Assembly (NCBI RefSeq): GCF_029027405.1
Contig: NZ_CP093396.1
Location: 434,001 to 498,000 of the forward strand
DNA: 64,000 nt
Direction of reading: 5' to 3'
DNA from: Sulfurimonas sp.
GTDB taxonomy: Bacteria > Campylobacterota > Campylobacteria > Campylobacterales > Sulfurimonadaceae
Shown piece by piece: positions 1-64,000 of the stretch. The notes under the pieces were generated by a model. That model had not been told where the DNA came from and did no database searches. It worked only from the letters and a program-made list of their open reading frames with translations. A program made the position numbers and the translations under genes. Position 1 is the first letter of the stretch, and each line of letters begins with the position of its first letter.

Positions 1-300
1 CTTTTTGATAGTGATAGAAATAAAGATAAAATTATGCAATATTATTTTGCACATTGTGATGATATAAATACATCAGGAGTTATACAAAAATATTTAGATG
101 AAGATGAAGAGTTTAGAAAACAACAAGCTAAATCAAGAACTATGATATTTACAAAAAAAGAGATACAAGAAGCAAAGATAAGACGAATACGCTTAAGAGA
201 TAAAGAAAAACAAGAAGAAATTCAAAAAAAGCTACAAGAAGAATTAATTCAAAAGAAAAAAGATATTCGTAAAGAACAGGTTCAAGAATTAGCTAAATAA
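1..300 (+). CDS. C-terminal part of an unrecognised protein (5' truncated by window edge)
   Basis: The frame is open from base 1 and stops with TAA at 298-300; the first internal ATG is at 34, but residues continue upstream of it (LFDSDRNKDKI), so the true start lies outside the window. The visible 99 residues are very hydrophilic, with an acidic stretch followed by a Lys/Glu/Gln-rich helix that looks like coiled coil. No catalytic motif or membrane segment is visible and I do not recognise the family. The 3' end overlaps the convergent bpt gene by 19 bp. Confidence 0.6.
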   Translation, partial: LFDSDRNKDKIMQYYFAHCDDINTSGVIQKYLDEDEEFRKQQAKSRTMIFTKKEIQEAKIRRIRLRDKEKQEEIQKKLQEELIQKKKDIRKEQVQELAK

Positions 301-1004
301 GTAAAATTTTCATCATCATTTGGTCTTCCATCAAGAGTTAAAAAAGGTTTGTAATCTGATTTATAAGCTAGAGATGGGCAATCTTTAACATAGTAACCTA
401 AGTAAATCCAATCTTTTTTCGAATCAATTGCAAATTTTATTTGAAGCAAAAGAGACAACTTACCAAGTCCATACTTCATATAATCAGGATCATAATAAAA
501 ATAAATAGAAGAGATACCATCTTGGAGTATATCTATTAAATCTATACCTATTAATTTATCTTCATCATAGTATAAAACTTCATAACCAAAGCCATTATGT
601 CCATCAACAAAGGAACTATAATAGTTCTGAGGATTTGTTTTAGTGTATTCCCAGCCTTTTTTTTCTTTCATATGAAGATGATATTTTTCAAAAAGACTTA
701 AATGAGCTTGAGTCATTGTGGGTGCTTGTATAAAACTTTTAATAAAAGAAGCTTTTTTTATAATTCTTCTATGAGATTTACTAAACTTAAAGTTATTTAC
801 ATCTATTTTTATACTTTTACATTCATCACAAGAGGTACAAATAGGTCTAAAATACATCTTACCGAATCTTCTGTACCCTCGTTCTATTAACTCTTGACAT
901 TCTATTTCATCACATCCATCAATGACTTTATAGTGCATTGTTTGCTTAGCATCTTTAAGATATGAGCATTTATCATTAAGTAAAAATTCTTTAAGTAGAT
1001 TCAT
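282..1004 (-). CDS. bpt: Aspartate/glutamate leucyltransferase (L/F-transferase-like, ATE family)
   Basis: 240 residues, the usual length of bacterial Bpt. These cytoplasmic enzymes transfer Leu from Leu-tRNA to proteins with N-terminal Asp or Glu, marking them for ClpAP degradation by the N-degron pathway. The N-terminal CSYL, the GYRRFG motif around residue 45, and the cysteine cluster RPICTSCDECKSIKI near 54-66 are family hallmarks. The C-terminal GNAT-like half follows, with YYDPDY and YLGYYVKDCPSLAYKSDYKP. It overlaps the preceding convergent gene by 19 bp and lies 43 bp downstream of prfB on the same strand. Substrate specificity (Leu rather than Arg) is inferred from the family. Confidence 0.88.
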   Translation of the reverse strand: MNLLKEFLLNDKCSYLKDAKQTMHYKVIDGCDEIECQELIERGYRRFGKMYFRPICTSCDECKSIKIDVNNFKFSKSHRRIIKKASFIKSFIQAPTMTQAHLSLFEKYHLHMKEKKGWEYTKTNPQNYYSSFVDGHNGFGYEVLYYDEDKLIGIDLIDILQDGISSIYFYYDPDYMKYGLGKLSLLLQIKFAIDSKKDWIYLGYYVKDCPSLAYKSDYKPFLTLDGRPNDDENFTYLANS

Positions 1005-1047
1005 AGTGTGATTTTGACATAATTTTTATTAAATACAAAATAAAGAA

Positions 1048-2157
1048 CTAGCCTCTATTTATAGAAATAAGGACACCTTCTATAAGTTTATCCATATCGC
1101 CATCTAAGATTGCAGATATATTTGAAAAGGCTTCATTACTTCTAGTGTCTTTTACTTGTTGGTATGGTTGCATTACATAAGAACGGATTTGATGTCCCCA
1201 TCCAATTTCGCTTTTTGCAACACCGTCTTGCGCTGCTTTTTGAGCTTCTAGTTCTAGCTCATAAAGACGAGATTTTAACATCTTCATTGCTGTTGCTTTG
1301 TTTTTATGTTGACTTCTATCGTTTTGGCATTGAACAACAACTCCAGTTTGTATGTGAGTTAAGCGAATAGCTGACTCAGTTTTGTTGACATGTTGCCCCC
1401 CAGCACCACTCGCTCTGTATGTATCAACACGAAGGTCTTTATCTTCGATTACAATATTTATATCATCATCAATTTCAGGTGAAACTACAACAGAACTAAA
1501 AGAAGTATGTCGTTTTGCATTTGAGTCAAATGGAGATATACGAACAAGTCTATGAATACCAGTTTCTACTTTTAAGTATCCATAAGCATTTTCACCCTTG
1601 ACTATGAATGAAACATCTTTTATTCCGGCTTCTTCCCCTGTTTGATAATCTAGGATTTCTATACTAAAACCACGCCTAGATGCGAACATTTTATACATTC
1701 TAAGTAACATCGCCGCCCAGTCTTGAGATTCCGTTCCTCCTGCTCCTGGATGAATAGATATAATAGCATTATTAGAATCACTCTCGCCACTCAAAAGCAC
1801 TTCTATTTCCATATTGCGTATGAGTTGTTCAAGAGCAATTGAATCATCATAACAAGCTTCTATGGACTCTTCATCGTTTTCTTCTTTAGCCATATCATAC
1901 AACTGGGATGCATCTACAACAGCATCATAAGCAAGAAAATATTTATCTAGTTTTCTTTGATATTGTGTTTTTTCTTTTTGAATTTTTGCAGCATTTGTCG
2001 CATCTAGCCAAAAATCTTGTTCACTTTCAAGACTTTTTATTTCATCTAGTCTTGTTTGAATTTTTTTTGGTTCAACAACACCTGTAATATTATTCATTTT
2101 TAAATTTAAACTTTTTAAAAGTTCTGTATATTCATAGTTGTCCATAATATTGTCCAT
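1048..2157 (-). CDS. prfB: Peptide chain release factor 2
   Basis: 369 residues in one frame. RF2 recognises UGA and UAA stop codons and triggers peptidyl-tRNA hydrolysis. The SPF tripeptide that reads the stop codon is present ([16 protein letters not shown]), as is the GGQ catalytic loop ([17 protein letters not shown]). The region where many bacteria carry the autoregulatory in-frame UGA and +1 frameshift is continuous here, so this copy appears to lack programmed frameshifting. The start has two nearby ATG codons (MDNIMDN); either could be used. It is divergent from panC, separated by 39 bp. Confidence 0.96.
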
Positions 2158-2196
2158 ATATTGTATAATTGCGATTATATATAAAAGTGACTTAAA

Positions 2197-3018
2197 ATGA
2201 AGATTATTTCCAAACCCTTAGAGTTAAAAAAGTATTTAAAAGATGAAGAAAAGAGTATAGGCTTTGTACCGACAATGGGTGCATTACATGAAGGTCATAT
2301 ATCTTTGATAAAACGAGCAAGAGGGGAAACTGAGATAGTTATAGTATCTATCTTTGTAAATCCTAAGCAGTTCTCAAAAGATGAAGATTTTAGTAAATAT
2401 CCAAAAAAAGATGAAGCTGATACAAAAATATGTGAAATGAGCGGAGTTGATATATTATTTTTTCCAAATGCAAAAGATATTTATGGATGCGATGAAGTCT
2501 CTTTGTTAGCTCCAAATATTCGAGGTTTTGTACTAGAAGGTTTAACAAGACCAACACATTTCAATGGAGTCTTAACAGTTGTTATGAAACTTTTAAATAT
2601 TGTAAGTCCTACAAAAGCTTACTTTGGAAAAAAAGATGCTCAACAATTTAATTTGATAAACTTAATGGTTAAACAGTTGTTTATGAGTGTTGAAATTATT
2701 GGGGTTGAGACAGTTAGAGAAAGTGATGGTTTAGCACTAAGTAGTAGAAATGTATATTTAAGTAAAAAAGAGAGACGAGAATCATTAAAAATCTCTTCAT
2801 CTTTGTACTTGGCAGGAAATTTAATAGTAAAAAATATATTAGATGTTGATACAATAAAAGAGCAGATGCAAAAAATATTAGCACCACTAGAAATCTTTTA
2901 TGTTGAGATATTAAATCGTAATTTTGAAATAATAAAAGAAGTAGAGGTAGGAAATAGTATAGTTTTAGTTGAAGTTAAAGTAGGTAATACAAGATTACTT
3001 GATAATATCTGGCTTTAA
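2197..3018 (+). CDS. panC: Pantothenate synthetase
   Basis: 273 residues, typical length. It condenses pantoate and beta-alanine using ATP to make pantothenate, the precursor of coenzyme A, in the cytoplasm. N-terminal signature [16 protein letters not shown] carries the HxGH nucleotide-binding motif; IFVNPKQF, the [20 protein letters not shown] segment and the KMSKS-like [11 protein letters not shown] loop are all present. It is divergently arranged with prfB and its 3' end overlaps the convergent ftsI-like gene by 24 bp. Confidence 0.97.
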
Positions 3019-4755
3019 GTACCCATCTTCAACCATTATATCGAGTATTTTTTTATAAACAGGTACAGCAGTTGCGGCTGCAAATTGGCTACTTCTTGGT
3101 TGTATTACTATAACACCCATTGTGTATTTATTTTTTTTGTCATTACTAAAGCCTAAAAAAGCTGTGTTATATTTGTTTACATATTTACCTTTTTCAACAA
3201 TATGTGCAGTCCCTGTTTTTCCACCAACACGCAGTCCTAGAGTTTTTGTTTTTTTACCTGTTCCTTTATTTACGGTTTTTATTAAAATATTTTTGATTCT
3301 TTTAGCTGTTGAGCTTTTTATGACTTGAACTTGTTTTTGTTCATGAACGGGTATATAATTTCCTCTAGCATCTATGAAATAATCTACTATTTTTGGAGTT
3401 ACTAGTCTTCCATTATTGTTAAAAGAACTGTAAGCACGCATAAGTTGCATAAGGTTTGTTCTCATGCCGTAACCATAAGAACATGTAGCTTTATAAATTT
3501 GGTTATTAAGTTTATATGCACTAGGAATAGAACCTTTTTTTTCATAAATCATATCTGGAGTTGATTTTTGAGAAAAACCAAAATTTTTAAGACCAGTGTT
3601 AAATGCAACGCCACTTAGTTTTTGAGCAAGTTGTGCAATCCCAATATTTGATGAGTATACGATTACATTCTCAGCACTTAACCAATCAAATTTATGCTCA
3701 TCGGTAATGACTTTATTGCCTATCTTAAAGCGTCCATTATGTCCGTTTACCAAATCGTAAGGATTTACAAGACCTTTATCTAAAAGCAGAGCAAATGTAA
3801 TTGTTTTCATAACACTTCCAGGTTCAAAGCTATACTCAGTAACAGCACTATTTAAAGATGGATAATCACTTCGTTTGATTTTTTTTGGTAAAAACCTGTT
3901 AGAACTAGCAAGAGCAAGAATCTTGCCATTAGTAGAGTCCATTACAGCTGCTATAATTTGCTTGGCTTTTAATTTAACCTTCATCAAATCAAGAACTTTT
4001 TCTACGCGAATTTGAAAATTTATGGGGATAGTTAACTTTATATCTAAGCCATTTATACTTCTCTTTGTAAAACTTTCTTTATTTAAAATGATGTAACCAT
4101 TTACATCTCTTTTTCCTTGACTAAGCTCGTTTTGTCTAGCATTTAGAGCATCTTCAAAGCTCTTCTCAATACCCTTAACCCCCTTGATATATGTGTAGCC
4201 GTCTTCTTCAAGTTTGTGAGGGTAACCTATGATTGGAGTTAAGAGATTTCCGTAAGGATATTCCCGACTCTCTCCACTTTCTATGATACTTAAACCATGA
4301 AGAGTTACCTTACCTGTACGGGGGTTTTTTCTCTCTATAAATACCTTTTTTCTCTTAAGCTCAAAGCGTAATTTTTTTAAATATTGCGCTCTTTGTTGAG
4401 AAATGTTGTAGCTTAAAACTACAACACCTTTTTTCTGTTTAAGTCGTTTTTTTATCTCTTTCGTACCTATACCTGAGTAGATGCTAAAAAGTTGTATAAA
4501 AAGTTCTTTTTTTTGTGGGTCGATATAGTAAGTATTGACAATAGCTTTGTAGAGTTTTTTAGTTGTGGCTACATGAAAACCATCAGCACTGATAATAGAG
4601 CCTCTTTTGGCTTTAGAAGAGTTTTTTGTATATAAAGATGGAAGATTTCTGTTTTTTACTACATGAACTAGCATAATTGTTAAAAAGATAAAAAAACCAA
4701 GCCCTATAAGACCAAAAAGAAGAAATATTTTTTTACTTTTGTTTTGATTGTCCAT
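2995..4755 (-). CDS. ftsI: Class B penicillin-binding protein (FtsI/PBP3-type transpeptidase)
   Basis: 586 residues. One N-terminal membrane anchor (about 11-33) is followed by the PBP dimerisation region and a transpeptidase domain with the three active-site motifs: SVMK with nucleophile S314 and K317, SSN at 368-370, and KTG at 513-515. It cross-links peptidoglycan in the periplasm, most likely at the septum. It is the last gene of the flgB-flgC-fliE-ftsI run, 10 bp behind fliE; the same order occurs in Campylobacter, which supports FtsI over an elongation PBP2. Division and flagellar rod genes may therefore be co-transcribed. Confidence 0.9.
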   Translation of the reverse strand: MDNQNKSKKIFLLFGLIGLGFFIFLTIMLVHVVKNRNLPSLYTKNSSKAKRGSIISADGFHVATTKKLYKAIVNTYYIDPQKKELFIQLFSIYSGIGTKEIKKRLKQKKGVVVLSYNISQQRAQYLKKLRFELKRKKVFIERKNPRTGKVTLHGLSIIESGESREYPYGNLLTPIIGYPHKLEEDGYTYIKGVKGIEKSFEDALNARQNELSQGKRDVNGYIILNKESFTKRSINGLDIKLTIPINFQIRVEKVLDLMKVKLKAKQIIAAVMDSTNGKILALASSNRFLPKKIKRSDYPSLNSAVTEYSFEPGSVMKTITFALLLDKGLVNPYDLVNGHNGRFKIGNKVITDEHKFDWLSAENVIVYSSNIGIAQLAQKLSGVAFNTGLKNFGFSQKSTPDMIYEKKGSIPSAYKLNNQIYKATCSYGYGMRTNLMQLMRAYSSFNNNGRLVTPKIVDYFIDARGNYIPVHEQKQVQVIKSSTAKRIKNILIKTVNKGTGKKTKTLGLRVGGKTGTAHIVEKGKYVNKYNTAFLGFSNDKKNKYTMGVIVIQPRSSQFAAATAVPVYKKILDIMVEDGYLKPDIIK

Positions 4756-4765
4756 GATTACTTTT

Positions 4766-5074
4766 TTATAACTGTGTTCTACCTAACTCTTTGTACGCAT
4801 TTAAGGCTTTGTTTCTGATTTCTAGCATTAGCTTCATACTTGTTTCAGCTTTTGAAATAGCAAGTGCAGCTTGATGAAGGTCTTTTACTTGCCCAGTTGC
4901 CATTTCGCCGATAGCAACTTCACTTTTTTCTTGAATCTCATTTACTTCATTTAAGGCAGACTTTAACTGCTGGGCAAAGGCTGCCCCACCAGATAGCTCA
5001 GGCTTACTTTTTTGTTTTAGTAAGTCGGCTGTTGATGGACTAGATATGCCATTTATTTTTCCAAATTCACTCAC
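4766..5074 (-). CDS. fliE: Flagellar hook-basal body protein FliE
   Basis: 102 residues, standard for FliE, which joins the MS ring to the proximal rod. The C-terminal part shows the family pattern: FAQQLKSALNEVNEIQEKSEVAIGE, then a helix ending in MKLMLEIRNKALNAYKELGRTQL. It sits 14 bp downstream of flgC in the flgBC-fliE operon and is exported by the flagellar type III system, so no signal peptide is expected or seen. Confidence 0.96.
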   Translation of the reverse strand: MSEFGKINGISSPSTADLLKQKSKPELSGGAAFAQQLKSALNEVNEIQEKSEVAIGEMATGQVKDLHQAALAISKAETSMKLMLEIRNKALNAYKELGRTQL

Positions 5075-5088
5075 AGTTTATTCCTTCC

Positions 5089-5586
5089 TTAGCCTATTCT
5101 CAACAATGAAATTGCTGAGTTTGCCATACTTTTTGAACTCTCAAATGCTGCTACATTTGCTTGATAAGAACGAGTTGCTTCTACTAAATCGGCCATTTCT
5201 ATAACAGGGTTAATATTTGGATACGCAACATAACCATTTGTGTCTGCATCTGGGTGAGATGGGTCAAACTTTAGGTTTGGTTGAGAATCATCTCTTGAAA
5301 TTTTATCAACTATAACGCTCATTATAGCAGGATTTACTTCTTTGCCAAAATCTCCTTCATTTAAAGGGTCTTCAAATTTAAGACTGTTTGTCATACCATT
5401 TATCGCTTTACTAAACTCTTCACTAAAGTCTATAGCTTTAAAAACAACTTGTTTTCTTCTATAAGCTCCACCTTCTTCAGTTCTTGTTGTTTGGGCATTT
5501 GCGATATTTTGAGAGATGACATTTACACGAACTCTTTGTGCGCTTAAGCCATAACCACTTATATCAAAGCTACTTAAAAAACTCAT
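5089..5586 (-). CDS. flgC: Flagellar proximal rod protein FlgC
   Basis: 165 residues. The N-terminal rod signature has the NVISQNIANAQTTRT motif; the C-terminal part has VIEMADLVEATRSYQANVAAFESSKSM, which pairs with the N-terminal helix as in rod, hook and hook-cap proteins. It forms part of the periplasmic rod. It is 15 bp downstream of flgB and 14 bp upstream of fliE. Slightly longer than the E. coli protein (about 134), as is common in Campylobacterota. Confidence 0.97.
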   Translation of the reverse strand: MSFLSSFDISGYGLSAQRVRVNVISQNIANAQTTRTEEGGAYRRKQVVFKAIDFSEEFSKAINGMTNSLKFEDPLNEGDFGKEVNPAIMSVIVDKISRDDSQPNLKFDPSHPDADTNGYVAYPNINPVIEMADLVEATRSYQANVAAFESSKSMANSAISLLRIG

Positions 5587-5601
5587 ATTAGTATCCTTCT
5601 T

Positions 5602-6030
5602 TTATATTTTCTTAGATGCTTCTATGACACTTTTAAATATCATACTATCTTTTTTATTTGCTGCGATTAGGGCGTTAAACATGATAGAGTTTTTACTCAT
5701 TTCTGTTGTTTCAACATCCAAGTCAACGCTATTGCCATCATTTCTTGCCATATGTCCATCTCTAAAAAAGAGTTGAGGTTTAAGTGAAGATTTCTCATCT
5801 TGTAGAGCTATATGAGAGCCATCAGTTTGAGCAAGTTCTAGTTTGTCACTTCCCTCATTTAAAAGTTCAGCTTTTTTAGCTGCTAGTGCATCCCCAAAAC
5901 TTACATCTCTTGGTCTATAAAAAGGAGTATCAACATTTGCAATGTTTGAAGATATCAAATCTTGACGCATAGCTCTAAAGTCAAGTGCATCTGAAATTAG
6001 ACTATGTGTTCTTGAGATTTGAATGCTCAA
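5602..6030 (-). CDS. flgB: Flagellar proximal rod protein FlgB
   Basis: 142 residues. Contains the rod motif DLISSNIANVDTPFYRPRDVSF near the N terminus and a C-terminal amphipathic helix, VETTEMSKNSIMFNALIAAN. First gene of flgB-flgC-fliE-ftsI. A strong sigma-54 promoter match lies 33 bp upstream of the start, which fits the known RpoN/FlgSR control of rod and hook genes in Campylobacterota. Confidence 0.97.
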   Translation of the reverse strand: MSIQISRTHSLISDALDFRAMRQDLISSNIANVDTPFYRPRDVSFGDALAAKKAELLNEGSDKLELAQTDGSHIALQDEKSSLKPQLFFRDGHMARNDGNSVDLDVETTEMSKNSIMFNALIAANKKDSMIFKSVIEASKKI

Positions 6031-6062
6031 AAGTGACTCCTTTTGTTATATAGTACTTGTAG

Positions 6063-6078
6063 AGCAACTTTAGTTCCA
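6063..6078 (-). promoter_or_regulatory. Sigma-54 (RpoN) promoter of the flgB operon
   Basis: Read on the minus strand the 16 bases are TGGAACTAAAGTTGCT, matching the -24/-12 consensus TGGCAC-N5-TTGCW with one substitution and the exact 10-nt gap between the invariant GG and GC. Transcription would start near 6052, about 20 nt before the flgB ATG. In Campylobacter and Helicobacter the rod and hook genes are RpoN-controlled, so position and target agree. Confidence 0.85.
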
Positions 6079-6138
6079 TAAAGTATTATTTATTTCTATA
6101 AGCAAATTTTAATGTATATTACTAGATAATGTCTCTCA

Positions 6139-6154
6139 GGTTACTAGAGTAACC
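6139..6154. repeat. Short palindrome upstream of the pilin gene
   Basis: GGTTACT-AG-AGTAACC is a perfect 7-bp palindrome 26 bp before the pilin start, just downstream of a possible -10 (TAGATAAT at 6123-6130). It could be a 5'-UTR hairpin or an operator for a dimeric regulator of the pilin gene. T-rich sequence follows, so attenuation is also possible. Function unknown. Confidence 0.45.
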
Positions 6155-6180
6155 CATATTTTTTAATTTAAGGAGTTCTT

Positions 6181-6684
6181 ATGAAAAGAGCTGGTTTTAC
6201 TATGATCGAATTGATCTTTGTTATTGTTATTTTAGGTATTTTAGCGGCGGTTGCGCTTCCAAAATTTATTGGTGTTTCTACACAAGCTGAGGCTGGAAAG
6301 TGTAAAGCATTTATTGGTACACTAAATCGTACAGTGCTTCCTGCTATTTGGTCAGATATGGTTTTAAATAATCTAACAAAAAATGTTGCATTTACAGTTA
6401 GTGATATTCTTGAGCAAATAGAGGCTCCTACTGAATGCCAATCTGGTACAGGTACTGTAAGTGGTGCTAGTGGTAATGTTCCTGGTGCTTTAACTCCTAG
6501 TGCCACAACTCAAACAGCTATAATGACTTCTCTTGTCGCAGCTATCGGTACTGCTGGTGTAAATGGTACTCCAGTTGCATTTAATGTTGTATTTGGTTCA
6601 GGAACTGAATCTACAGTATATGAAGTTAATGGTACTACTCCAACAAGAAGTGAATCTCCAATCTTACAATGGACTAAAAAATAG
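6181..6684 (+). CDS. Type IV pilin/pseudopilin-like protein
   Basis: 167 residues. A short leader, MKRAG, is followed by the prepilin peptidase motif and hydrophobic helix (FTMIELIFVIVILGILAAVALPKF) with Glu at mature position 5. A globular domain rich in Gly, Ser and Thr follows, with two cysteines (about 41 and 82). It would be processed by PilD and assembled into a type IV pilus or type II secretion pseudopilus. It has a strong Shine-Dalgarno (AAGGAG) and a terminator-like hairpin right after the stop, so it is probably a single-gene, well-expressed unit, as expected of a major pilin. The AT-rich, repeat-like composition is ordinary for this family. Confidence 0.85.
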   Translation: MKRAGFTMIELIFVIVILGILAAVALPKFIGVSTQAEAGKCKAFIGTLNRTVLPAIWSDMVLNNLTKNVAFTVSDILEQIEAPTECQSGTGTVSGASGNVPGALTPSATTQTAIMTSLVAAIGTAGVNGTPVAFNVVFGSGTESTVYEVNGTTPTRSESPILQWTKK

Positions 6685-6695
6685 TCTTTTTCTTG

Positions 6696-6717
6696 TTCCA
6701 CCTCTTCTGAGGTGGAA
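6696..6717. terminator. Hairpin after the pilin gene
   Basis: Perfect 9-bp stem TTCCACCTC / GAGGTGGAA with loop TTCT, 12 bp past the pilin stop. There is no U-run after it, so it may act as an mRNA 3' stabiliser or a Rho-assisted terminator. It also resembles the GTTCC...GGAAC palindromes found elsewhere in the window. Confidence 0.55.
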
Positions 6718-6775
6718 TGCATACAAATAAATCCACCCACAAAACACATTAAACAAACCTAAAAAATTATTTCGC

Positions 6776-6781
6776 TATAAT
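6776..6781 (+). promoter_or_regulatory. -10 box for the second pilin gene
   Basis: TATAAT preceded by an AT-rich tract, 26 bp before the ATG at 6808, with AGAGGA as Shine-Dalgarno. Campylobacterota sigma-70 promoters usually lack a -35 box, so the -10 alone is meaningful but not proof. Confidence 0.5.
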
Positions 6782-6807
6782 CTACCTAATATAAAAGAGG
6801 AAAAATT

Positions 6808-7296
6808 ATGAAAAAAGCACCCCAAGGGCAACCGTTGCACAATGCCTTCACTATGATAGAACTCATATTTGTTGTCATTGTTTTAGGAATTTTATCAGCT
6901 ATAGCTCTTCCAAAATTTGCATCTACAAAAAGATCAGCTGATATCGCTTCAGGTCGTGCTGATATTTCGGTTATTCGTGCTGCTATTGTAAGTGAGCGAC
7001 AAACTCAACTTGTAAAAGGTGTAAATACTTACATACCAAATTTAAGTGCCAATACTACAACACTTTTTACTGGAAGTGGAACGATTCCTGCAAAGGCAAA
7101 GGATCAAAATAGAATGCTTCTATTGTATGGTATTAAAGCTGGAACAGGTTCTGGTAACTGGGCAGTTACAAACGCTGCTAAAAAAACTTATACTTACACA
7201 GTAGATGAAGTAGCAACAACATTTGATTATAACAGTTCAACGGGAATATTTGCTTGTAAAGCCGATGAAGATAATTGTAACGCTTTAGTTGATTAA
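6808..7296 (+). CDS. Type IV pilin/pseudopilin-like protein
   Basis: 162 residues with a 13-residue hydrophilic leader (MKKAPQGQPLHNA) and the prepilin cleavage/helix region FTMIELIFVVIVLGILSAIALPKF. The C-terminal part contains CKADEDNC, a likely disulfide loop as in type IV pilins. It follows the other pilin gene by 123 bp and has its own -10 and Shine-Dalgarno. No assembly ATPase or secretin lies nearby, so whether the pair belongs to a pilus, a type II secretion system or the competence machinery cannot be told from this window. The MSHA-like cluster at 53858-60631 is a possible partner. Confidence 0.83.
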   Translation: MKKAPQGQPLHNAFTMIELIFVVIVLGILSAIALPKFASTKRSADIASGRADISVIRAAIVSERQTQLVKGVNTYIPNLSANTTTLFTGSGTIPAKAKDQNRMLLLYGIKAGTGSGNWAVTNAAKKTYTYTVDEVATTFDYNSSTGIFACKADEDNCNALVD

Positions 7297-7312
7297 ACAA
7301 TAGAGGATTGTC

Positions 7313-9178
7313 TTGTTTTTTTATAAATTAGCAATCCTCTCTTCCCCTCTTAACCCTTTAACTTATCATTTTTCTTCATCTTTAAAAATTGGTACGATTG
7401 TACATGTTTTGGTGCGAAATAGAGAAACTAAAGCTACCATAATTTCTAAATGCAAAAAACCAGAGTTTAAAACAAGTGAAATTTTAAGTGAAAGTGAGTT
7501 TTTTTACTCTTTAAAACAGATGGAATTGGCGAAGTTTATTTCAGCTTATTATGTTTGTTCTTTAGGGGAGGCTTTAGGAGTCATGATGCCATATAGTTCC
7601 ATATCAGGAGATATGGAACCAGACACACTTTCTAGTTCCATATCTCCTGATATGAAACTCTCTATGCTAAAGCTCTCGCCAAAACAAGAAAAAGTATTCA
7701 AGTTTTTGCAAAAACAAAAAGTATCACTACTCTTTGGAGATACAGGAAGTGGAAAAACAGAAATATATATGAAATATTTCCAAGAGATGATAGCATCTGG
7801 GAAACGATGTATTTTTTTAATGCCAGAAATTTCTCTTACTCCTCAAATGAGTCAAAGATTAGAAGAGCATTTTGGGGTAGATGCTGTTATGTGGCACTCA
7901 AAATTAACTCCTCTACAAAAGAAAAAAGCTCTTAAAAAGATTTATGATGGAAGTGCAAAAATAGTTGCAGGTCCTCGCTCAACCTTGTTTTTACCGCTAC
8001 ACGATTTAGGTTTGATAGTTGTAGATGAAGAACATGATGATAGTTATAAATCATCTTCAAGACCTAGATATAATGCAAAAGATATAGCCATATATATGGG
8101 TAAACTGTATGATATTCCCGTAGTTTTAGGAAGTGCTACGCCATCTCTTAACTCCTTTGTTAAATTTCCATATTTTAGACTTAAAGGTGGATTTTTTAGT
8201 GCTAAAAAAGAGTTTATTTATGAAAAATCCAGTGAGAGTTTAAGCCCTTTGATAATGGGGCATCTAGACTCAACCATAAAAGCTAAAAATCAAGCCATAG
8301 TCTTTGTCCCAACAAGAGCAAATTTTAAATATTTAATCTGTCAAGATTGTGGACACACAATCCAATGTGTTTTTTGTAGCATAGGAATGAGCATACATCA
8401 AAAATCAAATGCTTTAAAGTGTCACTATTGTAACTATACTCAAGCTATACCTCAAATTTGTAGCGAGTGTAAAGGAGCTTCTCTTATAAGTTCAAGACTT
8501 GGAACAGTAGAGGCTATAAAGCTTATACAAGAACAACTCACAGATGCAAAAATTGAGCAGTTTGACAGAGATGCCATAAGCACAGCAAATAAACTCAAAA
8601 AAGCACTAAAGCGTTTTAATGAGAGAGAAACAGATATACTGGTAGGAACTCAGATGCTAAGCAAAGGACATGATTATCATGGAGTGACTTTAGCAGTTGT
8701 TTTAGGACTTGATAATATGTTAAACATGAGTGATTACAGAGCAAGAGAAAAAGCACTTTCTTCTCTCATACAAGTCTCTGGTAGAAGTGGTAGAGCAAAA
8801 GATGCAAAAGTGTTGATTCAAAGTTTTAATGAAGAGTTTTTTAGTACATTTATAGATGATTATGAAGCTTTCTTAGAAGAAGAAAAAATCTTTAGAGTAG
8901 GGCTTTATCCACCATATAAAAAACTTTGTAGAGTTTTATTTAGTCACAAAAATGGAGTAAAAGCACAAGAAGAGATGCGAGAGATGAAAGATAGTTTAGT
9001 TAAAATCTCAAATATAGAAGTTGTTGGTTTTGGAAAGTGTGGTGTTGAGCGGATTGCAAATAAGTATAGATTTGAGATACTTCTTAGAAGTAATAAAAGT
9101 ACAGATATTATAAAAGCTGTGTCTAGATGCAAGACGAGTTTAGCTGAGATTGATATGGATCCTATTGAATTTGGATAA
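7313..9178 (+). CDS. priA: Primosomal protein N' (PriA helicase)
   Basis: 621 residues, TTG start preceded by GAGG. PriA recognises stalled forks and reloads DnaB. It has Walker A GDTGSGKTEIY, the DEEHDDSYK box, and a zinc-binding region with CxxC pairs (CQDCGHTIQCVFC and CHYCNY ... CSEC). Helicase motifs LGSATPS and LVGTQMLSKGHDYHGVTL are intact. It is about 110 residues shorter than E. coli PriA, as is usual in Campylobacterota, because the N-terminal DNA-binding part is reduced. The linker before the helicase core carries two small palindromic repeats (7596-7658). Confidence 0.96.
   Translation: MFFYKLAILSSPLNPLTYHFSSSLKIGTIVHVLVRNRETKATIISKCKKPEFKTSEILSESEFFYSLKQMELAKFISAYYVCSLGEALGVMMPYSSISGDMEPDTLSSSISPDMKLSMLKLSPKQEKVFKFLQKQKVSLLFGDTGSGKTEIYMKYFQEMIASGKRCIFLMPEISLTPQMSQRLEEHFGVDAVMWHSKLTPLQKKKALKKIYDGSAKIVAGPRSTLFLPLHDLGLIVVDEEHDDSYKSSSRPRYNAKDIAIYMGKLYDIPVVLGSATPSLNSFVKFPYFRLKGGFFSAKKEFIYEKSSESLSPLIMGHLDSTIKAKNQAIVFVPTRANFKYLICQDCGHTIQCVFCSIGMSIHQKSNALKCHYCNYTQAIPQICSECKGASLISSRLGTVEAIKLIQEQLTDAKIEQFDRDAISTANKLKKALKRFNERETDILVGTQMLSKGHDYHGVTLAVVLGLDNMLNMSDYRAREKALSSLIQVSGRSGRAKDAKVLIQSFNEEFFSTFIDDYEAFLEEEKIFRVGLYPPYKKLCRVLFSHKNGVKAQEEMREMKDSLVKISNIEVVGFGKCGVERIANKYRFEILLRSNKSTDIIKAVSRCKTSLAEIDMDPIEFG
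7596..7658. repeat. Pair of 24-bp palindromes inside priA
   Basis: 7596-7619 reads GTTCCATATC-AGGA-GATATGGAAC and 7635-7658 reads GTTCCATATC-TCCT-GATATGAAAC. Each is a palindrome, and the second is the inverted copy of the first with one mismatch. They are 39 nt apart, keep the frame, and encode the near-repeat SSISGDMEP / SSISPDMK in the linker before the helicase domain. This looks like insertion of a mobile palindromic repeat into a coding sequence. Confidence 0.7.
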
Positions 9179-9183
9179 GGATG

Positions 9184-9762
9184 TTATTGCGTTAATATAT
9201 TATCAAAAAACCAGTAAAAAGCCATAAGCAATCCAGGTGTTTTTTGGTAAGACTCATCAAACATAAACTCTTTTGCTTTGTTTATTGGAAGATATATTAC
9301 TTCTATTTCTTCCTCTTCTAAACCTCCACCTTCACTTACTTTCATTCCATCATCACACTCAGCATAATAAAGTATTTGCTTAGTTCCAGAGATGCCAACA
9401 CTTGGATAAAAAGAAGTTATTTTTTGTAAATTTTCAACAGGTACATCGTAGCCACACTCTTCTAAAATTTCTTCTTTGGCTATTTGTACATCTGATGCAT
9501 CTTTATCTATAAGACCAGCACAAAGTTCATAAGTCATACCATCTTCCTCATTGGCATAAAGAACTGGAATGCGGAGTTGTTTTACAAGTATAAAAGCTTG
9601 TTTTTCTTTATGGTAAAGAAGAATAGAAACACAATCTATTGTTTTAACTGCTTCCCATTCCTTTTGTTTTCCATTTTGTGTATAGTTTATTTTTACAGGA
9701 ACTACAAATTTAGGATTTTTAAGTTCTACGATAGAGTCTATTTTATTCACAATCTTTTCCAT
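9184..9762 (-). CDS. NUDIX hydrolase, NUDT14/ADP-ribose pyrophosphatase-like
   Basis: 192 residues. The Nudix box is recognisable (GLIDKDASDVQIAKEEILEE then CGY), with the EExGU core intact but the first Glu replaced by Ala and the usual Arg replaced by Glu. This variant resembles the UDP-sugar diphosphatase (NUDT14) branch rather than canonical ADP-ribose pyrophosphatases. FYPSVGISGTKQILYYAE is a typical substrate-loop region. It overlaps the end of the upstream M23 peptidase gene by 20 bp, so the two are co-transcribed. The natural substrate is uncertain. Confidence 0.82.
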   Translation of the reverse strand: MEKIVNKIDSIVELKNPKFVVPVKINYTQNGKQKEWEAVKTIDCVSILLYHKEKQAFILVKQLRIPVLYANEEDGMTYELCAGLIDKDASDVQIAKEEILEECGYDVPVENLQKITSFYPSVGISGTKQILYYAECDDGMKVSEGGGLEEEEIEVIYLPINKAKEFMFDESYQKTPGLLMAFYWFFDNILTQ

Positions 9763-10927
9763 TGTAAAAGTAGCAAAAACTCTCTACTTTTTGAGGTCTA
9801 GTAAATGGAGTTGCATTTGCTAGATGCAAGGCTATGCTCTCATTATAATTTTGCTTAAGTTTTAAAAAGGCTTTTTTCTCTTTACCTTTAAGTTTTTTTG
9901 TAGTAACTTGAACAACTCTAAGAGGGTTTATTGCGCGACCTCTTTTTCTCAGTTCAAAATGCAGATGCGGACCAGTTGAGCGACCAGTACTTCCAACATA
10001 ACCAATGGTATGACCTTTTTTTACATACTTTCCGCGTCTAATCCCTCTACGAAACGATTTCATATGGGCGTATCTTGTTTCATAACCATCAGCATGTCTG
10101 ATTTTAATAAGTTTCCCATAAGTTCCGAGTCTAGATGCATAAATGATTCTTCCACTTCCAGCAGCAACTATCGGTGTTCCGCGTCTTGCTGCATAGTCAA
10201 TTCCAAGATGTGCTTTCCATTTGTGTAAGATTGGGTGCCATCTTCTTTTTGTAAAGTATGAAGAGATTCTCGCCCCTCGAACAGGACGAGCAAGTAAAAA
10301 ACCTTCTACCTCATGTCCTTTTTTATCATAATACCTATCATCACTATTTAAGTAGATAAAGTGCTGTTTTTTTCTCATCTCTATCATTGCAACTTTTAGG
10401 ATTGGCATCGAAAAAGGATGACCTAAACGATACTTTTGTTCATAAATAAGAACAAGTTTATCTCCAACTCTCAAATCTCTTTTAAAATTTAGAGAGTTTC
10501 TAAAGTTTGAAACAAAAATTTGTGCAAGTTTTTTTGAACCTGTCGCTTTAATGATGTCATAGTATGGAGAGTTCTTTATGGTTAAAGTAAAGGCTTCTAT
10601 TTTAGAGTTGCTAATTATTGGGATTGCTTCAAAGTAATAAAGATTTTTGTTTTTATAGATATGAATTTGTAGTTCATCATTTAGTGGAAGTAAGACTTGT
10701 TCTATCCTTCCCTCACTGTCTCTTAATATTTGACAATTAACACCTGTTCGCATCTCTTCTGTTAATCTTTGGTCATCTATATCAAGGTCATAGTATAATC
10801 TTTTAACAGGTAAGTTTTGTTTTTCCAAAAAGATAAGATAAGTTTCGCCCTTTATCCATCTAAATCGTTCAACTTGTGAGCCAAAAAGAGCAGTCGTAAG
10901 TAAAAAAAGTATAAAAAATCGTATCAT
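9743..10927 (-). CDS. M23 metallopeptidase, Csd3/Pgp3-like cell-shape endopeptidase
   Basis: 394 residues with an N-terminal signal peptide (MIRFFILFLLTTALFGS). The C-terminal LytM domain has the zinc motifs HLGID (HxxxD) and HLHFEL (HxH), and GSTGRSTGPHLHFELRKRG is textbook. The long N-terminal part corresponds to the inhibitory/domain region of Helicobacter Csd3 (about 403 residues). In H. pylori csd3, pgbA and glcD are neighbours, and here the next genes on the other strand are a PgbA-N protein and glcD, which supports this assignment. It trims peptidoglycan cross-links or pentapeptides in the periplasm to set cell curvature. Confidence 0.85.
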   Translation of the reverse strand: MIRFFILFLLTTALFGSQVERFRWIKGETYLIFLEKQNLPVKRLYYDLDIDDQRLTEEMRTGVNCQILRDSEGRIEQVLLPLNDELQIHIYKNKNLYYFEAIPIISNSKIEAFTLTIKNSPYYDIIKATGSKKLAQIFVSNFRNSLNFKRDLRVGDKLVLIYEQKYRLGHPFSMPILKVAMIEMRKKQHFIYLNSDDRYYDKKGHEVEGFLLARPVRGARISSYFTKRRWHPILHKWKAHLGIDYAARRGTPIVAAGSGRIIYASRLGTYGKLIKIRHADGYETRYAHMKSFRRGIRRGKYVKKGHTIGYVGSTGRSTGPHLHFELRKRGRAINPLRVVQVTTKKLKGKEKKAFLKLKQNYNESIALHLANATPFTRPQKVESFCYFYNGKDCE

Positions 10928-11005
10928 TAAACCCCTAAAAATCTTAAATATAAAAAATAATTTGCAAACTCTAACAAAACTTGGCTTAGTGAGAGGTTTA
11001 TTTGA

Positions 11006-11011
11006 TATAAT
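11006..11011 (+). promoter_or_regulatory. -10 box of the pgbA-like/glcD/brkB operon
   Basis: TATAAT within TTTGATATAATCGCG, 30 bp before the ATG at 11042, with GAGAG acting as Shine-Dalgarno. Divergent from the csd3-like gene. Confidence 0.5.
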
Positions 11012-11041
11012 CGCGTTAAATAAATAACAAAAAGAGAGTTA

Positions 11042-11815
11042 ATGAAGCATATAATTTTAATACTAGTATTTGTTTCTAGTTTAATGGCAGGAGTTGTAAA
11101 GTCTCCACTAATTAGCATCGATGAGCATCGCAACATTGCAACAATAAAAATAAAAAAAATAGACATAGGTATGAGTGGTTTTATATCTCATAATGTAGAT
11201 GATAGTCATAGTGTGATTTTAAAAAATATTGAAGTTATAAGTTTTGATAAAGAGAGTGAAATAGCAACTCTTAAGATGACACCCTATGATGCGCTTAGAA
11301 ATAACTCTTTACCTAAGGGCAAATGGAAAGTTAAGGTTGGAGATACTGCAATCTTGGCATTTGGTTATACAAGAGGAGTTTTAATCGCTCCAAATGATGA
11401 GATATACTATAGAATTATAAGAAGTATAAAAAATTTACAATGGGTTCATCCTGATATTTTTGCGACTATTTTATCTTTTAATGGGCATCCAACCCCTCTT
11501 CGTGAAGATTTTACAAAACTTTCTATTGCTACTTCTGTTGGTTTAATATTTTTCTTTTTAGATGAAAAACTTTATACCGCTGATTCTAAGAGTTTTAAGA
11601 TTTTAAATATTACAGATGCACCGTTAAAACAAAGTAAAGTAAAATTACCATTTTTTTCAAGAGTTGATAAAATAGAAGCAAATTGGTTTGGAGATGGAAG
11701 TGATGAGTTAGAAACTTATGAATCATATTATTTTGGACTTTTAAGCGAAGCAAACCCAAATAATAAAGAGTTAAAAAAAGCAATAAATAACTTTAATACA
11801 AAGGCTGAAAAATGA
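11042..11815 (+). CDS. PgbA-N family periplasmic/surface protein
   Basis: 257 residues with a signal peptide (cleavage near SSLMAG). It resembles the N-terminal domain of Helicobacter plasminogen-binding protein PgbA (Pfam PGBA_N), including the WVHPDIFA and LREDFTKLS segments. The Lys-rich C-terminal plasminogen-binding tail of the pathogen protein is absent, so plasminogen binding should not be assumed. It lies between the csd3-like gene and glcD as in H. pylori and overlaps glcD by 4 bp (ATGA), implying translational coupling. Its function in a free-living organism is unknown. Confidence 0.7.
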   Translation: MKHIILILVFVSSLMAGVVKSPLISIDEHRNIATIKIKKIDIGMSGFISHNVDDSHSVILKNIEVISFDKESEIATLKMTPYDALRNNSLPKGKWKVKVGDTAILAFGYTRGVLIAPNDEIYYRIIRSIKNLQWVHPDIFATILSFNGHPTPLREDFTKLSIATSVGLIFFFLDEKLYTADSKSFKILNITDAPLKQSKVKLPFFSRVDKIEANWFGDGSDELETYESYYFGLLSEANPNNKELKKAINNFNTKAEK

Positions 11816-13197
11816 TAGATGCCAAAGATATAGAATATTTCAGATCAATTGTAGGAAGTGAAAATATTTATAGCGATAAAGCACATTTAATCGCTTATTC
11901 TTATGACGCGACAAGAGAGCATTTTGAGCCAGATGCTGTTATATTTCCAAGAAATGAAGAAGATATAAGTGCAATTTTAAAACACTGCAATGAAAAAAGA
12001 ATAGTTATTGTTCCTCGTGGAGCAGGTAGTGGTTTTACAGGCGGTGCCTTGCCAAGTAGTGGGGGAATTGTTTTAGCTTTTGAAAAACATATGAACAAAA
12101 TCTTAGAGATAGATATGAAAAATATGGTGGCTATCGTTCAACCTGGGGTTATTAATATGGATTTGCAAAAAGCTGTTGAAGAGCTAGGACTTTTTTATCC
12201 ACCAGACCCAGCATCTCAAGACTACTCAACACTGGGCGGAAATGTCAGTGAAAATGCAGGTGGTATGAGAGCTGCAAAGTATGGAATTACAAAAGATTAT
12301 GTAATGGCAACTCGTGCTGTTTTAGCAAATGGTGATATAATTAAAGCAGGAAAGAGAACCATAAAAGATGTAGCAGGTTATAATATTAGTGGAATTTTAA
12401 TAGCATCTGAAGGTACTTTAGCCGTTTTGAGTGAAATCACTCTAAGACTAATTCCTAAACCAAAATTAACTAAAACTGCAATGGGAATTTTTGATAGTGT
12501 AAGTGAAGCGATGGAAGCAGTTTATAAAACAATGGCAAGTGGAATAACACCTGTAGCAATGGAATTTTTAGATAATTTAACCATACGAGCAGTTGAGAAA
12601 ACTTTCAACAAAGGTTTACCTGTAGATGCTGGGGCACTTTTAGTTACAGATGTTGATGGAAATTTAGAAGATGATTTAAATTTTCAGTTAGCTCAAATAG
12701 AAAAAGTTTTTCGTGAAAATGGTTGTAGGGAATTTAAAATTGCAAAAGATGAAAATGAGGCAACAGATATTTGGTTTGCTAGAAGAAATGCATCTCCCGC
12801 TTTGAGTATTTATGGAAGTAAAAAACTAAATGAAGATGTAACAGTTCCTCGTGCAGCTTTACCTGAACTTTTAGAAAAATTTTACGCCATTGCAGATAAA
12901 TACAAAATAAATATACCATGTTTTGGTCACACAGGTGATGGAAATGTTCACACAAATGTTATGGTAGATGGAAGTGACCCAGAGCAGGTGAAAATAGCTT
13001 ATAAGGCAATAGAAGAAGTTTTCCAAGCAACTATTGACTTAGGTGGAACTTTGAGTGGTGAGCATGGTATAGGACTTGCAAAAGCTCCCTATATGAGTAT
13101 GGCTTTTACTGAGCAAGAGATGAATCTTTTTAAGTCTATAAAAAAAGCTTTCGACCCAAACAATATTTTAAATCCTGCAAAAATGGGGTTGAACTAG
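11812..13197 (+). CDS. glcD: FAD-linked glycolate/lactate-type oxidase, GlcD family
   Basis: 461 residues. N-terminal PCMH-type FAD-binding domain (IVPRGAGSGFTGGALPSSGG, DPASQDYSTLGGNVSENAGG) and C-terminal domain with the metal/substrate residues GHTGDGNVHTNVM and SGEHGIGLAK. It oxidises a 2-hydroxy acid, probably glycolate or D-lactate, feeding electrons to the respiratory chain. No GlcE/GlcF gene is adjacent, so it may act alone or with a distant iron-sulfur subunit. It is coupled to the upstream PgbA-N gene and followed 11 bp later by the BrkB-like membrane protein. Confidence 0.9.
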   Translation: MIDAKDIEYFRSIVGSENIYSDKAHLIAYSYDATREHFEPDAVIFPRNEEDISAILKHCNEKRIVIVPRGAGSGFTGGALPSSGGIVLAFEKHMNKILEIDMKNMVAIVQPGVINMDLQKAVEELGLFYPPDPASQDYSTLGGNVSENAGGMRAAKYGITKDYVMATRAVLANGDIIKAGKRTIKDVAGYNISGILIASEGTLAVLSEITLRLIPKPKLTKTAMGIFDSVSEAMEAVYKTMASGITPVAMEFLDNLTIRAVEKTFNKGLPVDAGALLVTDVDGNLEDDLNFQLAQIEKVFRENGCREFKIAKDENEATDIWFARRNASPALSIYGSKKLNEDVTVPRAALPELLEKFYAIADKYKINIPCFGHTGDGNVHTNVMVDGSDPEQVKIAYKAIEEVFQATIDLGGTLSGEHGIGLAKAPYMSMAFTEQEMNLFKSIKKAFDPNNILNPAKMGLN

Positions 13198-13208
13198 AAG
13201 GTTAAGTT

Positions 13209-14030
13209 ATGAGTGATAATAGAGCTAAACTAAATTATATTTACAGACATGCAAAGTTTTTTCTTAGCACATTTATAGATAAAGAACTAACTCTTTTTGC
13301 TGCTAGTCTTAGTTACTATACTATTTTTACTATTATTCCATTACTTCTTATAATGCTTACTCTTTTAACTTCTCTTCCTAGTTTTGCAGAACATTATGAG
13401 AGTATAAAAACATTTATATTTTCAAACCTTATGCCTGTAAATTCACAAGCGGTTATGGGACATATTGATGGGTTCTTAGAAAACTCTGCAAAGATGGGCG
13501 TTATAGGTCTTGTTATGATTTTAGTTGCTTCTCTTTTATTTTTCAAAAACTTTGAATTTATTGCAAACAAGATTTTTCATGCAAAACAAAGAACACTTTG
13601 GGAGTCAATTACAACCTACTGGACTATGTTGACTCTAACACCTATTGCGCTAGGAGCTTCTTTTTTTATAACCGCAAAATTAGCCGTAGTGATAGAATCA
13701 AACGAAATAACTTCTGGCATAAATATTTTGCCTCTTGTTCCTTATGTTATTATTTGGGCATTATTTTTTCTTATTTTTCAAATTGCGGCAAATACTAAGA
13801 TAAATCCAAGAGCATCTCTTATAAGTTCTTTTATAATTGCGATTGTATTTAGTTTTTCTAAAAATGCTTTTATAGAGTATGTTTTTTATAACAAGTCTTA
13901 TACAACAATGTACGGCTCGTTTGCTATTATGATGTTTTTATTTTTATGGATTTATGTTTCTTGGATTATTTTTATTTATGGCTTGAAGTTATGTTACATG
14001 ATTAACAAAATTTATAACTCAAAAGCATAA
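13209..14030 (+). CDS. YihY/BrkB-family inner membrane protein
   Basis: 273 residues with about six transmembrane helices. The family motif LTLFAASLSYYTIFTIIPLLLIM lies near residues 28-50, and MYGSFAIMMFLFLWIYVSWIIFIYG near the C terminus. Formerly called RNase BN by mistake; the biochemical role of the family is still unclear. A GAAGG Shine-Dalgarno precedes the ATG. Third gene of the operon that starts at 11042. Confidence 0.88.
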   Translation: MSDNRAKLNYIYRHAKFFLSTFIDKELTLFAASLSYYTIFTIIPLLLIMLTLLTSLPSFAEHYESIKTFIFSNLMPVNSQAVMGHIDGFLENSAKMGVIGLVMILVASLLFFKNFEFIANKIFHAKQRTLWESITTYWTMLTLTPIALGASFFITAKLAVVIESNEITSGINILPLVPYVIIWALFFLIFQIAANTKINPRASLISSFIIAIVFSFSKNAFIEYVFYNKSYTTMYGSFAIMMFLFLWIYVSWIIFIYGLKLCYMINKIYNSKA

Positions 14031-14089
14031 ATATTTTAAATGAATTATTATGATATAATATTATATCGGATTTAATAAGGATTACTGAC

Positions 14090-15133
14090 ATGGGTGAAAG
14101 TAAGATATTAATTGTTGATGATGTAGCTGAAAATATACAAGTTGCGATGAATATTTTAAAAGAGGAGAGTTATGAATTTTCCTTTGCAAAAAATGGTGAA
14201 GATGCACTTAATATATTAAAAGTAAATAGTTTTGATTTAGTACTATTAGATATAATGATGCCTGGAATTGATGGATATGAGGTCTGTCGTCGTATGAAGC
14301 AAAATCCACTTATTATGGATATACCTGTAATATTTTTAACAGCAAAAGTTGATATAGATTCTATGACAAAAGGTTTTGAAACTGGTGGTTTAGATTATAT
14401 AACAAAACCTTTCCATGCAAATGAACTCATTTATAGAGTTAAAACTCACATTAATCTTTATAGAGCAAGTAAGTTATTGGTACAAAATAATATCTCTTTA
14501 CAAACTAAAATAGAGACTCAAAATAACAGAATATCTAGTGAATTAGAAGAGAACCAAAAAGATATGATCTTTATGTTGAGTGAATTAATAGAATCTATAT
14601 CTGATGAAACTGGCAAACATATAAAAAGAGTCGCCGAATATTCAAGATTGTTAGCTTATTATCATCCATCATTAAGTGAAGATGATGTAGATATAATTTA
14701 TTATGCATCTCCTATGCATGATATTGGTAAAATAGCTATTCCTTCAAAGATATTGCAAAAAGAAGGACCATTAACTGAAGAAGAATTTACAATAATGAAA
14801 CAACATCCATCTATTGCACATGAGTATTTTAAAAAATCTAAAAGAAAAATTATGAGAGCAGCTGATATTATTGCTTATGAACATCATGAACAATTCAATG
14901 GTAAAGGCTATCCTAGAGGAATTAAAGGTGAAGATATCCATATATATGGTCGTATAGTAGCACTGGCTGATGTTTTTGATGCGTTAACTCATAAAAGAAT
15001 CTATAAAGAAGCTTGGAGTGTTAATGATGCAGTTAAGTACATTTCTGAGCATAGTGGCACGCAATTTGACCCTTTCTTGGTTGAAATATTTGAGGCACAT
15101 GTTAATGAATTTATATCATTTTCAAAACTATAA
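14090..15133 (+). CDS. Response regulator with HD-GYP c-di-GMP phosphodiesterase domain
   Basis: 347 residues. The receiver domain (1-125) has the acidic pair DD at 10-11 and phospho-acceptor D54 (VLLDIMMPG). A coiled linker leads to the HD-GYP domain with H210-D211 (MHDIGKI), [11 protein letters not shown] containing GYP at 273-275, and a final DVFDAL. All metal-binding residues look intact, so it probably hydrolyses c-di-GMP when phosphorylated. The following histidine kinase gene overlaps it by 29 bp, so the two almost certainly form one signalling pair. Confidence 0.93.
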
Positions 15134-18100
15134 GTTAGTTTTTCTAACATTTATTTTTTTCTATACTACGCTATTTTCTATTGAAAACAATAGTTTTTTA
15201 AATGAAAAAGAAAAAAAATGGATTGAGCAAAATCCTGTAGTTGTTCTGGGAGCAGATTATAGTTGGCCTCCTTATGATTTTATAGATAAAAATTCAAAAC
15301 ATGTTGGTATAGCAGCTGATTATCTATCAATTATAAGTAAAAAAAGTGGTTTAAAGTTTGATATAAAAGCCGATGTATGGTCTAAAATTTTGAATGAAGC
15401 GAAGGCAGGTAAACTTGATGGTTTAGCTTGTGCAGTATCAACTCCAGGAAGAGAAAAATTTCTAAATTTTACAACGCCGTATGTACAGAAGCCTTTAGCT
15501 ATAATAGTTCAAGAAAATAGAAATAATATTAAAAATATTGATGACTTAAATGGCAAAATTGTAACTATAAATAAAGGTTCATATTTACATGAATGGTTAA
15601 AAAAAAATTATCCTAAAATAAAATTTCTCTTAACAACTTCAAATTATCAATCACTTGAAAAAGTGTCAGTTTCTCAAGCAGATGCTTATATAGGAAATAT
15701 AGCAGTAACGACATATATTATGAAAGAGAACCATCTTTTAAATTTAAAAATTGTTAATAATGTACCAAATATGGATAGTAAAGCCTCTATTGCGATTGAC
15801 AAAAAAAATAAAATCTTATTTTCAATAATGGAGAAAACACTTAAAAATATAACATTTAAAGAACGAAAAAAAATTACTAAGAAATGGTTTGATACATCTC
15901 AAAATAAAACAAAAGAAAGAATCAAATTTACTGCTGATGAAAAAAAATACATGAAAAATCATCCTATGATAAGGGTAGGTGTAGCTCCAGACTGGCCTCC
16001 TTTTAATTTTATAGATAATAATGGTAAATATGCTGGTATTGCAAATGATTATTTAACCTTAATTACTAAAAAAACAGGATTAAAGTTTGAATTTATTGTA
16101 GATGAATGGAATAATAATTTAGAAAAAATAAAAAATAAAAAAATTGACTTACTTGATGCACTTTTTAAAGATGATAAACGCCAAAAATATATGAAATTTT
16201 CAAAATCATATCTTGAAGTATTAGACTATTTTTATATTCGTGATGATTTAAATATAACTACATTAGAAGACTTAAATGGAAAAAGAGTGGCAATTCCTAA
16301 GGGTTATGCACATGCAGATGCTATAAGAAAAGAGTTTCCAAAGATAAAGATAATAACTGTCGCTAGTTTTTCCGAATCAGTAGATGCAGTATTAGAAAAT
16401 CGTGCGGATATGCTTTTTGACACACAAATTGCACTATCTTATAAGTTAGAACAAGATGGTATTCGTAATATAATACCTTTTAAGTCATATAGAAAACATG
16501 GTTTAATGCAGATACATATGTCATCTTATAAGGGAAATGATATTCTTATTTCAATTATGAATAAAGGACTTGATTCAATTACTAAAGAAGAAAAAAATGC
16601 TATTTATAATAGGTGGGTTTCTACTCAAAGTAGTAATGATATAAAGATAGCTAGCCCTTTAGTATTAAGTGAAGAAGAACAACTTTGGATTAAAGAACAC
16701 CCATTTGTTTCATATAGTGAAGTAAATTGGGAACCGATGTCAATTATTCAAAATAATACAATGACAGGTATTATGAAAGAGTATCTAAATAAAATTACCG
16801 CATCAACAGGAATTAAATTTAGATATAGAAAAACTTCATCTTGGTCTGAAGTCGTTGATATGTTTAAAACTGGTGAAATTGATATTATTCCTGGAGTAGG
16901 TGAGAGTGATTTTGTATCCAAACTAGGATTGACTTCTGATATTTATGCCAATTTCCCGTTTGTTTTAGTCACTAAAAATAGTAAATCATTTATAAGCGAT
17001 ATAAGTGAGCTTGAGGGTAAAAGTATTGCTGCTCCAAAATATTGGACAAGTTATAACTATTTAAAGGAACAAAAACCAAATATAAAAGTTGTTGCTACAA
17101 AAGATATTTTTGAAGCATTGGATATGGTAAAAGATGGTAAAGTCGATGCTTTTTTAGGGCATAAGGCTATTGGTATGCACTATGTTGGAAAATACTATGT
17201 AAGTAACTTGCATATTGCAGGAAAAGTAAATTATGATTTTAATCACAAAATGCTACTTCAAAAAAATGATAAAATTTTACTAAGTATAGTAAATAAAGTT
17301 TTTCAATCAATGAGTGAAACAGAGCATCTTGATATTAAAAATAAATGGCTACAAATTGAGGTAATAGAGGCAAAAGATTATGTTTTGCTTTACCAAATTG
17401 CGATTCTATTATTGCTCGGGATAATAGGGACATTTTATTGGAATAGAAAACTATCAAATGAGATAAAAGAGCGTAAAAGTATTGAAGCAGAATTAGAACT
17501 TAAAAATAAAAGATTAAATAAAATACTTAAAATTAATGATAAACAGCAAGAAGAACTTTTAAAAGCAAAAGAATCGGCAGAACTTGCAAATAAATCAAAG
17601 TCAGAATTTTTGGCTAATATGAGTCATGAAATAAGAACTCCAATGAATGCGATTATGGGTTTTTCTGAGCTTTTGAGTGAACAAATAAGTGAGCCTCGAC
17701 TTAAAACATATACAAAAATTATACAAAAAGCAAGCAACTCACTTCTTACTCTTATTAATGATATATTGGACCTTTCAAAAATAGAAGCAGGAAAGTTGGA
17801 GATAAATAAAAGTGCAACAGATGTTTACTCTTTATCTGATGAGATAAGCTCAATATTTTCAATTTCAATACAGAAGAAAAATTTAGATTTTTTTATTGAT
17901 ATAGATAAAAGTATACCAGAGAGTCTTTTACTTGACGAAGTAAGAGTTAGGCAAATATTGCTAAATATAATAGGGAATGCCGTTAAGTTTACAGAGGAAG
18001 GATTTGTGAAGTTTAGTGTTAAATCTTACAACCATAATGATAGTCTTAGTAAGGTAGATTTAGAATTTACAATAGAAGATAGCGGAGTTGGAATTCCACC

Positions 18101-19025
18101 TGAACAATTGGATAAAATTTTTGGAGAGTTTGAGCAAACTGATGGGCAGGACTCTCGTAAATACGGGGGAACAGGTTTAGGACTCAGTATTTCTAAAAGG
18201 TTATGCAGTATGATGAATGGAGATATGTCTGTGAAGAGTATACTTGGAAATGGGAGTACCTTTCGCATAAGTTTTCATAGCATTGATATAGCTTCGGTTA
18301 TTAAGGATAAAGAGAGAAAAAAGAAAAGTTCTCAAGATAAAAAAGAGATAATTTTCAAAAAAGCAAAAATTTTGGTAGTTGATGATGTTGAAGATAATCG
18401 TGAACTAATAAAAAGAAATTTTGAAGATACGAAGATAGAGATTATAACAGCAAATGATGGATTAGAAGCTATAAAGATGTATAAGTTGACTCAACCAGAT
18501 TTGATACTTATGGATATAAGAATGCCAAATATGGATGGATATGAAGCATCTAATGAGATTAAAAAACTATCTAATATTCCAATAATTGCACTTACTGCAT
18601 CTGTAATGCAAGATGAATATGAAAGAAGTAAACGAGAAAATTTTGATAGTTTTTTAAGAAAACCTATTTTAAAATATAATCTATATAAAGAACTTAGCTT
18701 ATTTTTAGACCATGTAAAAGAAGAACCAATAACACAAGATATACATTTAGAGCTTAGCAGTAAGACTGTTGCTAATATAGATAATATACTAAATATTATT
18801 GAAACTGATATTAGAGTTTTAAGGGATAAGGCAAAAGAGAGTAATAATGTTTCTGATATGAAAGAGTTAGCTGAAAAAACTAAAGAACTAGCATTAAGAT
18901 ATGAAATAGATATTTTAGATCTTTATTCATCGCAATTATTTAGAGCGATAGATTCGTTTGATATTCTTAAGCTAGAGGAGTTGTTAACAGATTTTGATGC
19001 TGTTGCTAAAAAGCTTTCTGCATAA
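15105..19025 (+). CDS. Hybrid sensor histidine kinase with three periplasmic SBP domains (BvgS-like)
   Basis: 1306 residues. I choose the ATG at 15105 because GAGG lies 9 nt upstream and a signal peptide follows ([16 protein letters not shown]); longer frames upstream read through the preceding gene. Three consecutive bacterial family-3 solute-binding domains (about 40-265, 285-525, 545-755), each starting with a WI/YM-x-NP/HP pattern, face the periplasm. A membrane segment (about 757-780), HisKA with H841 (SHEIRTP), HATPase ([19 protein letters not shown]), a receiver with D1137 (LMDIRMP) and a helical Hpt-like tail without a phosphorylatable HxLK follow. The ligand is unknown; the SBP domains suggest amino or organic acids. 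It overlaps the HD-GYP regulator gene, its likely target. Confidence 0.92.
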
Positions 19026-20280
19026 TATTATAAAAAAAATATAAAAAAAATATAATAGATTCACAAAGTAAAATAAACATGAAAGGTCTTTTATAGATGG
19101 ATGTTAATGAAAGTCCTATATGAAAAATAATCCATATAATACTTAAATGTATAGGTTCATTACCATTAGATAGGTTTATCAAGTTAAGTAGTAATGGGTC
19201 AAATATATCCCCTTGACTAACTAGATGCAAAACAATACTAAGTGGATAAAAAATACTAAAAAGTGATGTCCACAGAATAGATAGTGGATGATAGATGCTA
19301 AAGTTTCCAAATATTGATAAAGAAAAAGGTAACATCAATAGATAAACCCAAAAAGGTACTAAGATGAATTGCCAGATTTTGCTTAGATGCTTAAAGTGAA
19401 TTAGAAATAAAAAGATATAAAATACACCACTTACAGATAGCCAAAAGCCAAGAGCGAAAAAGAGTTTTGGTGCAAAAGATAAGATTAAAATAATTGTTAA
19501 AGCTAATGTTTGCATCGAGATGATTTTTATACCTCTGTCAAAAAGTGTAAATCCTACAAGAAGCATAACAAAAGAGCGAAGTAAAGAGGGAGGATAATCT
19601 AAAAACAGAAGATAAAAAAATAAAAAAGATGCAACTAAAATAAAAAGATGAGTTTTAGAGTTTGTGTAAGGAAAATATATGTTTTGAAAAAAGGTATAAA
19701 TAGGGCGAAATAAGAAAAAGAGCAGGGCACTTAAAACTCCTAAATGAAAACCACTAATAGCTAGAAGATGTGATACCCCAAGAGTTGAAAAAGTAGTTTG
19801 TAATTCTTTACTTAAAGCTGAAGCACTATATAGGGCTTGATACATATTTGCTATATTTTCATCTTTATGTTTAGATGCTAAAAAAGAATTTAACTTTTGT
19901 TTTAAAGTTTCTTCTTCATCGATAGAGATGATTTTGCTAAAGGCATAAAAACCTGTGAGATATTTGTAAAAGCTTAACTCTTTTGTCCAAATTTCAAGAT
20001 GAAGTTTTTTACCTTTAGCTTCTTTAAATTTTTTATTTGCACTTGTGTAAAAAGTAGTTCCATTGTCACTTTTTAATTTTAAGACCTGATACTCTTTGGT
20101 GCCTTTGGTTTTTGCATACTGTTTTAAAACTCTAGCATCTATAAGTACAGAATCAAATCTTGTTAATTTTTTATACTCTTGGAAGTTTATGAGTAGGGAA
20201 TAGCTGAGGATTAAAAGACAAAAAAGTAAAAAGGAGAAGAACTCTTTTTTATTAAAAAGTTCAATTCTCTCTAATGCCAT
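19006..20280 (-). CDS. comEC: ComEC/Rec2-family DNA-uptake channel, short form
   Basis: 424 residues. An N-terminal membrane helix and a small soluble OB-like region (about 40-130) are followed by the multi-helix competence domain with the signature [14 protein letters not shown]. The C-terminal metallo-beta-lactamase domain of full-length ComEC is absent, as in Helicobacter and relatives. It would carry single-stranded DNA across the inner membrane during transformation. Start and dnaB stop overlap as TAATG, so it is translationally coupled to dnaB; its end overlaps the hybrid kinase by 20 bp. Confidence 0.88.
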
Positions 20281-21731
20281 TAGATAGGTGTCATTGAAAT
20301 AGAATTATTTCCGATATTAATATTTGCAGAACGAGTATCAACATTTTCATAACTTGTTTCAACTCCTGCTGAAAACTTAGGAGCATCTACAAAGCGAGTC
20401 AGCTTTTTTTGAAAAACAAGTTTTACATGTCCTGTTGGACCATTTCTCTGTTTTCCTATTATGATTTCAGCATCTTCTTCATCTTTTTCTACATACTCAG
20501 ATATAAACTCCTTGCCTTCACTTTTCGCAGCTTTTTCTCTCTCTTTTTCTTCTTTATAAAGATAAACATCATCACGATAAACAAAAAGAATAATATCTGC
20601 ATCTTGCTCAATAGAACCAGACTCACGAATATCGCTCAGCATAGGTCGTTTGTCATTTCTAGCCTCAAGACCACGGTTAAGTTGAGAAAGTGCGACTATG
20701 GGCATATCTAACTCACGAGCGAGCATTTTTAAACCACGAGATATTTCAGAAACTTGTAAATGTCTATCTTGTGTTCCGACACCACTCATAATTTGTAAAT
20801 AATCAATGACTGCTATTTCTATTTCTGGGTGCTGGTTTTTTAGTTTTCTAAGTTTTGAACGAAGTTGATTTATATTTATACTTCCTTGGTCATCAACAAA
20901 TAGTTTGGCACTATTCATTTTATCTATCGCACCATGAAGTGAACTCCATTGTTCATCGTTCATATCACCAAGACGTAGTTGGGTAAGAGGTATAGATGTT
21001 TGAATACTAAGAAGCCTTAACATAAGTTGTTCTGCTGGCATCTCTAAAGAAAAGAAGGCAACACCTTTACCCTGAGTTATAAGAGAATTTACTGTGTTAA
21101 GAACAAATGAAGTTTTCCCCATAGCAGGTCTTGCAGCGATGATAACTAAGTCACCTTTACCAAACCCAGTTGTCATCTTATTTAGTTCATGAAAACCTGT
21201 ATCTACTCCTACAAGAACACTATTCCCTCTGTCTTTCATCTCTTGTATGTATGCCATTGTGTCAAAGGTCATTTTAGGAGAGTCTTTAAAATCACTTGTT
21301 TGGTTGTCTTGAGTTATTTCATAAAGTTTTTTTTCAACAATATCAATAACTTCAGCAGATGGAAGTTCTTCTTCAACGGTAACTCTTTTTATCTCTGTTG
21401 TAAGTGTGAGCAGGTGACGCTTTAAAGACTTGTCTTTGATTTCATCAACATAAGCTTTTGTGTTTGAGATAGGGTTTGCAGACAAAATCTCAAGCATAAC
21501 TTGTTCATCAAATTTTTTGATTTTTATGAGTTCTTTTTTTATAAACTCTTCATCAATAGGTTGGTCTTTTTGCATTAAAGTATTCATGGCTAAAAATATA
21601 TCTCTATGAGCTGGTAAGTAAAAATCATCTTCGTTTAAGGCTACGCTTAAGTCATCAAACTGCTGAGGTTCAAAGACTATGGAACTTAAAATACTTCTTT
21701 CAAAGGCTAAGTTATATAGGTTATCTTGCAA
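20280..21731 (-). CDS. dnaB: Replicative DNA helicase DnaB
   Basis: 483 residues with TTG start and AAAGGG Shine-Dalgarno. The N-terminal DnaG/DnaC-interaction domain (1-150) is followed by the RecA-like core with Walker A ARPAMGKTSF, the LSQLNRGLEAR loop and the DIRESGSIEQDADIILFVYRD segment. It unwinds DNA at the replication fork. First gene of dnaB-comEC. Confidence 0.97.
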   Translation of the reverse strand: MQDNLYNLAFERSILSSIVFEPQQFDDLSVALNEDDFYLPAHRDIFLAMNTLMQKDQPIDEEFIKKELIKIKKFDEQVMLEILSANPISNTKAYVDEIKDKSLKRHLLTLTTEIKRVTVEEELPSAEVIDIVEKKLYEITQDNQTSDFKDSPKMTFDTMAYIQEMKDRGNSVLVGVDTGFHELNKMTTGFGKGDLVIIAARPAMGKTSFVLNTVNSLITQGKGVAFFSLEMPAEQLMLRLLSIQTSIPLTQLRLGDMNDEQWSSLHGAIDKMNSAKLFVDDQGSININQLRSKLRKLKNQHPEIEIAVIDYLQIMSGVGTQDRHLQVSEISRGLKMLARELDMPIVALSQLNRGLEARNDKRPMLSDIRESGSIEQDADIILFVYRDDVYLYKEEKEREKAAKSEGKEFISEYVEKDEEDAEIIIGKQRNGPTGHVKLVFQKKLTRFVDAPKFSAGVETSYENVDTRSANINIGNNSISMTPI

Positions 21732-21819
21732 AGTTTCCCTTTTTAATTATTAAAGTAATTTTAGCATAAATGGGTTAAATCTGATATAATTTTAAATATT
21801 TAGAAAGTAGGAATATTTA

Positions 21820-22536
21820 GTGTTTTTAAAAAAGCAAGAAGAATTTAATAATGCAATGCAAAAGTATCATCAAAATAAATTTTATCAGCATGTATATACC
21901 TTTGTTTCAGTCGTAAATATAGGTTTAGAAGTTATTTTATTATATATTTTATTTACACTTAATATTTCATGGTTTTGGATGCTTCCTGTATTTTTAATTG
22001 CTTATTTTTCAACAGATTTTTTAAATGGTTTTGTACATTTATATATGGATAATAATGACAATTACAACTCTTTCGCGGGAGTTTTTATAGCTAGGTTTCA
22101 TCTGCATCATAAAACACCAACATATAAAAACAAGAATGTATTTGTTATTTATTTTAATGAATCAGGTTCAAAATTTTGGTTAGTGCCTTATCTTATTGTG
22201 GTGCTTTTTCTTAGCACTTTAGATATAAATCATATTTTCTTAACAGTATTAATTTTAGTTGGAATATTATCATCATTTGCGGAAGTATCACACTACTTAT
22301 GTCATAACTCTAAATCTAAAATAGTTTTATTCTTACAAAAAATAGGATTGCTTTTATCTATGAATCATCACGAGCGTCATCATATGGAAGATAATAATAG
22401 ATATGCTTTTTTAAATGGTATGAGTGATTTTATTTTGGATAAAATAGCTAAAATTTTTTATGGTGGATATAAAGATAATTTGGACAAACATTATGAGATG
22501 TATCGAGAAGAAGATACTTCTAATCGTTCCTCTTAG
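21820..22536 (+). CDS. CarF/Kua/FAD4-type lipid desaturase
   Basis: 238 residues, GTG start after AGTAGGAA. Two to four membrane helices enclose four histidine motifs: FVHLYMD (H73), RFHLHHKTP (H94, H96, H97), SHYLCH (H158, H162) and NHHERHH (H183-H188). The order and spacing match the family of myxobacterial CarF, animal PEDS1 (plasmanylethanolamine desaturase) and plant FAD4, which share a di-iron site. Those enzymes introduce a vinyl-ether bond or a trans double bond in glycerophospholipids. Which reaction occurs here cannot be told. It stands alone and overlaps the convergent ispG by 17 bp. Confidence 0.8.
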
Positions 22537-23581
22537 CCATATTCTCAACTTCGTCTACAAACCTATCAACAAGTTCACTCTCATTTAGATTTGCGACAAC
22601 TTTGCCTTTAACCATTACAAGACCTTTACCTTTTCCATATGCTATGGCTACATCAGCGTGAGCGGCTTCTCCTATGGCATTTACGACACATCCCATTACC
22701 GAAACATTTAGAGGTGCTTTTATATGTGCGGTTCTTTTTTCTATCTCAGCGACGGCACTAACTAGGTCAGCTTCGATTCGTCCACAAGTTGGACAAGAAA
22801 TGATGTTAAGACCATCTGGCATCGCTCCACTATCTTTTAAAATTGCGCGAGCAACATTTATCTCTTCTTCGAGTTCACCTGTGATACTTACACGCATAGT
22901 ATCGCCAATACCATCGAGTAAAAGTGTTCCAAGACCGATAGAACTTTTTACAGTTGCATGAAAAAGAGTTCCAGCTTCTGTTACTCCAAGATGAAAAGGG
23001 TAGTTATTTTTTGGACGCAACATTCTGTAGGCATCTACCGTTCTTTGTACATCACTAGCTTTTAGTGATATTTTTATATCGCTAAAGCCTAAATCTTCTA
23101 AATATTTTATGTTGTACTCAGCAGATGCAACCATTCCTTCCGCTGTTTGTCCATATTTATTATTAAATTCTTTTTCTAAACTTCCAGAATTTACACCGAT
23201 ACGAATAGGTATATTTCTTTGTTGACAAGCTTTTACAACTTCGGCTACTTTTTCTTTTGAGCCAATGTTGCCAGGGTTTATGCGGATGCAGTCAACAACT
23301 TCAGCAGCTATAAGAGCAAGTTTATGGTTAAAATGAATATCTGCAACAAGAGGAAGTTCAATCTGCTCTTTAATAGATTTAAGTGCAAGTGCATCTGCCA
23401 TATCAGGAACAGCACAACGAACAATATCGCAACCTGCAAAGTGAAGTCTTTTTATCTGCTCAACTGTAGATGCTATGTCAGCAGTTTTTGAGTATGTCAT
23501 AGATTGTGTACTTATTGGTGCATCTCCACCAACTGCTACATTTCCGACAAATATTTTTTTAGTTTGGACTCTTTTTATCAT
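22520..23581 (-). CDS. ispG: (E)-4-hydroxy-3-methylbut-2-enyl-diphosphate synthase
   Basis: 353 residues. IspG (GcpE) carries out the penultimate step of the MEP isoprenoid pathway using a [4Fe-4S] cluster. The TIM-barrel N terminus ([22 protein letters not shown]) and the cluster ligands SCPTCGR and [10 protein letters not shown] are present. It is monocistronic and convergent with the desaturase gene. Confidence 0.97.
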
Positions 23582-23637
23582 AAAGTGATTTTAGCTTGTT
23601 TGGGATAAAGAAGTGCTTTAGTGTTATTTTAGGATGA

Positions 23638-23660
23638 GTTCCCAAGTAAAACTTGGGAAC
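23638..23660. terminator. Perfect hairpin downstream of the TonB receptor gene
   Basis: GTTCCCAAGT-AAA-ACTTGGGAAC, a 10-bp perfect stem 15 bp past the receptor stop (minus strand). It lacks a U-run. The GTTCCC...GGGAAC ends are also typical of REP-type palindromes, so it may be a dispersed repeat used as a terminator. Confidence 0.6.
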
Positions 23661-23675
23661 AATATAGTAGAGTTT

Positions 23676-25667
23676 TTAGAACTTAAAAGTTAAGTTAGTG
23701 TAGATGTATCTTCCTGGTTCATTAAGAAGCATGATATCTATTGCACCACCAGCTACTAAAGTTAAATCGGCATAAGTATTACTCTGTGCATAAGTTTCAT
23801 CAAGTAAGTTATTAATACCAAGAGTAAAATCAAAGTTTTTATTAACAGCATGTTTTACTTTTAGGTTAAGTACAGCCCATGAACCTAATTCTTGTTCACC
23901 ATTGTCTGAGTCATAATTACTCCAAGTATCAGATGCTTGCACTTCAAGGCTTGCAATTGAGTTGTTTTTATATTCATAATTAAGAGCTACATTTCCTCTA
24001 AGTGGTGCCATATCTGATAAGTCTTTATCAGTTTGTCCCGCTAAAGCTTTATCTTTTTCACCTCTTTTATATGATACGCCAGCATCTACAGTAACAGTAT
24101 CAGTTGCATAAACAGAAGCACTTAACTCTGCTCCATAAACTGTTGCATCTATGTTGTTAAAGTTGTTTTTAGTAACTGCTACATTATTTGCTTGTTTTTG
24201 GTAGTAGATATAGTCACTAAGCATTGAGTAAAAACCTTTGATTTTTAGTTTAAATGCATCGTTATCAGTTTCATATCCAAAGTCAACTTCTCTATTTGTT
24301 GTTTGTTCTAGCTCTGGAGTACCAACTTGATTTGGACCTTTTCTAAAGTATAACTCTCTAGCATCTGGAACACGAGAAGCTTGACCAAAACCTAAAAATA
24401 TTTTATTGTCTTTGTTTAGGTTATATGCAGTGAAAATATTTGCATTTAGTGCTGAATAATTTTGAGTATCACCATTAGCATCTTCTGATTTTAGCTCAGT
24501 TGAGTCATATCTAGCACCAAGAGAAACATTGAAAGCACCATAGGCTTTTTCTACTTTTGCAAAGATAGCCATATTTGTAGTAGTAGTATCTGCGATACTA
24601 GTTCCTTTAGTTGCTCCATTGTTATTGTTGATATAGTGACCTTTCCAAGTTCTCTCACTACCATCTAATCCAACTAAAAGTTTATGATTAGCAATGTCAA
24701 AACTGTTTTTAAGTTTTATACCTTGCATAGTAGTTTTCATGTGGTTAGTAGTGTTTGTCATGCCTCCTAAACCTGCATTTCTATACTCTGTACTCATTGG
24801 ATGGTCAACATCAGAGTAGTAGTACTGTAGATTTACATTTTTATATATATCATTTACACTATCAACATTGTACTCTACGCTATAGACATTTGAATCATCT
24901 CTAATAGCATCCATTGGAGTGTTTGGATAAAGAACATCACTACTTCTGTTAGCAGTGTAACTTAAACGAAGTTCTTGATCTTGAGCAGTAGTGATGAAAG
25001 CTTTAGACATAATAGAATCTTTTTTATATGCTCTCATATCTTCATATTTAGTTTGATATTTATTTCCATTTACTGAAGCATTCTTTTTAGTTTGTTGTGA
25101 AAGAGTATCTCCATTACCATCTTTGTATTGGTCACTTGATTCACTAGAACCACTTACTAAAACACGGATAATATCATTACCACCACTTAGTGTAACGCCA
25201 ACTTTTGTATAGTTAAAACTACCATAACCAAGATTTACTTCACCATGAAGTTTTTGCGTAGGAGCTTTAGTTTTGATTTTTATACCACCACTCATAGTTC
25301 CAAAAGTCTCAACATCGTAAGGACCTTCTATAACTTCTATTGTTTCGATTTGATTTGCAAGTACATGAGAAACAGGTGGATCCATTCTGTTGGGACATGC
25401 TCCGCAAACTTTTGTTCCATCAACTTCAACTGAGATGTTATCTCTTTTTTGACCGCGAATATAAACATCATTTGCGATACCACTACGACGGTTCATATCT
25501 ATACTTGGCACATTTGTGCTTAGTGCTTGAGCTAAATCTGCTGATACTTGAGCATTTTGGCTAACTTGTGTGATTACTGTTGATTCTACATTAATTGGAG
25601 CTAGTTGAACTTCGCTTGCATAAAGAGAAGCCACAGCAACTAATGAAAGAGGTATAATTTTATTCAT
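23676..25667 (-). CDS. TonB-dependent outer membrane receptor, OprC/NosA-like (copper)
   Basis: 663 residues. Signal peptide (cleavage near SLYAS), plug domain (about 30-135), then a beta-barrel ending in a terminal aromatic residue (LTFKF). The plug contains ACPNRMDPP, a CxxxM pair at C91/M95, and the barrel has VDHPMST, an HxM pair at H289/M291. CxxxM plus HxM is the copper-binding set described for Pseudomonas OprC, so copper uptake is a reasoned inference. Copper supply would matter for nitrous oxide reductase or cytochrome oxidases. Its own hairpin terminator follows; AAGG precedes the ATG. Confidence 0.85.
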   Translation of the reverse strand: MNKIIPLSLVAVASLYASEVQLAPINVESTVITQVSQNAQVSADLAQALSTNVPSIDMNRRSGIANDVYIRGQKRDNISVEVDGTKVCGACPNRMDPPVSHVLANQIETIEVIEGPYDVETFGTMSGGIKIKTKAPTQKLHGEVNLGYGSFNYTKVGVTLSGGNDIIRVLVSGSSESSDQYKDGNGDTLSQQTKKNASVNGNKYQTKYEDMRAYKKDSIMSKAFITTAQDQELRLSYTANRSSDVLYPNTPMDAIRDDSNVYSVEYNVDSVNDIYKNVNLQYYYSDVDHPMSTEYRNAGLGGMTNTTNHMKTTMQGIKLKNSFDIANHKLLVGLDGSERTWKGHYINNNNGATKGTSIADTTTTNMAIFAKVEKAYGAFNVSLGARYDSTELKSEDANGDTQNYSALNANIFTAYNLNKDNKIFLGFGQASRVPDARELYFRKGPNQVGTPELEQTTNREVDFGYETDNDAFKLKIKGFYSMLSDYIYYQKQANNVAVTKNNFNNIDATVYGAELSASVYATDTVTVDAGVSYKRGEKDKALAGQTDKDLSDMAPLRGNVALNYEYKNNSIASLEVQASDTWSNYDSDNGEQELGSWAVLNLKVKHAVNKNFDFTLGINNLLDETYAQSNTYADLTLVAGGAIDIMLLNEPGRYIYTNLTFKF

Positions 25668-25749
25668 CTAAAAACCTTAAAATTTAAATTTTCTAATGAT
25701 ATAAAAATAGCGTTACGAAAGTGTTAATTTATTTTTTATACTATTGTGT

Positions 25750-25914
25750 ATGAGTAATATCCAAAAAATAAAAAAAGTAGTTTTAATAGCCATAGGTTTT
25801 GGTCTTGCGACCTATTTGATAATGAGTGGCTCGGCGATGTTAGATAAAGAGGAAAAAGCTTCTTTAGTTGAGGTTAATTCCACTAGCGAAGTTCATAGTA
25901 ACACAGTGAAGTGA
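25750..25914 (+). CDS. Possible small single-pass membrane protein
   Basis: 54 residues from ATG to TGA: basic N terminus (MSNIQKIKK), one hydrophobic helix (VVLIAIGFGLATYLIMSG), then an acidic tail. It is divergent from the TonB receptor gene (82 bp apart) and its last 51 bp overlap the convergent agmatine deiminase gene. No clear Shine-Dalgarno. The shape is protein-like but the family is not recognised. Confidence 0.4.
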   Translation: MSNIQKIKKVVLIAIGFGLATYLIMSGSAMLDKEEKASLVEVNSTSEVHSNTVK

Positions 25915-26859
25915 ACCATGTTGTTTTATGAGAGTAGAGCAATTGATACCAATGATTTCTCTATTTTTAAAGGTATTTTTAAAAATATCTAAAGCTTCTA
26001 CATCTTGTTTAACTCCATAGGTAGGAACTAAAACAGCACCATTTACAAAAAGAAAGTTTGCATAAGTAGCGGGTAATCTTTTACTATCTTCATAGATAGC
26101 ATCTGTCATTGGAAGTGCGATTAAATTTAGTTTTAGCCTAGATGCAAACTCTTTGAGTTCATCCTCCATCTTTTTTAACTCTTCAAAATGTTCATCCACT
26201 TCATCTTCACATTTAACATACATAATAGTCTTAGCATCTACAAATCTTGCAAGTGTATCTACATGTGAGTCGGTATCATCACCTGCTAAATAACCATGAT
26301 TTAAATATAAAATTTCACTTGCTCCAAACTCATTTTTCAGTTTTTTAGTTATTTCATTTTTACTCATTTTTGGATTTCTATTTTTATTTAACATACAAGT
26401 TGAGGTAGTAAGAATTAAGCCGTCACCATTACTCTCAATCGCTCCACCTTCTAAAACAAAGTCTATTGTTTGCATCTGAGCTTTGTAATATTTTTTTATA
26501 TCTCTACTTAAAAGATTATCTTTTTCAAACTCAAACTTTTCTCCCCAAGCATTAAAAGTGAAGTTAAGAAGTTTTACTTCATTTGAATCTTTGATAGATA
26601 AAGCAGAACAATCTCTTGCCCAAGTATCATTACTTTCATACTCTACGAAAAAAAGATTATCATTTTTGTCAAAAAACTCTTTTACGGCTCTTAGATTTCC
26701 ACATATTACTAAACATTTTTGGTACTTTATAATAGAGTTGATTATGTTTATAAAAGTGTTTTGAGCCTCATCTAAACACTCTATCCAATCAGTTTTTTTA
26801 TGAGGAAAGATTACTTGAGTAAAACTTTGCTCCCCAAATTCTGCGATTAAGTGTTTCAT
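25864..26859 (-). CDS. aguA: Agmatine deiminase (peptidyl-arginine deiminase family)
   Basis: 331 residues. It converts agmatine to N-carbamoylputrescine plus ammonia, feeding polyamine synthesis. The guanidino-group enzyme residues are visible: WARDCSAL, LEGGAIESNGDG, DDTDSHVDTLARF and the catalytic cysteine C319 in GSLHCVTMN. The start is back-to-back with alanine racemase, sharing a very short intergenic space. Confidence 0.9.
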   Translation of the reverse strand: MKHLIAEFGEQSFTQVIFPHKKTDWIECLDEAQNTFINIINSIIKYQKCLVICGNLRAVKEFFDKNDNLFFVEYESNDTWARDCSALSIKDSNEVKLLNFTFNAWGEKFEFEKDNLLSRDIKKYYKAQMQTIDFVLEGGAIESNGDGLILTTSTCMLNKNRNPKMSKNEITKKLKNEFGASEILYLNHGYLAGDDTDSHVDTLARFVDAKTIMYVKCEDEVDEHFEELKKMEDELKEFASRLKLNLIALPMTDAIYEDSKRLPATYANFLFVNGAVLVPTYGVKQDVEALDIFKNTFKNREIIGINCSTLIKQHGSLHCVTMNFASGINLN

Positions 26860-26863
26860 AGTG

Positions 26864-26869
26864 TATAAT
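26864..26869 (+). promoter_or_regulatory. -10 box of alr, placing the start site at its ATG
   Basis: TATAAT followed by exactly 6 nt and the ATG at 26876. Transcription would begin at or next to the start codon, so the mRNA may be leaderless. There is no Shine-Dalgarno before the ATG, which agrees. Confidence 0.5.
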
Positions 26870-26875
26870 TCCTTT

Positions 26876-27877
26876 ATGGCTTACATAACTTTAAATAAAA
26901 ATAATTTTTTTAATAACCTTGATATTATCACAAATCATGCTAAAAGCAAAGATAAAGTAGCGATAGTTTTAAAAGACAACGCTTACGGACATGGACTTCT
27001 TGAAATAGCATCTATGGCTAAAGAATATGGCATAAAAAAAGCAGTTGTTCGCTCTGAAATAGAAGCAAAAAAAATAGAGAAGTTTTTTGAATATATTTTA
27101 GTTTTAGCGGATTATCCATCAGAAGTAAATGATAAAATAAGATATACAATTAACGATATAAATTCAATTGGGAAGTTTACAAAAGGAACTAAAGTAGAGC
27201 TAAAAGTTGATTCAGGGATGCATAGAAATGGCATAGATAAAAGTGAATTAAAACTAGCATTTTTAAAAATAAAAAAAGCAGGGCTTAATTTAGAAGCTGT
27301 TTTTTCGCATCATAGAAGTGCTGATGAGTTAACAAGTGAATGGTTTTGGCAAAACTCTAATTTTAAAAAGATTAAAGCCGAGGCAAAAAAGTTAGCTAAA
27401 GAATTTGGTTTTAACTCACTTAGATTTCATTCAGCAAACTCGGCATCTCTACTTAGAACTTTAGATTTTAATGAAGATATGGCAAGGGTTGGCATCGCTG
27501 TTTATGGTTGTCTAGATGCTAATGAAGAATTATTACCTGTTCTTTGTTTGTACGCAGATAAAATATCTTCAAGAGATGTCAAAAAAGGTCAAAAAGTCGG
27601 CTATGGAGCAACTAAGATAATTGAAAAAGATTGTACCGTTTCAAACTATAACTTTGGTTATGCTGATGGATTTTTTAGAACACTCTCAAACAACTTTACA
27701 ACTCCAGATGCAAAAGAGTTAGTTGGAAGAATATCTATGGATAATAGTTCATTTATTAGTGAAGATGAAAAACTTTTAATTTTTAATGATGCACGAGTTG
27801 TTGCTCCATTGGTAGGAACTATATCTTATGAAATATTAACATCTTTAAAAGCAGATTTAAAAAGAGAGATAACTTAA
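26876..27877 (+). CDS. alr: Alanine racemase
   Basis: 333 residues from the ATG at 26876; a GTG at 26861 would add five residues but overlaps the -10 box. PLP-dependent interconversion of L- and D-alanine for peptidoglycan. The PLP lysine lies in VLKDNAYGHG, the substrate loop in VDSGMHRNGI, and the second catalytic tyrosine in VGYGATKI. The stop codon is the first three bases of a 25-bp direct repeat that duplicates the end of the nlpC/p60 gene 1.85 kb away. Confidence 0.92.
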   Translation: MAYITLNKNNFFNNLDIITNHAKSKDKVAIVLKDNAYGHGLLEIASMAKEYGIKKAVVRSEIEAKKIEKFFEYILVLADYPSEVNDKIRYTINDINSIGKFTKGTKVELKVDSGMHRNGIDKSELKLAFLKIKKAGLNLEAVFSHHRSADELTSEWFWQNSNFKKIKAEAKKLAKEFGFNSLRFHSANSASLLRTLDFNEDMARVGIAVYGCLDANEELLPVLCLYADKISSRDVKKGQKVGYGATKIIEKDCTVSNYNFGYADGFFRTLSNNFTTPDAKELVGRISMDNSSFISEDEKLLIFNDARVVAPLVGTISYEILTSLKADLKREIT

Positions 27878-27899
27878 GGTAAAATCCTGCTACTCTGCC
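27875..27899. repeat. Left 25-bp direct repeat of the 27.9-29.7 kb islet
   Basis: Starts with TAAGGTAAAATCCT and ends with TGCC; 23 of 25 bases match 29726-29750. Read on the minus strand it is a detached copy of the last codons of the NlpC/P60 gene (WQSSRILP then stop). It begins at the alr stop codon. Confidence 0.8.
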
Positions 27900-27910
27900 T
27901 TGTTAGCAGT

Positions 27911-28258
27911 TTATATTTCAATGTCTAGTACAATTTTAACTTGTTTATCTATCTCAAGTATCTCTTGATAAGTAAGTTTAGTAAGGAAACCTTCCAAGAT
28001 TCTTTGATTATCTAAAGCTCTTATTTGGTCACATAGGACATCACTTGTTTTATCTAACTTATCTCTTTTAGTAATTCTATATCTTAAAGGGTAAGCATTA
28101 TCTATTAAAACAGTTGAAATTGGTAAAATAATAGTTGTAGGGTGTTCACACTCATTTAAAATATTTGTTTGATAAATTAAAACAGGTCTTATTTTGCCAA
28201 CTTCATTCCCTTTTTTAGGGTTAAGTTTAGCTAGATATATTTCACCTTTTTGAAACAT
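27911..28258 (-). CDS. MazF/PemK-type endoribonuclease toxin
   Basis: 115 residues. The MazF fold is recognisable from KGEIYLAKLNPKKGNEVGKIRPVLIYQT, the TTIILPIS strand and LCDQIRALDNQRI. It would cut mRNA at short sequences when freed from its antitoxin. Its ATG overlaps the stop of the upstream antitoxin gene by one base (TAATG). It lies inside the repeat-flanked islet. Confidence 0.88.
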   Translation of the reverse strand: MFQKGEIYLAKLNPKKGNEVGKIRPVLIYQTNILNECEHPTTIILPISTVLIDNAYPLRYRITKRDKLDKTSDVLCDQIRALDNQRILEGFLTKLTYQEILEIDKQVKIVLDIEI

Positions 28259-28491
28259 TATAGACCATCATTTACAGTAGGTTCAAATTCCTGAGAGATT
28301 TTTAAACTCTCTTCTCTTACTTTAAAAGAAGCATTTTTTATTTGTTCTTTAAGTCTTTCTTTTTCTAAGGCATCTTTATAGTAAACAACTGCTTTTCTAA
28401 TTAAATCACTCTTCGTTGTATGTAAAGTCTTAACCATATCTTCTAATGTGTTATAGAATGTATCATCGGATTTTAAAGTAATTGTATGCAT
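28258..28491 (-). CDS. Ribbon-helix-helix antitoxin
   Basis: 77 residues. The N-terminal strand plus two helices (MHTITLKSDDTFYNTLEDMVKTLHTTKSDLIRKAVVYY, residues 1-38) fit a CopG/MetJ-type RHH DNA-binding domain; the rest is a charged tail suited to toxin binding. It precedes the MazF-like toxin and is coupled to it. A TATAAT (minus strand, 28516-28511) and AAGGATG Shine-Dalgarno precede the ATG. RHH pairs usually repress their own promoter. Confidence 0.82.
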   Translation of the reverse strand: MHTITLKSDDTFYNTLEDMVKTLHTTKSDLIRKAVVYYKDALEKERLKEQIKNASFKVREESLKISQEFEPTVNDGL

Positions 28492-28510
28492 AATTCATCC
28501 TTTTTCTCTT

Positions 28511-28516
28511 ATTATA
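28511..28516 (-). promoter_or_regulatory. -10 box of the RHH/MazF toxin-antitoxin operon
   Basis: TATAAT on the minus strand, 19 bp before the antitoxin ATG. Overlap with the autorepressor binding site would be expected, but no obvious operator repeat was found. Confidence 0.5.
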
Positions 28517-28541
28517 GAACAAATTATCTTAAAGTAATATT

Positions 28542-28691
28542 TTAGTAATACCGTAGTGCTAACGGTTGAGAACAAAAAAATGTTCCTTTATTAAGATTTT
28601 CTAAACATTGCTCAATTTCACTAGCTGGTTGATTACGACAGTTATATTCTGCCCCATATTGTCCACTCTGTTTTGTTATATCTTTTGTATT
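28542..28691 (-). pseudogene. Possible gene remnant, cysteine-containing C-terminal fragment
   Basis: A 49-codon open stretch without a start codon, closed by TAA, reads like real protein: GQYGAEYNCRNQPASEIEQ followed by CLENLNKGTFFCS. Two or three cysteines suggest an exported protein. It lies between the TA pair and the small exported protein gene in the islet, consistent with a decayed accessory gene. The family is not recognised. Confidence 0.35.
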
Positions 28692-28716
28692 TTACACCTT
28701 AAAAGTAGAGATTCGT

Positions 28717-29190
28717 TCATAAGGGTGGCAATTCATGTTCATCATTAGCAATTTTGATGGCTAATTTTTTATTTTCAATACTTATATTAATATGTTCCAT
28801 TAGTTTGTGAACAAGTACTTTTCTATTTTTAGAATTTTCTTTTTGTATTTTAATAGCTATTAAATCTTTACCTTGGCAAGTTTTCTTTAAAGCCTTCCAA
28901 GTGTTTATATTATCATTATTAATCACACTTGCTAATAATAAGGAAGCTTTCTTTTCATTTAAAGAAGCTAATGTTATTTTGTTTATTTTCATATCTGAAT
29001 CATGATTATCTTTGCTAATGTGCGATACTCTTTCTTGTTCTGTAGTTAAAGATTTCTTATATAAAAAAATAAATTTATTTATCTCTTTACGTATTTTATT
29101 AAATTTAGTCTGATTGCATTCAAGTGCAAATAAGTTTGTAGATATTAGTGCTATTATTAAGAGAGAGAGTGTTTTTATTTTTAAGTTCAT
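28717..29190 (-). CDS. Small exported protein of unknown function
   Basis: 157 residues from the ATG at 29190, chosen because AAGGAA lies 6 nt upstream and a signal peptide follows (MNLKIKTLSLLIIALISTNLFA). A longer frame to 29289 would run into the inverted repeat. After cleavage the protein has an N-terminal Cys (ECNQTKF), a mostly helical Lys/Glu/Asn-rich body and one more Cys (KKTCQGKD). It looks like DUF1311 or lysozyme-inhibitor-sized periplasmic proteins but no family can be named. It is inside the repeat-flanked islet. Confidence 0.6.
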   Translation of the reverse strand: MNLKIKTLSLLIIALISTNLFALECNQTKFNKIRKEINKFIFLYKKSLTTEQERVSHISKDNHDSDMKINKITLASLNEKKASLLLASVINNDNINTWKALKKTCQGKDLIAIKIQKENSKNRKVLVHKLMEHINISIENKKLAIKIANDEHELPPL

Positions 29191-29724
29191 ATATTTCCTT
29201 GTATTTTTATAAATAGGCTTATTAAAACTTCCAAATAATGTAGCCTTTTGGATATAACGGCAGGGGCTGAGCTCTAAACGAGCAACCAACCAATTGTAGT
29301 ATTCCGCTACGCTACATACAACAATTGGCAGGAACCCACACTAAGCCATCATCCAGAAATCCATAAGTGGATTTATGAAGTATGACTTACTGGAGCTCAG
29401 CCCCTGCCGTTGTACGTTTCCGTTCCGCGGGAACATACAACTACTTAATCAACAAACACTATAGCGAAAGTAGACTTAATATAGAAAAACAAAGGAACAC
29501 CTAGAGTGTTCTATTTAAAATCAAAGTTAATCAATTCTATGATAAATTGCCATATTTTTAAAGTTTGTTGATATTTTTTATTACTGAATTGTCAATTATT
29601 TGGACATTAGTGTAGATTGATTTATTAAATTTAAGAATTAAAGATATAGATATAGATTTGGATTTGATAAAGCGTATGTTTGGGATTCTAAATCGTTAAA
29701 AGAGAGATAGTTTAAAAGATGTCA
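29191..29724. other. Gene-poor accessory stretch of the islet
   Basis: Holds the attC-like inverted repeat (29252-29415), a GTTCC-GCG-GGAAC hairpin (29422-29434), and a GAACAC-CTAGA-GTGTTC hairpin (29495-29511). From about 29620 short open stretches on the plus strand (ending KAYVWDSKSLKER) look like decayed coding sequence. No intact gene seen. Confidence 0.5.
29252..29415. repeat. attC-like inverted repeat with 19-bp perfect arms
   Basis: Left arm 29256-29274 (AACGGCAGGGGCTGAGCTC) is perfectly complementary to 29393-29411. The outer heptamers ATATAAC and GTTGTAC each differ by one base from the integron core-site consensus RYYYAAC / GTTRRRY. The inside contains further stems, CCAATTGT/ACAATTGG and AAATCCA/TGGATTT. 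It is far more GC-rich than its surroundings. A chromosomal-integron attC, or a MITE-like element, are the main options. Confidence 0.5.
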
Positions 29725-30240
29725 CTAAGGTAAAATCCTTCTACTTTGCCAATATCTACTCTTCCAATACGGATTGCTCATACTAGAAATGCTAACTCCA
29801 TTTTTTTGTGAAGTATGCATAAACTTGCCTTTTTCTATAACTATACCAGCATGGCGTGAGTTATAGCCTGTTTTAAAAAAAACTAAATCTCCTTCTTTAG
29901 TGGTATTTTTACTAATAAGATAACCTTTTTTTACTTGATCTTTTGTGGTTCTAGGAAGTCTTATGCTAAAAGCATCTCTATATACTATTTGAATAAGAGA
30001 AGAACAGTCTAAGCCATTTTTATTAATTCCACCATATTTGTATGGCGTGTGGTACCACTTTTTATACTCATGATATAGAGCAGTTGTTATCCAGTTTTGT
30101 TTTTTAGGTTTGTATTTTGGTTGTTCTTTATTCTTTATAATTTTTGAGGAAGTTGCTGGCTGTGAGTGTTGTCTCAGTGTTCGTGAAGAGCATCCACTAA
30201 AAAGAAGAAGGATAGATGCTATGAGTAAAAGTCGTAGCAT
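29725..30240 (-). CDS. NlpC/P60 lipoprotein peptidase
   Basis: 171 residues. Lipobox LFSGC with lipidated C17 after a signal peptide; the NlpC/P60 domain (about 55-171) carries the catalytic Cys79 in GLDCSS, His130 in SRHAGIV and a third polar residue at H142. It would cleave D-gamma-glutamyl-meso-DAP bonds in peptidoglycan, from a membrane anchor. The last codons were used as, or duplicated at, the border of the adjacent islet. Only 1 bp separates it from the next gene upstream. Confidence 0.88.
   Translation of the reverse strand: MLRLLLIASILLLFSGCSSRTLRQHSQPATSSKIIKNKEQPKYKPKKQNWITTALYHEYKKWYHTPYKYGGINKNGLDCSSLIQIVYRDAFSIRLPRTTKDQVKKGYLISKNTTKEGDLVFFKTGYNSRHAGIVIEKGKFMHTSQKNGVSISSMSNPYWKSRYWQSRRILP
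29726..29750. repeat. Right 25-bp direct repeat of the islet (3' end of the nlpC/p60 gene)
   Basis: Matches 27875-27899 at 23 of 25 positions. Here it forms the intact last codons of the NlpC/P60 gene on the minus strand, so this is the original site and the left copy is the duplicate. Confidence 0.8.
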
Positions 30241-30241
30241 C

Positions 30242-30634
30242 TCAAGAGTTTATCTTAACTATTGCATTGGAAAATATAACTCCATCTACTCCAATAATTG
30301 CTAATTCTTCTAACTCACTTTCATCTTCTACCTGAATTAATATTTTTGCATCAAAGAGGTAGTCATTGGCGATATTTTGAGCTGTTTTTGCTAACTCTTT
30401 AGGGATTACAATAAAGGAAGTTCCTAAAGAGGAAGCATATATAATTTGAGTTATATTTTTTACTCCAAGAGCTAAAGTTATTTCATTGCTTGTAGCATGA
30501 TTGATAGTTTCTAAATTATCTTCACTAAAATTAAGAAATATAGTTGAGTTAGGAGGTGTTTTAGATATAGCATCTATGTTTGTTACATGGTAAAAAATAT
30601 CGCTTTGTATAAATCTATGTCCATATATCAACAT
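30242..30634 (-). CDS. Conserved protein of unknown function
   Basis: 130 residues starting at the ATG at 30634, which overlaps the upstream stop as TAATG; a longer reading to 30664 is less likely. Alternating beta strands and helices (TIFLNFSED, TSFIVIPKELAKTAQNIAN, DAKILIQVEDESELEELAIIGVDGVIFSNA) suggest a small alpha/beta fold, with the tail recalling the ends of TIM-barrel enzymes. No catalytic motif seen. It lies in the rsmG-PP0621-this-nlpC run, so co-transcription with cell-envelope genes is likely. Confidence 0.65.
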   Translation of the reverse strand: MLIYGHRFIQSDIFYHVTNIDAISKTPPNSTIFLNFSEDNLETINHATSNEITLALGVKNITQIIYASSLGTSFIVIPKELAKTAQNIANDYLFDAKILIQVEDESELEELAIIGVDGVIFSNAIVKINS

Positions 30635-30858
30635 TATGATTTCTCCACGCACTCTTTTGAGCAATAGTATTTGTTGTTACTCAAAATTGTATCATCAAGC
30701 TCGCAGTAGATGCCACACTCTTTACACTCTATCATGTCATTACTCTGTTTATCTTCTTTCTTGCGAGTTTCTTTTTTTTGTGCTACTTTAGGTTTTTTCT
30801 TAATAAAAACAAAGTAAACAAAGGCTATTACTCCTATTACAACTAGATATTTTATCAT
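30634..30858 (-). CDS. PP0621-family small membrane protein with zinc-ribbon-like tail
   Basis: 74 residues. N-terminal membrane helix (YLVVIGVIAFVYFVFI), a Lys-rich linker, and a C-terminal pattern MIECKECGIYCELDDTIL...YYCSKEC with paired cysteines likely binding zinc. This is the layout of the PP0621 family. Start and stop are shared by 1 bp with rsmG upstream and with the next gene downstream. Role unknown. Confidence 0.78.
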   Translation of the reverse strand: MIKYLVVIGVIAFVYFVFIKKKPKVAQKKETRKKEDKQSNDMIECKECGIYCELDDTILSNNKYYCSKECVEKS

Positions 30859-31439
30859 TATATATTTTCTCCAATAAGTAAGTAGTGTCTATTTTTAGTT
30901 TTTATAATTTTATGTTTAATGCTATCATTAATTTCATCATAAACTTTTTCGCCTTTATAAAAAAGGAGTTTAGAATTTTCATCTCTGAAGTTTTTACTTA
31001 AATCTAGCAGCATATTTGTATCAGTTACTGCTCTTGATGTGATAAGCTCAAAGATTTCACTCTCCATTTCCTCAACTTTCATTTTTACAACTCTAACATT
31101 TTTAAGACCTAAGTCAGCTTTTATAAATTGCAAAAAACCAGCTCTTTTTTTTAGAGGTTCTACTAAAGTAACTTCTGTTTGGGGCATAGCCATTGCAAGT
31201 ATCATTCCTGGAAAACCAGCACCAGTTCCAATATCTAAAAGATTTTTTGTTTTCTCTAAAAAAGTAAGAGGAAAAATAGCATCATAGATAAATTCATCTA
31301 TAGTTGATTCATCTTTAGCACCTGTTAGGTTATGAATTTTGTTCCATTTAAAAAGATGTTCTTTGTACTTTTGAATATTATAAAAAAAGTCATCTGGTAG
31401 TTCTATGTTTTCTTGTTCGATAGTAGTTTTTAGGTTCAA
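30858..31439 (-). CDS. rsmG: 16S rRNA (guanine527-N7)-methyltransferase
   Basis: 193 residues. Rossmann SAM-binding motif [16 protein letters not shown], followed by [15 protein letters not shown] and the ITSRAV segment typical of RsmG/GidB. It methylates G527 of 16S rRNA; loss gives low-level streptomycin resistance in other bacteria. First gene of a tightly packed minus-strand run down to nlpC. Confidence 0.95.
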
Positions 31440-31454
31440 TTTATTGCCTTAAAA

Positions 31455-32006
31455 TTATGAAAATATACTTTTAAGTGATTTAAATAAACCACCTTCTTCA
31501 ACTAACTCTTTTATAAATTCATCATAAGTTATTTTGTTTCTATCTAAAAATCCTTGAAAATATTTCAGCGAATCATGTGTTCCATCTCTTTTTTCTATCT
31601 CTAGAAGTTTTTCATAAACAAGAGTCATTTTATCTATTGCTTTTTGTGGAGGTGCTTTTCTAAAAGATGAAAAAGCAATGATTTTATCTGTTTTATGATC
31701 TCTTATCATCTCAAAATCTGCAACAACCCAATAGTAGCGTCCATCTTTGGCCAGATTTTTAACAACAGCAGTAATGCCTTTACCTTTTAAAAGTCTATCC
31801 CACAGCATTGTAAATACTGCTTTTGGCATGTCAGGATGTCTTAGGATGTTATGTGATTGACCTATAAGCTCAGACTCTTTATAGCCAGATACTTTCATGA
31901 AATAATCATTAACTTCTATAATGATACCTTTTTTATCTGTTTTAGAGATTATGTATTTTTTTGTACTAAATTTTATTTCAGTATTGATCGGTGTTGGTCG
32001 TGTCAA
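31455..32006 (-). CDS. PAS-domain sensor protein, CetB/Aer-N-like
   Basis: 183 residues. A single PAS domain with the Aer-type signature (VSGYKESELIGQSHNILRHP, MPKAVFTMLWD, DGRYYWVVADFEMI) and a helical C-terminal tail; no HAMP, signalling or membrane domain. Stand-alone PAS proteins of this kind (CetB in Campylobacter) bind FAD and pass redox or energy-taxis signals to a partner transducer. The partner (CetA-like) is not in the window. Confidence 0.85.
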   Translation of the reverse strand: MTRPTPINTEIKFSTKKYIISKTDKKGIIIEVNDYFMKVSGYKESELIGQSHNILRHPDMPKAVFTMLWDRLLKGKGITAVVKNLAKDGRYYWVVADFEMIRDHKTDKIIAFSSFRKAPPQKAIDKMTLVYEKLLEIEKRDGTHDSLKYFQGFLDRNKITYDEFIKELVEEGGLFKSLKSIFS

Positions 32007-32088
32007 AGTAGGTCTCCTGAAAAAATTTAGATTATTATATACTTTTTTAAATAAAATTATGTAATAATATGAACAAAATAAAATAAAT

Positions 32089-32541
32089 GTGAATATAATG
32101 GATAAAGAAAAAACAGTAGAATCATTTCAAAATGCTAAAAAAGTATATGAGGAACAGATGGAAAAACTTGAAGTTGCAATGGATGGATCAAATATAAAAA
32201 TACCAACAGCAGCCTTGCAAACAGCCTATGTTTTTGGTAAATGGCTTTACCTTGGAAATGATGATTTAAGGTCAATATTAGGCTCACTTTTTTATGATAA
32301 AATTGAAATACTTCATGTCAGATGGCATGAAGAATATATAAAGACATTTGATATTTTTTTTCAAAAACAAAAAAAAGGTTTCTTTCAAAACGCATTTGGA
32401 AATTCAAAAGTAAGTGGAATGGAACTAGAAAAAGCAAATAGTTACTATAAAGAACTTAAAGTAATTACCAAAGAACTTATAAAAACAATAGATTCTTCTG
32501 AGCGAAGATTAGGTGCTTTAGCTGAGTCTAAATTTAACTAA
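32089..32541 (+). CDS. CZB-like protein lacking some zinc ligands
   Basis: 150 residues with GTG start (or ATG at 32098; neither has a good Shine-Dalgarno). The segment VFGKWLYLGNDDLRSILGSLF...ILHVRWHEEYI resembles the chemoreceptor zinc-binding domain (CxFGKW ... HxxxH), but the Cys is Tyr and the first His is not evident. It may bind no metal or a different one. It sits next to the CetB-like gene, hinting at a chemotaxis link, although the strand is opposite. Confidence 0.5.
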   Translation: MNIMDKEKTVESFQNAKKVYEEQMEKLEVAMDGSNIKIPTAALQTAYVFGKWLYLGNDDLRSILGSLFYDKIEILHVRWHEEYIKTFDIFFQKQKKGFFQNAFGNSKVSGMELEKANSYYKELKVITKELIKTIDSSERRLGALAESKFN

Positions 32542-32543
32542 AA

Positions 32544-33107
32544 TTACAGTAGATGCCCAAGTTCATCTTTTTTTATATTTAAATAATCTTCATTGTGAGT
32601 ATTTGATTTCATAATTATAGGAACTCTTTGTACAATCTCAATATCACTAATAGAACTAATTTTATCTGGATTATTTGTAAGTAATTTTATTTTTTTTATG
32701 CCAAAGTGATGAAGTATATATGTAACCATCTCATAAGTTCTCTCATCAGTACGAAAGCCTAGTTGATGATTTGCTTCTACTGTATTTAGTCCATCATCTT
32801 GAAGAGCATAAGCATTTATTTTGTTTAAAAGACCAATATTGCGTCCCTCTTGTCGTAAATAAATAACCATTCCATTGGTTTTATTTGCCAGATTTAGTGC
32901 GTATTCAAGTTGTTCTCCGCAATCACACTTTAAACTACCTATAGCATCTCCTGTTAAACATTCTGAATGAACCCTAACTATAGGCACTTCATCTAAGTTG
33001 TCTTTATATATTACAAGATGTTCTTTTGCCCCTTCTTTAAAGGCTTTTACTTTGAAGTGACCAAATTTTGATGGTAAGTTTGCTATTTGTGAAATCTCTA
33101 TATTCAA
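32544..33107 (-). CDS. ribA: GTP cyclohydrolase II
   Basis: 187 residues, RibA alone without the RibB fusion. It opens GTP to start riboflavin synthesis. Zinc ligands in CLTGDAIGSLKCDCGEQL, and catalytic motif YLRQEGRNIGLLNKINAYALQD, with LTNNPDK near the C terminus. No FMN riboswitch is visible upstream. It is divergent from hemB across the long palindrome. Confidence 0.96.
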   Translation of the reverse strand: MNIEISQIANLPSKFGHFKVKAFKEGAKEHLVIYKDNLDEVPIVRVHSECLTGDAIGSLKCDCGEQLEYALNLANKTNGMVIYLRQEGRNIGLLNKINAYALQDDGLNTVEANHQLGFRTDERTYEMVTYILHHFGIKKIKLLTNNPDKISSISDIEIVQRVPIIMKSNTHNEDYLNIKKDELGHLL

Positions 33108-33132
33108 TTAATGTACCCTAATTTAAACATTC

Positions 33133-33298
33133 AACCCAAATTATGCGAATAGAAGATTAAAACTTTACCTATCATTGCACACTAGGCACATTCATTGAAA
33201 ATTTACACCACCAATAAGGTGGCTTAAAATTTTCACTAAACACCCCTAGCATACAAGCATAGGCAAATTTTATAAATCTCTATTGCATAATCTGGGTT
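33133..33298. repeat. 166-bp imperfect palindrome between ribA and hemB
   Basis: Outer arms AACCCA-AATTATGC...AATAG pair with GCATAAT-TGGGTT, the pairing continues inward through CCTAT, CTAGG and GAAAATTT, and ends in CCACC-AATAA-GGTGG. The whole element folds as one long, slightly bulged hairpin. Flanking bases show no clear target duplication. A MITE-type element, or a structured leader RNA of hemB, are the likely explanations. Confidence 0.65.
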
Positions 33299-33346
33299 AA
33301 AACGATAAAATAAATTTTTCAAAATTATAGCTAAAAAAGGTTTATT

Positions 33347-34324
33347 ATGTTTCAAAGATTTCGTAGAACTCGTTTAAATAATCATCTTCGTGCCTTAGTA
33401 AGAGAAACAAATGTGAGTGTCAATGACTTTATTTACCCACTTTTTGTTCGTTCTGGTGAGAATATTAAAACAGAAGTAGCATCTATGCCTGGAGTATTTC
33501 AGATGAGCTTAGATGAAATTTTAAAAGAGTGTGGGGAGTTGAAAAAGTTAGGGCTTTATTCTATTATTTTATTTGGCATTCCTGATGTAAAAGATTCTAT
33601 TGGTTCTGATTCTCTTTGTGAACATGGAATTATTGCTTGTGCAATTCGTGCTATAAAAAAAGAACATCCAGAGATGTTTGTTGTTACAGACCTTTGTTTT
33701 TGTGAATATACAGACCATGGACATTGTGGAATTATAGATGCTGAAAATGAAACAGTAAATAATGACGCGACTTTAGAAATATCAGCACAGCAAGCTCTTA
33801 TACACGCAAAAGCTGGAGCAGATATGATAGCACCTTCGGGAATGATGGATGGAATCATACAAACGCTTAGAAGTGCGCTAGATGCTAATGGTTATGAAAA
33901 CTTGCCAATAATGGCATACTCTACAAAATTTGCATCTGGATATTATGGACCATTTAGAGATGTTGCAGAATCTACTCCATCTTTTGGAGATAGAAGCTCT
34001 TATCAAATGGATCCAGCCAACAGAAGAGAAGCTATAAGTGAATCTATTTCAGATGAGGTACAGGGAGCAGATATACTTATGGTAAAACCTGCTCTTGCTT
34101 ACTTAGACATAGTTCGTGAAATCAAAGATAATACTTCACTTCCAATGGCTGTTTATAATGTAAGTGGCGAATATGCCATGCTGAAAATAGCAGGGTTAAA
34201 TGACCTGATTGATTATGATAGAGTTGTAATGGAAACCATGGTTTCTTTTAAAAGAGCAGGAGCAGATATAATTATCTCTTATCATGCAAAAGAAGTTGCT
34301 AAAATGCTTCAAAAGCAAAATTAG
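33347..34324 (+). CDS. hemB: Delta-aminolevulinic acid dehydratase (porphobilinogen synthase)
   Basis: 325 residues. It joins two ALA molecules into porphobilinogen for heme. Zinc-type active-site cysteines C117, C119 and C127 ([11 protein letters not shown]), and the Schiff-base lysines in [15 protein letters not shown] and [15 protein letters not shown] before the ATG is a usable Shine-Dalgarno. Another heme gene, hemJ, lies 4 kb downstream. Confidence 0.97.
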
Positions 34325-34326
34325 GG

Positions 34327-34332
34327 TATAAT
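34327..34332 (+). promoter_or_regulatory. -10 box of argF
   Basis: TATAAT immediately after hemB, 42 bp before the TTG start at 34375; Shine-Dalgarno AAAGGA is 8 nt before the TTG. No ARG-box-like operator was noticed. Confidence 0.45.
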
Positions 34333-34374
34333 AAATGCTTTTTTTAAAAAAGAATTTTAGTCAAAGGATTTTCA

Positions 34375-35295
34375 TTGCGACATTTTTTAACATTACAAGA
34401 TTTTACTAAAGAAGAGATATTAGAAATTATTGATATTTCCCTTGATATAAAGAAAAATCTAAAATCTAAAATTTATAAAAAAGAGTTAGAAAATCAAACA
34501 CTTGCAATGATTTTTGAAAAAAGTTCAACAAGAACTAGAGTTAGTTTTGAAACAGGTATGTCACAGCTAGGTGGTCATGCTCTGTTTTTATCAAACCGTG
34601 ATATTCATTTAGGTCGTGGAGAACCTATCAAAGATACAGCAAGAGTAATCAGTTCTATGTGCGATATGGTAATGATTAGAACTTTTGAGCAATCAATGAT
34701 AGAAGAGTTCGCAAAATTCTCAAAAGTACCAGTTATAAATGGTTTGACAGATTCTTTTCATCCTGTACAACTTTTAGCAGATTATATGACTTTAGTGGAA
34801 TATGAATCTAGTGAAGATATTGTTTGTGCTTATATTGGTGATGGAAATAATATGACTCATTCTTGGATGATACTTGCTGCAAAACTTGGTTTTGAGCTAA
34901 GAATAGCAACCCCAAAAGGTTATGAAGTTGATGAAAATATCTTACAAGTTGCACTTCTTTTAGCAAAAGAAAGTGGAGCTGTTATAAAAACTATGCATGA
35001 TCCTTGTGAAGCAGTTAAGGGTGCTAGTGTTGTTACAACAGACACTTGGACTTCAATGGGAAAAGAAGAAGAAAAAGAGGATCGTATAAATATTTTTAAA
35101 GGTTTTATGGTAAATGATAAGATGATGCTCTTAGCAAAAAAAGATGCTAAGTTGTTGCACTGTTTACCGGCATATAGAGGATTAGAAGTTAGTGAGAAAA
35201 CTTTTGAAGAACATTCAAAAATTATTTTTGATGAAGCAGAAAATAGACTTCATGCTCAAAAAGGATTAATGGTTTGGTTGGATAAACAAAGATAA
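34375..35295 (+). CDS. argF: Ornithine carbamoyltransferase
   Basis: 306 residues, TTG start supported by AAAGGA. It makes citrulline from ornithine and carbamoyl phosphate in arginine synthesis. Carbamoyl-phosphate loop [10 protein letters not shown], substrate loop [11 protein letters not shown], and HCLPAYRG (ornithine-binding Cys-Leu) are intact. No other arginine genes are adjacent. Confidence 0.97.
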
Positions 35296-35304
35296 ACTCT
35301 TTGT

Positions 35305-36159
35305 TTAAATCCATCCTTTTGAATCTTCTAAAATCACCTTATTATTTATGTTATAAACTTCAATAAGTTGTGAAATTAAGCTTGTCCCTTGATTGAAGTA
35401 ATTATTTGTATTTAAATTAATATTTTTTTCCTCTAAAACATCTTTTTTTGTTAAAGATATATAAGTTTTAGTCGCTTGTTCAATTTGAGCAAGTTTGATA
35501 GAAATATTTGTATTAAATTTTTTGCCATTTTTTGATAATACATTTTGCATATCTGCCAGTAGAGTTGAGCTTAAGATTTGTATCTCATTTATAATAGCTA
35601 GCATCTGAGCATTTTGTTTTGGAGTAATTTTTCTTTTTGCAACAATTCCAGAACCCATTCCTCTCATTTGTCCAACATACTCAGTAAAAGGTAAAATCAC
35701 TTCCATCATAATAGTTGATAGTTCCTGACCTAAAGGATTTAACTCATTTGAACCACGCTTAGAAACACTTTGTGCAAGCATTAAAGTTTGTTCTATTAAT
35801 TCTGTATATTTGCTAAATACACCAGCAGGTTCTCTATTAAATGCTACTCTATTAAGTGATATTAATGATTGAGATATTGAAGTTGCTCTAGAGTTTATAA
35901 TAGGGTCAGCAGCTAATGGAAGTGACTCCATTATTCCGATTGCTTTCTTCATATCTTTTCTTGTTCCATAGACTAAGAGCATAGAGGTTGTATTACCATT
36001 TAGGTAATTGTTTGTTAAACCTCTTGTTTTTTGAGTTGCTATTACTAAGTCTTTAAGAGCACCAATGTATTTTGAGTTTTCTTTTTGCCCAGAATTACTA
36101 AATAAAGATTTTGCATTTAGTGTAAATATCAAAGTCATTACTAGAAGAAGTATACGCAT
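35305..36159 (-). CDS. Stand-alone NIT-domain-like periplasmic protein
   Basis: 284 residues with a signal peptide (MRILLLVMTLIFTLNAKS) and no membrane helix afterwards. The helical body with ATQKTRGLTNNYLNG and YVGQMRGMGSGIVAKRK resembles the nitrate- and nitrite-sensing (NIT) helical bundle, normally the sensory part of chemoreceptors or kinases. Here it is free in the periplasm, so it could be a binding partner for a separate receptor. Nitrate binding is only an inference. Confidence 0.6.
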   Translation of the reverse strand: MRILLLVMTLIFTLNAKSLFSNSGQKENSKYIGALKDLVIATQKTRGLTNNYLNGNTTSMLLVYGTRKDMKKAIGIMESLPLAADPIINSRATSISQSLISLNRVAFNREPAGVFSKYTELIEQTLMLAQSVSKRGSNELNPLGQELSTIMMEVILPFTEYVGQMRGMGSGIVAKRKITPKQNAQMLAIINEIQILSSTLLADMQNVLSKNGKKFNTNISIKLAQIEQATKTYISLTKKDVLEEKNINLNTNNYFNQGTSLISQLIEVYNINNKVILEDSKGWI

Positions 36160-36207
36160 GATTTTATCCTTAGTCGTTTAAATGCCACATTGTATCACTT
36201 TTTTTTG

Positions 36208-37176
36208 TTAGTAACTAATTCCGGTCACATTTCTTATTGTTTCTATCATTGGAGAGGCTATTTCTTTGGCTTTTTTTGAGCCAAGATTTAAAATGTCTCT
36301 AACTTCATCTTGATTTTTTTCATAGTAAGAGCGTTTTTCTCTAAATTCTGCAAAATATTCCCACATTACTTCCCCAAGATATAGCTTGAAATGCCCATGA
36401 CCTTCTTTACCATTCTTGTATCTATTTTGAAGTTCTACAAGTTCATTTTGATTTAAAAATAGTTTTGCCATATTGTAAACATTACAATTTTTATATTCTT
36501 TTGGCTCTTCCATGGCTACATTTTCAGTTACAATTTTTTTGATAGTTTTTAATTGCTTTTTTTGCTCACCAAAAATATTTACAATATTTCCATAACTCTT
36601 TGACATCTTTTGTCCATCAATACCTGGAACAGTTTGTACTTCTTCTTGAACTCTAAACTCTGGAACTGTTAAAATATCTCCATATTTATTGTTAAACTTT
36701 ATTGCCACATCTCTAGCGATTTCAACATGTTGAATTTGGTCTTTTCCAACAGGAACTATCTCAGAACCAAAGATTAAAATATCTGCTGCCATAAGAACAG
36801 GGTATGAAAACAATGAGTGATTTGTAGCTTGTCCTCTGGCAGTTTTGTCTTTGTAACTATGCGCTCTCTCAAGCAATCCCATTGGAGTGAATGAAGATAA
36901 AACCCAGTATAACTCAAGTACTTCTTTTACATCTGACTGAACCCAGAAGGTTGATTTATTTGGGTCTATACCAAGTGCTAAAAAATCAGTTGCACACTGC
37001 ATGGTAAGTTCACTTAATCTTTTTCCGTCATTTATACTAGTTTGCGCATGATAGTTTGCTATAAAGGCAAAAGTATCATTATCCTTTTGCGCATCTACCA
37101 TCTGTTTTATAGAGCCAAAATAGTTTCCAATATGTAAATCACCAGATGGTTGAATACCAGTTAAAACTCTTTTCAT
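36208..37176 (-). CDS. trpS: Tryptophanyl-tRNA synthetase
   Basis: 322 residues, class I synthetase. The HIGH motif appears as GDLHIGNYFG and the KMSKS loop as GQKMSKSYGN. It charges tRNA-Trp. Monocistronic; the ATG is divergent from the hpf gene. Confidence 0.97.
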   Translation of the reverse strand: MKRVLTGIQPSGDLHIGNYFGSIKQMVDAQKDNDTFAFIANYHAQTSINDGKRLSELTMQCATDFLALGIDPNKSTFWVQSDVKEVLELYWVLSSFTPMGLLERAHSYKDKTARGQATNHSLFSYPVLMAADILIFGSEIVPVGKDQIQHVEIARDVAIKFNNKYGDILTVPEFRVQEEVQTVPGIDGQKMSKSYGNIVNIFGEQKKQLKTIKKIVTENVAMEEPKEYKNCNVYNMAKLFLNQNELVELQNRYKNGKEGHGHFKLYLGEVMWEYFAEFREKRSYYEKNQDEVRDILNLGSKKAKEIASPMIETIRNVTGISY

Positions 37177-37284
37177 ATTTTAAAATCCTAAATTAATTTC
37201 TTGTATTATACCAATCTCAGCTTTATTCTGTTATTATAAAAGTATATATATAGTGGCTATGAGCTACTAAATAAAGGATTTATT

Positions 37285-37614
37285 ATGAATGTACAAATTC
37301 GCGCAAAAGATATTACTCTTAGTGCTAACAACAAAGCACACATCGAGTCTGCTATTGAAGGTTTTTCAAAATATACACTGGATATAACTACGGTCAATGT
37401 TAATGTTAAAGCTGAAAAAAAAGGTATTTCTATTGAGTTTGATATTCATATCGCTCATGCTTCACCTGTTGTAATAAACCAAGCAGATGATAACCTAGAT
37501 GCTGCTATAGATTTAGCAATTGACAGAACTTCAAAAGCTCTTCGTCGTTTACACACAAAGGTTATTGAGCATTCTAATGCATCTATAAAAGATTTAGAAA
37601 CTCTTGACACCTAG
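37285..37614 (+). CDS. hpf: Short ribosome hibernation-promoting factor (HPF/RaiA family)
   Basis: 109 residues, single N-terminal HPF domain: MNVQIRAKDITLSANNKAHIESAI, then AIDLAIDRTSKALRRLHTKV. Binds the 30S subunit near the A/P sites to silence ribosomes in stationary phase. AAAGGATT is a strong Shine-Dalgarno. A long-form paralogue with dimerisation tail is encoded at 53266, so the genome keeps both a short and a long form. Confidence 0.9.
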   Translation: MNVQIRAKDITLSANNKAHIESAIEGFSKYTLDITTVNVNVKAEKKGISIEFDIHIAHASPVVINQADDNLDAAIDLAIDRTSKALRRLHTKVIEHSNASIKDLETLDT

Positions 37615-37635
37615 TTTATTATTTAGGAATCATAT

Positions 37636-38235
37636 TTGAAATATTTAGTTTTATTATTTTTATTTTTAAGTTTGAGTGCAGATAAAGATTATTCTCTTAG
37701 ATTTGCTCATGGTAAAGTTACAGATAGTACCTTCGGAGAAGTTCTATTTTTAGATATAAAGCCATATCCCGAGGATTTAAAAGTAACTGCCTTAGATGGC
37801 GGTTATGCTTTAAAAAAACGGGCTTTTGATTTACCTTTTGATATTTATGCAAGAGCAGGTTTCGCTCAGTTTGATGAAGCAGGTTTACAAGATGATATAT
37901 ACGAAGGAACTCTTTATCTAAAAGCTTATTGGAATATAGATTTTTTAAAAAATCGAGTTAGAATAGGTTTAGGTGAGGGTGTTTCATATACAAGCGGAAT
38001 CCTTTATGTAGAAAAAAAAGAGGCAATAGACAATAATGACAATAATTCTAAAATCTTAAACTATATGGAAGTAAGTGTTGATTTTGATTTAGCAAAACTT
38101 ATACGCTATAAGCCTTTAGATGAACTATACCTAGGTTTTACCCTAAAACATCGTTCAGGTGTCTTTGGTTTAATAAATGATGTTGAAAAAGGTGGTTCTA
38201 ATTATTATACTTTTTCAATAGAGAAGAATTTTTAA
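37636..38235 (+). CDS. Outer-membrane beta-barrel protein, possibly PagL-like acyl hydrolase
   Basis: 199 residues, TTG start preceded by AGGAA. Signal peptide (YLVLLFLFLSLSA) then alternating strands ending in aromatic Phe (SIEKNF). Near the C terminus LKHRSGVFGL carries an His-x-Ser pair followed by an Glu ten residues later and a GGSNYYTF end, which recalls the catalytic His/Ser/Glu of the lipid A deacylase PagL. That function is weakly supported; an unclassified small barrel is equally possible. 21 bp after hpf. Confidence 0.55.
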   Translation: MKYLVLLFLFLSLSADKDYSLRFAHGKVTDSTFGEVLFLDIKPYPEDLKVTALDGGYALKKRAFDLPFDIYARAGFAQFDEAGLQDDIYEGTLYLKAYWNIDFLKNRVRIGLGEGVSYTSGILYVEKKEAIDNNDNNSKILNYMEVSVDFDLAKLIRYKPLDELYLGFTLKHRSGVFGLINDVEKGGSNYYTFSIEKNF

Positions 38236-38239
38236 TTAG

Positions 38240-38764
38240 ATGAATATTATGGATTATTATTTATGGATAGTTGTATTTCATATTATGGCAGTTATGTCAT
38301 GGATGGCAATGCTTTTTTATCAACCAAGATTATATGTATATCACACAGAGCATAAAAACAAACCAGATTTTGTAGAAGTTATAAAAATTCAAGAATATAA
38401 AATGTACAAGTACATAGGACTTCCTGCAATGTGGGCAACGGTAATTAGTGGAATTTGGATGCTATTTCTTAGACCTGATTTATTAGAAGGGGATATATGG
38501 ATGTACGCTAAAATCTTAGTAGTAATTTCCCTAATGGCATATTCATTTTCTTTAGAATATTATAGAGTAGAGCTAGAAAAAGAAAACTATTCTAAAAGTG
38601 GAAACTTCTTTAGAGCTTATAATGAAGTACCAACTGTATTGTCTTTGTTAATTGTAGGGTATGTAGTTACTAAAACATTTTCTTTTGCTTTTACTTTTAT
38701 AACATTGGCAATTGGGGCTTTTGTGATTTACAGAGTGATAAAACAAACACCTAAAGATGCATAG
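38240..38764 (+). CDS. hemJ: Protoporphyrinogen IX oxidase HemJ (CopD-like)
   Basis: 174 residues with four to five membrane helices. HemJ signatures: FHIMAVMSWMAMLFYQPRLYVYH with conserved His14, WMYAKILVV with the conserved Lys, and FFRAYNEVPTVLSLLIVG. It oxidises protoporphyrinogen IX to protoporphyrin IX using a membrane quinone. Start could be the ATG at 38240 or 38249; no good Shine-Dalgarno decides. 4 bp after the barrel gene. Confidence 0.92.
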   Translation: MNIMDYYLWIVVFHIMAVMSWMAMLFYQPRLYVYHTEHKNKPDFVEVIKIQEYKMYKYIGLPAMWATVISGIWMLFLRPDLLEGDIWMYAKILVVISLMAYSFSLEYYRVELEKENYSKSGNFFRAYNEVPTVLSLLIVGYVVTKTFSFAFTFITLAIGAFVIYRVIKQTPKDA

Positions 38765-38781
38765 AAGGAACTATTTTCCTT

Positions 38782-40260
38782 CTACTTCTCACCTTTCTTT
38801 TTAGCTTTAAAAAGAACTGGTGTTCCAGTAAAGTTAAAAGCTTCTCGTAGTTTATTTGTTAAGTACCTTCTATATGTAAAGTGAAGACCACTTGGTTTGT
38901 TCATAATAATTGCAATTTTTGGTGGTCTTGTTTCATACTGCGTTGCGTAGTAAATTCTTATAACTTGCCCACTCACACTTGGTAGAGTATGTCGTCTTAG
39001 AGCTTTTTCTACAACTTCATTTATTTTTGAAGTGGAGATGCGTTGAGAGTAGTTTTCATTTATCTCTAAAATCATCTCATGCAGTTTATCAACTCGTTGG
39101 TGTGAAAGAGCAGATAAAGTGATAATAGGTGCATAAGCTAAAAATTTAAATCTATCTCTAACTTCTTTTAGGATTTTATCATGTTCCTCTTTTTTAGAAA
39201 TGTCCCATTTATTTAAAACGATGATAGATGCTAATCTGTTGCTATCAACTAAACCAGCAATCTTTTCATCTAAATCTAAAAATGGCTCACTAGCATCTAG
39301 AACAATCAGAGCCATATTCGCACTTTCTAGCATCTCTGTTGTTCTCATCAGAGCGTACTTTTCAATGCCTAAAATCTTACCTCTTCTTCTTAAACCTGCT
39401 GTATCAACAAAGGTTATTTGTTTGTCTTTATAATTTACAGTTTCGTCAATTGGGTCAATAGTAGTTCCTGCAACACTACTTACAACAGAGCGTTCTTCTC
39501 CTAAAAGGGCATTTAAAAGTGAACTTTTTCCAACATTTGTTCGTCCGATAATTGCAATTTTGATGTGATTTACATCATTTTCATCAAACTGTTTTATTAA
39601 ATCATTTTGAGCAAAGATAGAGTTGTCTACTTCTTCACTTTCATCCCAGTAAGTAAATCCATCATCTTCTTCATCTGTATGAGAGTATTTAGCAAAAAAA
39701 TCATCATCACTAATCTCATCTTCTGTGATTTTAGTTAGCTCTTGTTCCTCGCCATCTTCTTTTACGATATCACTATCTGGAACTTTTGAAGCTATCCATT
39801 CAAGCAGTTCAACTGTGTTTCTGTTGTGTGAAACAGAGATTCCAAATATAGCATCTGTACCAAACTCATAATAATCCCAAAGTTTTTCTTTCATTTTGTC
39901 GTTGTCAATTTTGTTAACAACTAATGCCATATCTTTACCCATAGATTGAAGTTCGTAAAAAAGTTTTTTATCTTCTTCTTCAGGAATGCCTTTTCCATCA
40001 ACCATATAGAGTATGATATCCGCTTTGTAAGCAGCTTTAAGTGACATCTCTTTTATCTTATCAAATAACTCGCAACCCTTATCTAATCCACCTGTATCAA
40101 GAAGTTCAACTTGTTTATTTATAATAATTGTGTTTCTTCTTTTCACATCTCTTGTTGTTCCAGCTTGCTCTGATGTTATTGCATCTCTTTTTTTGATTAG
40201 TCGATTAAAAAGTGAGCTTTTTCCAACATTTGGACGACCGATTATTGCGACTTTTTTCAT
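38782..40260 (-). CDS. der: Ribosome-assembly GTPase Der (EngA)
   Basis: 492 residues. Two tandem GTPase domains, each with P-loop (GRPNVGKSSLF at 7-17 and GRTNVGKSSLL in the second half), DTAGL/DTGGL and NKxD motifs (NKID, NKWD), and a C-terminal KH-like domain (TLPSVSGQVIRIYYATQYETRPPK). It matures the 50S subunit. The acidic linker between domains (EDEISDDDFFAKY and TDEEDD) is long, as in Campylobacterota. Confidence 0.97.
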   Translation of the reverse strand: MKKVAIIGRPNVGKSSLFNRLIKKRDAITSEQAGTTRDVKRRNTIIINKQVELLDTGGLDKGCELFDKIKEMSLKAAYKADIILYMVDGKGIPEEEDKKLFYELQSMGKDMALVVNKIDNDKMKEKLWDYYEFGTDAIFGISVSHNRNTVELLEWIASKVPDSDIVKEDGEEQELTKITEDEISDDDFFAKYSHTDEEDDGFTYWDESEEVDNSIFAQNDLIKQFDENDVNHIKIAIIGRTNVGKSSLLNALLGEERSVVSSVAGTTIDPIDETVNYKDKQITFVDTAGLRRRGKILGIEKYALMRTTEMLESANMALIVLDASEPFLDLDEKIAGLVDSNRLASIIVLNKWDISKKEEHDKILKEVRDRFKFLAYAPIITLSALSHQRVDKLHEMILEINENYSQRISTSKINEVVEKALRRHTLPSVSGQVIRIYYATQYETRPPKIAIIMNKPSGLHFTYRRYLTNKLREAFNFTGTPVLFKAKKKGEK

Positions 40261-40331
40261 GAGTTAGAACCTTGTAGTAATAGAAGTAGAAATATTTGTG
40301 GAAGTATAGCTAAAAAAAAGTTTTTTTGATT

Positions 40332-40354
40332 GTTAGCAAGCTTAGCTTGCTAAC
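40332..40354. terminator. Terminator-like hairpin between der and the LPP20 gene
   Basis: Perfect palindrome GTTAGCAAGCT-T-AGCTTGCTAAC, 50 bp past the LPP20-type stop on the minus strand. A U-run (eight T) occurs 12 bases further on. Terminator for the lipoprotein gene is most likely. Confidence 0.6.
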
Positions 40355-40404
40355 GGATAACGGAAAGAATTTAGTCTATTACTATCCATACAAAAAGTTC
40401 ACAA

Positions 40405-40983
40405 TTAGTCAGTTGGAAATTCTTTATCTAGGCCTTCTAAAGCATTTTTAGATTGAAATTGTTGCCATAGAGCTTGGTCATTTTTAAAACTTGTTTTAAC
40501 AGCTTTTTTAACTTCACCATTTACAGTAGCTTCAGGAACTGTAACTAATACATATAAATTACCAGATGGTGAAGTCCAAGTATCTACAAGCTTTGAACCT
40601 TGTAAGTCAACTTTTGCTATTTGCTTTGAAACAGCAGTATTTACTTGATCTACAGTTTCTCCATCAGCAACACCAGTTGTACGAGTGAATGTTTCAACTT
40701 TGTCTTTTACTTGAGACTTGATTTGTTGAACTAAATTACTTCTGCCATCTGCTATAGCAATTTTTCTCATATGACCCATACCAGCAACACTCTTGTGAGC
40801 GATACCAACACCAGCATAATTACCTTCAACCATAGGGACACAAGTCCATTTCGGAGCTAAAACATTTTCTTGTTTGCAACGGAAATCCGCTTCTTCTTTT
40901 AGTTCTGGGGCTGTACTACTACAACCTGTAATTGTTGCAACTACTAAACCTGCTAATGCGATTGACGATAAAGTTTTGATCAT
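40405..40983 (-). CDS. LPP20-family outer membrane lipoprotein
   Basis: 192 residues. Signal peptide and lipobox ITGC (Cys21), then a domain like Helicobacter LPP20/Lpp20 (VGIAHKSVAGMGHMRKIAIADGRSNL...; LYVLVTVPEATV). GATCTCC before the ATG (minus strand GGAGATC) is the Shine-Dalgarno. Its 5' region and upstream DNA are partly copied at 42957-43136, on the far side of the Hcp islet. Confidence 0.82.
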   Translation of the reverse strand: MIKTLSSIALAGLVVATITGCSSTAPELKEEADFRCKQENVLAPKWTCVPMVEGNYAGVGIAHKSVAGMGHMRKIAIADGRSNLVQQIKSQVKDKVETFTRTTGVADGETVDQVNTAVSKQIAKVDLQGSKLVDTWTSPSGNLYVLVTVPEATVNGEVKKAVKTSFKNDQALWQQFQSKNALEGLDKEFPTD

Positions 40984-41052
40984 TTTGATCTCCTTTTTTA
41001 TTATGCTTGATTATACTATTAGTAATCTTATAACAATTTTTATTAACTATGT
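40773..41052. repeat. Copy A: LPP20 5' part and upstream DNA duplicated at 42957
   Basis: From 40788 the plus-strand sequence CACTCTTGTGAGCGATACCA and about 90 more bases, and again 40993-41052, reappear nearly unchanged at 42957-43136. Between them copy A has about 100 bp (signal peptide codons and Shine-Dalgarno) that copy B lacks. Together the copies border 1.9 kb holding hcp, tlde1 and the immunity-like gene. Confidence 0.85.
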
Positions 41053-41276
41053 AATTTCTTTCATATTTACTTGAAATTATGTTTTTTGTATAGGCACTAG
41101 GATTCCATTATTTTTAACTACTTATAAATACTAATTGGAATATCACTATGGGCTTCGATTAAGTCTCTTTTTATATGTTACATTAGATTGTTAGTTTATA
41201 AAAATATTTTAAAATTTATAGGAAGTATAAGTTTATATTTGATATATTATGTTAATTTTACTAAATAAGGTACATT

Positions 41277-41774
41277 ATGGATAATTCAATTTTTATGACA
41301 ATTAAGGGTAGTACACAAGGTTCCATTTCAGAAGGTGCTTTTACGCCTGAATCTGTTGGTAATATTTATCAAAATGGTCATGAAGATGAAATATTTATCA
41401 AGACATTTAACTATGGTTCTGCTGTTCCTGTAAACACTGCAACAGGTCAGCCTTTTGGAAGAAGAACACATGAGCCTTTAAGCATTGTAAAATATTTAGA
41501 TAAAAGTTCTCCTCTTCTAGCTGAAGCTTTAAATAAAGGCGAAACACTTACTAACATAGAATTAAAGATTTATAGAACTGCTTATACAGGCAAACAAGAA
41601 CATTTTTATACAATTGCCCTGGAAGATGCAATTGTTGTAGATATTAATGCCTTAAACACTGAAGAAGAAGGTATTTTTGAAAATGTTAACTTTGTATATA
41701 GAAAAATATCATTACGACATGAAATTGCTAGTACATCTAGTTCAGATGATATTAGAATGGGTGTTGATGGTTAA
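41277..41774 (+). CDS. hcp: Hcp: type VI secretion tube/effector carrier
   Basis: 165 residues. Hallmarks of Hcp are clear: GSTQGSISEGAFTPESVGN, YQNGHEDEIFIKTF, GRRTHEPLSIVKYLDKSSPLL, YTGKQEHFYTIALEDAIVVDI and NVNFVYRKISLRHEIASTSSSDDIR. Hcp forms hexameric rings that carry small effectors through the T6SS. AAGG precedes the ATG. Its stop shares a base with the downstream effector (TAATG), so the two are translationally coupled. No T6SS structural genes are in the window. Confidence 0.95.
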   Translation: MDNSIFMTIKGSTQGSISEGAFTPESVGNIYQNGHEDEIFIKTFNYGSAVPVNTATGQPFGRRTHEPLSIVKYLDKSSPLLAEALNKGETLTNIELKIYRTAYTGKQEHFYTIALEDAIVVDINALNTEEEGIFENVNFVYRKISLRHEIASTSSSDDIRMGVDG

Positions 41775-42139
41775 TGAGCTGGGTTTATAGTCAATCTACT
41801 GGTTTTTTAAAACATAACGGAAAAGTGGTATTTAAAGATGGTTATTCGGGTAAAGGAAACTATAAAAATAAACCTGCAATGCAACATATTGCCGATAAAG
41901 GTCCCATACCTAGAGGTTTATATACAATCCAAAGTCCTAGATACAGTGGTGTAACAGGACCTTATTCTATGCCTTTAGTTCCTAAAGGGCATAATGCTTT
42001 AGGAAGAACATTCTTTCAAATTCACGGGGATAAAATAAGTGATCCAGGAAATGCATCTACCGGATGTATAATTTTAGGAAAAACGATTCGTCAGAAAATT
42101 TGGAAAAGCTTAGACCATACATTAGAGGTAGTTAGATGA
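41774..42139 (+). CDS. Tlde1-type L,D-transpeptidase-fold T6SS effector
   Basis: 121 residues, no signal peptide. Matches the tlde1/DUF2778 domain: MSWVYSQSTGFLKHNGKVV, GPIPRGLYTI, and the catalytic HG(85)...STGC motif with H84 and C98 (IHGDKISDPGNASTGCIIL). In Salmonella Tlde1 acts in the target periplasm on peptidoglycan tetrapeptides (carboxypeptidase and D-amino acid exchange). It is coupled to hcp, which would carry it. Because the protein is toxic in the periplasm, an immunity gene is expected and one follows. Confidence 0.88.
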   Translation: MSWVYSQSTGFLKHNGKVVFKDGYSGKGNYKNKPAMQHIADKGPIPRGLYTIQSPRYSGVTGPYSMPLVPKGHNALGRTFFQIHGDKISDPGNASTGCIILGKTIRQKIWKSLDHTLEVVR

Positions 42140-42270
42140 AAATACTTTTAACAAATATTTTATTCATTTTTAGTTTACACGCTGAACATGCTTATGATTG
42201 TAGTGGTATTAATAATTACGCAGCAAGAACAGTTTTAAATTTTGAAAAGAGGCATATATATGAAATATAA
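42136..42270 (+). CDS. Short exported peptide between effector and immunity gene (maybe remnant)
   Basis: 44 residues. The ATG overlaps the effector stop (ATGA), giving coupled translation, and a signal-peptide-like start (MKILLTNILFIFSLHAEHA) is followed by a short tail with one Cys. It overlaps the next gene by 11 bp. It may be a truncated second immunity protein or a leader aiding translation of the next gene. Confidence 0.45.
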   Translation: MKILLTNILFIFSLHAEHAYDCSGINNYAARTVLNFEKRHIYEI

Positions 42271-42811
42271 GACCATACTGATAATATTCGTTTTGTTTTT
42301 TTCAAATGTATTAAACGCGAGTGGAATGCTATCAGGAGAAGTGTTATTAAGTGAAGTAAATGCAAGTGGAGTACAAGTTATCAAAGGTATAGCTCCAAAC
42401 GGTATAGAGTATTTAGAAACAAAAATAAAATCGCATACAGGAGCACCAATAAACGAAGGGTCTTGTGGGGAGATAAGCTACTGCTATAAAAAAAATATTT
42501 ATATTGTGTATACCACTAATTTACTTGGTCATGGCTATGAGTTATCTAAAAACCAAGCAAAAAATATTAAATGTATCAAAACAAATAAAAAAATTATAGG
42601 CAAAAATAAACTTGGTCTGTATATTGGCATGACAAAGACAACTCTTGAGACATTGTTAAAAGTTAAAAAAATAAAAAATAAACAAACAATTATCTGGATA
42701 AAAGAACTAGAGGACAATGGTACTAAATATGACCGGCAAACATATTTAAAACTATTATTTATAGAAAATAAGCTTGTATATTTATCAGTTTTTACAACCG
42801 AAACAACATAG
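42260..42811 (+). CDS. Probable periplasmic immunity protein for the Tlde1 effector
   Basis: 183 residues from the ATG at 42260 (AAGAGG 7 nt upstream; a TTG at 42242 is less likely). Signal peptide (YKTILIIFVLFFSNVLNA), then a mixed alpha/beta domain with three cysteines (GSCGEISYCY, IKCIKT), suggesting a disulfide-stabilised periplasmic protein. Position directly after an effector and periplasmic targeting fit an immunity role, because Tlde1 acts in the periplasm. The family itself I do not recognise by sequence. A G7 tract begins 2 bases after the stop. Confidence 0.65.
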   Translation: MKYKTILIIFVLFFSNVLNASGMLSGEVLLSEVNASGVQVIKGIAPNGIEYLETKIKSHTGAPINEGSCGEISYCYKKNIYIVYTTNLLGHGYELSKNQAKNIKCIKTNKKIIGKNKLGLYIGMTKTTLETLLKVKKIKNKQTIIWIKELEDNGTKYDRQTYLKLLFIENKLVYLSVFTTETT

Positions 42812-42956
42812 TAGGGGGGGTGTCATAAAGCTTAAGGTAAATGATTTATTAAACAAAACTGTATTAGATAAACAAATGAATGAAAATGAAATATGTAAGT
42901 TACTACATGGTAGATTTTTTGTATATTTTATTAAGTTAAGTATCTTTAACGACCTT

Positions 42957-43136
42957 GACCTATACCAACGGCACTCTTGTGAGCGATACCAACACCAGCA
43001 TAATTACCTTCAACCATAGGGACACAAGTCCATTTCGGAGCTAAAACATTTTCTTGTTTGCAACGGAAAACCGATTCTTTTTTATTATGCTTAATTATAC
43101 TATTAGTAATCTTACAACAATTTTTATTAACTATGT
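42957..43136 (-). pseudogene. Copy B: truncated LPP20 gene fragment
   Basis: Near-identical to 40773-41052 but with about 100 bp missing around the start codon and signal peptide, so it cannot encode a lipoprotein. A few substitutions are present (for example GGAAAACCG against GGAAATCCG). It marks the right border of the Hcp islet and implies that the islet was acquired with, or caused, a local duplication. Confidence 0.8.
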
Positions 43137-43154
43137 GCTTTGATTAAATTTTAG

Positions 43155-43160
43155 TATAAT
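43155..43160 (+). promoter_or_regulatory. -10 box directly before the phosphoribosyltransferase ATG
   Basis: TATAAT then 6 nt then ATG (43167), the same spacing as alr. No Shine-Dalgarno is present, so a leaderless mRNA is likely. Confidence 0.5.
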
Positions 43161-43166
43161 ACTTTT

Positions 43167-43619
43167 ATGAAATATTACTCTTATGAAGATTTTAAATGTG
43201 ACACAAAAAAGTTACTATTGAATGTAAAAGCATTTGAAGCGGAAGTTATAGTTGGCATCGCAAGAGGTGGACTGACCTTATCTCATGCTATTGCTGAAGG
43301 TTTAGATATTCGTGAGGTTCAAACTCTACGAACAGAACTTTATGATAAAACTTGTAAAAGAGAGATGCTTAGTATTTTCGGAGATTGTAATTTTCAAAAT
43401 ATTTCTAGAGTTTTAGTAGTTGATGATATAGCAGATAGCGGAGATACTTTAAAAGCTATCATGGAACATTTAAGAGCAAAATACAAGAATATAGACTTTA
43501 AAGCAACTACACTTTTTTATAAAAAAACATCTGTTTATGAGCCTGATTTTTGGGTAAATGAAGCAGATGAATGGATAGACTTTTTTTGGGAACGGGATTT
43601 TAAGGTAAACGCACTTTAG
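43167..43619 (+). CDS. Phosphoribosyltransferase (purine/xanthine type)
   Basis: 150 residues. PRPP-binding motif VLVVDDIADSGDTLKAI and the N-terminal GIARGGLTLSHAIAEGL loop mark a type I PRTase resembling xanthine-guanine or hypoxanthine salvage enzymes. It would convert a purine base plus PRPP to the nucleotide. It follows the Hcp islet border; the ATG lies at the predicted transcription start. Confidence 0.85.
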   Translation: MKYYSYEDFKCDTKKLLLNVKAFEAEVIVGIARGGLTLSHAIAEGLDIREVQTLRTELYDKTCKREMLSIFGDCNFQNISRVLVVDDIADSGDTLKAIMEHLRAKYKNIDFKATTLFYKKTSVYEPDFWVNEADEWIDFFWERDFKVNAL

Positions 43620-43625
43620 CTTAAA

Positions 43626-44378
43626 TTATTTTTTGACCTTTTTTATCATCTCATAGGCCTGATTTATTTCTTGAGTTTTTGCAGTTGCTTTTTGCATATA
43701 ATCTTCACCTTTGTTTTGAGATTTTATGATGTCTGGATGATATTCTCGTACAAGTTTTCTGTATGCTTTTTTGATAACACTCATTTCATCACTCTCGTGT
43801 ACACCTAAAAGTTTATAAGCATCTGCGATATTTGCTTTAGGGTGGATATTTTTCATCATTTTCTCAAACTGGTCAAATATTGCATGGTAAGCATTTGGGT
43901 CAAACTCAAAAGCTTGTGCTATTGTTTGTAAAACATCATCTTCACTTTGAGAAACTTCACCGTCAATGAAGGCTAGTTGGATTAAAAAGCCCATGAACTG
44001 TTGTTCTTTCGCTTTATCTCTTTTTATCGCTTGACCTAGAGCTTGAGCCACTTCTTCCAGGTTATCACTTCTATCTTTTTCTTCATCAAAAATCTGTTTA
44101 AGTATATCTTTTGTTTTGCTTGGTTCTGGAAAAACTGCAGAAATATCATCAAACATTATGCCAACAAGCTGGGCTTCGAGTGCATCAACTTTTCCATCTG
44201 CCTTAGCAACTTTTGCAACTAAAGCTACAAAAAGACCTAAATCACTTTTTTGTAAAGATTCTTTAGAAACAGAGAAGTTTTTAAAAGCTTCTTGAGAGTA
44301 GTTTGTAAAACGAGCGTAACTTTTAAAAACTTTGTATAAAATGTATCCAATGATAAATAAAATTATTAAATTACTCAT
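43626..44378 (-). CDS. DjlA-like membrane co-chaperone (TerB + J domain)
   Basis: 250 residues. N-terminal membrane helix (LIILFIIGYILYKVF), a TerB-like helical domain (about 50-180, ALVAKVAKADGKVDALEAQLV and AFIDGEVSQSEDDVL), and a C-terminal J domain with the HPD tripeptide (REYHPDIIK). It would stimulate DnaK at the membrane. Convergent with the PRT gene, 6 bp apart. Confidence 0.87.
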   Translation of the reverse strand: MSNLIILFIIGYILYKVFKSYARFTNYSQEAFKNFSVSKESLQKSDLGLFVALVAKVAKADGKVDALEAQLVGIMFDDISAVFPEPSKTKDILKQIFDEEKDRSDNLEEVAQALGQAIKRDKAKEQQFMGFLIQLAFIDGEVSQSEDDVLQTIAQAFEFDPNAYHAIFDQFEKMMKNIHPKANIADAYKLLGVHESDEMSVIKKAYRKLVREYHPDIIKSQNKGEDYMQKATAKTQEINQAYEMIKKVKK

Positions 44379-44439
44379 GATTTTTCCTATGTAGATTAGT
44401 TTATTTTGTGATTATATAAAATGCAAGTTAATAGATGGG

Positions 44440-44445
44440 TATAAT
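44440..44445 (+). promoter_or_regulatory. -10 box before the EamA transporter start
   Basis: TATAAT followed by 7 nt and ATG at 44453. This makes the ATG at 44435 (upstream of the box) impossible as a start on the same transcript and points to a leaderless mRNA. Confidence 0.5.
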
Positions 44446-44452
44446 TGCATCT

Positions 44453-45340
44453 ATGAAACTAATAAAAAATTTAAATAATGGCGTAAAGTATATGCTTATG
44501 GCATCTTTTACTTTTGCCATAATGGGTGCATTAGCAAAACTTGCATCTGGACATATGTCTTCACTCGAAGTTGTGTTTTTTAGAAATATATTTGGTGTCG
44601 CTCTTATAAGTTATGCAATATATAAAAAGCCAATGACTAATAGCGGAGGGAAACCTTATTTACTTCTTTTTCGTGGAACCATGGGTTTTACTGCACTTCT
44701 AGCATACTTTTACAACATAGCAAATATACCGCTAGGAGATGCCGTAACCTTTAGTAAAACAGCTCCTATCTTTACTGCTATTTTTGCTTGGTTTTTTTTA
44801 AAAGAAAAACTTTCTACTTCTGCTTGGTTTGCGGTGTTTATAGGATTTGGCGGTATAGTTCTTATTACTCAGCCAAGTAGTATGGGTTTTACTAAGTATG
44901 ATTTACTTGGTATATTTAGCGGAATTGGAGCGGCTTTAGCTTACACTTCAGTTAGAGAACTTAGAAAGTTTTATGACACAAGAGCCATTGTTTTATCTTT
45001 TACTCTTGTGGGAACTATTGGACCGATAATCCTTTTTATACTCTCAGAATTTATAACAAATCCAGACTTAGATTTTATGCTTGGTAAGTTTATCATGCCA
45101 ACTGGCATTGTTTGGTTATATGTTGTTGGGCTTGGTATTTTAGGAACTTTTTCTCAGTATTTTATGACAAAAGCTTATGGCGAAACTAAGGCAGGAATAG
45201 TTGGAGCTGTAAGTTATACAAACATCATTTTCGCTATTTTTGTAGGTCTATTATTGGGTGATTCTTTACCAACTATGACAACAACCTTTGGAATTGTTTT
45301 GATTGTTTTTGCCGGTATAATGGTTGCAAAAGCTAAATAG
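44453..45340 (+). CDS. EamA/DMT-family transporter
   Basis: 295 residues from ATG 44453 (44435 would give six more residues but lies before the -10 box). About ten membrane helices in two EamA repeats (MLMASFTFAIMGALAKLASGHMS; GAVSYTNIIFAIFVGLLLGDSLP). DMT-type exporters move amino acids, nucleosides or other metabolites; the substrate cannot be told. Confidence 0.88.
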   Translation: MKLIKNLNNGVKYMLMASFTFAIMGALAKLASGHMSSLEVVFFRNIFGVALISYAIYKKPMTNSGGKPYLLLFRGTMGFTALLAYFYNIANIPLGDAVTFSKTAPIFTAIFAWFFLKEKLSTSAWFAVFIGFGGIVLITQPSSMGFTKYDLLGIFSGIGAALAYTSVRELRKFYDTRAIVLSFTLVGTIGPIILFILSEFITNPDLDFMLGKFIMPTGIVWLYVVGLGILGTFSQYFMTKAYGETKAGIVGAVSYTNIIFAIFVGLLLGDSLPTMTTTFGIVLIVFAGIMVAKAK

Positions 45341-45342
45341 GG

Positions 45343-45633
45343 TTATTCTCTATTTTTCCAGTAATTTGGTTTTCTGTTGAGTTGCATAACGGCTAAAATA
45401 ATAATCTCGTCGTCTCTTTGGTAGTAAATAACTCCAAATGGAAATCTATTTGTTAAACATCTTCTTATATCTTCATCTAGCTTTTGCCAAGCAGTTGGAA
45501 ACTCTAAAACTCTTTGTATTGTTTTGTAAACTTCGTATGCAAACTCTGAACCAAGGTCTTCTTTGCATTCTTGATAATAATCAACGGAAGCATTTAATTC
45601 TAGTTCAGCATCCGGATGAAAAGAATATGTCAT
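45343..45633 (-). CDS. ParE/RelE-superfamily toxin
   Basis: 96 residues. The ParE fold pattern is visible: FHPDAELELNASVDYYQE, RVLEFPTAWQ, RRCLTNRFPFGVIYYQRDDEIIILAVMQLNRKPNYW. Whether it hits gyrase (ParE) or ribosome-bound mRNA (RelE) is unknown. It immediately follows its antitoxin (stop and ATG adjacent) and ends 2 bp from the convergent EamA gene. Confidence 0.87.
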   Translation of the reverse strand: MTYSFHPDAELELNASVDYYQECKEDLGSEFAYEVYKTIQRVLEFPTAWQKLDEDIRRCLTNRFPFGVIYYQRDDEIIILAVMQLNRKPNYWKNRE

Positions 45634-45867
45634 TTATGAATTGAGTCTTTTAGATATTTTTTTGAAAACTTCATCTCCATCAACAAGGGATACATTGTTG
45701 GATTCAATATCAGTTTTTCTTTGGTTCACTTCTTTTATCCATAGTGCATCTATAGAAGAATTTGCAGGTGTTATACTAGCTAATATTTTATCAACAATTT
45801 TAGTTTTTAAATCTATTGGTAAAATATCTATCTCATCAAAAAGTTGTTCTTGTTTTAAAGCCAACAT
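45634..45867 (-). CDS. Addiction-module antitoxin (unstable antitoxin family)
   Basis: 77 residues. LFDEIDILPIDLKTKIVDKIL followed by a SSIDALWIKEVNQR core is the pattern of Pfam Unstab_antitox (PF09720). Good Shine-Dalgarno GGAG. Stop and toxin ATG are adjacent, so it is co-expressed with the downstream ParE-type toxin. No autoregulatory DNA-binding domain is evident. Confidence 0.85.
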   Translation of the reverse strand: MLALKQEQLFDEIDILPIDLKTKIVDKILASITPANSSIDALWIKEVNQRKTDIESNNVSLVDGDEVFKKISKRLNS

Positions 45868-45992
45868 AATAAACTCCTACTTTTATATATACACCATTAT
45901 ATCAAAATGATATATATTTTAATAAATAAAATTTATTGAATCTATTTTATTAAGAGTTACACCTAGGGAAAGGTAGAACGAGAAATGATTTG

Positions 45993-46469
45993 TTACACGA
46001 ACCAATCTCTAATATCTTTATATCCTTTATTGCAGATAAGATTATACATTTGAATTTTATTAATAAATGAATTTGAAAATTTTTCTTCTTGTTCGTGAGG
46101 TAAACCACAGTTATCAGGATTACTATAAATTACATGATACCTACAATATAATGGTCTATATTCATATATTGAACATAAATCATTTTTTAAAAAAGGACAA
46201 TTATTAGTATGCTTATTTGAAATCTTATTATTGTTTGTATATTGTATTTTAGTCATTTTGGAGATATAATTTGCTTCCAACTCTGTAATTTGAATATCCA
46301 TCTTGCAACATCTAGAGCATCCTTTAGAACAACTAATAACTTTATCTTGAGTTGAAACTATTTTATCAATATATTGATATATTTCTTGTAACAAGTTAAT
46401 ATTATCTTTATTTAGAGATTGAAGTTTCGGTTTTATATTTTCAAATTCAAATACTAATGATTGTGGCAT
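45993..46469 (-). CDS. YkgJ-family metal (Fe-S/Zn) cluster protein
   Basis: 158 residues from the ATG. Cysteine clusters SKGCSRCCKMDI, NNCPFLKNDLCSIYEYRPLYCRYH match the YkgJ family. AAGGAG is located at 46505-46500, with an in-frame ATT (46493) exactly 6 nt downstream and the residues ILPENIPPMPQ leading into the ATG; the true start may be that ATT, which adds eight residues. Function of the family is poorly known. Confidence 0.78.
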   Translation of the reverse strand: MPQSLVFEFENIKPKLQSLNKDNINLLQEIYQYIDKIVSTQDKVISCSKGCSRCCKMDIQITELEANYISKMTKIQYTNNNKISNKHTNNCPFLKNDLCSIYEYRPLYCRYHVIYSNPDNCGLPHEQEEKFSNSFINKIQMYNLICNKGYKDIRDWFV

Positions 46470-46702
46470 TGGTGGTATATTTTCAGGTAAAATTTTAAAC
46501 TCCTTTGTATAACTATTTATTCATTCTGATTATAGTGAACTAATACTTAATATAAACAAATAAAATATCCTCTTTAAAGTGATAACTAATTTATTTTTGA
46601 TGCTTAATTATCATCTTTTCAATGTCCTTTTAAGACAGAAATAACCATTATGTGGACATTATATTAATATAAACTAGCAGTATATCAATTAAAGGAGATA
46701 TG
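46470..46702. other. Upstream region of the YkgJ gene and pseudogene
   Basis: AT-rich, no gene recognised. It contains the AAGGAG that may serve YkgJ, and at 46692-46697 another AAGGAG used by the frameshifted gene at 46703. Confidence 0.4.
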
Positions 46703-46995
46703 ATGTTAGTTCAAAGTAAACTACCGAATTTTCTAATCTGCAAAATAGTGTAACAAACTCTCAAAAAGATAAACTGATAGGTCATTCAAGTCAAGATATA
46801 TCAGATACAAAAAAAGAATTAATCACAAATTATATAACAAATGCATCTACCCTTGTAACAGCAACATTGGGGAGAAACAGTTATGGAACTATTATCGATA
46901 TTGAAGCTATTACAGAAGAGAAAATTATAGAGTTTAAACAGGTAAATATAAAAAGAAAAGTAGAAGTGGCATATCCTTTGGGTAGTTCATTCTAG
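46703..46995 (+). pseudogene. Frameshifted small gene
   Basis: Has AAGGAG and ATG, encodes MLVQSKLPNF, then a TTTT tract where one missing T shifts the frame and stops it at codon 17. Restoring one T gives a continuous reading SNLQNSVTNSQKDKLIGH and a further ~60 residues to TAG at 46993. That is about 97 residues. The rest is hydrophilic with no motif known to me. Programmed frameshifting at TTTT is conceivable but less likely. Unknown function. Confidence 0.6.
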
Positions 46996-47074
46996 TGGTT
47001 TATTATATCTAGTGAAATGAAAATCTATATGCTTGTGGCTAGAGCTAAATAACTTTAGATTAATTCCAATATGA

Positions 47075-47080
47075 TATAAT
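47075..47080 (+). promoter_or_regulatory. -10 box of kdsA-ribH-nusB operon
   Basis: TATAAT about 26 bp before the kdsA start; preceded by an AT-rich tract. Confidence 0.5.
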
Positions 47081-47105
47081 CTTTCTTTATTTTATGGGAG
47101 AATAT

Positions 47106-47897
47106 ATGACATTATTAACAGGACCTTGTGTCATTGAGAGTGAAGAAAATATTTTTAAAATAGCTAAGTCGTTAGAGAAATATTATAATGATGATGCGAT
47201 TGATTTTTATTTTAAAGCTAGTTTTGACAAAGCAAACAGAACATCATTAGAGAGCTTTCGTGGGCTTGGGATGGAAGAAGGTTTAAGAATTTTACAAAAA
47301 GTAAAAGATGATTTTGGATACAAAATTGTTACTGATGTGCATGAATCTACTCAAGTAAACGCTGTTGGAGAGGTAGCAGATATGTTACAAATCCCTGCTT
47401 TTTTATGTCGTCAAACTGACTTGTTAGTTGCGTGTGCAAAGACAGAGCGTAAGATTAATATTAAAAAAGGACAGTTCTTAAGTGGAGATGCTATGCTTTA
47501 TCCAGTTTTAAAAGTGCTTCAAACTCGTGGATGCTCAGATGCTACTTATGAAAACTCACTAAAATATGGTGTTTACCTTTGTGAGAGAGGAAACTCTTTT
47601 GGTTATGGAAACATGGTTGTAGATATGAGAAACTTAGTAACTATGAGAGAATTTGCACCAGTGATTTTTGATGCAACTCACTCTGTTCAGATGCCAACAG
47701 CTAAAGATGGTAAAACAGGTGGAGATAGTTCAATGGTTCCATACTTAGCATCTGGAGCAGCTGCGGTTGGTGTCGATGGATTCTTTATGGAAACACACTT
47801 TGACCCAAGTGTAGCTTTAAGTGATGGACCAAATATGGTCAAACTTGAAGAGTTAGAAGCTTTAATAAGCAAAATCAAAAAAATACAAGAAATATAA
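47106..47897 (+). CDS. kdsA: 3-deoxy-D-manno-octulosonate 8-phosphate synthase
   Basis: 263 residues from ATG 47106, chosen because GGGAG lies 5-6 nt upstream; the upstream ATG at 47094 adds four odd residues. Makes Kdo-8-P from PEP and arabinose-5-P for lipopolysaccharide. TGPCVIESE (Cys8) places it in the metal-dependent class of Aquifex rather than the metal-free E. coli class. [12 protein letters not shown] and [11 protein letters not shown] are family motifs. First gene of kdsA-ribH-nusB, as in Campylobacter. Confidence 0.95.
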
Positions 47898-47906
47898 GGA
47901 ATATAA

Positions 47907-48371
47907 ATGAAGTTAGTTGAAGGTAAGTTAAAAGTAATAAACGGCAAAAAAATTGCGATAGTTAGCACAAGATGGAATCACTTTATAGTTGATAGATTGG
48001 TTGAAGGGGCAGAAGATGCTTTCAATCGTCATGGTGGAAATGAAGATGAATTAACTCATGTTTTAATCCCTGGAGCGTTTGAACTTCCAATGGTTGTTGA
48101 CCAACTATTATCTAGTGGAAAATATGATGCAATTTGTGCTTTAGGTGCAGTGATTCGTGGAGCAACTCCTCACTTTGATTATGTTTCTGCAGAAGCTACA
48201 AAAGGAATTGCTACTATGAGTTTAAAGTATCAAAAACCAGTTTCATTTGGTCTGCTTACTACTGATACAATCGAACAAGCGATAGAAAGAGCTGGAACAA
48301 AAGCTGGAAATAAAGGTTTTGAAGCGATGACAACTGTTATCGAGATGCTAGACCTTTATGAGAATATTTAA
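47907..48371 (+). CDS. ribH: 6,7-dimethyl-8-ribityllumazine synthase
   Basis: 154 residues. Penultimate riboflavin enzyme. Motifs: [81 protein letters not shown]. Lies 9 bp after kdsA and shares its last base with nusB. Confidence 0.97.
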
Positions 48372-48769
48372 TGGCGACTAGACATCACGCTCGTATGGCT
48401 GTTGTAAGCCTACTTTATGCTTATGATTTGGGAAATGGAAATATTGCCGAACATACAGATGAGATTTTAGAAGAAAAAAAAATTCGTAATAAACAAAAAG
48501 ATTTTGCCTTAGGACTTTTTTCAGGAGTAATGGATAATCTTGAAGCTTGTGATAAGGTAATAATTGAACACTTAAAAGAGTGGGATTTCCAAAGATTAGG
48601 GAGCATAGAAAGAGCTACTCTTAGACTTGCTACTTATGAGATTTTATTTGGTGAGTTAGATTCTGCTGTTGTTATAAATGAGGCAGTAGAAATTACAAAA
48701 GCTTTTGGAACTGAGCAATCTCCAAAATTTATAAATGGTGTGCTTGACGCCATCTCAAAAGATAAATAA
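48371..48769 (+). CDS. nusB: Transcription antitermination factor NusB
   Basis: 132 residues, all-helical. [22 protein letters not shown] and the C-terminal VINEAVEITKAFGTEQSPKFINGVLDAI are NusB signatures. Binds BoxA with NusE in rRNA antitermination. Stop and start codons of ribH and nusB overlap (TAATG). Confidence 0.95.
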   Translation: MATRHHARMAVVSLLYAYDLGNGNIAEHTDEILEEKKIRNKQKDFALGLFSGVMDNLEACDKVIIEHLKEWDFQRLGSIERATLRLATYEILFGELDSAVVINEAVEITKAFGTEQSPKFINGVLDAISKDK

Positions 48770-48802
48770 AGGCATGGATAATATAACAACAAAAGCTGGA
48801 CA

Positions 48803-49852
48803 ATGCAAAAAAGGTTAAGTAATGAAGAAGCCCTTGATTTAATCAAAAATGCTGATTTAAAAGAACTTGGTCGCTTGGCAAGTGCAAGAAAAAAAGAGCT
48901 TCACCCAAAAGGTATAACTACCTTTGTAGTAGATAGAAATATAAACTACACCAATATCTGTTGGGTTGATTGTAAGTTTTGTGCTTTTTATAGACATGAA
49001 AAAGATGTAGATGCTTATGTTTTAACATTTGAGGAGATAGATGCCAAGATAGATGAACTTTTAGAAATAGGCGGAACTCAGATATTATTTCAGGGTGGAG
49101 TGCACCCAAAGTTAAAAATAGAGTGGTATGAGGATTTAGTTGAGCATATTCACACTAAGTATCCGAGTATTACTATTCATGGATTTTCTTCTATTGAGAT
49201 TGATTTTATAGCTAAAGTTTCTCGCATTAGCGTTGAAGAGGTTTTGGAGCGTTTAAAAGTAAAAGGTCTGGCATCTATCCCTGGTGCTGGAGCGGAGATA
49301 CTTAGTGATGAGGTTCGTGATATTATAGCACCAAAGAAAATAGACTCAAAAGTTTGGATAGATATACATAGAAAAGCTCATAAACTTGATATTATGTCAA
49401 CGGCGACAATGATGTACGGAACTGTTGAAAGCGATGAAGACATAATAAAGCACTTTGAAATGATTAGAAAACTTCAAGATGAAACAGGTGGTTTTAGAGC
49501 ATTTATTATGTGGAGTTTTCAGGGTCAAAATACTGAGCTTTTACGACTTATTCCAGATATGGAGAAACCAACTTCTAACCGATACTTAAGACTTTTAGCT
49601 GTTGCTAGACTTTACCTGGATAATGTGCCTAATATTCAAAGTTCTTGGGTCACTCAAGGAGCATATATCGGACAAATGGCACTTAGATTTGGGGCTAATG
49701 ATTTAGGCTCAACTATGATGGAAGAAAATGTTGTAAGCAGTGCAGGGGTAACAAATACAATGGCAAAAGAAGAGATGATAGAGCTTATCCGAGATATAGG
49801 TGAAACACCAGCTGTGAGAGATACAGCTTACAAAATACTAAAGAAGTTTTAA
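48803..49852 (+). CDS. mqnC: Cyclic dehypoxanthinyl futalosine synthase MqnC
   Basis: 349 residues, radical SAM enzyme. The cluster motif CxxxCxxC is C53, C57 and C60 (NICWVDCKFCAFYRHEKD), and GGVHPKLKIEWYEDLV is MqnC-like. It works in the futalosine route to menaquinone, which most Campylobacterota use. Coupled to the M16-like gene downstream through a TAATG overlap. Confidence 0.9.
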   Translation: MQKRLSNEEALDLIKNADLKELGRLASARKKELHPKGITTFVVDRNINYTNICWVDCKFCAFYRHEKDVDAYVLTFEEIDAKIDELLEIGGTQILFQGGVHPKLKIEWYEDLVEHIHTKYPSITIHGFSSIEIDFIAKVSRISVEEVLERLKVKGLASIPGAGAEILSDEVRDIIAPKKIDSKVWIDIHRKAHKLDIMSTATMMYGTVESDEDIIKHFEMIRKLQDETGGFRAFIMWSFQGQNTELLRLIPDMEKPTSNRYLRLLAVARLYLDNVPNIQSSWVTQGAYIGQMALRFGANDLGSTMMEENVVSSAGVTNTMAKEEMIELIRDIGETPAVRDTAYKILKKF

Positions 49853-51132
49853 TGAAATACCTTTTAATATTACTAATGACAGGACAGATGATAATGGCAA
49901 CAACAATACAATATATGCAAGTAGATGGGTTGAAAATACCTTTGATTTTTGAAGAAGATAAAAGACTTCCACTTGCAACAATGCAGTTTGTTTTTAAAAA
50001 TAGTGGAACTATAACGGACACAACTAAAGCAGGTTTAGCAAGATTTAGTGCAAGAGTTATGAGTGAAGGAACGAAAAAACTTGGTTCGTTAGCATTTGCT
50101 GAAGTTTTGGAAAGTAAAGCTATTCATATATCTGCATCTGCAGGTAAAGAAACTTTTGTTATGGAAGTTGGAGCATTAAAAGATGAGTTTAACCAAGGAC
50201 TTAAATATTTTGCTTCTCTATTAGAAGACCCAAACCTTTCAGATGAGGTAATGAGCAAAATCAAAACAACAACAATAGGCTCACTTAGTGCAAAAGTAAA
50301 TGATTTTGACTATGTAGCATCTAATGAGTTAAAAGCACTTTTATTTAAAAACACACCTTTAGCAAATCCATCTTCTGGAACTATAAAAAGTGTTCAGAGC
50401 ATAAAATTAAATGATGTTAAAGCATTCTTAAAAGAGCATTTAGTAAGTTCTAGACTTATTGTAGTTGTTGGTGGAGATGTAGATATACAAAGTGTAAAGG
50501 TTAAAATAAAAAATATTATAAAAGCTATGCCAAAAGGTGAGATGAAAGCTTTAAAACATTATGAAGTTAGTAAAAAAGCTACTCAAAACATCTTAAAAAG
50601 AGATACAAAACAAGCTTATGTTTATTTTGGTTCACCTTACAATATGAATGTTGATTCTAAGGATTATTATAAGGCGAGAGTTGCAACTTTCATCTTAGGA
50701 ACAGGTGGTTTTGGCTCAAGACTAATGGAAGAGATAAGAGTTAAAAAAGGTTTAGCATATTCTGCTTATGCAAGGGTAAGTGTAAGTAAATCAAGTTCAT
50801 ATATGACAGGTTATTTACAAACAAAACTAGAGTCACTTGAAGAAGCTCAAAAAACTGTTAAAGAAGTTGTAGCTAAGTTTGTAAAAGATGGTGTTACAAA
50901 AGAAGAGTTAGAGCAAACTAAAAAGTTTCTTTTAGGAAGTGAGCCATTAAGAGTTGAAACTATGGGACAAAGACTTAACAGAACTTTTATGGAGTTTTAC
51001 AAAGGTCAAGAGTTAGGACATTCAGCACTAGAACTTAAAAAGATAAAAGATTTAAAACTAAAAGATTTAAATGAGTTTATTAAAAGTCATAAAGAGATTT
51101 TAGAGATGAGTTTTGCGATAGTTACAAAATAG
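49852..51132 (+). CDS. M16-family protein lacking the HxxEH zinc motif
   Basis: 426 residues with a signal peptide (YLLILLMTGQMIMA). It has the M16 fold: the C-terminal R/Y region GGFGSRLMEEIRVKKGLAYSAYAR and TKEELEQTKKFL. But where active enzymes have HxxEH (GxxHxxEH), this one reads GLARFSARVMSEGT, with no His or Glu. It is therefore probably not a metalloprotease by itself; in M16B pairs one subunit carries HxxEH and the other the R/Y pair. No partner gene lies beside it here. Coupled to mqnC. Confidence 0.83.
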   Translation: MKYLLILLMTGQMIMATTIQYMQVDGLKIPLIFEEDKRLPLATMQFVFKNSGTITDTTKAGLARFSARVMSEGTKKLGSLAFAEVLESKAIHISASAGKETFVMEVGALKDEFNQGLKYFASLLEDPNLSDEVMSKIKTTTIGSLSAKVNDFDYVASNELKALLFKNTPLANPSSGTIKSVQSIKLNDVKAFLKEHLVSSRLIVVVGGDVDIQSVKVKIKNIIKAMPKGEMKALKHYEVSKKATQNILKRDTKQAYVYFGSPYNMNVDSKDYYKARVATFILGTGGFGSRLMEEIRVKKGLAYSAYARVSVSKSSSYMTGYLQTKLESLEEAQKTVKEVVAKFVKDGVTKEELEQTKKFLLGSEPLRVETMGQRLNRTFMEFYKGQELGHSALELKKIKDLKLKDLNEFIKSHKEILEMSFAIVTK

Positions 51133-51184
51133 TTTAAAAATATGACAAATTGCAAAGTTTTTAAGGAGTTATCGGTTTTTTCTT

Positions 51185-51190
51185 TATAAT
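51185..51190 (+). promoter_or_regulatory. -10 box of the small-peptide gene at 51241
   Basis: TATAAT preceded by a T-rich tract (GGTTTTTTCTTTATAAT). Transcription would begin at about 51197, at the foot of the hairpin 51195-51219. Confidence 0.55.
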
Positions 51191-51194
51191 TGTA

Positions 51195-51219
51195 TTGTCA
51201 CCACCAAAAGGTGGGACAA
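51195..51219 (+). other. 5' hairpin of the small-peptide mRNA
   Basis: TTGTC-(A)-CCACC-AAAA-GGTGG-GACAA: ten base pairs with a single bulged A. It sits at the predicted 5' end of the transcript. Stable 5' stem-loops protect AapA-type toxin mRNAs in Helicobacter. Confidence 0.6.
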
Positions 51220-51240
51220 AATCAGACTTAGGAGGTTAAG

Positions 51241-51318
51241 ATGTATATTCTTAACATAATCCTGAAAGTAATAACTATTATTTTTATAGTAGTTAAGCTG
51301 TTCAAGGAATTATACTAG
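51241..51318 (+). CDS. 25-residue hydrophobic peptide, candidate type I toxin
   Basis: Reads MYILNIILKVITIIFIVVKL and five more residues, with TAG at 51316-51318. A near-perfect Shine-Dalgarno (AGGAGG, 51230-51235) lies 5 nt before the ATG, which is unusually strong for this genome. The peptide is one membrane-spanning helix with Lys at positions 9, 19 and 22. Its mRNA has a hairpin at the 5' end and another overlapping the stop, and a promoter on the other strand points back into it. This is the layout of type I TA toxins. Not detectable by homology from here. Confidence 0.6.
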   Translation: MYILNIILKVITIIFIVVKLFKELY

Positions 51319-51337
51319 AGGTAATAGCCTCTAGTAT
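51312..51337. terminator. Hairpin overlapping the peptide stop codon
   Basis: ATACTAGAGG-TAATAG-CCTCTAGTAT, a perfect 10-bp stem. On the plus strand it can end the short mRNA; on the minus strand it would form the 5' stem of an antisense RNA. No U-run follows. Confidence 0.6.
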
Positions 51338-51347
51338 CTTAAGGCTG

Positions 51348-51353
51348 ATTATA
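51348..51353 (-). promoter_or_regulatory. Extended -10 of a possible antisense RNA
   Basis: On the minus strand TGTTATAAT (TG-N-TATAAT extended -10) preceded by T-rich sequence. Transcription would start near 51341 and run through the peptide gene in antisense. Confidence 0.45.
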
Positions 51354-51371
51354 ACACAAAAAGGAAAAATT

Positions 51372-51476
51372 ATGCAAACCATCGAAGATATAGTTTTTGT
51401 TTTAATTATAGTTATTTTAGTATTTATGGTTGGAAATCTTCATGTAAGATTGAAGAAATTAGAAGATAAAAAATAG
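51372..51476 (+). CDS. 34-residue single-pass membrane peptide
   Basis: MQTIEDIVFVLIIVILVFMV, then GNLHVRLKKLEDKK: acidic N terminus, one membrane helix and basic tail. Preceded by AAGGAAAAATT as Shine-Dalgarno. Lies just before recG. Too short for family assignment. Confidence 0.5.
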   Translation: MQTIEDIVFVLIIVILVFMVGNLHVRLKKLEDKK

Positions 51477-51486
51477 TAGTTGTCTT

Positions 51487-53274
51487 ATGAACCTCACAAA
51501 AGATATTCAAACAAAATTTTCAAAACTAAAGATAAACTCTTGGTGTGAACTCTCTCTTATGATTCCACATTCTTACGAAGACTTAACCTTAAAAGATAGT
51601 ATAGATATGGGCAAGGCTCAACTCATAGATGCTAGTGTTGAGTCGGTTTTTCGTGCGCCAAATACAATCCAAATAACTTTTTATGCACACAACTTAGGAC
51701 ACACTATAAATGGAGTTTTATTTCGTCCAAAATCTTATATGATGCATCAGTTTAAAGTTGGAGATAGAGATTATTTTTATGGTATTATTGACTGTAAAGT
51801 TGGTAACTGTAGTATGAGTATGCCAAGAAAAATAACAACCATGGGTTCTATAACTCCAAAATACAAATCAACTCTCAGAAATGATGTTATGCTTCGTTTA
51901 GTGCAAAATAATCTTACTTTAGAACTACTAAAATCAGAAGGCTTAAAAGAAGAGATAGCACTTGAAGTATTAAAGCTTCATTTTCCTACTTCTATGTATA
52001 ATCTAAAAGAATTAGATAAGAAAAGTATAGATGCTATGAAATATTTAGAACTTTTTGTTTATATGAAACTTTTAGCATCTAAGAGAAGATATTTCGAGCC
52101 ATTAGTAAGAGTAGATGCAACTTATGATGATTGGACTTCATCGTTACCTTTTAAGTTAACTAAAGAGCAGATGCAAACCATAGAAGATATAAAAAATGAT
52201 TTTGCAAAAGATGTAGCTTCAAAACGAATGATAGTGGGTGATGTTGGTAGTGGAAAAACTATGGTTATTCTAGCATCTGCATATATGATGAGAAAAAGTT
52301 GCTCAATTTTAATGGCACCAACAACATTATTAGCAAATCAACTATTTGAAGAAGCACAAAAATACCTTCCAAATCTCAAAAGTGTTTTGGTGACTAACAA
52401 AACAAAAAAAGTAGATTTAAGTGAGTATGATTTTATCATAGGAACACACGCTCTTTTATATAGAGAACTGCCACCTGCTGGTTTGGTTATGGTAGATGAA
52501 CAGCATCGTTTTGGAACACAGCAAAGAAATATGTTAGAAAAACTTGTTGGTTCTAAAGAAAAAAAACCACACTTTTTACAGTTTAGTGCAACACCGATTC
52601 CAAGAACACAAGCGATGATTGAAACTGCTCATATAGATGTAAGTTTGATAACTACAACTCCTTTTAAAAAAGATATAACTAGTGAAGTGATTCATAAAAA
52701 TGATTTTTCTGAGTTACTAGAACGAATAAAAAAAGAGATAGCTAAAAATAATCAAGTTCTTTTAGTCTATCCATTAGTTGAGCAAAGCGAGGTTATAGAG
52801 TATCAAAGCATCGATGAAGCTCGTGGATATTGGGAAAAAAACTTTGATGATGTATATGTAACGCATGGCAAGGATAAACATAAAGAGGAAGTCTTGCTTG
52901 AGTTTAGAGAAAAAGGAAGCTTACTCATAGCTACAACAGTTGTAGAAGTAGGTATATCTCTTCCAAGGCTTAGTACCGTTGTTATCGTAGGTGCTGAGAG
53001 ATTAGGTCTCTCAACTCTGCACCAACTAAGAGGTAGGGTGAGTAGAACAGGACTAAAAGGGTATTGTTATTTATATACAAATCAAAGTTCATCAGATAGG
53101 CTTGATAAATTTGTAAAGACTATAAGCGGTTTTGATATAGCAAATTTGGATTTAAAATTTAGAAAAAGTGGTGATTTGCTTAGAGGAAGTTCTCAAAGTG
53201 GAAGTCAGTTTAAGTGGATTGATTTAGCACTAGATGAAGATGTTGTACGAGCGGTAAAAAAGGACTTAATATAG
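51487..53274 (+). CDS. recG: ATP-dependent DNA helicase RecG
   Basis: 595 residues, shorter than E. coli (693) as in other Campylobacterota. Wedge/OB domain (about 40-125), then helicase core with Walker A GDVGSGKT, DEQH box VMVDEQHRFGTQQR, QFSATPIPRT, and the C-terminal ATTVVEVGISLPRLSTVVIVGAERLGLSTLHQLRGRVSR. Rescues stalled forks and processes branched DNA. It overlaps the convergent long hpf gene by 9 bp. Confidence 0.95.
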   Translation: MNLTKDIQTKFSKLKINSWCELSLMIPHSYEDLTLKDSIDMGKAQLIDASVESVFRAPNTIQITFYAHNLGHTINGVLFRPKSYMMHQFKVGDRDYFYGIIDCKVGNCSMSMPRKITTMGSITPKYKSTLRNDVMLRLVQNNLTLELLKSEGLKEEIALEVLKLHFPTSMYNLKELDKKSIDAMKYLELFVYMKLLASKRRYFEPLVRVDATYDDWTSSLPFKLTKEQMQTIEDIKNDFAKDVASKRMIVGDVGSGKTMVILASAYMMRKSCSILMAPTTLLANQLFEEAQKYLPNLKSVLVTNKTKKVDLSEYDFIIGTHALLYRELPPAGLVMVDEQHRFGTQQRNMLEKLVGSKEKKPHFLQFSATPIPRTQAMIETAHIDVSLITTTPFKKDITSEVIHKNDFSELLERIKKEIAKNNQVLLVYPLVEQSEVIEYQSIDEARGYWEKNFDDVYVTHGKDKHKEEVLLEFREKGSLLIATTVVEVGISLPRLSTVVIVGAERLGLSTLHQLRGRVSRTGLKGYCYLYTNQSSSDRLDKFVKTISGFDIANLDLKFRKSGDLLRGSSQSGSQFKWIDLALDEDVVRAVKKDLI

Positions 53275-53799
53275 TCCAAATTTACCATCGTTTCTTTTGT
53301 AAAGAACACGAGTTTTACCTTCGTTATCTAAGAAGATTTCAAACATTTTGTTACTATCTTTTAGGTCTGTTAAAACATCTTCAACTTCTCTAGGTTTGTA
53401 AAGGTCAAGTTCAACTGGCACGATCTCATCTTCGCTTGCCTCTGCTTCTTCTTTTAAGTTTATATTTTCAGCTTTGATTTCATTTAAACCAACTTTACGA
53501 TGTCCAACATCTTTGTCATGCATACGACGAATTGCTTTTTGAGCTCTACTTGTTGCCATGTCAATAGCAGCATATAAGTCATCATCACTCTGTTTTATGA
53601 CAATAGTGTTTTTGTGTGCAAGGTTTATAACAAACTCAACTGTTGAGTGTTCTTTACCTTTTTTTGTTTGTGCAGATGCTATTACATTTACAGATATAAT
53701 ATCCATCTTATACTTGCTTAGTGTTTCTATAGAAGTTGTCATGTGAGTTTTTATTGGCTCAGTTAGTTCTAGTTGTCTTCCTGTAAGGGAAATATTCAT
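53266..53799 (-). CDS. hpf: Long-form ribosome hibernation factor (HPF)
   Basis: 177 residues. N-terminal HPF domain (MNISLTGRQLELTEPIKTHM..., AIDMATSRAQKAIRRMHDKD), a linker, and the C-terminal dimerisation domain (VPVELDLYKPREVEDVLTDL...FLDNEGKTRVLYKRNDGKFGLY). Long HPF makes 100S ribosome dimers by itself. The genome also has the short form at 37285. Candidate for stringent/starvation control but no regulatory site was seen. Confidence 0.92.
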   Translation of the reverse strand: MNISLTGRQLELTEPIKTHMTTSIETLSKYKMDIISVNVIASAQTKKGKEHSTVEFVINLAHKNTIVIKQSDDDLYAAIDMATSRAQKAIRRMHDKDVGHRKVGLNEIKAENINLKEEAEASEDEIVPVELDLYKPREVEDVLTDLKDSNKMFEIFLDNEGKTRVLYKRNDGKFGLY

Positions 53800-53857
53800 A
53801 AAAGAATCCTTTTAATATTTAATTTTGAGATTATAACATTAAAAGGTTTATGTAAAA

Positions 53858-54340
53858 CTATAATTTTTGAAGGCTTCTTCTAAAATATCTTATAGGCTCT
53901 GTTGTTCCAGCTGGATTTGCTGTTACTGTTATGTCCATAAGTACAGTACCATTAGTCTCAGCATGGCTTGTATTAAAATAGTCAACTCCATGTGGTACTG
54001 CTGCTGTTGTGCACGGAGAAGGAGCAGTATAAACATAATGCAAACTTACATTAATATCATAGATGTCATTATGTTTAAAATTAAGATCCTTTAGTTTACA
54101 TGGGTCTACTTGGGATATCTTTAATAAAGCATATTCAGCAGCACTATGGGATAGAAGTATGGACTGTTCATATAGATATAAGTCTGTCGTTCTTTTTGAT
54201 GTTTGAGTTGCAAGGGATAAAGATAGAGCCATAACGGTAGCAATAACAACAAGAACAATTATTGCCATCATCATTGCCATACCGTTTTTAGAAGTTTTTT
54301 TAATTTGAGAAGTTCTTAAAAGATAGTTTTTTCTTTGCAT
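53858..54340 (-). CDS. MshP/PilX-like minor pilus-biogenesis protein
   Basis: 160 residues. After a 19-residue basic leader a hydrophobic helix follows (GMAMMMAIIVLVVIATVMALSLSLATQ), then HSAAEYALLKI, the AE-rich pattern of PilX/MshP proteins that lack a canonical prepilin site, and a small domain with two cysteines. Last gene of the MSHA-like operon; overlaps the upstream minor pilin by 25 bp. Confidence 0.7.
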   Translation of the reverse strand: MQRKNYLLRTSQIKKTSKNGMAMMMAIIVLVVIATVMALSLSLATQTSKRTTDLYLYEQSILLSHSAAEYALLKISQVDPCKLKDLNFKHNDIYDINVSLHYVYTAPSPCTTAAVPHGVDYFNTSHAETNGTVLMDITVTANPAGTTEPIRYFRRSLQKL

Positions 54341-55221
54341 ATTGAATACTCCTCATTTGTTAATAAACTTTTGACACATACTTGAATTTTTATTAAAGAG
54401 CTAATTGCTCTAAATTGAAATGAACTTACATTTTCCATAATGATACTTTTATTCCCATCTGTATACCTTTCACCTTTCCATGGTCTATAATTATACCAAA
54501 GAGTTAAGTCTCCACTTTTTGTTGTATCACTATAATTACGAAGTTCTACCGCATAAGCTGTCCAAGATAATTTATAATATTCAAAAATAAGAATATCTGT
54601 AAAGACATTTGCCCCTGTATTAGGAACAAAATGCATTCTTTGCCCTGGTACAAATGCTATTGGATGCATACTATGATTTTGATCTGTTATAAGAGTAGAA
54701 GTAGAAGGAGTACCATATCCCCATGCATTTGTTGTAAGAGATGAGCCAATAAAATAAATAGCACTGTCATTAATATCTGCCCTACCATAAGATAAGATCT
54801 TTATTAAGTCAGATACCGCTGTCGTATTCGTTTCTTTTGAGACTAATAAATTTTCATTAGAGTCATCTAAATCTATAATACCACTCCAGTAAGGAAGTCT
54901 ATCGCCACGAAAACCATCTTCATCTGCACTTATCCATTCAAGAACAGTAGCATTCACATCCTTGGATGCTCCTTGTAAGGGAACCATTGTGGATAAAGTA
55001 GTATTTCTGACTATTACAGAGTCTTTTATACGATACTGAAGTCTTTTTGATACAAACTCAACGGCATATTCACTATTTGATTGTAACTCATGATTTATTT
55101 TTGAAAATATAAAGTTGTTATATGCTTGAGCTAAAAATTCCACACCAAATTTTGCTAAAATTGCCATAATTACAATAACAAAAACAAGCTCCATCATTGT
55201 AAATGCTTTTCTTATTATCAT
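54316..55221 (-). CDS. MshO-like minor pilin
   Basis: 301 residues. Prepilin motif KAFTMMELVFVIVIMAILAKFGVEF, leader MIIRKA, with Glu5 present; large globular domain. Length and position match MshO of MSHA pilus clusters. It overlaps its neighbours by 4 and 25 bp, so the operon is translationally coupled. Confidence 0.72.
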   Translation of the reverse strand: MIIRKAFTMMELVFVIVIMAILAKFGVEFLAQAYNNFIFSKINHELQSNSEYAVEFVSKRLQYRIKDSVIVRNTTLSTMVPLQGASKDVNATVLEWISADEDGFRGDRLPYWSGIIDLDDSNENLLVSKETNTTAVSDLIKILSYGRADINDSAIYFIGSSLTTNAWGYGTPSTSTLITDQNHSMHPIAFVPGQRMHFVPNTGANVFTDILIFEYYKLSWTAYAVELRNYSDTTKSGDLTLWYNYRPWKGERYTDGNKSIIMENVSSFQFRAISSLIKIQVCVKSLLTNEEYSICKEKTIF

Positions 55222-55850
55222 GGATAAGACCTTCTTGCATAAGACACTTCACCAATATTAGCACTGTATGTTCTTAAGACAGTTACAATATTGGTAGTAT
55301 TCTTGTCTAGTATAGTTATCGTAATTTCTTTGAGGTTTGGATTATTTGGGTCATACTTGTTAAAGGTTGCGTTTGACTCAACAACTAAGATAGAATCATA
55401 TAACTTTTTATAGCCTTCTGCCGAGCTATTTGCATCTAAAATAAAGATATGTTCTTGAGGGTGTGCAGCCACATTTAGTGAATCATTAAAGACAGTACCT
55501 ATGTAGGGACGAGTGCTTAAATCATTTAAGCACTTTCTATTGATATGTCCTTTTCTTTTGTTTGGTGTAGCAGCTGAGCAATCATTATTGCCCCCCACAA
55601 CTACATTAACTACTCGAGCAAATTGTGGATCAAAAGTTGCGGTTTGTGCATCATTCATACTGAACTCATCCCATCTGTATGTAGTTGCCTCATTAAGACC
55701 TGCTACTGATGCAAAAATAGCTTCTTGTACTTGACTATTGCTGATTGTTTTAAAAGTAATCTGACTTATCATAGGTAAGGACATAACTGAAATAGATATT
55801 ATGACAATAGCAAATATTAACTCAATAAGCGTAAAAGCATATCTTACCAC
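55218..55850 (-). CDS. MshD/PilV-like minor pilin
   Basis: 210 residues. Leader MVRYA and prepilin helix FTLIELIFAIVIISISVMSLPMIS with Glu5. FASVAGLNEATTYRWDEFS recalls MshD/GspI-type minor pilins. Overlaps the mshQ-like gene by 7 bp and the next by 4 bp. Confidence 0.72.
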   Translation of the reverse strand: MVRYAFTLIELIFAIVIISISVMSLPMISQITFKTISNSQVQEAIFASVAGLNEATTYRWDEFSMNDAQTATFDPQFARVVNVVVGGNNDCSAATPNKRKGHINRKCLNDLSTRPYIGTVFNDSLNVAAHPQEHIFILDANSSAEGYKKLYDSILVVESNATFNKYDPNNPNLKEITITILDKNTTNIVTVLRTYSANIGEVSYARRSYP

Positions 55851-58800
55851 ATTGTTCTCCTATTTGTTATCCCCTTAGCTTTGGTTTTAGTAGTTGTAGA
55901 GTTCTCAGCTTTACCATTCCAAGCACCATCTTTTCTAAACTCAACTTCAAATTTATTGTGTGTAGCATTTTCATTTAATTCGTCATAAATTAGCCAATTA
56001 GTCGCATTATTCTCCATGGTTGCTGTATATGGGTAAGTTGTTCCAGAGTACTTTAGATAATACTCAAAATTAAATACATCAGTACTTCTTTTAGGAGTAT
56101 CATTATTAGATACAGAACTAGCTCCTTTTTGACTAATTGCTCCAATAATTCCGTCATTATTTCCTTCTCTATGCCATGAGTTAGCGAACCATCTTGTATC
56201 GCCTGTTCCCTTATTATCAAATGCAGGTACAAAAGCAGAATTATCACTATAGACTTGATATATAAGTCTTGGATTATTTGCATCTGGTTGTGATTTGGTA
56301 AAACAAGGCTTTGCATAACAAATTTTAGTTATAGCTCTTTTTGGACCTTGTGCTCTACCGTAAAACATGGTTGCATTTACATCTTTTATTATATGAGAGC
56401 CATCTGTACCTATTTTTAAAACAGTAGTTTGATCAGAAACATTTAAATCATTTATGCTGATAATAAATGGATTTCTTGCTTCGTTGTTCTTTCTTTCAAA
56501 GTTAAACTTAATTCCAAAATTTCCGCTACCGTTATGGTCACTTGTAAATGCTTCTGTTGGTGGTATGAGAAGAGTAATATTGAGATCAGATAAAGGTTTT
56601 TTAATCATTAAGGGAGTAGTAGTAGTAGTATTAAAATCTTTGAATATGATATCGCCAGTAGGGGAAGAAATATTTGAATTGCCTCTCGATAAAGTATAGG
56701 CTATGCTTATATTTACATCACTAGCATAACACTCTTTTGAATAATTTTTTGTTATATTATTATCCTGATTTTGTGCTTCTGCAGTAAATATTAGACTTGC
56801 TCCCATTTTTTCTAAATCATTTGAAAGGTATGTAAAACCTGTCGCACTATTGTGATTGATCTTAGATGGAGGAGTTGTGATCTTAAAATGGTGTGGTTTT
56901 ATAAGTAAGTTAACAGTATTTGGGCTTATAAACCTATCTATATCTAATGTGTCATTTTTATCTACAATTGCAAACTCTTTATCCCTATTTTCTTTAATTG
57001 TAAATTTATATTCACCAACATCAGAAAGAGTATATGTATGTGAATCCATTCCATCGGCAAAAGCATAAGCGGATTTATTTATGTCCCTAAGGTCTACAGT
57101 ACTACAATTTTTATTACCAAGTATTAGAGTTATAGATGTATCTAAATCATTAAAAGAAGTGTTATAATCAGAAGCTGGGTTGTCATTAAAATCATTTGCA
57201 AGGTAGCTTATATTTGTATCTTGGGCTTTTACTATTAGCTTCCCACCACTTGGAACGCCATCTACACTAGATAAAGAAAAGTTTTTTGGTCTAATAGAAA
57301 ACTCATTTGAGTCTGCTACTCGACATTGACCTTTTGGTTTTCCTTTTGAGTCATATTTTGCGCCACATGTGGCTTTTCTATTTATTCCAATACCCGATAC
57401 ATCCCAGCATTTAGTCCAGTCACTAGCAGCTAAAGCACAATATTTAAATTGAAATGAAACTACTTTGTGGACATTATTTACAGACGATAGTGCATCAGTA
57501 AGTTTTATAACGCCTCGTTTATTCTGTTTAAGATCAAAGTACTCAGTTTTAGGATCCTGATTCCACGAACTAATATTACCAATGTACCCGTAGTAGTGTA
57601 AATCAGTTGTTTCTCTCTTTAAGCCATCGTCTTCTACTTTTACTAAAAATACTCCAGCATTTATATTTTGATCATTAACTATAAGAGTTCTATCTTTACT
57701 AAGTAGTAATATATCAAAATCCTCTTTTTCTTTAAAAATTTTTGTAGTTATATTTAAATCTGTTGGTGCGTTTATTGGGTAGTTGGTATTTTTATTTACT
57801 GTTAGAGAACTAAGATGTTTAATAACCGTAAATGGACCATCTGTAGCTCCATAACGACTAACTCCAAGGTAGTTATCCCAAGACATACATAGATAATCAT
57901 AATATGAGTAGAATGCATTATTGTCATCATTATGATAAACATTACCATTGCTATCAGAAATAAAGTTAAGCCAAGCATCTTGTTTATAGTTACCATTTGG
58001 CTCATAGTAAACATCTCTCTTTACACTTGCTCCACCCCCACCAATACCAGGAGCGGTTACACTATACTCTACAGTACTACTCTTGGTTAAGTAGTTACCT
58101 GCACCAACATCAGCTATCCACCATTGATCACCATTTGATATAGCTGATAAAGTAGGGTCAGATGGATTGTTTGCTATCATATCTTGGAGTGTAGTTCTCC
58201 ATCCCATAATGCCCATAGTCCAATCATCAAGGGGAACAGCATTTTTAGTATAGTCTGTACAAGTAGAAGCACCTGAACTTGTTCCAGAATTCATACATCT
58301 TCCCTGCATATTGTTTTGCCAAGAAGTATGTTTGCCATCAGCAGCATGGTTTCCATTTTGTGGAAAATAAAGTCCAAATGGCCCATAAGGCCAAACCTCG
58401 TTATAGCCTTCTGGTGTAATATAGTATTCTTTTGATGGTTTATTGGTATATATTTTATATTTTTCACGGATAGTACCTGTATAGTTTATCCATTCAGATT
58501 TATTCTCAAATAAATATGCTTTTGTTCTTTGAAATGTATCTTTTGTATTTGGAACAAAAAATAAAAGACCAAGTTGAGAACAAGTATCATGATATACATT
58601 TGGATTTGCGCGAACCTGTGTCATAGTTTTTATATCATCTTTGGAATTAGTTACTTTTGCATCAAGAGCCATAACAAATGTCCAAGCTTGTTTAATAATT
58701 TCTTGATATTTACAATATGCTACAAATGGTCTAAATTTTGTTGTAATTGTGTCCCCTTTAACTCTTCCACCTTTGTCTGGGTCTATCCAAAAATAACCGT

Positions 58801-60631
58801 TTGAAGCACCACCTAATGTTGGCAGATACAAAGGGGCATCTGGAACCTTTTGAAAAATTTCTCTGCAAGTCTCTTCAAGAATTTCAGTGTTGTAATCTCC
58901 CGTAGTTGATCCGTTTGTTGTTCCTTTGATAGCTGGATATGTTAAATATTTATATGTATCTAATAGTTTAAGTTGCATTTGTTCAACTTTACATCGTCCG
59001 TTTGTATAATCAAGTGTATTTATTTTAACAGCTTGATTCCATGCACCTATACGAAGTTTATTAGGATCACAATTTGATAAAGATGTATTAGTCCAGTCAA
59101 TGGAAAATGGAGTACCTATAAGGTTTATATTACTAAAGTGACCTTGATTATTGCTTGAGCCTTCTGCTAATGAGTTTGGGACTACTTTAACAGTGCTTCC
59201 AGATATAGATATCTGTAAAAAGTTAAATGAATTTGCTGCTTCCTTTCTTCTAGACTTATCCGCTTGTTTATAGTAGTTGGCAGAAGGTGAGTCATCTTCA
59301 AAAACAAAGTTGTTATAGTTATTTTTAAGAGGTAATGCAATCAACTCTCTTGGTGCTCTAGGACTATTTATATCACAATAAATTTCGTATGAATTAGAGT
59401 CATCTCCACCATCTGGGTCAACAATATGAAATCCTTCAGTTAAGGAATTTAGTTTACAAAAACTAGGGATACATGCAGTACATGTTCTAGATGTTCCAAG
59501 ATATTCATTTTTAGCCTTTTCATTTGCGTAAATTGTTGCTATCGCACTATCACTAAGTGCTATGCTGAATATTTTGACTTCATCTATCAAACCATTAAAT
59601 GATGTACCATTATTTAGTGTTGTACCAATTGTAAAAGGAGTACGCCTAGCATTTGCCAACCTACCAGTTGGTGTAGTATTTGTACTTTTTACTCCATCTA
59701 TGAAAGTAGTGAGTGTAGCTCCATCATATATAACTGCAATAAAGTGCCAGTTGTCTTGTGTAATGCCTGATCCAATGTTACCTGTAAAATCTGTTATGGC
59801 ATCTATGTACACATGTAAACTGCCATCTGAATTAACACCAATTTCTAAATTGTCATTTCTTGTTTGAGAAGCTTTTGCAAAGATGGTGTTTGCTGTTCCA
59901 TGAGAAGAAGTTGCAGGGTCAAATCCTTTGGGCATTATCCACCCTGTGATAGTAAATCTATTATTTGATCGACCAAATATATTGTTAAAGCTATTACCCA
60001 TTGAGATATAATCATCATTACCATCAAAAGAGGCACTAGAACATATTGTAGAATTACTATCTGTTGATACTCCATTATAACTTTGTCCATGTGAAGTGCC
60101 AACAGAGTCTATAACCTCATTGGTAAAACTTTTGTATGAACATTCATCAAAGCGATACTCTGCTTTAAGTATAGAGGCAGTAATTTGAAGATAATCTAGT
60201 TCTATCTGTTCATTATTATCAGTTGTGTCAGGGTTTAGAGTTAAAAGTATTCTGCCATTTGCATCTGTATTTGCTGTAAATGATCTTATATATGTTCCAT
60301 CTAATACAGAATAACTTTGTATTTGACTACCATTTACTGATATATCAAAAGAATCCTGACTACCTCCAGAGTCTTCCCATCCACCAGAAGTTCTATACTT
60401 TATGTTAAAAGTAACTGTTAGGTTGGCATAAGAAACTCCAAAATCATAAGTTTTACTTGCTGTGTTATCTCTTGTGATAAGCAACCATCCAGAAGTTGCT
60501 GAAACTCCAGTACCAGTGTAGCCGTTGGTACTATTATCAAATGTGTCATTTGATAGTTCAAAAGCAGAAAGAGAAGTAAAAAATAAAAAAATTAGTAGCA
60601 GGAAAGAAAATTTTGTATTAAAAGTTTTCAT
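55844..60631 (-). CDS. MshQ-like giant surface protein with LamG and GON-like domains
   Basis: 1595 residues from the ATG at 60631, which has AAGGAG upstream and a signal peptide (FSFLLLIFLFFTSLSA); a longer frame to 60685 is unlikely. LamG/concanavalin-like jellyroll about 155-375 (SFDGNDDYISMGN, RFTITGWIMPKG, FNGLIDEVKIFSIALSD). A region with GON-like traits (SFNFLQISI...GHFSNINLIGTPFSIDWTN) covers about 390-640. The last third (PKNFSLSSVDGVPSGGKLIV onwards) resembles DUF6701/MshQ. It heads the mshQ-D-O-P run, so it is probably the pilus-tip adhesin exported to the surface. Many Asn, Asp and Thr, low Lys, as in adhesins. Confidence 0.7.
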   Translation of the reverse strand: MKTFNTKFSFLLLIFLFFTSLSAFELSNDTFDNSTNGYTGTGVSATSGWLLITRDNTASKTYDFGVSYANLTVTFNIKYRTSGGWEDSGGSQDSFDISVNGSQIQSYSVLDGTYIRSFTANTDANGRILLTLNPDTTDNNEQIELDYLQITASILKAEYRFDECSYKSFTNEVIDSVGTSHGQSYNGVSTDSNSTICSSASFDGNDDYISMGNSFNNIFGRSNNRFTITGWIMPKGFDPATSSHGTANTIFAKASQTRNDNLEIGVNSDGSLHVYIDAITDFTGNIGSGITQDNWHFIAVIYDGATLTTFIDGVKSTNTTPTGRLANARRTPFTIGTTLNNGTSFNGLIDEVKIFSIALSDSAIATIYANEKAKNEYLGTSRTCTACIPSFCKLNSLTEGFHIVDPDGGDDSNSYEIYCDINSPRAPRELIALPLKNNYNNFVFEDDSPSANYYKQADKSRRKEAANSFNFLQISISGSTVKVVPNSLAEGSSNNQGHFSNINLIGTPFSIDWTNTSLSNCDPNKLRIGAWNQAVKINTLDYTNGRCKVEQMQLKLLDTYKYLTYPAIKGTTNGSTTGDYNTEILEETCREIFQKVPDAPLYLPTLGGASNGYFWIDPDKGGRVKGDTITTKFRPFVAYCKYQEIIKQAWTFVMALDAKVTNSKDDIKTMTQVRANPNVYHDTCSQLGLLFFVPNTKDTFQRTKAYLFENKSEWINYTGTIREKYKIYTNKPSKEYYITPEGYNEVWPYGPFGLYFPQNGNHAADGKHTSWQNNMQGRCMNSGTSSGASTCTDYTKNAVPLDDWTMGIMGWRTTLQDMIANNPSDPTLSAISNGDQWWIADVGAGNYLTKSSTVEYSVTAPGIGGGGASVKRDVYYEPNGNYKQDAWLNFISDSNGNVYHNDDNNAFYSYYDYLCMSWDNYLGVSRYGATDGPFTVIKHLSSLTVNKNTNYPINAPTDLNITTKIFKEKEDFDILLLSKDRTLIVNDQNINAGVFLVKVEDDGLKRETTDLHYYGYIGNISSWNQDPKTEYFDLKQNKRGVIKLTDALSSVNNVHKVVSFQFKYCALAASDWTKCWDVSGIGINRKATCGAKYDSKGKPKGQCRVADSNEFSIRPKNFSLSSVDGVPSGGKLIVKAQDTNISYLANDFNDNPASDYNTSFNDLDTSITLILGNKNCSTVDLRDINKSAYAFADGMDSHTYTLSDVGEYKFTIKENRDKEFAIVDKNDTLDIDRFISPNTVNLLIKPHHFKITTPPSKINHNSATGFTYLSNDLEKMGASLIFTAEAQNQDNNITKNYSKECYASDVNISIAYTLSRGNSNISSPTGDIIFKDFNTTTTTPLMIKKPLSDLNITLLIPPTEAFTSDHNGSGNFGIKFNFERKNNEARNPFIISINDLNVSDQTTVLKIGTDGSHIIKDVNATMFYGRAQGPKRAITKICYAKPCFTKSQPDANNPRLIYQVYSDNSAFVPAFDNKGTGDTRWFANSWHREGNNDGIIGAISQKGASSVSNNDTPKRSTDVFNFEYYLKYSGTTYPYTATMENNATNWLIYDELNENATHNKFEVEFRKDGAWNGKAENSTTTKTKAKGITNRRTMW

Positions 60632-60706
60632 AACAGACTCCTTGAAGTAAAAATTGTTAGTGCAACGAAAAAAAAGGCTCAACACCGAGTAAATTCATTT
60701 GCATGT

Positions 60707-60712
60707 ATTATA
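60707..60712 (-). promoter_or_regulatory. -10 box of the MSHA-like operon
   Basis: TATAAT on the minus strand in TAGTATAATACATG, about 75 bp before the mshQ-like ATG. Transcription would start near 60700. Confidence 0.5.
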
Positions 60713-60769
60713 CTACTATAAGTGAAAAAGAAATCTTAAAGTAAATAAAATGTGAAGTATACTCGTCTT

Positions 60770-61150
60770 TTATTTATCTAAAAAAGTAGAAATTTTTTCA
60801 GCTATGCCATACTCTGTTGATTCTGCTAGTATTATTTGAGCAACTTTATTGTTATCAGTGTTAAAAACTAGTGGACCGATGAAATTTATGGCAGAGTTTT
60901 CTATTGGAGTTTGTATAAGAACAATATTTAAAATCATTAGGTTTGATTTTTCATTAATCTCTAGTTTTTCTTTTATATGAGTAGGAACTTCAAAATCATA
61001 CTTTCTTAGAACAAAAGGGTCGATAAGAGTAAAAGAGATATGTTCCTCTTCAACTGAACGCATCTTCATAAAAATATCATCTATCTTTTGCAACTCAACT
61101 TGTTTTATATTGTCAAATCCTAAAAGAGGCACACAAATGTCAAACTTCAT
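60770..61150 (-). CDS. fliW: Flagellar assembly factor FliW
   Basis: 126 residues. FliW fold: LGFDNIKQVELQKIDD, FTLIDPFVLRKYDFEVP, LNIVLIQTPIENSAINFIGPLVFN. Binds flagellin and antagonises CsrA, coupling flagellin synthesis to assembly. No csrA gene is adjacent. It stands between bamD and the MSHA-like operon. Confidence 0.93.
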   Translation of the reverse strand: MKFDICVPLLGFDNIKQVELQKIDDIFMKMRSVEEEHISFTLIDPFVLRKYDFEVPTHIKEKLEINEKSNLMILNIVLIQTPIENSAINFIGPLVFNTDNNKVAQIILAESTEYGIAEKISTFLDK

Positions 61151-61270
61151 AAAAAACCTTTTGTAAATATTTGTTATTGTATCACTTAAAGCATAAAATG
61201 TACCTAGTTTAATAAGTGTTATATATCTTTTAGATAAAATACAAACTTACTATTAGAGGATATTATTTAT

Positions 61271-62128
61271 ATGAAATTTAAAAAAAGTTTTTTACTAATT
61301 TTGTTTGCGTCATCTTTGTTTTTTGGCGGATGTTCAAAAGAATTAGAAGAGTATAACAAACCCGCGGTTTACTGGTATGGAAAAATAATTGAAAACATTT
61401 CAAAAAGAGATTTAGAGCAGGCAGATGAATATTATAGTTCTCTTCAAGGCGAACATATAGGTTCACCACTTCTTCCAGAAGCTACTATGATTTTAGCTAT
61501 TGCACATATGCACTACGAAGAGTATCTGTTGAGTGAACACTTTTTAAATGAGTATGTAAAAAGATATGCAACTGTAAATGAAAAAGAAGATGCAGACTTT
61601 TTAAAAATCAAAGCAAAATACATGGCCTTACCAAATCCAAGACGAGATCAAGCACTTATAGAAGAAGCGATAAAAGAAGCGCAAAATTTTAAAAATAGAT
61701 ATCCAAACTCTATGTACTATAGTGTTGTAGATACGATGCAAACTAGACTTTATATGGCTGAAGCAGCATTAAATGAAACAATTGCTGACCTTTATGATAG
61801 GCTAGATAAGCCAAAAAGTGCTCAACATTATAGAGCTATAAAGCCACAGCCATGGATAAAGTGGAATGAAATTGATAGAGCAAATACAGCTTGGTATAGA
61901 GAGTGGTTTGAAGGAGATGGAACTTCTAGTTGGTATGCTTTTATGATACCAGACACAAAAAGTGTTGTTTCAAGAAACTCGGTTTCTGATAATTCTTTAG
62001 AAAAACAAACAAAAAAACTTACTTCTTTTCAAGAAAGTGAATTAGAAAAAGCGAAAGATTTAAGAGATAAAGACATCTTAAGTGATGCAGAATATCAAAC
62101 ATTAAAAGAAAAAATATTAGAACTTTAA
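61271..62128 (+). CDS. bamD: BAM-complex lipoprotein BamD with SHOCT-like tail
   Basis: 285 residues. Lipobox FFGGC (Cys21); TPR repeats (KPAVYWYGKIIENISKRDLEQADEYYSSLQ etc.) typical of ComL/BamD. It supports insertion of outer membrane proteins. Residues about 256-283 (LEKAKDLRDKDILSDAEYQTLKEKIL) form a SHOCT-like helical hairpin, not part of ordinary BamD. Shine-Dalgarno AGAGGAT. Same strand as lon, 16 bp apart. Confidence 0.9.
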   Translation: MKFKKSFLLILFASSLFFGGCSKELEEYNKPAVYWYGKIIENISKRDLEQADEYYSSLQGEHIGSPLLPEATMILAIAHMHYEEYLLSEHFLNEYVKRYATVNEKEDADFLKIKAKYMALPNPRRDQALIEEAIKEAQNFKNRYPNSMYYSVVDTMQTRLYMAEAALNETIADLYDRLDKPKSAQHYRAIKPQPWIKWNEIDRANTAWYREWFEGDGTSSWYAFMIPDTKSVVSRNSVSDNSLEKQTKKLTSFQESELEKAKDLRDKDILSDAEYQTLKEKILEL

Positions 62129-62144
62129 AAGATTAGGATTTTAT

Positions 62145-64000
62145 ATGAAACTTAGTAATTATGGAGATTTTCCAGCAGATATACCAGTTATAGCAGAAGA
62201 TGAACTTTTTTTATACCCTTTTATGATTTCACCACTTTTTTTAAGTGACGAGAGTAACATAAATGCCGCAACAATAGCAATGGAAGACAGCTCTTTAGTT
62301 ATAGTCTGTCCAACTAAACCCGCACAAGAAGGTGAGAGAGAATATGACTCTTTATATGATGCAGGTGTAGTTGGCTCTATTATGAGAAAAGTAGCCTTAC
62401 CAGATGGGAGAGTAAAAGTTCTTTTCCAAGGACTCGCACGTGCAAAAACTTTGCATCAAGTTAACGACAATCCACTTATAGCAAATGTTGCAATACTAGA
62501 AGCTACAAATGTGGAGTCTTTAAAGATAGATGCCATTCTTGAAATAGTTAGAGAAAAGGTTAGAACACTTTCTGGAGTTAGTAATTATTTCCCACCAGAT
62601 TTACTTCGAACAATAGAAGAAAATCATGACCATAATCGTATAATAGATTTAATATGCAGTAGTGTAAAGTTAAAAAAAGAACAGGCATATACACTTTTTG
62701 TTGAGGTAGATACGGAAAAAAGATTTCTTCTTTTAATAGACTATCTAATGGATGAAATAGAAGCGAATAAACTTCAAAAAGAGATAAGAAGTAAAGTTCA
62801 TACTCATATAGAAAAAGTTAATAAAGAGTACTTTTTAAAAGAGCAATTAAAACAAATTCAAAAAGAGTTAGGTACTGATACCGATAGAGATGAAGAGATA
62901 GAAGAGTATCGTAAAAAATTAGAAGATAAAAAAACAAAAATGGGCGAAGGTGCCTTTAAAGAGATTTCCAAACAGATAGATAGATATTCAAGAATGCACC
63001 CTGATTCTTCAGATGCTTCTATGACTCAAACATATTTAGATTGGACGCTAGAGATTCCTTATGGAGACTTTGCAAAAAAAGCACTTAAAATCCAAGATGT
63101 GCAAACACAACTAAATGAAGATCACTTTTCACTTAAAAAACCAAAAGAGCGAATAGTTGAGTATTTTGCTGTAAAAGAATTACTTGAACTTAGAGGCTTA
63201 GGAAGTGACAGTGCAGGAGCAATCCTATGTTTTTCAGGACCTCCAGGAGTTGGTAAAACTTCTTTAGCTAACTCAATAGCAGAGGCTCTAAAACGCCCAC
63301 TTGTTCGCATAGCACTTGGTGGACTTGAGGATGTAAACGAGTTAAGAGGTCATAGAAGAACCTATGTTGGTGCAATGCCAGGACGAATTACACAGGGACT
63401 CATAGATGCTAAAAAGATGAACCCTGTAATTGTTTTAGATGAGATAGATAAAGTTGCTCGTACTGGTAGAGGTGACCCTACAGCAGCTCTTTTAGAGATA
63501 TTGGATCCTGAACAAAATAAAGAGTTTAGAGATTATTATCTCAATTTTGATATTGATTTAAGTAAGGTAATTTTTATAGCAACTGCCAATGATGTTGGAC
63601 GAATACCAACACCACTTCGGGATAGAATGGAGTTTATAACTATAAGTTCATATACACCACAAGAAAAATATGAGATAGCTTCAAGATATTTACTTCCACA
63701 AGAGTTAAAAAAACATGGCTTAAAAAAGAGTGAAGTTAGTATCTCAAAACCTGCATTAAAAGAGCTGATTCATAGTTATACAAGAGAAGCAGGGGTTAGA
63801 AATCTTCGCCGTCGTATTGCAGACATGAGTAGAAAAGTGGCTCGTCAGATGCTCGAAGATTCTTCAATACAAAAAGTTGCAGTATCTTTGAAAAATTTAA
63901 AAGATTTCTTTGATAAAAATATATTTGAAATTGAAAAAACTACTAAAGTTCCTGTTGTTGGTGTTGTAAATGGGTTGGCTTGGACAGCAGTTGGTGGAGA
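62145..64000 (+). CDS. lon: ATP-dependent protease Lon (3' truncated by window edge)
   Basis: 618 residues visible from ATG 62145 (Shine-Dalgarno AGGA), running off the window. N-terminal substrate domain, then the AAA+ module with Walker A GPPGVGKTS, sensor LGGLEDVNELRGHRRTYVGAMPGRI and Walker B VLDEIDKV, and the C-terminal sensor-2 region YTREAGVRNLRRRI. The window ends just as the serine/lysine protease domain begins (VNGLAWTAVGG). Degrades misfolded and regulatory proteins. Confidence 0.96.
   Translation, partial: MKLSNYGDFPADIPVIAEDELFLYPFMISPLFLSDESNINAATIAMEDSSLVIVCPTKPAQEGEREYDSLYDAGVVGSIMRKVALPDGRVKVLFQGLARAKTLHQVNDNPLIANVAILEATNVESLKIDAILEIVREKVRTLSGVSNYFPPDLLRTIEENHDHNRIIDLICSSVKLKKEQAYTLFVEVDTEKRFLLLIDYLMDEIEANKLQKEIRSKVHTHIEKVNKEYFLKEQLKQIQKELGTDTDRDEEIEEYRKKLEDKKTKMGEGAFKEISKQIDRYSRMHPDSSDASMTQTYLDWTLEIPYGDFAKKALKIQDVQTQLNEDHFSLKKPKERIVEYFAVKELLELRGLGSDSAGAILCFSGPPGVGKTSLANSIAEALKRPLVRIALGGLEDVNELRGHRRTYVGAMPGRITQGLIDAKKMNPVIVLDEIDKVARTGRGDPTAALLEILDPEQNKEFRDYYLNFDIDLSKVIFIATANDVGRIPTPLRDRMEFITISSYTPQEKYEIASRYLLPQELKKHGLKKSEVSISKPALKELIHSYTREAGVRNLRRRIADMSRKVARQMLEDSSIQKVAVSLKNLKDFFDKNIFEIEKTTKVPVVGVVNGLAWTAVGG

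Follow-up and report, generated by a model that had tools for sequence, protein, structure and literature searches.

A fragment of a decayed chromosomal integron very probably captured between the convergent alr and nlpC genes of a Sulfurimonas genome

The window that we analysed is a 64-kb stretch of the chromosome of Sulfurimonas sp. (contig NZ_CP093396.1, positions 434,001 to 498,000), in which a small islet lies between two intact genes. The left neighbour is alr, encoding an alanine racemase (26861–27877, plus strand; PF01168 and PF00842), and the right neighbour is nlpC, encoding an NlpC/P60 lipoprotein (29725–30240, minus strand; PF00877, 1.4e-31). The same junction is empty in G025 (Sulfurimonas sp. 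OB8), G031, G019, G013 and CG01_land, where the two genes are also convergent and their ends overlap or almost touch. On this comparison, alr and nlpC standing tail to tail without an insert is the ancestral state. Other genomes carry something else at this place, namely an unrelated GGDEF/EAL-type gene of about 654 aa in G007, G027 and AUK128, and a 430-bp insert resembling a small cytochrome c gene in NORP168. Direct repeats were searched for around three of these inserts (G007, G027 and NORP168) and none was found. Given the empty junctions and these repeat-free inserts, the segment of the window is an insertion and the repeat that borders it is specific to it. The genome comparison thereby confirms that the islet was inserted, as the earlier note had supposed, with the ends of both genes preserved. 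No close strain holding an intermediate state of the insertion was found.

The repeats described in that note, at 27875–27899 and 29726–29750, are found at these coordinates and are identical at 23 of 25 positions in a direct comparison of the two 25-mers. For comparison, 19/25 was the best ungapped 25-mer match among about 200 random pairs of 120-base stretches of the window. A search of the 2.83-Mb genome with up to three mismatches returned exactly two copies of the 25-bp pattern, both at the edges of the islet. The match of 25 bp to the nlpC tail therefore stands, and its extent has to be enlarged, as the repeat is probably composite and about 40 bp long, with the alr tail included on both sides. 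The left copy (27860–27899) is made of the alr tail (KREIT-stop) and a copy of the nlpC tail, while the right copy (29698–29750) is made of a probable alr tail (29698–29715), 13 extra bases and the nlpC tail (29726–29750). The putative alr-tail copy on the right matches the alr tail at 16 of 18 positions, and only two places in the window reach at least 16/18, namely the alr tail itself and this copy. The 13 extra bases between the right alr-tail copy and the nlpC tail read AAGATGTCACTAA.

On the nlpC side, the islet contains a piece of an integron integrase gene (intI; 29615–29707, plus strand), with 82% nucleotide identity to the intI of G070. This internal piece of 93 nt covers about residues 141–168, the rest of the gene being deleted, and a 5-nt insertion shifts its frame: tblastn reads LLNLRIKDID and then FGFDKAYVWDSKSLKER. 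Farther in lies a putative attI region (29441–29583, the right end being approximate; minus strand), recognized by its similarity to attI and intI-upstream DNA. It shares 70–92% identity with the DNA upstream of intI in relatives, where it corresponds to the stretch between the first cassette and intI. Its best match is a relic at 1856 kb in the host genome (82% over 143 nt and 85% over 46 nt). With tblastn, the intI fragment could be extended as far back as 29475, through stops; this extension was dropped, since the DNA there matches the attI region.

Beyond the attI region, there is an ORF-less mini-cassette (29258–29440, minus strand) with a long attC hairpin, whose boxes are R'' GTACAAC at 29409–29415 and R' GTTATAT at 29252–29258. 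This hairpin folds far better than its own shuffles (z -8.7), which bears out the remark that an attC-like repeat was present and gives the key to the reading of the whole locus. Further copies of the inverted-repeat element (29253–29414) occur in the host and in seven relatives. Relatives hold members of this family adjoining intI, and in G028, G014 and G077 a member occupies the first position at attI. Scanning the mini-cassette for promoters yielded no signal above chance, and no Rfam family matched any of six array and islet loci at the gathering threshold. The next cassette gene encodes a small exported protein (28717–29190, minus strand) to which no Pfam or NCBIfam family matched. In the host's main array, a partial homologue with 64% identity adjoins an attC (L055:7736-7999).

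For short attC sites, we used a model of 29 sites from outside the window, about 69 nt long (NNNTAACAAAACAGAGTAGCC...GGCTATCTTCGACCG|TTANNN), in which AAC and CGTT are invariant. RNAalifold found no common pairs in the alignment, probably owing to differing loop lengths, and for this reason the model was kept sequence-only. It matches more than 20 sites elsewhere on the host chromosome (six other stretches scanned). In the 64-kb window, its only matches are the two halves of an interrupted attC (28558–28680, minus strand) between the exported-protein gene and the following cassette: a 5' half at 28680–28656 and a 3' half at 28582–28558 (E 4e-4 and 0.65). The halves are in order and on the expected minus strand, with a gene fragment of 73 nt between them. 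This fragment encodes SGQYGAEYNCRNQPASEIEQCLENLNKGTFFCSQPLAL, which has 83% identity over 29 aa to a host locus adjoining another attC array (G000:1775369-1775455); it is the decayed fragment of the earlier note.

The last cassette (body 27902–28562, minus strand) starts at CG|TTAGCA and carries a mazF/pemK-type toxin gene (27911–28258, minus strand; PF02452, 8.5e-24), whose homologues in G018, G023, G026 and G019 are 88–93% identical. The partner gene (28258–28491, minus strand; 77 aa) overlaps mazF, is kept beside it in relatives, and encodes a probable antitoxin. The earlier identification of a MazF/RHH pair thus holds for MazF, while its partner gives weak CopG/RHH-like matches only. The RHH/MazF unit of G026 is an intact cassette flanked on either side by a complete attC, and in G159 the unit has a complete 5' attC and a cut 3' attC; the start CG|TTAGCA and the R'' are the same in both as in the islet. 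Elsewhere, the attC of the pair is broken (G018, G023 and G089) or there is none (G019, G083, G137 and G165). As the attC is broken or absent in several relatives, the RHH/MazF cassette often turns into a fixed gene. In the islet, the attC that follows mazF is truncated (27889–27908, minus strand). It retains R'' (TGCTAAC, 27902–27908) and the L'' box letters CAGAGTAGC, breaks right after them, within this box, and is then fused to the nlpC tail; the intact attC of G026 reads TGCTAACAAAACAGAGTATCC...GACCG|TTATG.

A second repeat family, of about 160–190 nt, separates genes in the host arrays at 263–279 kb and 1.78 Mb. One or the other family (that of 29253–29440 or this second one) adjoins a genuine intI in G028, G014, G011, G027, G001, G005, G012 and others, the intI genes of relatives scoring about 378–416 bits with TIGR02249 against a curated cut-off of 265. 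From their sequence and this context, we read both families as attC sites. No intact intI was detected in the host genome by a TIGR02249 scan and a DNA search with the intI of a relative. The former returned Xer-like recombinases only, and the latter then revealed relics: an intI 3' end with attI beside the main array (281.6–281.9 kb), an attI piece (1790.7 kb) and an intI 5' end (1856.2 kb). Counting the islet, attI/intI relics number at least four in the host. The host arrays at 256–280 kb and 1.78 Mb have at least two attC sites without intI, the criterion used for CALINs; of the attC sites in the islet, one is intact, one interrupted and one truncated. Of the parts of a complete integron, the islet possesses attI beside intI and attC-ended cassettes, and lacks a functional intI.

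The islet is almost certainly a fragment of a decayed chromosomal integron. Read from the sequence on the minus strand, starting from nlpC, its parts follow each other in the order intI scrap, attI, mini-cassette, exported-protein cassette, broken attC and RHH/MazF cassette. It is probably no longer self-mobile; at most, an IntI provided in trans could recombine its cassettes.

We then considered the two outer junctions. The left one reads TAACAAGGCAGAGTAGC|AGGATTTTACC (in full on the minus strand, TGCTAACAAGGCAGAGTAGC|AGGATTTTACCTTAAGTTATC). Before the bar lie the letters of the cassette attC (G026 TGCTAACAAAACAGAGTATCC; consensus CAGAGTAGCC; AAGGCAAAGT at the same place in G089), and after the bar the nlpC tail and then alr. 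Both mismatches of the left copy to the nlpC tail are letters of the attC consensus, so that about 10 nt are common to the attC and the nlpC tail. Part of the 25-bp repeat thus looks like a microhomology between attC and nlpC, and not like an att core. In NORP168 and CG01, the nlpC tail carries CTCTG or CTCTGCC, with one of the two mismatch letters. The idea that the attC alone explains the L'' letters of the left repeat is weakened by CTCTGCC in these tails; it is likely, not certain, that the mismatch letters stem from the attC. At the right junction (plus strand), the intI sequence ...TTAAAAGA(N)AGA passes into letters of the alr tail, GAGATAnnTTAA (over a longer stretch, ...TTAAAAGAGAGA into TAGTTTAA). 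At this place, the intI of relatives mostly reads AAAGATAGAACT or close to it, and alr reads AAAAGAGAGATAACTTAA. The similarity to the alr tail on the right, at first taken as a pure target duplication, overlaps the intI homology, and both contributions were retained. The duplicated segment, alr tail and nlpC tail together about 40 bp long, would then probably be bounded on each side by a microhomology of about 10 nt.

These junctions bear directly on the origin of the islet. Its left end falls in the L'' box of the cassette attC and its right end in the intI fragment, neither being at the G|TT point of a complete attC. IntI is therefore unlikely to have made the outer junctions, and the position of the ends inside attC and intI makes IntI or any other integrase an unlikely maker. 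The explanation that, as a whole, is very probably correct is the capture of a decayed integron fragment between the convergent alr and nlpC; we infer its mechanism from the two junctions only, and mediation by microhomology is close to an even proposition, if anything slightly below it. The source would be another integron of this genome or a relative, whose integron DNA became joined through microhomologies at its two ends, for instance by template switching or by break repair with taken-up DNA. Copying or repair would leave the alr tail, switch to the integron DNA, run along it from intI past attI and on through the cassettes, and re-enter the nlpC tail at a CAGAGTAG-like stretch, so that about 40 bp are copied a second time. 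These re-copied bases (nlpC tail and alr tail) would form the direct repeats, and neither gene would be disrupted. The product would be the same if taken-up DNA was captured at a break. This reading is limited by the shortness of the alr-tail copy on the right, part of which overlaps the intI homology, and it does not account for the 13 extra bases next to that copy.

A main rival is a tandem duplication of about 40 bp that existed beforehand and later received the insert, which yields a pattern identical to that of the capture. The other main rival, though an unlikely one, is that a complete integron once stood at the junction and was eroded from both sides, the repeats stemming either from its first insertion or from a local duplication that came later. 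The attI, the cassettes and the intI fragment do retain the normal integron order, and the three other attI/intI relics indicate that erosion is common in this genome. However, erosion would have had to stop exactly at both repeat copies, and the copy of the nlpC tail on the alr side has no evident protecting function.

Much less probable still, and by a wide margin, is the reading offered in the earlier note, a site-specific mobile island integrated at the 3' end of nlpC through a 25-bp att core, with restoration of the gene end. Direct repeats matching at 23/25 that preserve the end of nlpC and the empty site in relatives would suit it, but both ends of the islet lie within integron parts (the L'' box of an attC, and intI) and not at copies of an att core. 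In addition, the integrase that this reading calls for is missing from the insert (ORFs and Pfam), and the nearest tyrosine-recombinase match, among the matches listed, lies at 528 kb, some 30 kb outside the window. Nor does the 25-bp repeat behave as an att core, since it has no further copy in the genome and is absent around the other inserts tested at the alr–nlpC junction. Equally doubtful is an off-target insertion of cassettes by IntI acting in trans at an attG-like G|TT site in the junction, one of the proposed routes to CALINs (PMC8618304): attC cassettes are present and AAG|TTATCT at the end of alr is a possible attG, but the attI and the intI fragment belong to the insert, within the same repeats, the break in the last attC falls in its L'' box and not at G|TT, and a duplication of 25–40 bp is not expected.

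CALINs and the loss of the integrase are well described, with several proposed routes to CALINs (PMC8618304; PMC12444791). Like them, the islet has attC-bearing cassettes without a working intI, its cassettes are read in one direction, away from attI, and the described routes by intI loss and rearrangement fit it. In contrast to CALINs, it retains attI and an intI scrap, has a single intact attC and lies, at a junction of convergent genes, between the copies of a short target duplication. With the sedentary chromosomal integrons of relatives (G005, G011, G026, G028 and others), it shares the same kinds of attI, attC families, ORF-less mini-cassettes and RHH/MazF cassette. However, G005, G011 and G028 have a full-length or nearly full-length intI and arrays, whereas the islet has a frameshifted fragment and three cassettes. 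The attG-mediated insertion of cassettes (mentioned in PMC12444791) also places cassettes outside a working integron, but the islet brought pieces of attI and intI with it and its ends are not the G|TT of a complete attC.

The islet thus belongs to a known class of integron relic, its short duplicated ends being unusual and its junctions instructive. A putative mobile islet becomes a readable integron fossil, and it shows a route from a small toxin–antitoxin cassette to a fixed chromosomal gene. With its attI/intI relics and near-identical attC arrays, the host is suited to the study of integron death. We suggest, tentatively and at somewhat less than even chances, that a cluster of attC sites can originate when a piece of an integron (attI, cassettes and part of intI) is captured through microhomology at a convergent gene junction; the target duplication left behind, of about 40 bp, would have attC/target and intI/target microhomologies at its borders. 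If this is true, it would be an integrase-independent route to CALINs. The two junctions are an example of how headless clusters of cassettes may arise without an integrase.

Outside the window, three attI/intI relics were identified in the host chromosome, at G000:C1:281600-281950 (locus L171), G000:C1:1790740-1790920 (L172) and G000:C1:1856200-1856560 (L174), and the portion of the integron head that survives differs from one to the next. This one chromosome therefore carries at least four dead integron heads, including that of the window. The cassette arrays of the host, at 271-279 kb (L055) and 1781-1789 kb (L056), contain long gene cassettes. Judged solely by eye from sequence, these long cassettes have likely defence functions and include a HerA-like and SIR2-like pair as well as Fic-type, DUF262-type and restriction-like proteins. 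By the same judgement, an IS3-type transposase pair is also found among the array cassettes.

At the convergent alr-nlpC junction, the insert varies by species among the relatives (L070 in G007, L072 in G027, L152 in AUK128 and L149 in NORP168), being either a GGDEF/EAL-type gene or a small cytochrome-c-like gene. No direct repeats were found around these inserts in the three relatives tested (G007, G027 and NORP168). Within the window, we compared the core of the inverted-repeat mini-cassette (family 2; 29253-29414) with the copies in loci L055, L056 and L061-L064. Relative to its own short flanking hairpin, this core is inverted with respect to most other copies, as if it had flipped at its 22-nt inverted arms.

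A second mini-cassette (family 1), of about 160 nt, is ORF-less and consists only of an attC. Despite the absence of an intact intI in the host genome, 12 copies with 98-100% identity are present in its arrays (L170, G000:C1:260001-280000; L172, G000:C1:1775001-1795000), many of them immediately after a gene cassette's own attC, which ends GTTATCCG. Relatives of this element, about 75-98% identical and some of them partial, were found in six other genomes (G001, G005, G011, G016, G027 and G030). The family-1 mini-cassette resembles either a selfish cassette of minimal size or a spacer that was amplified recently.
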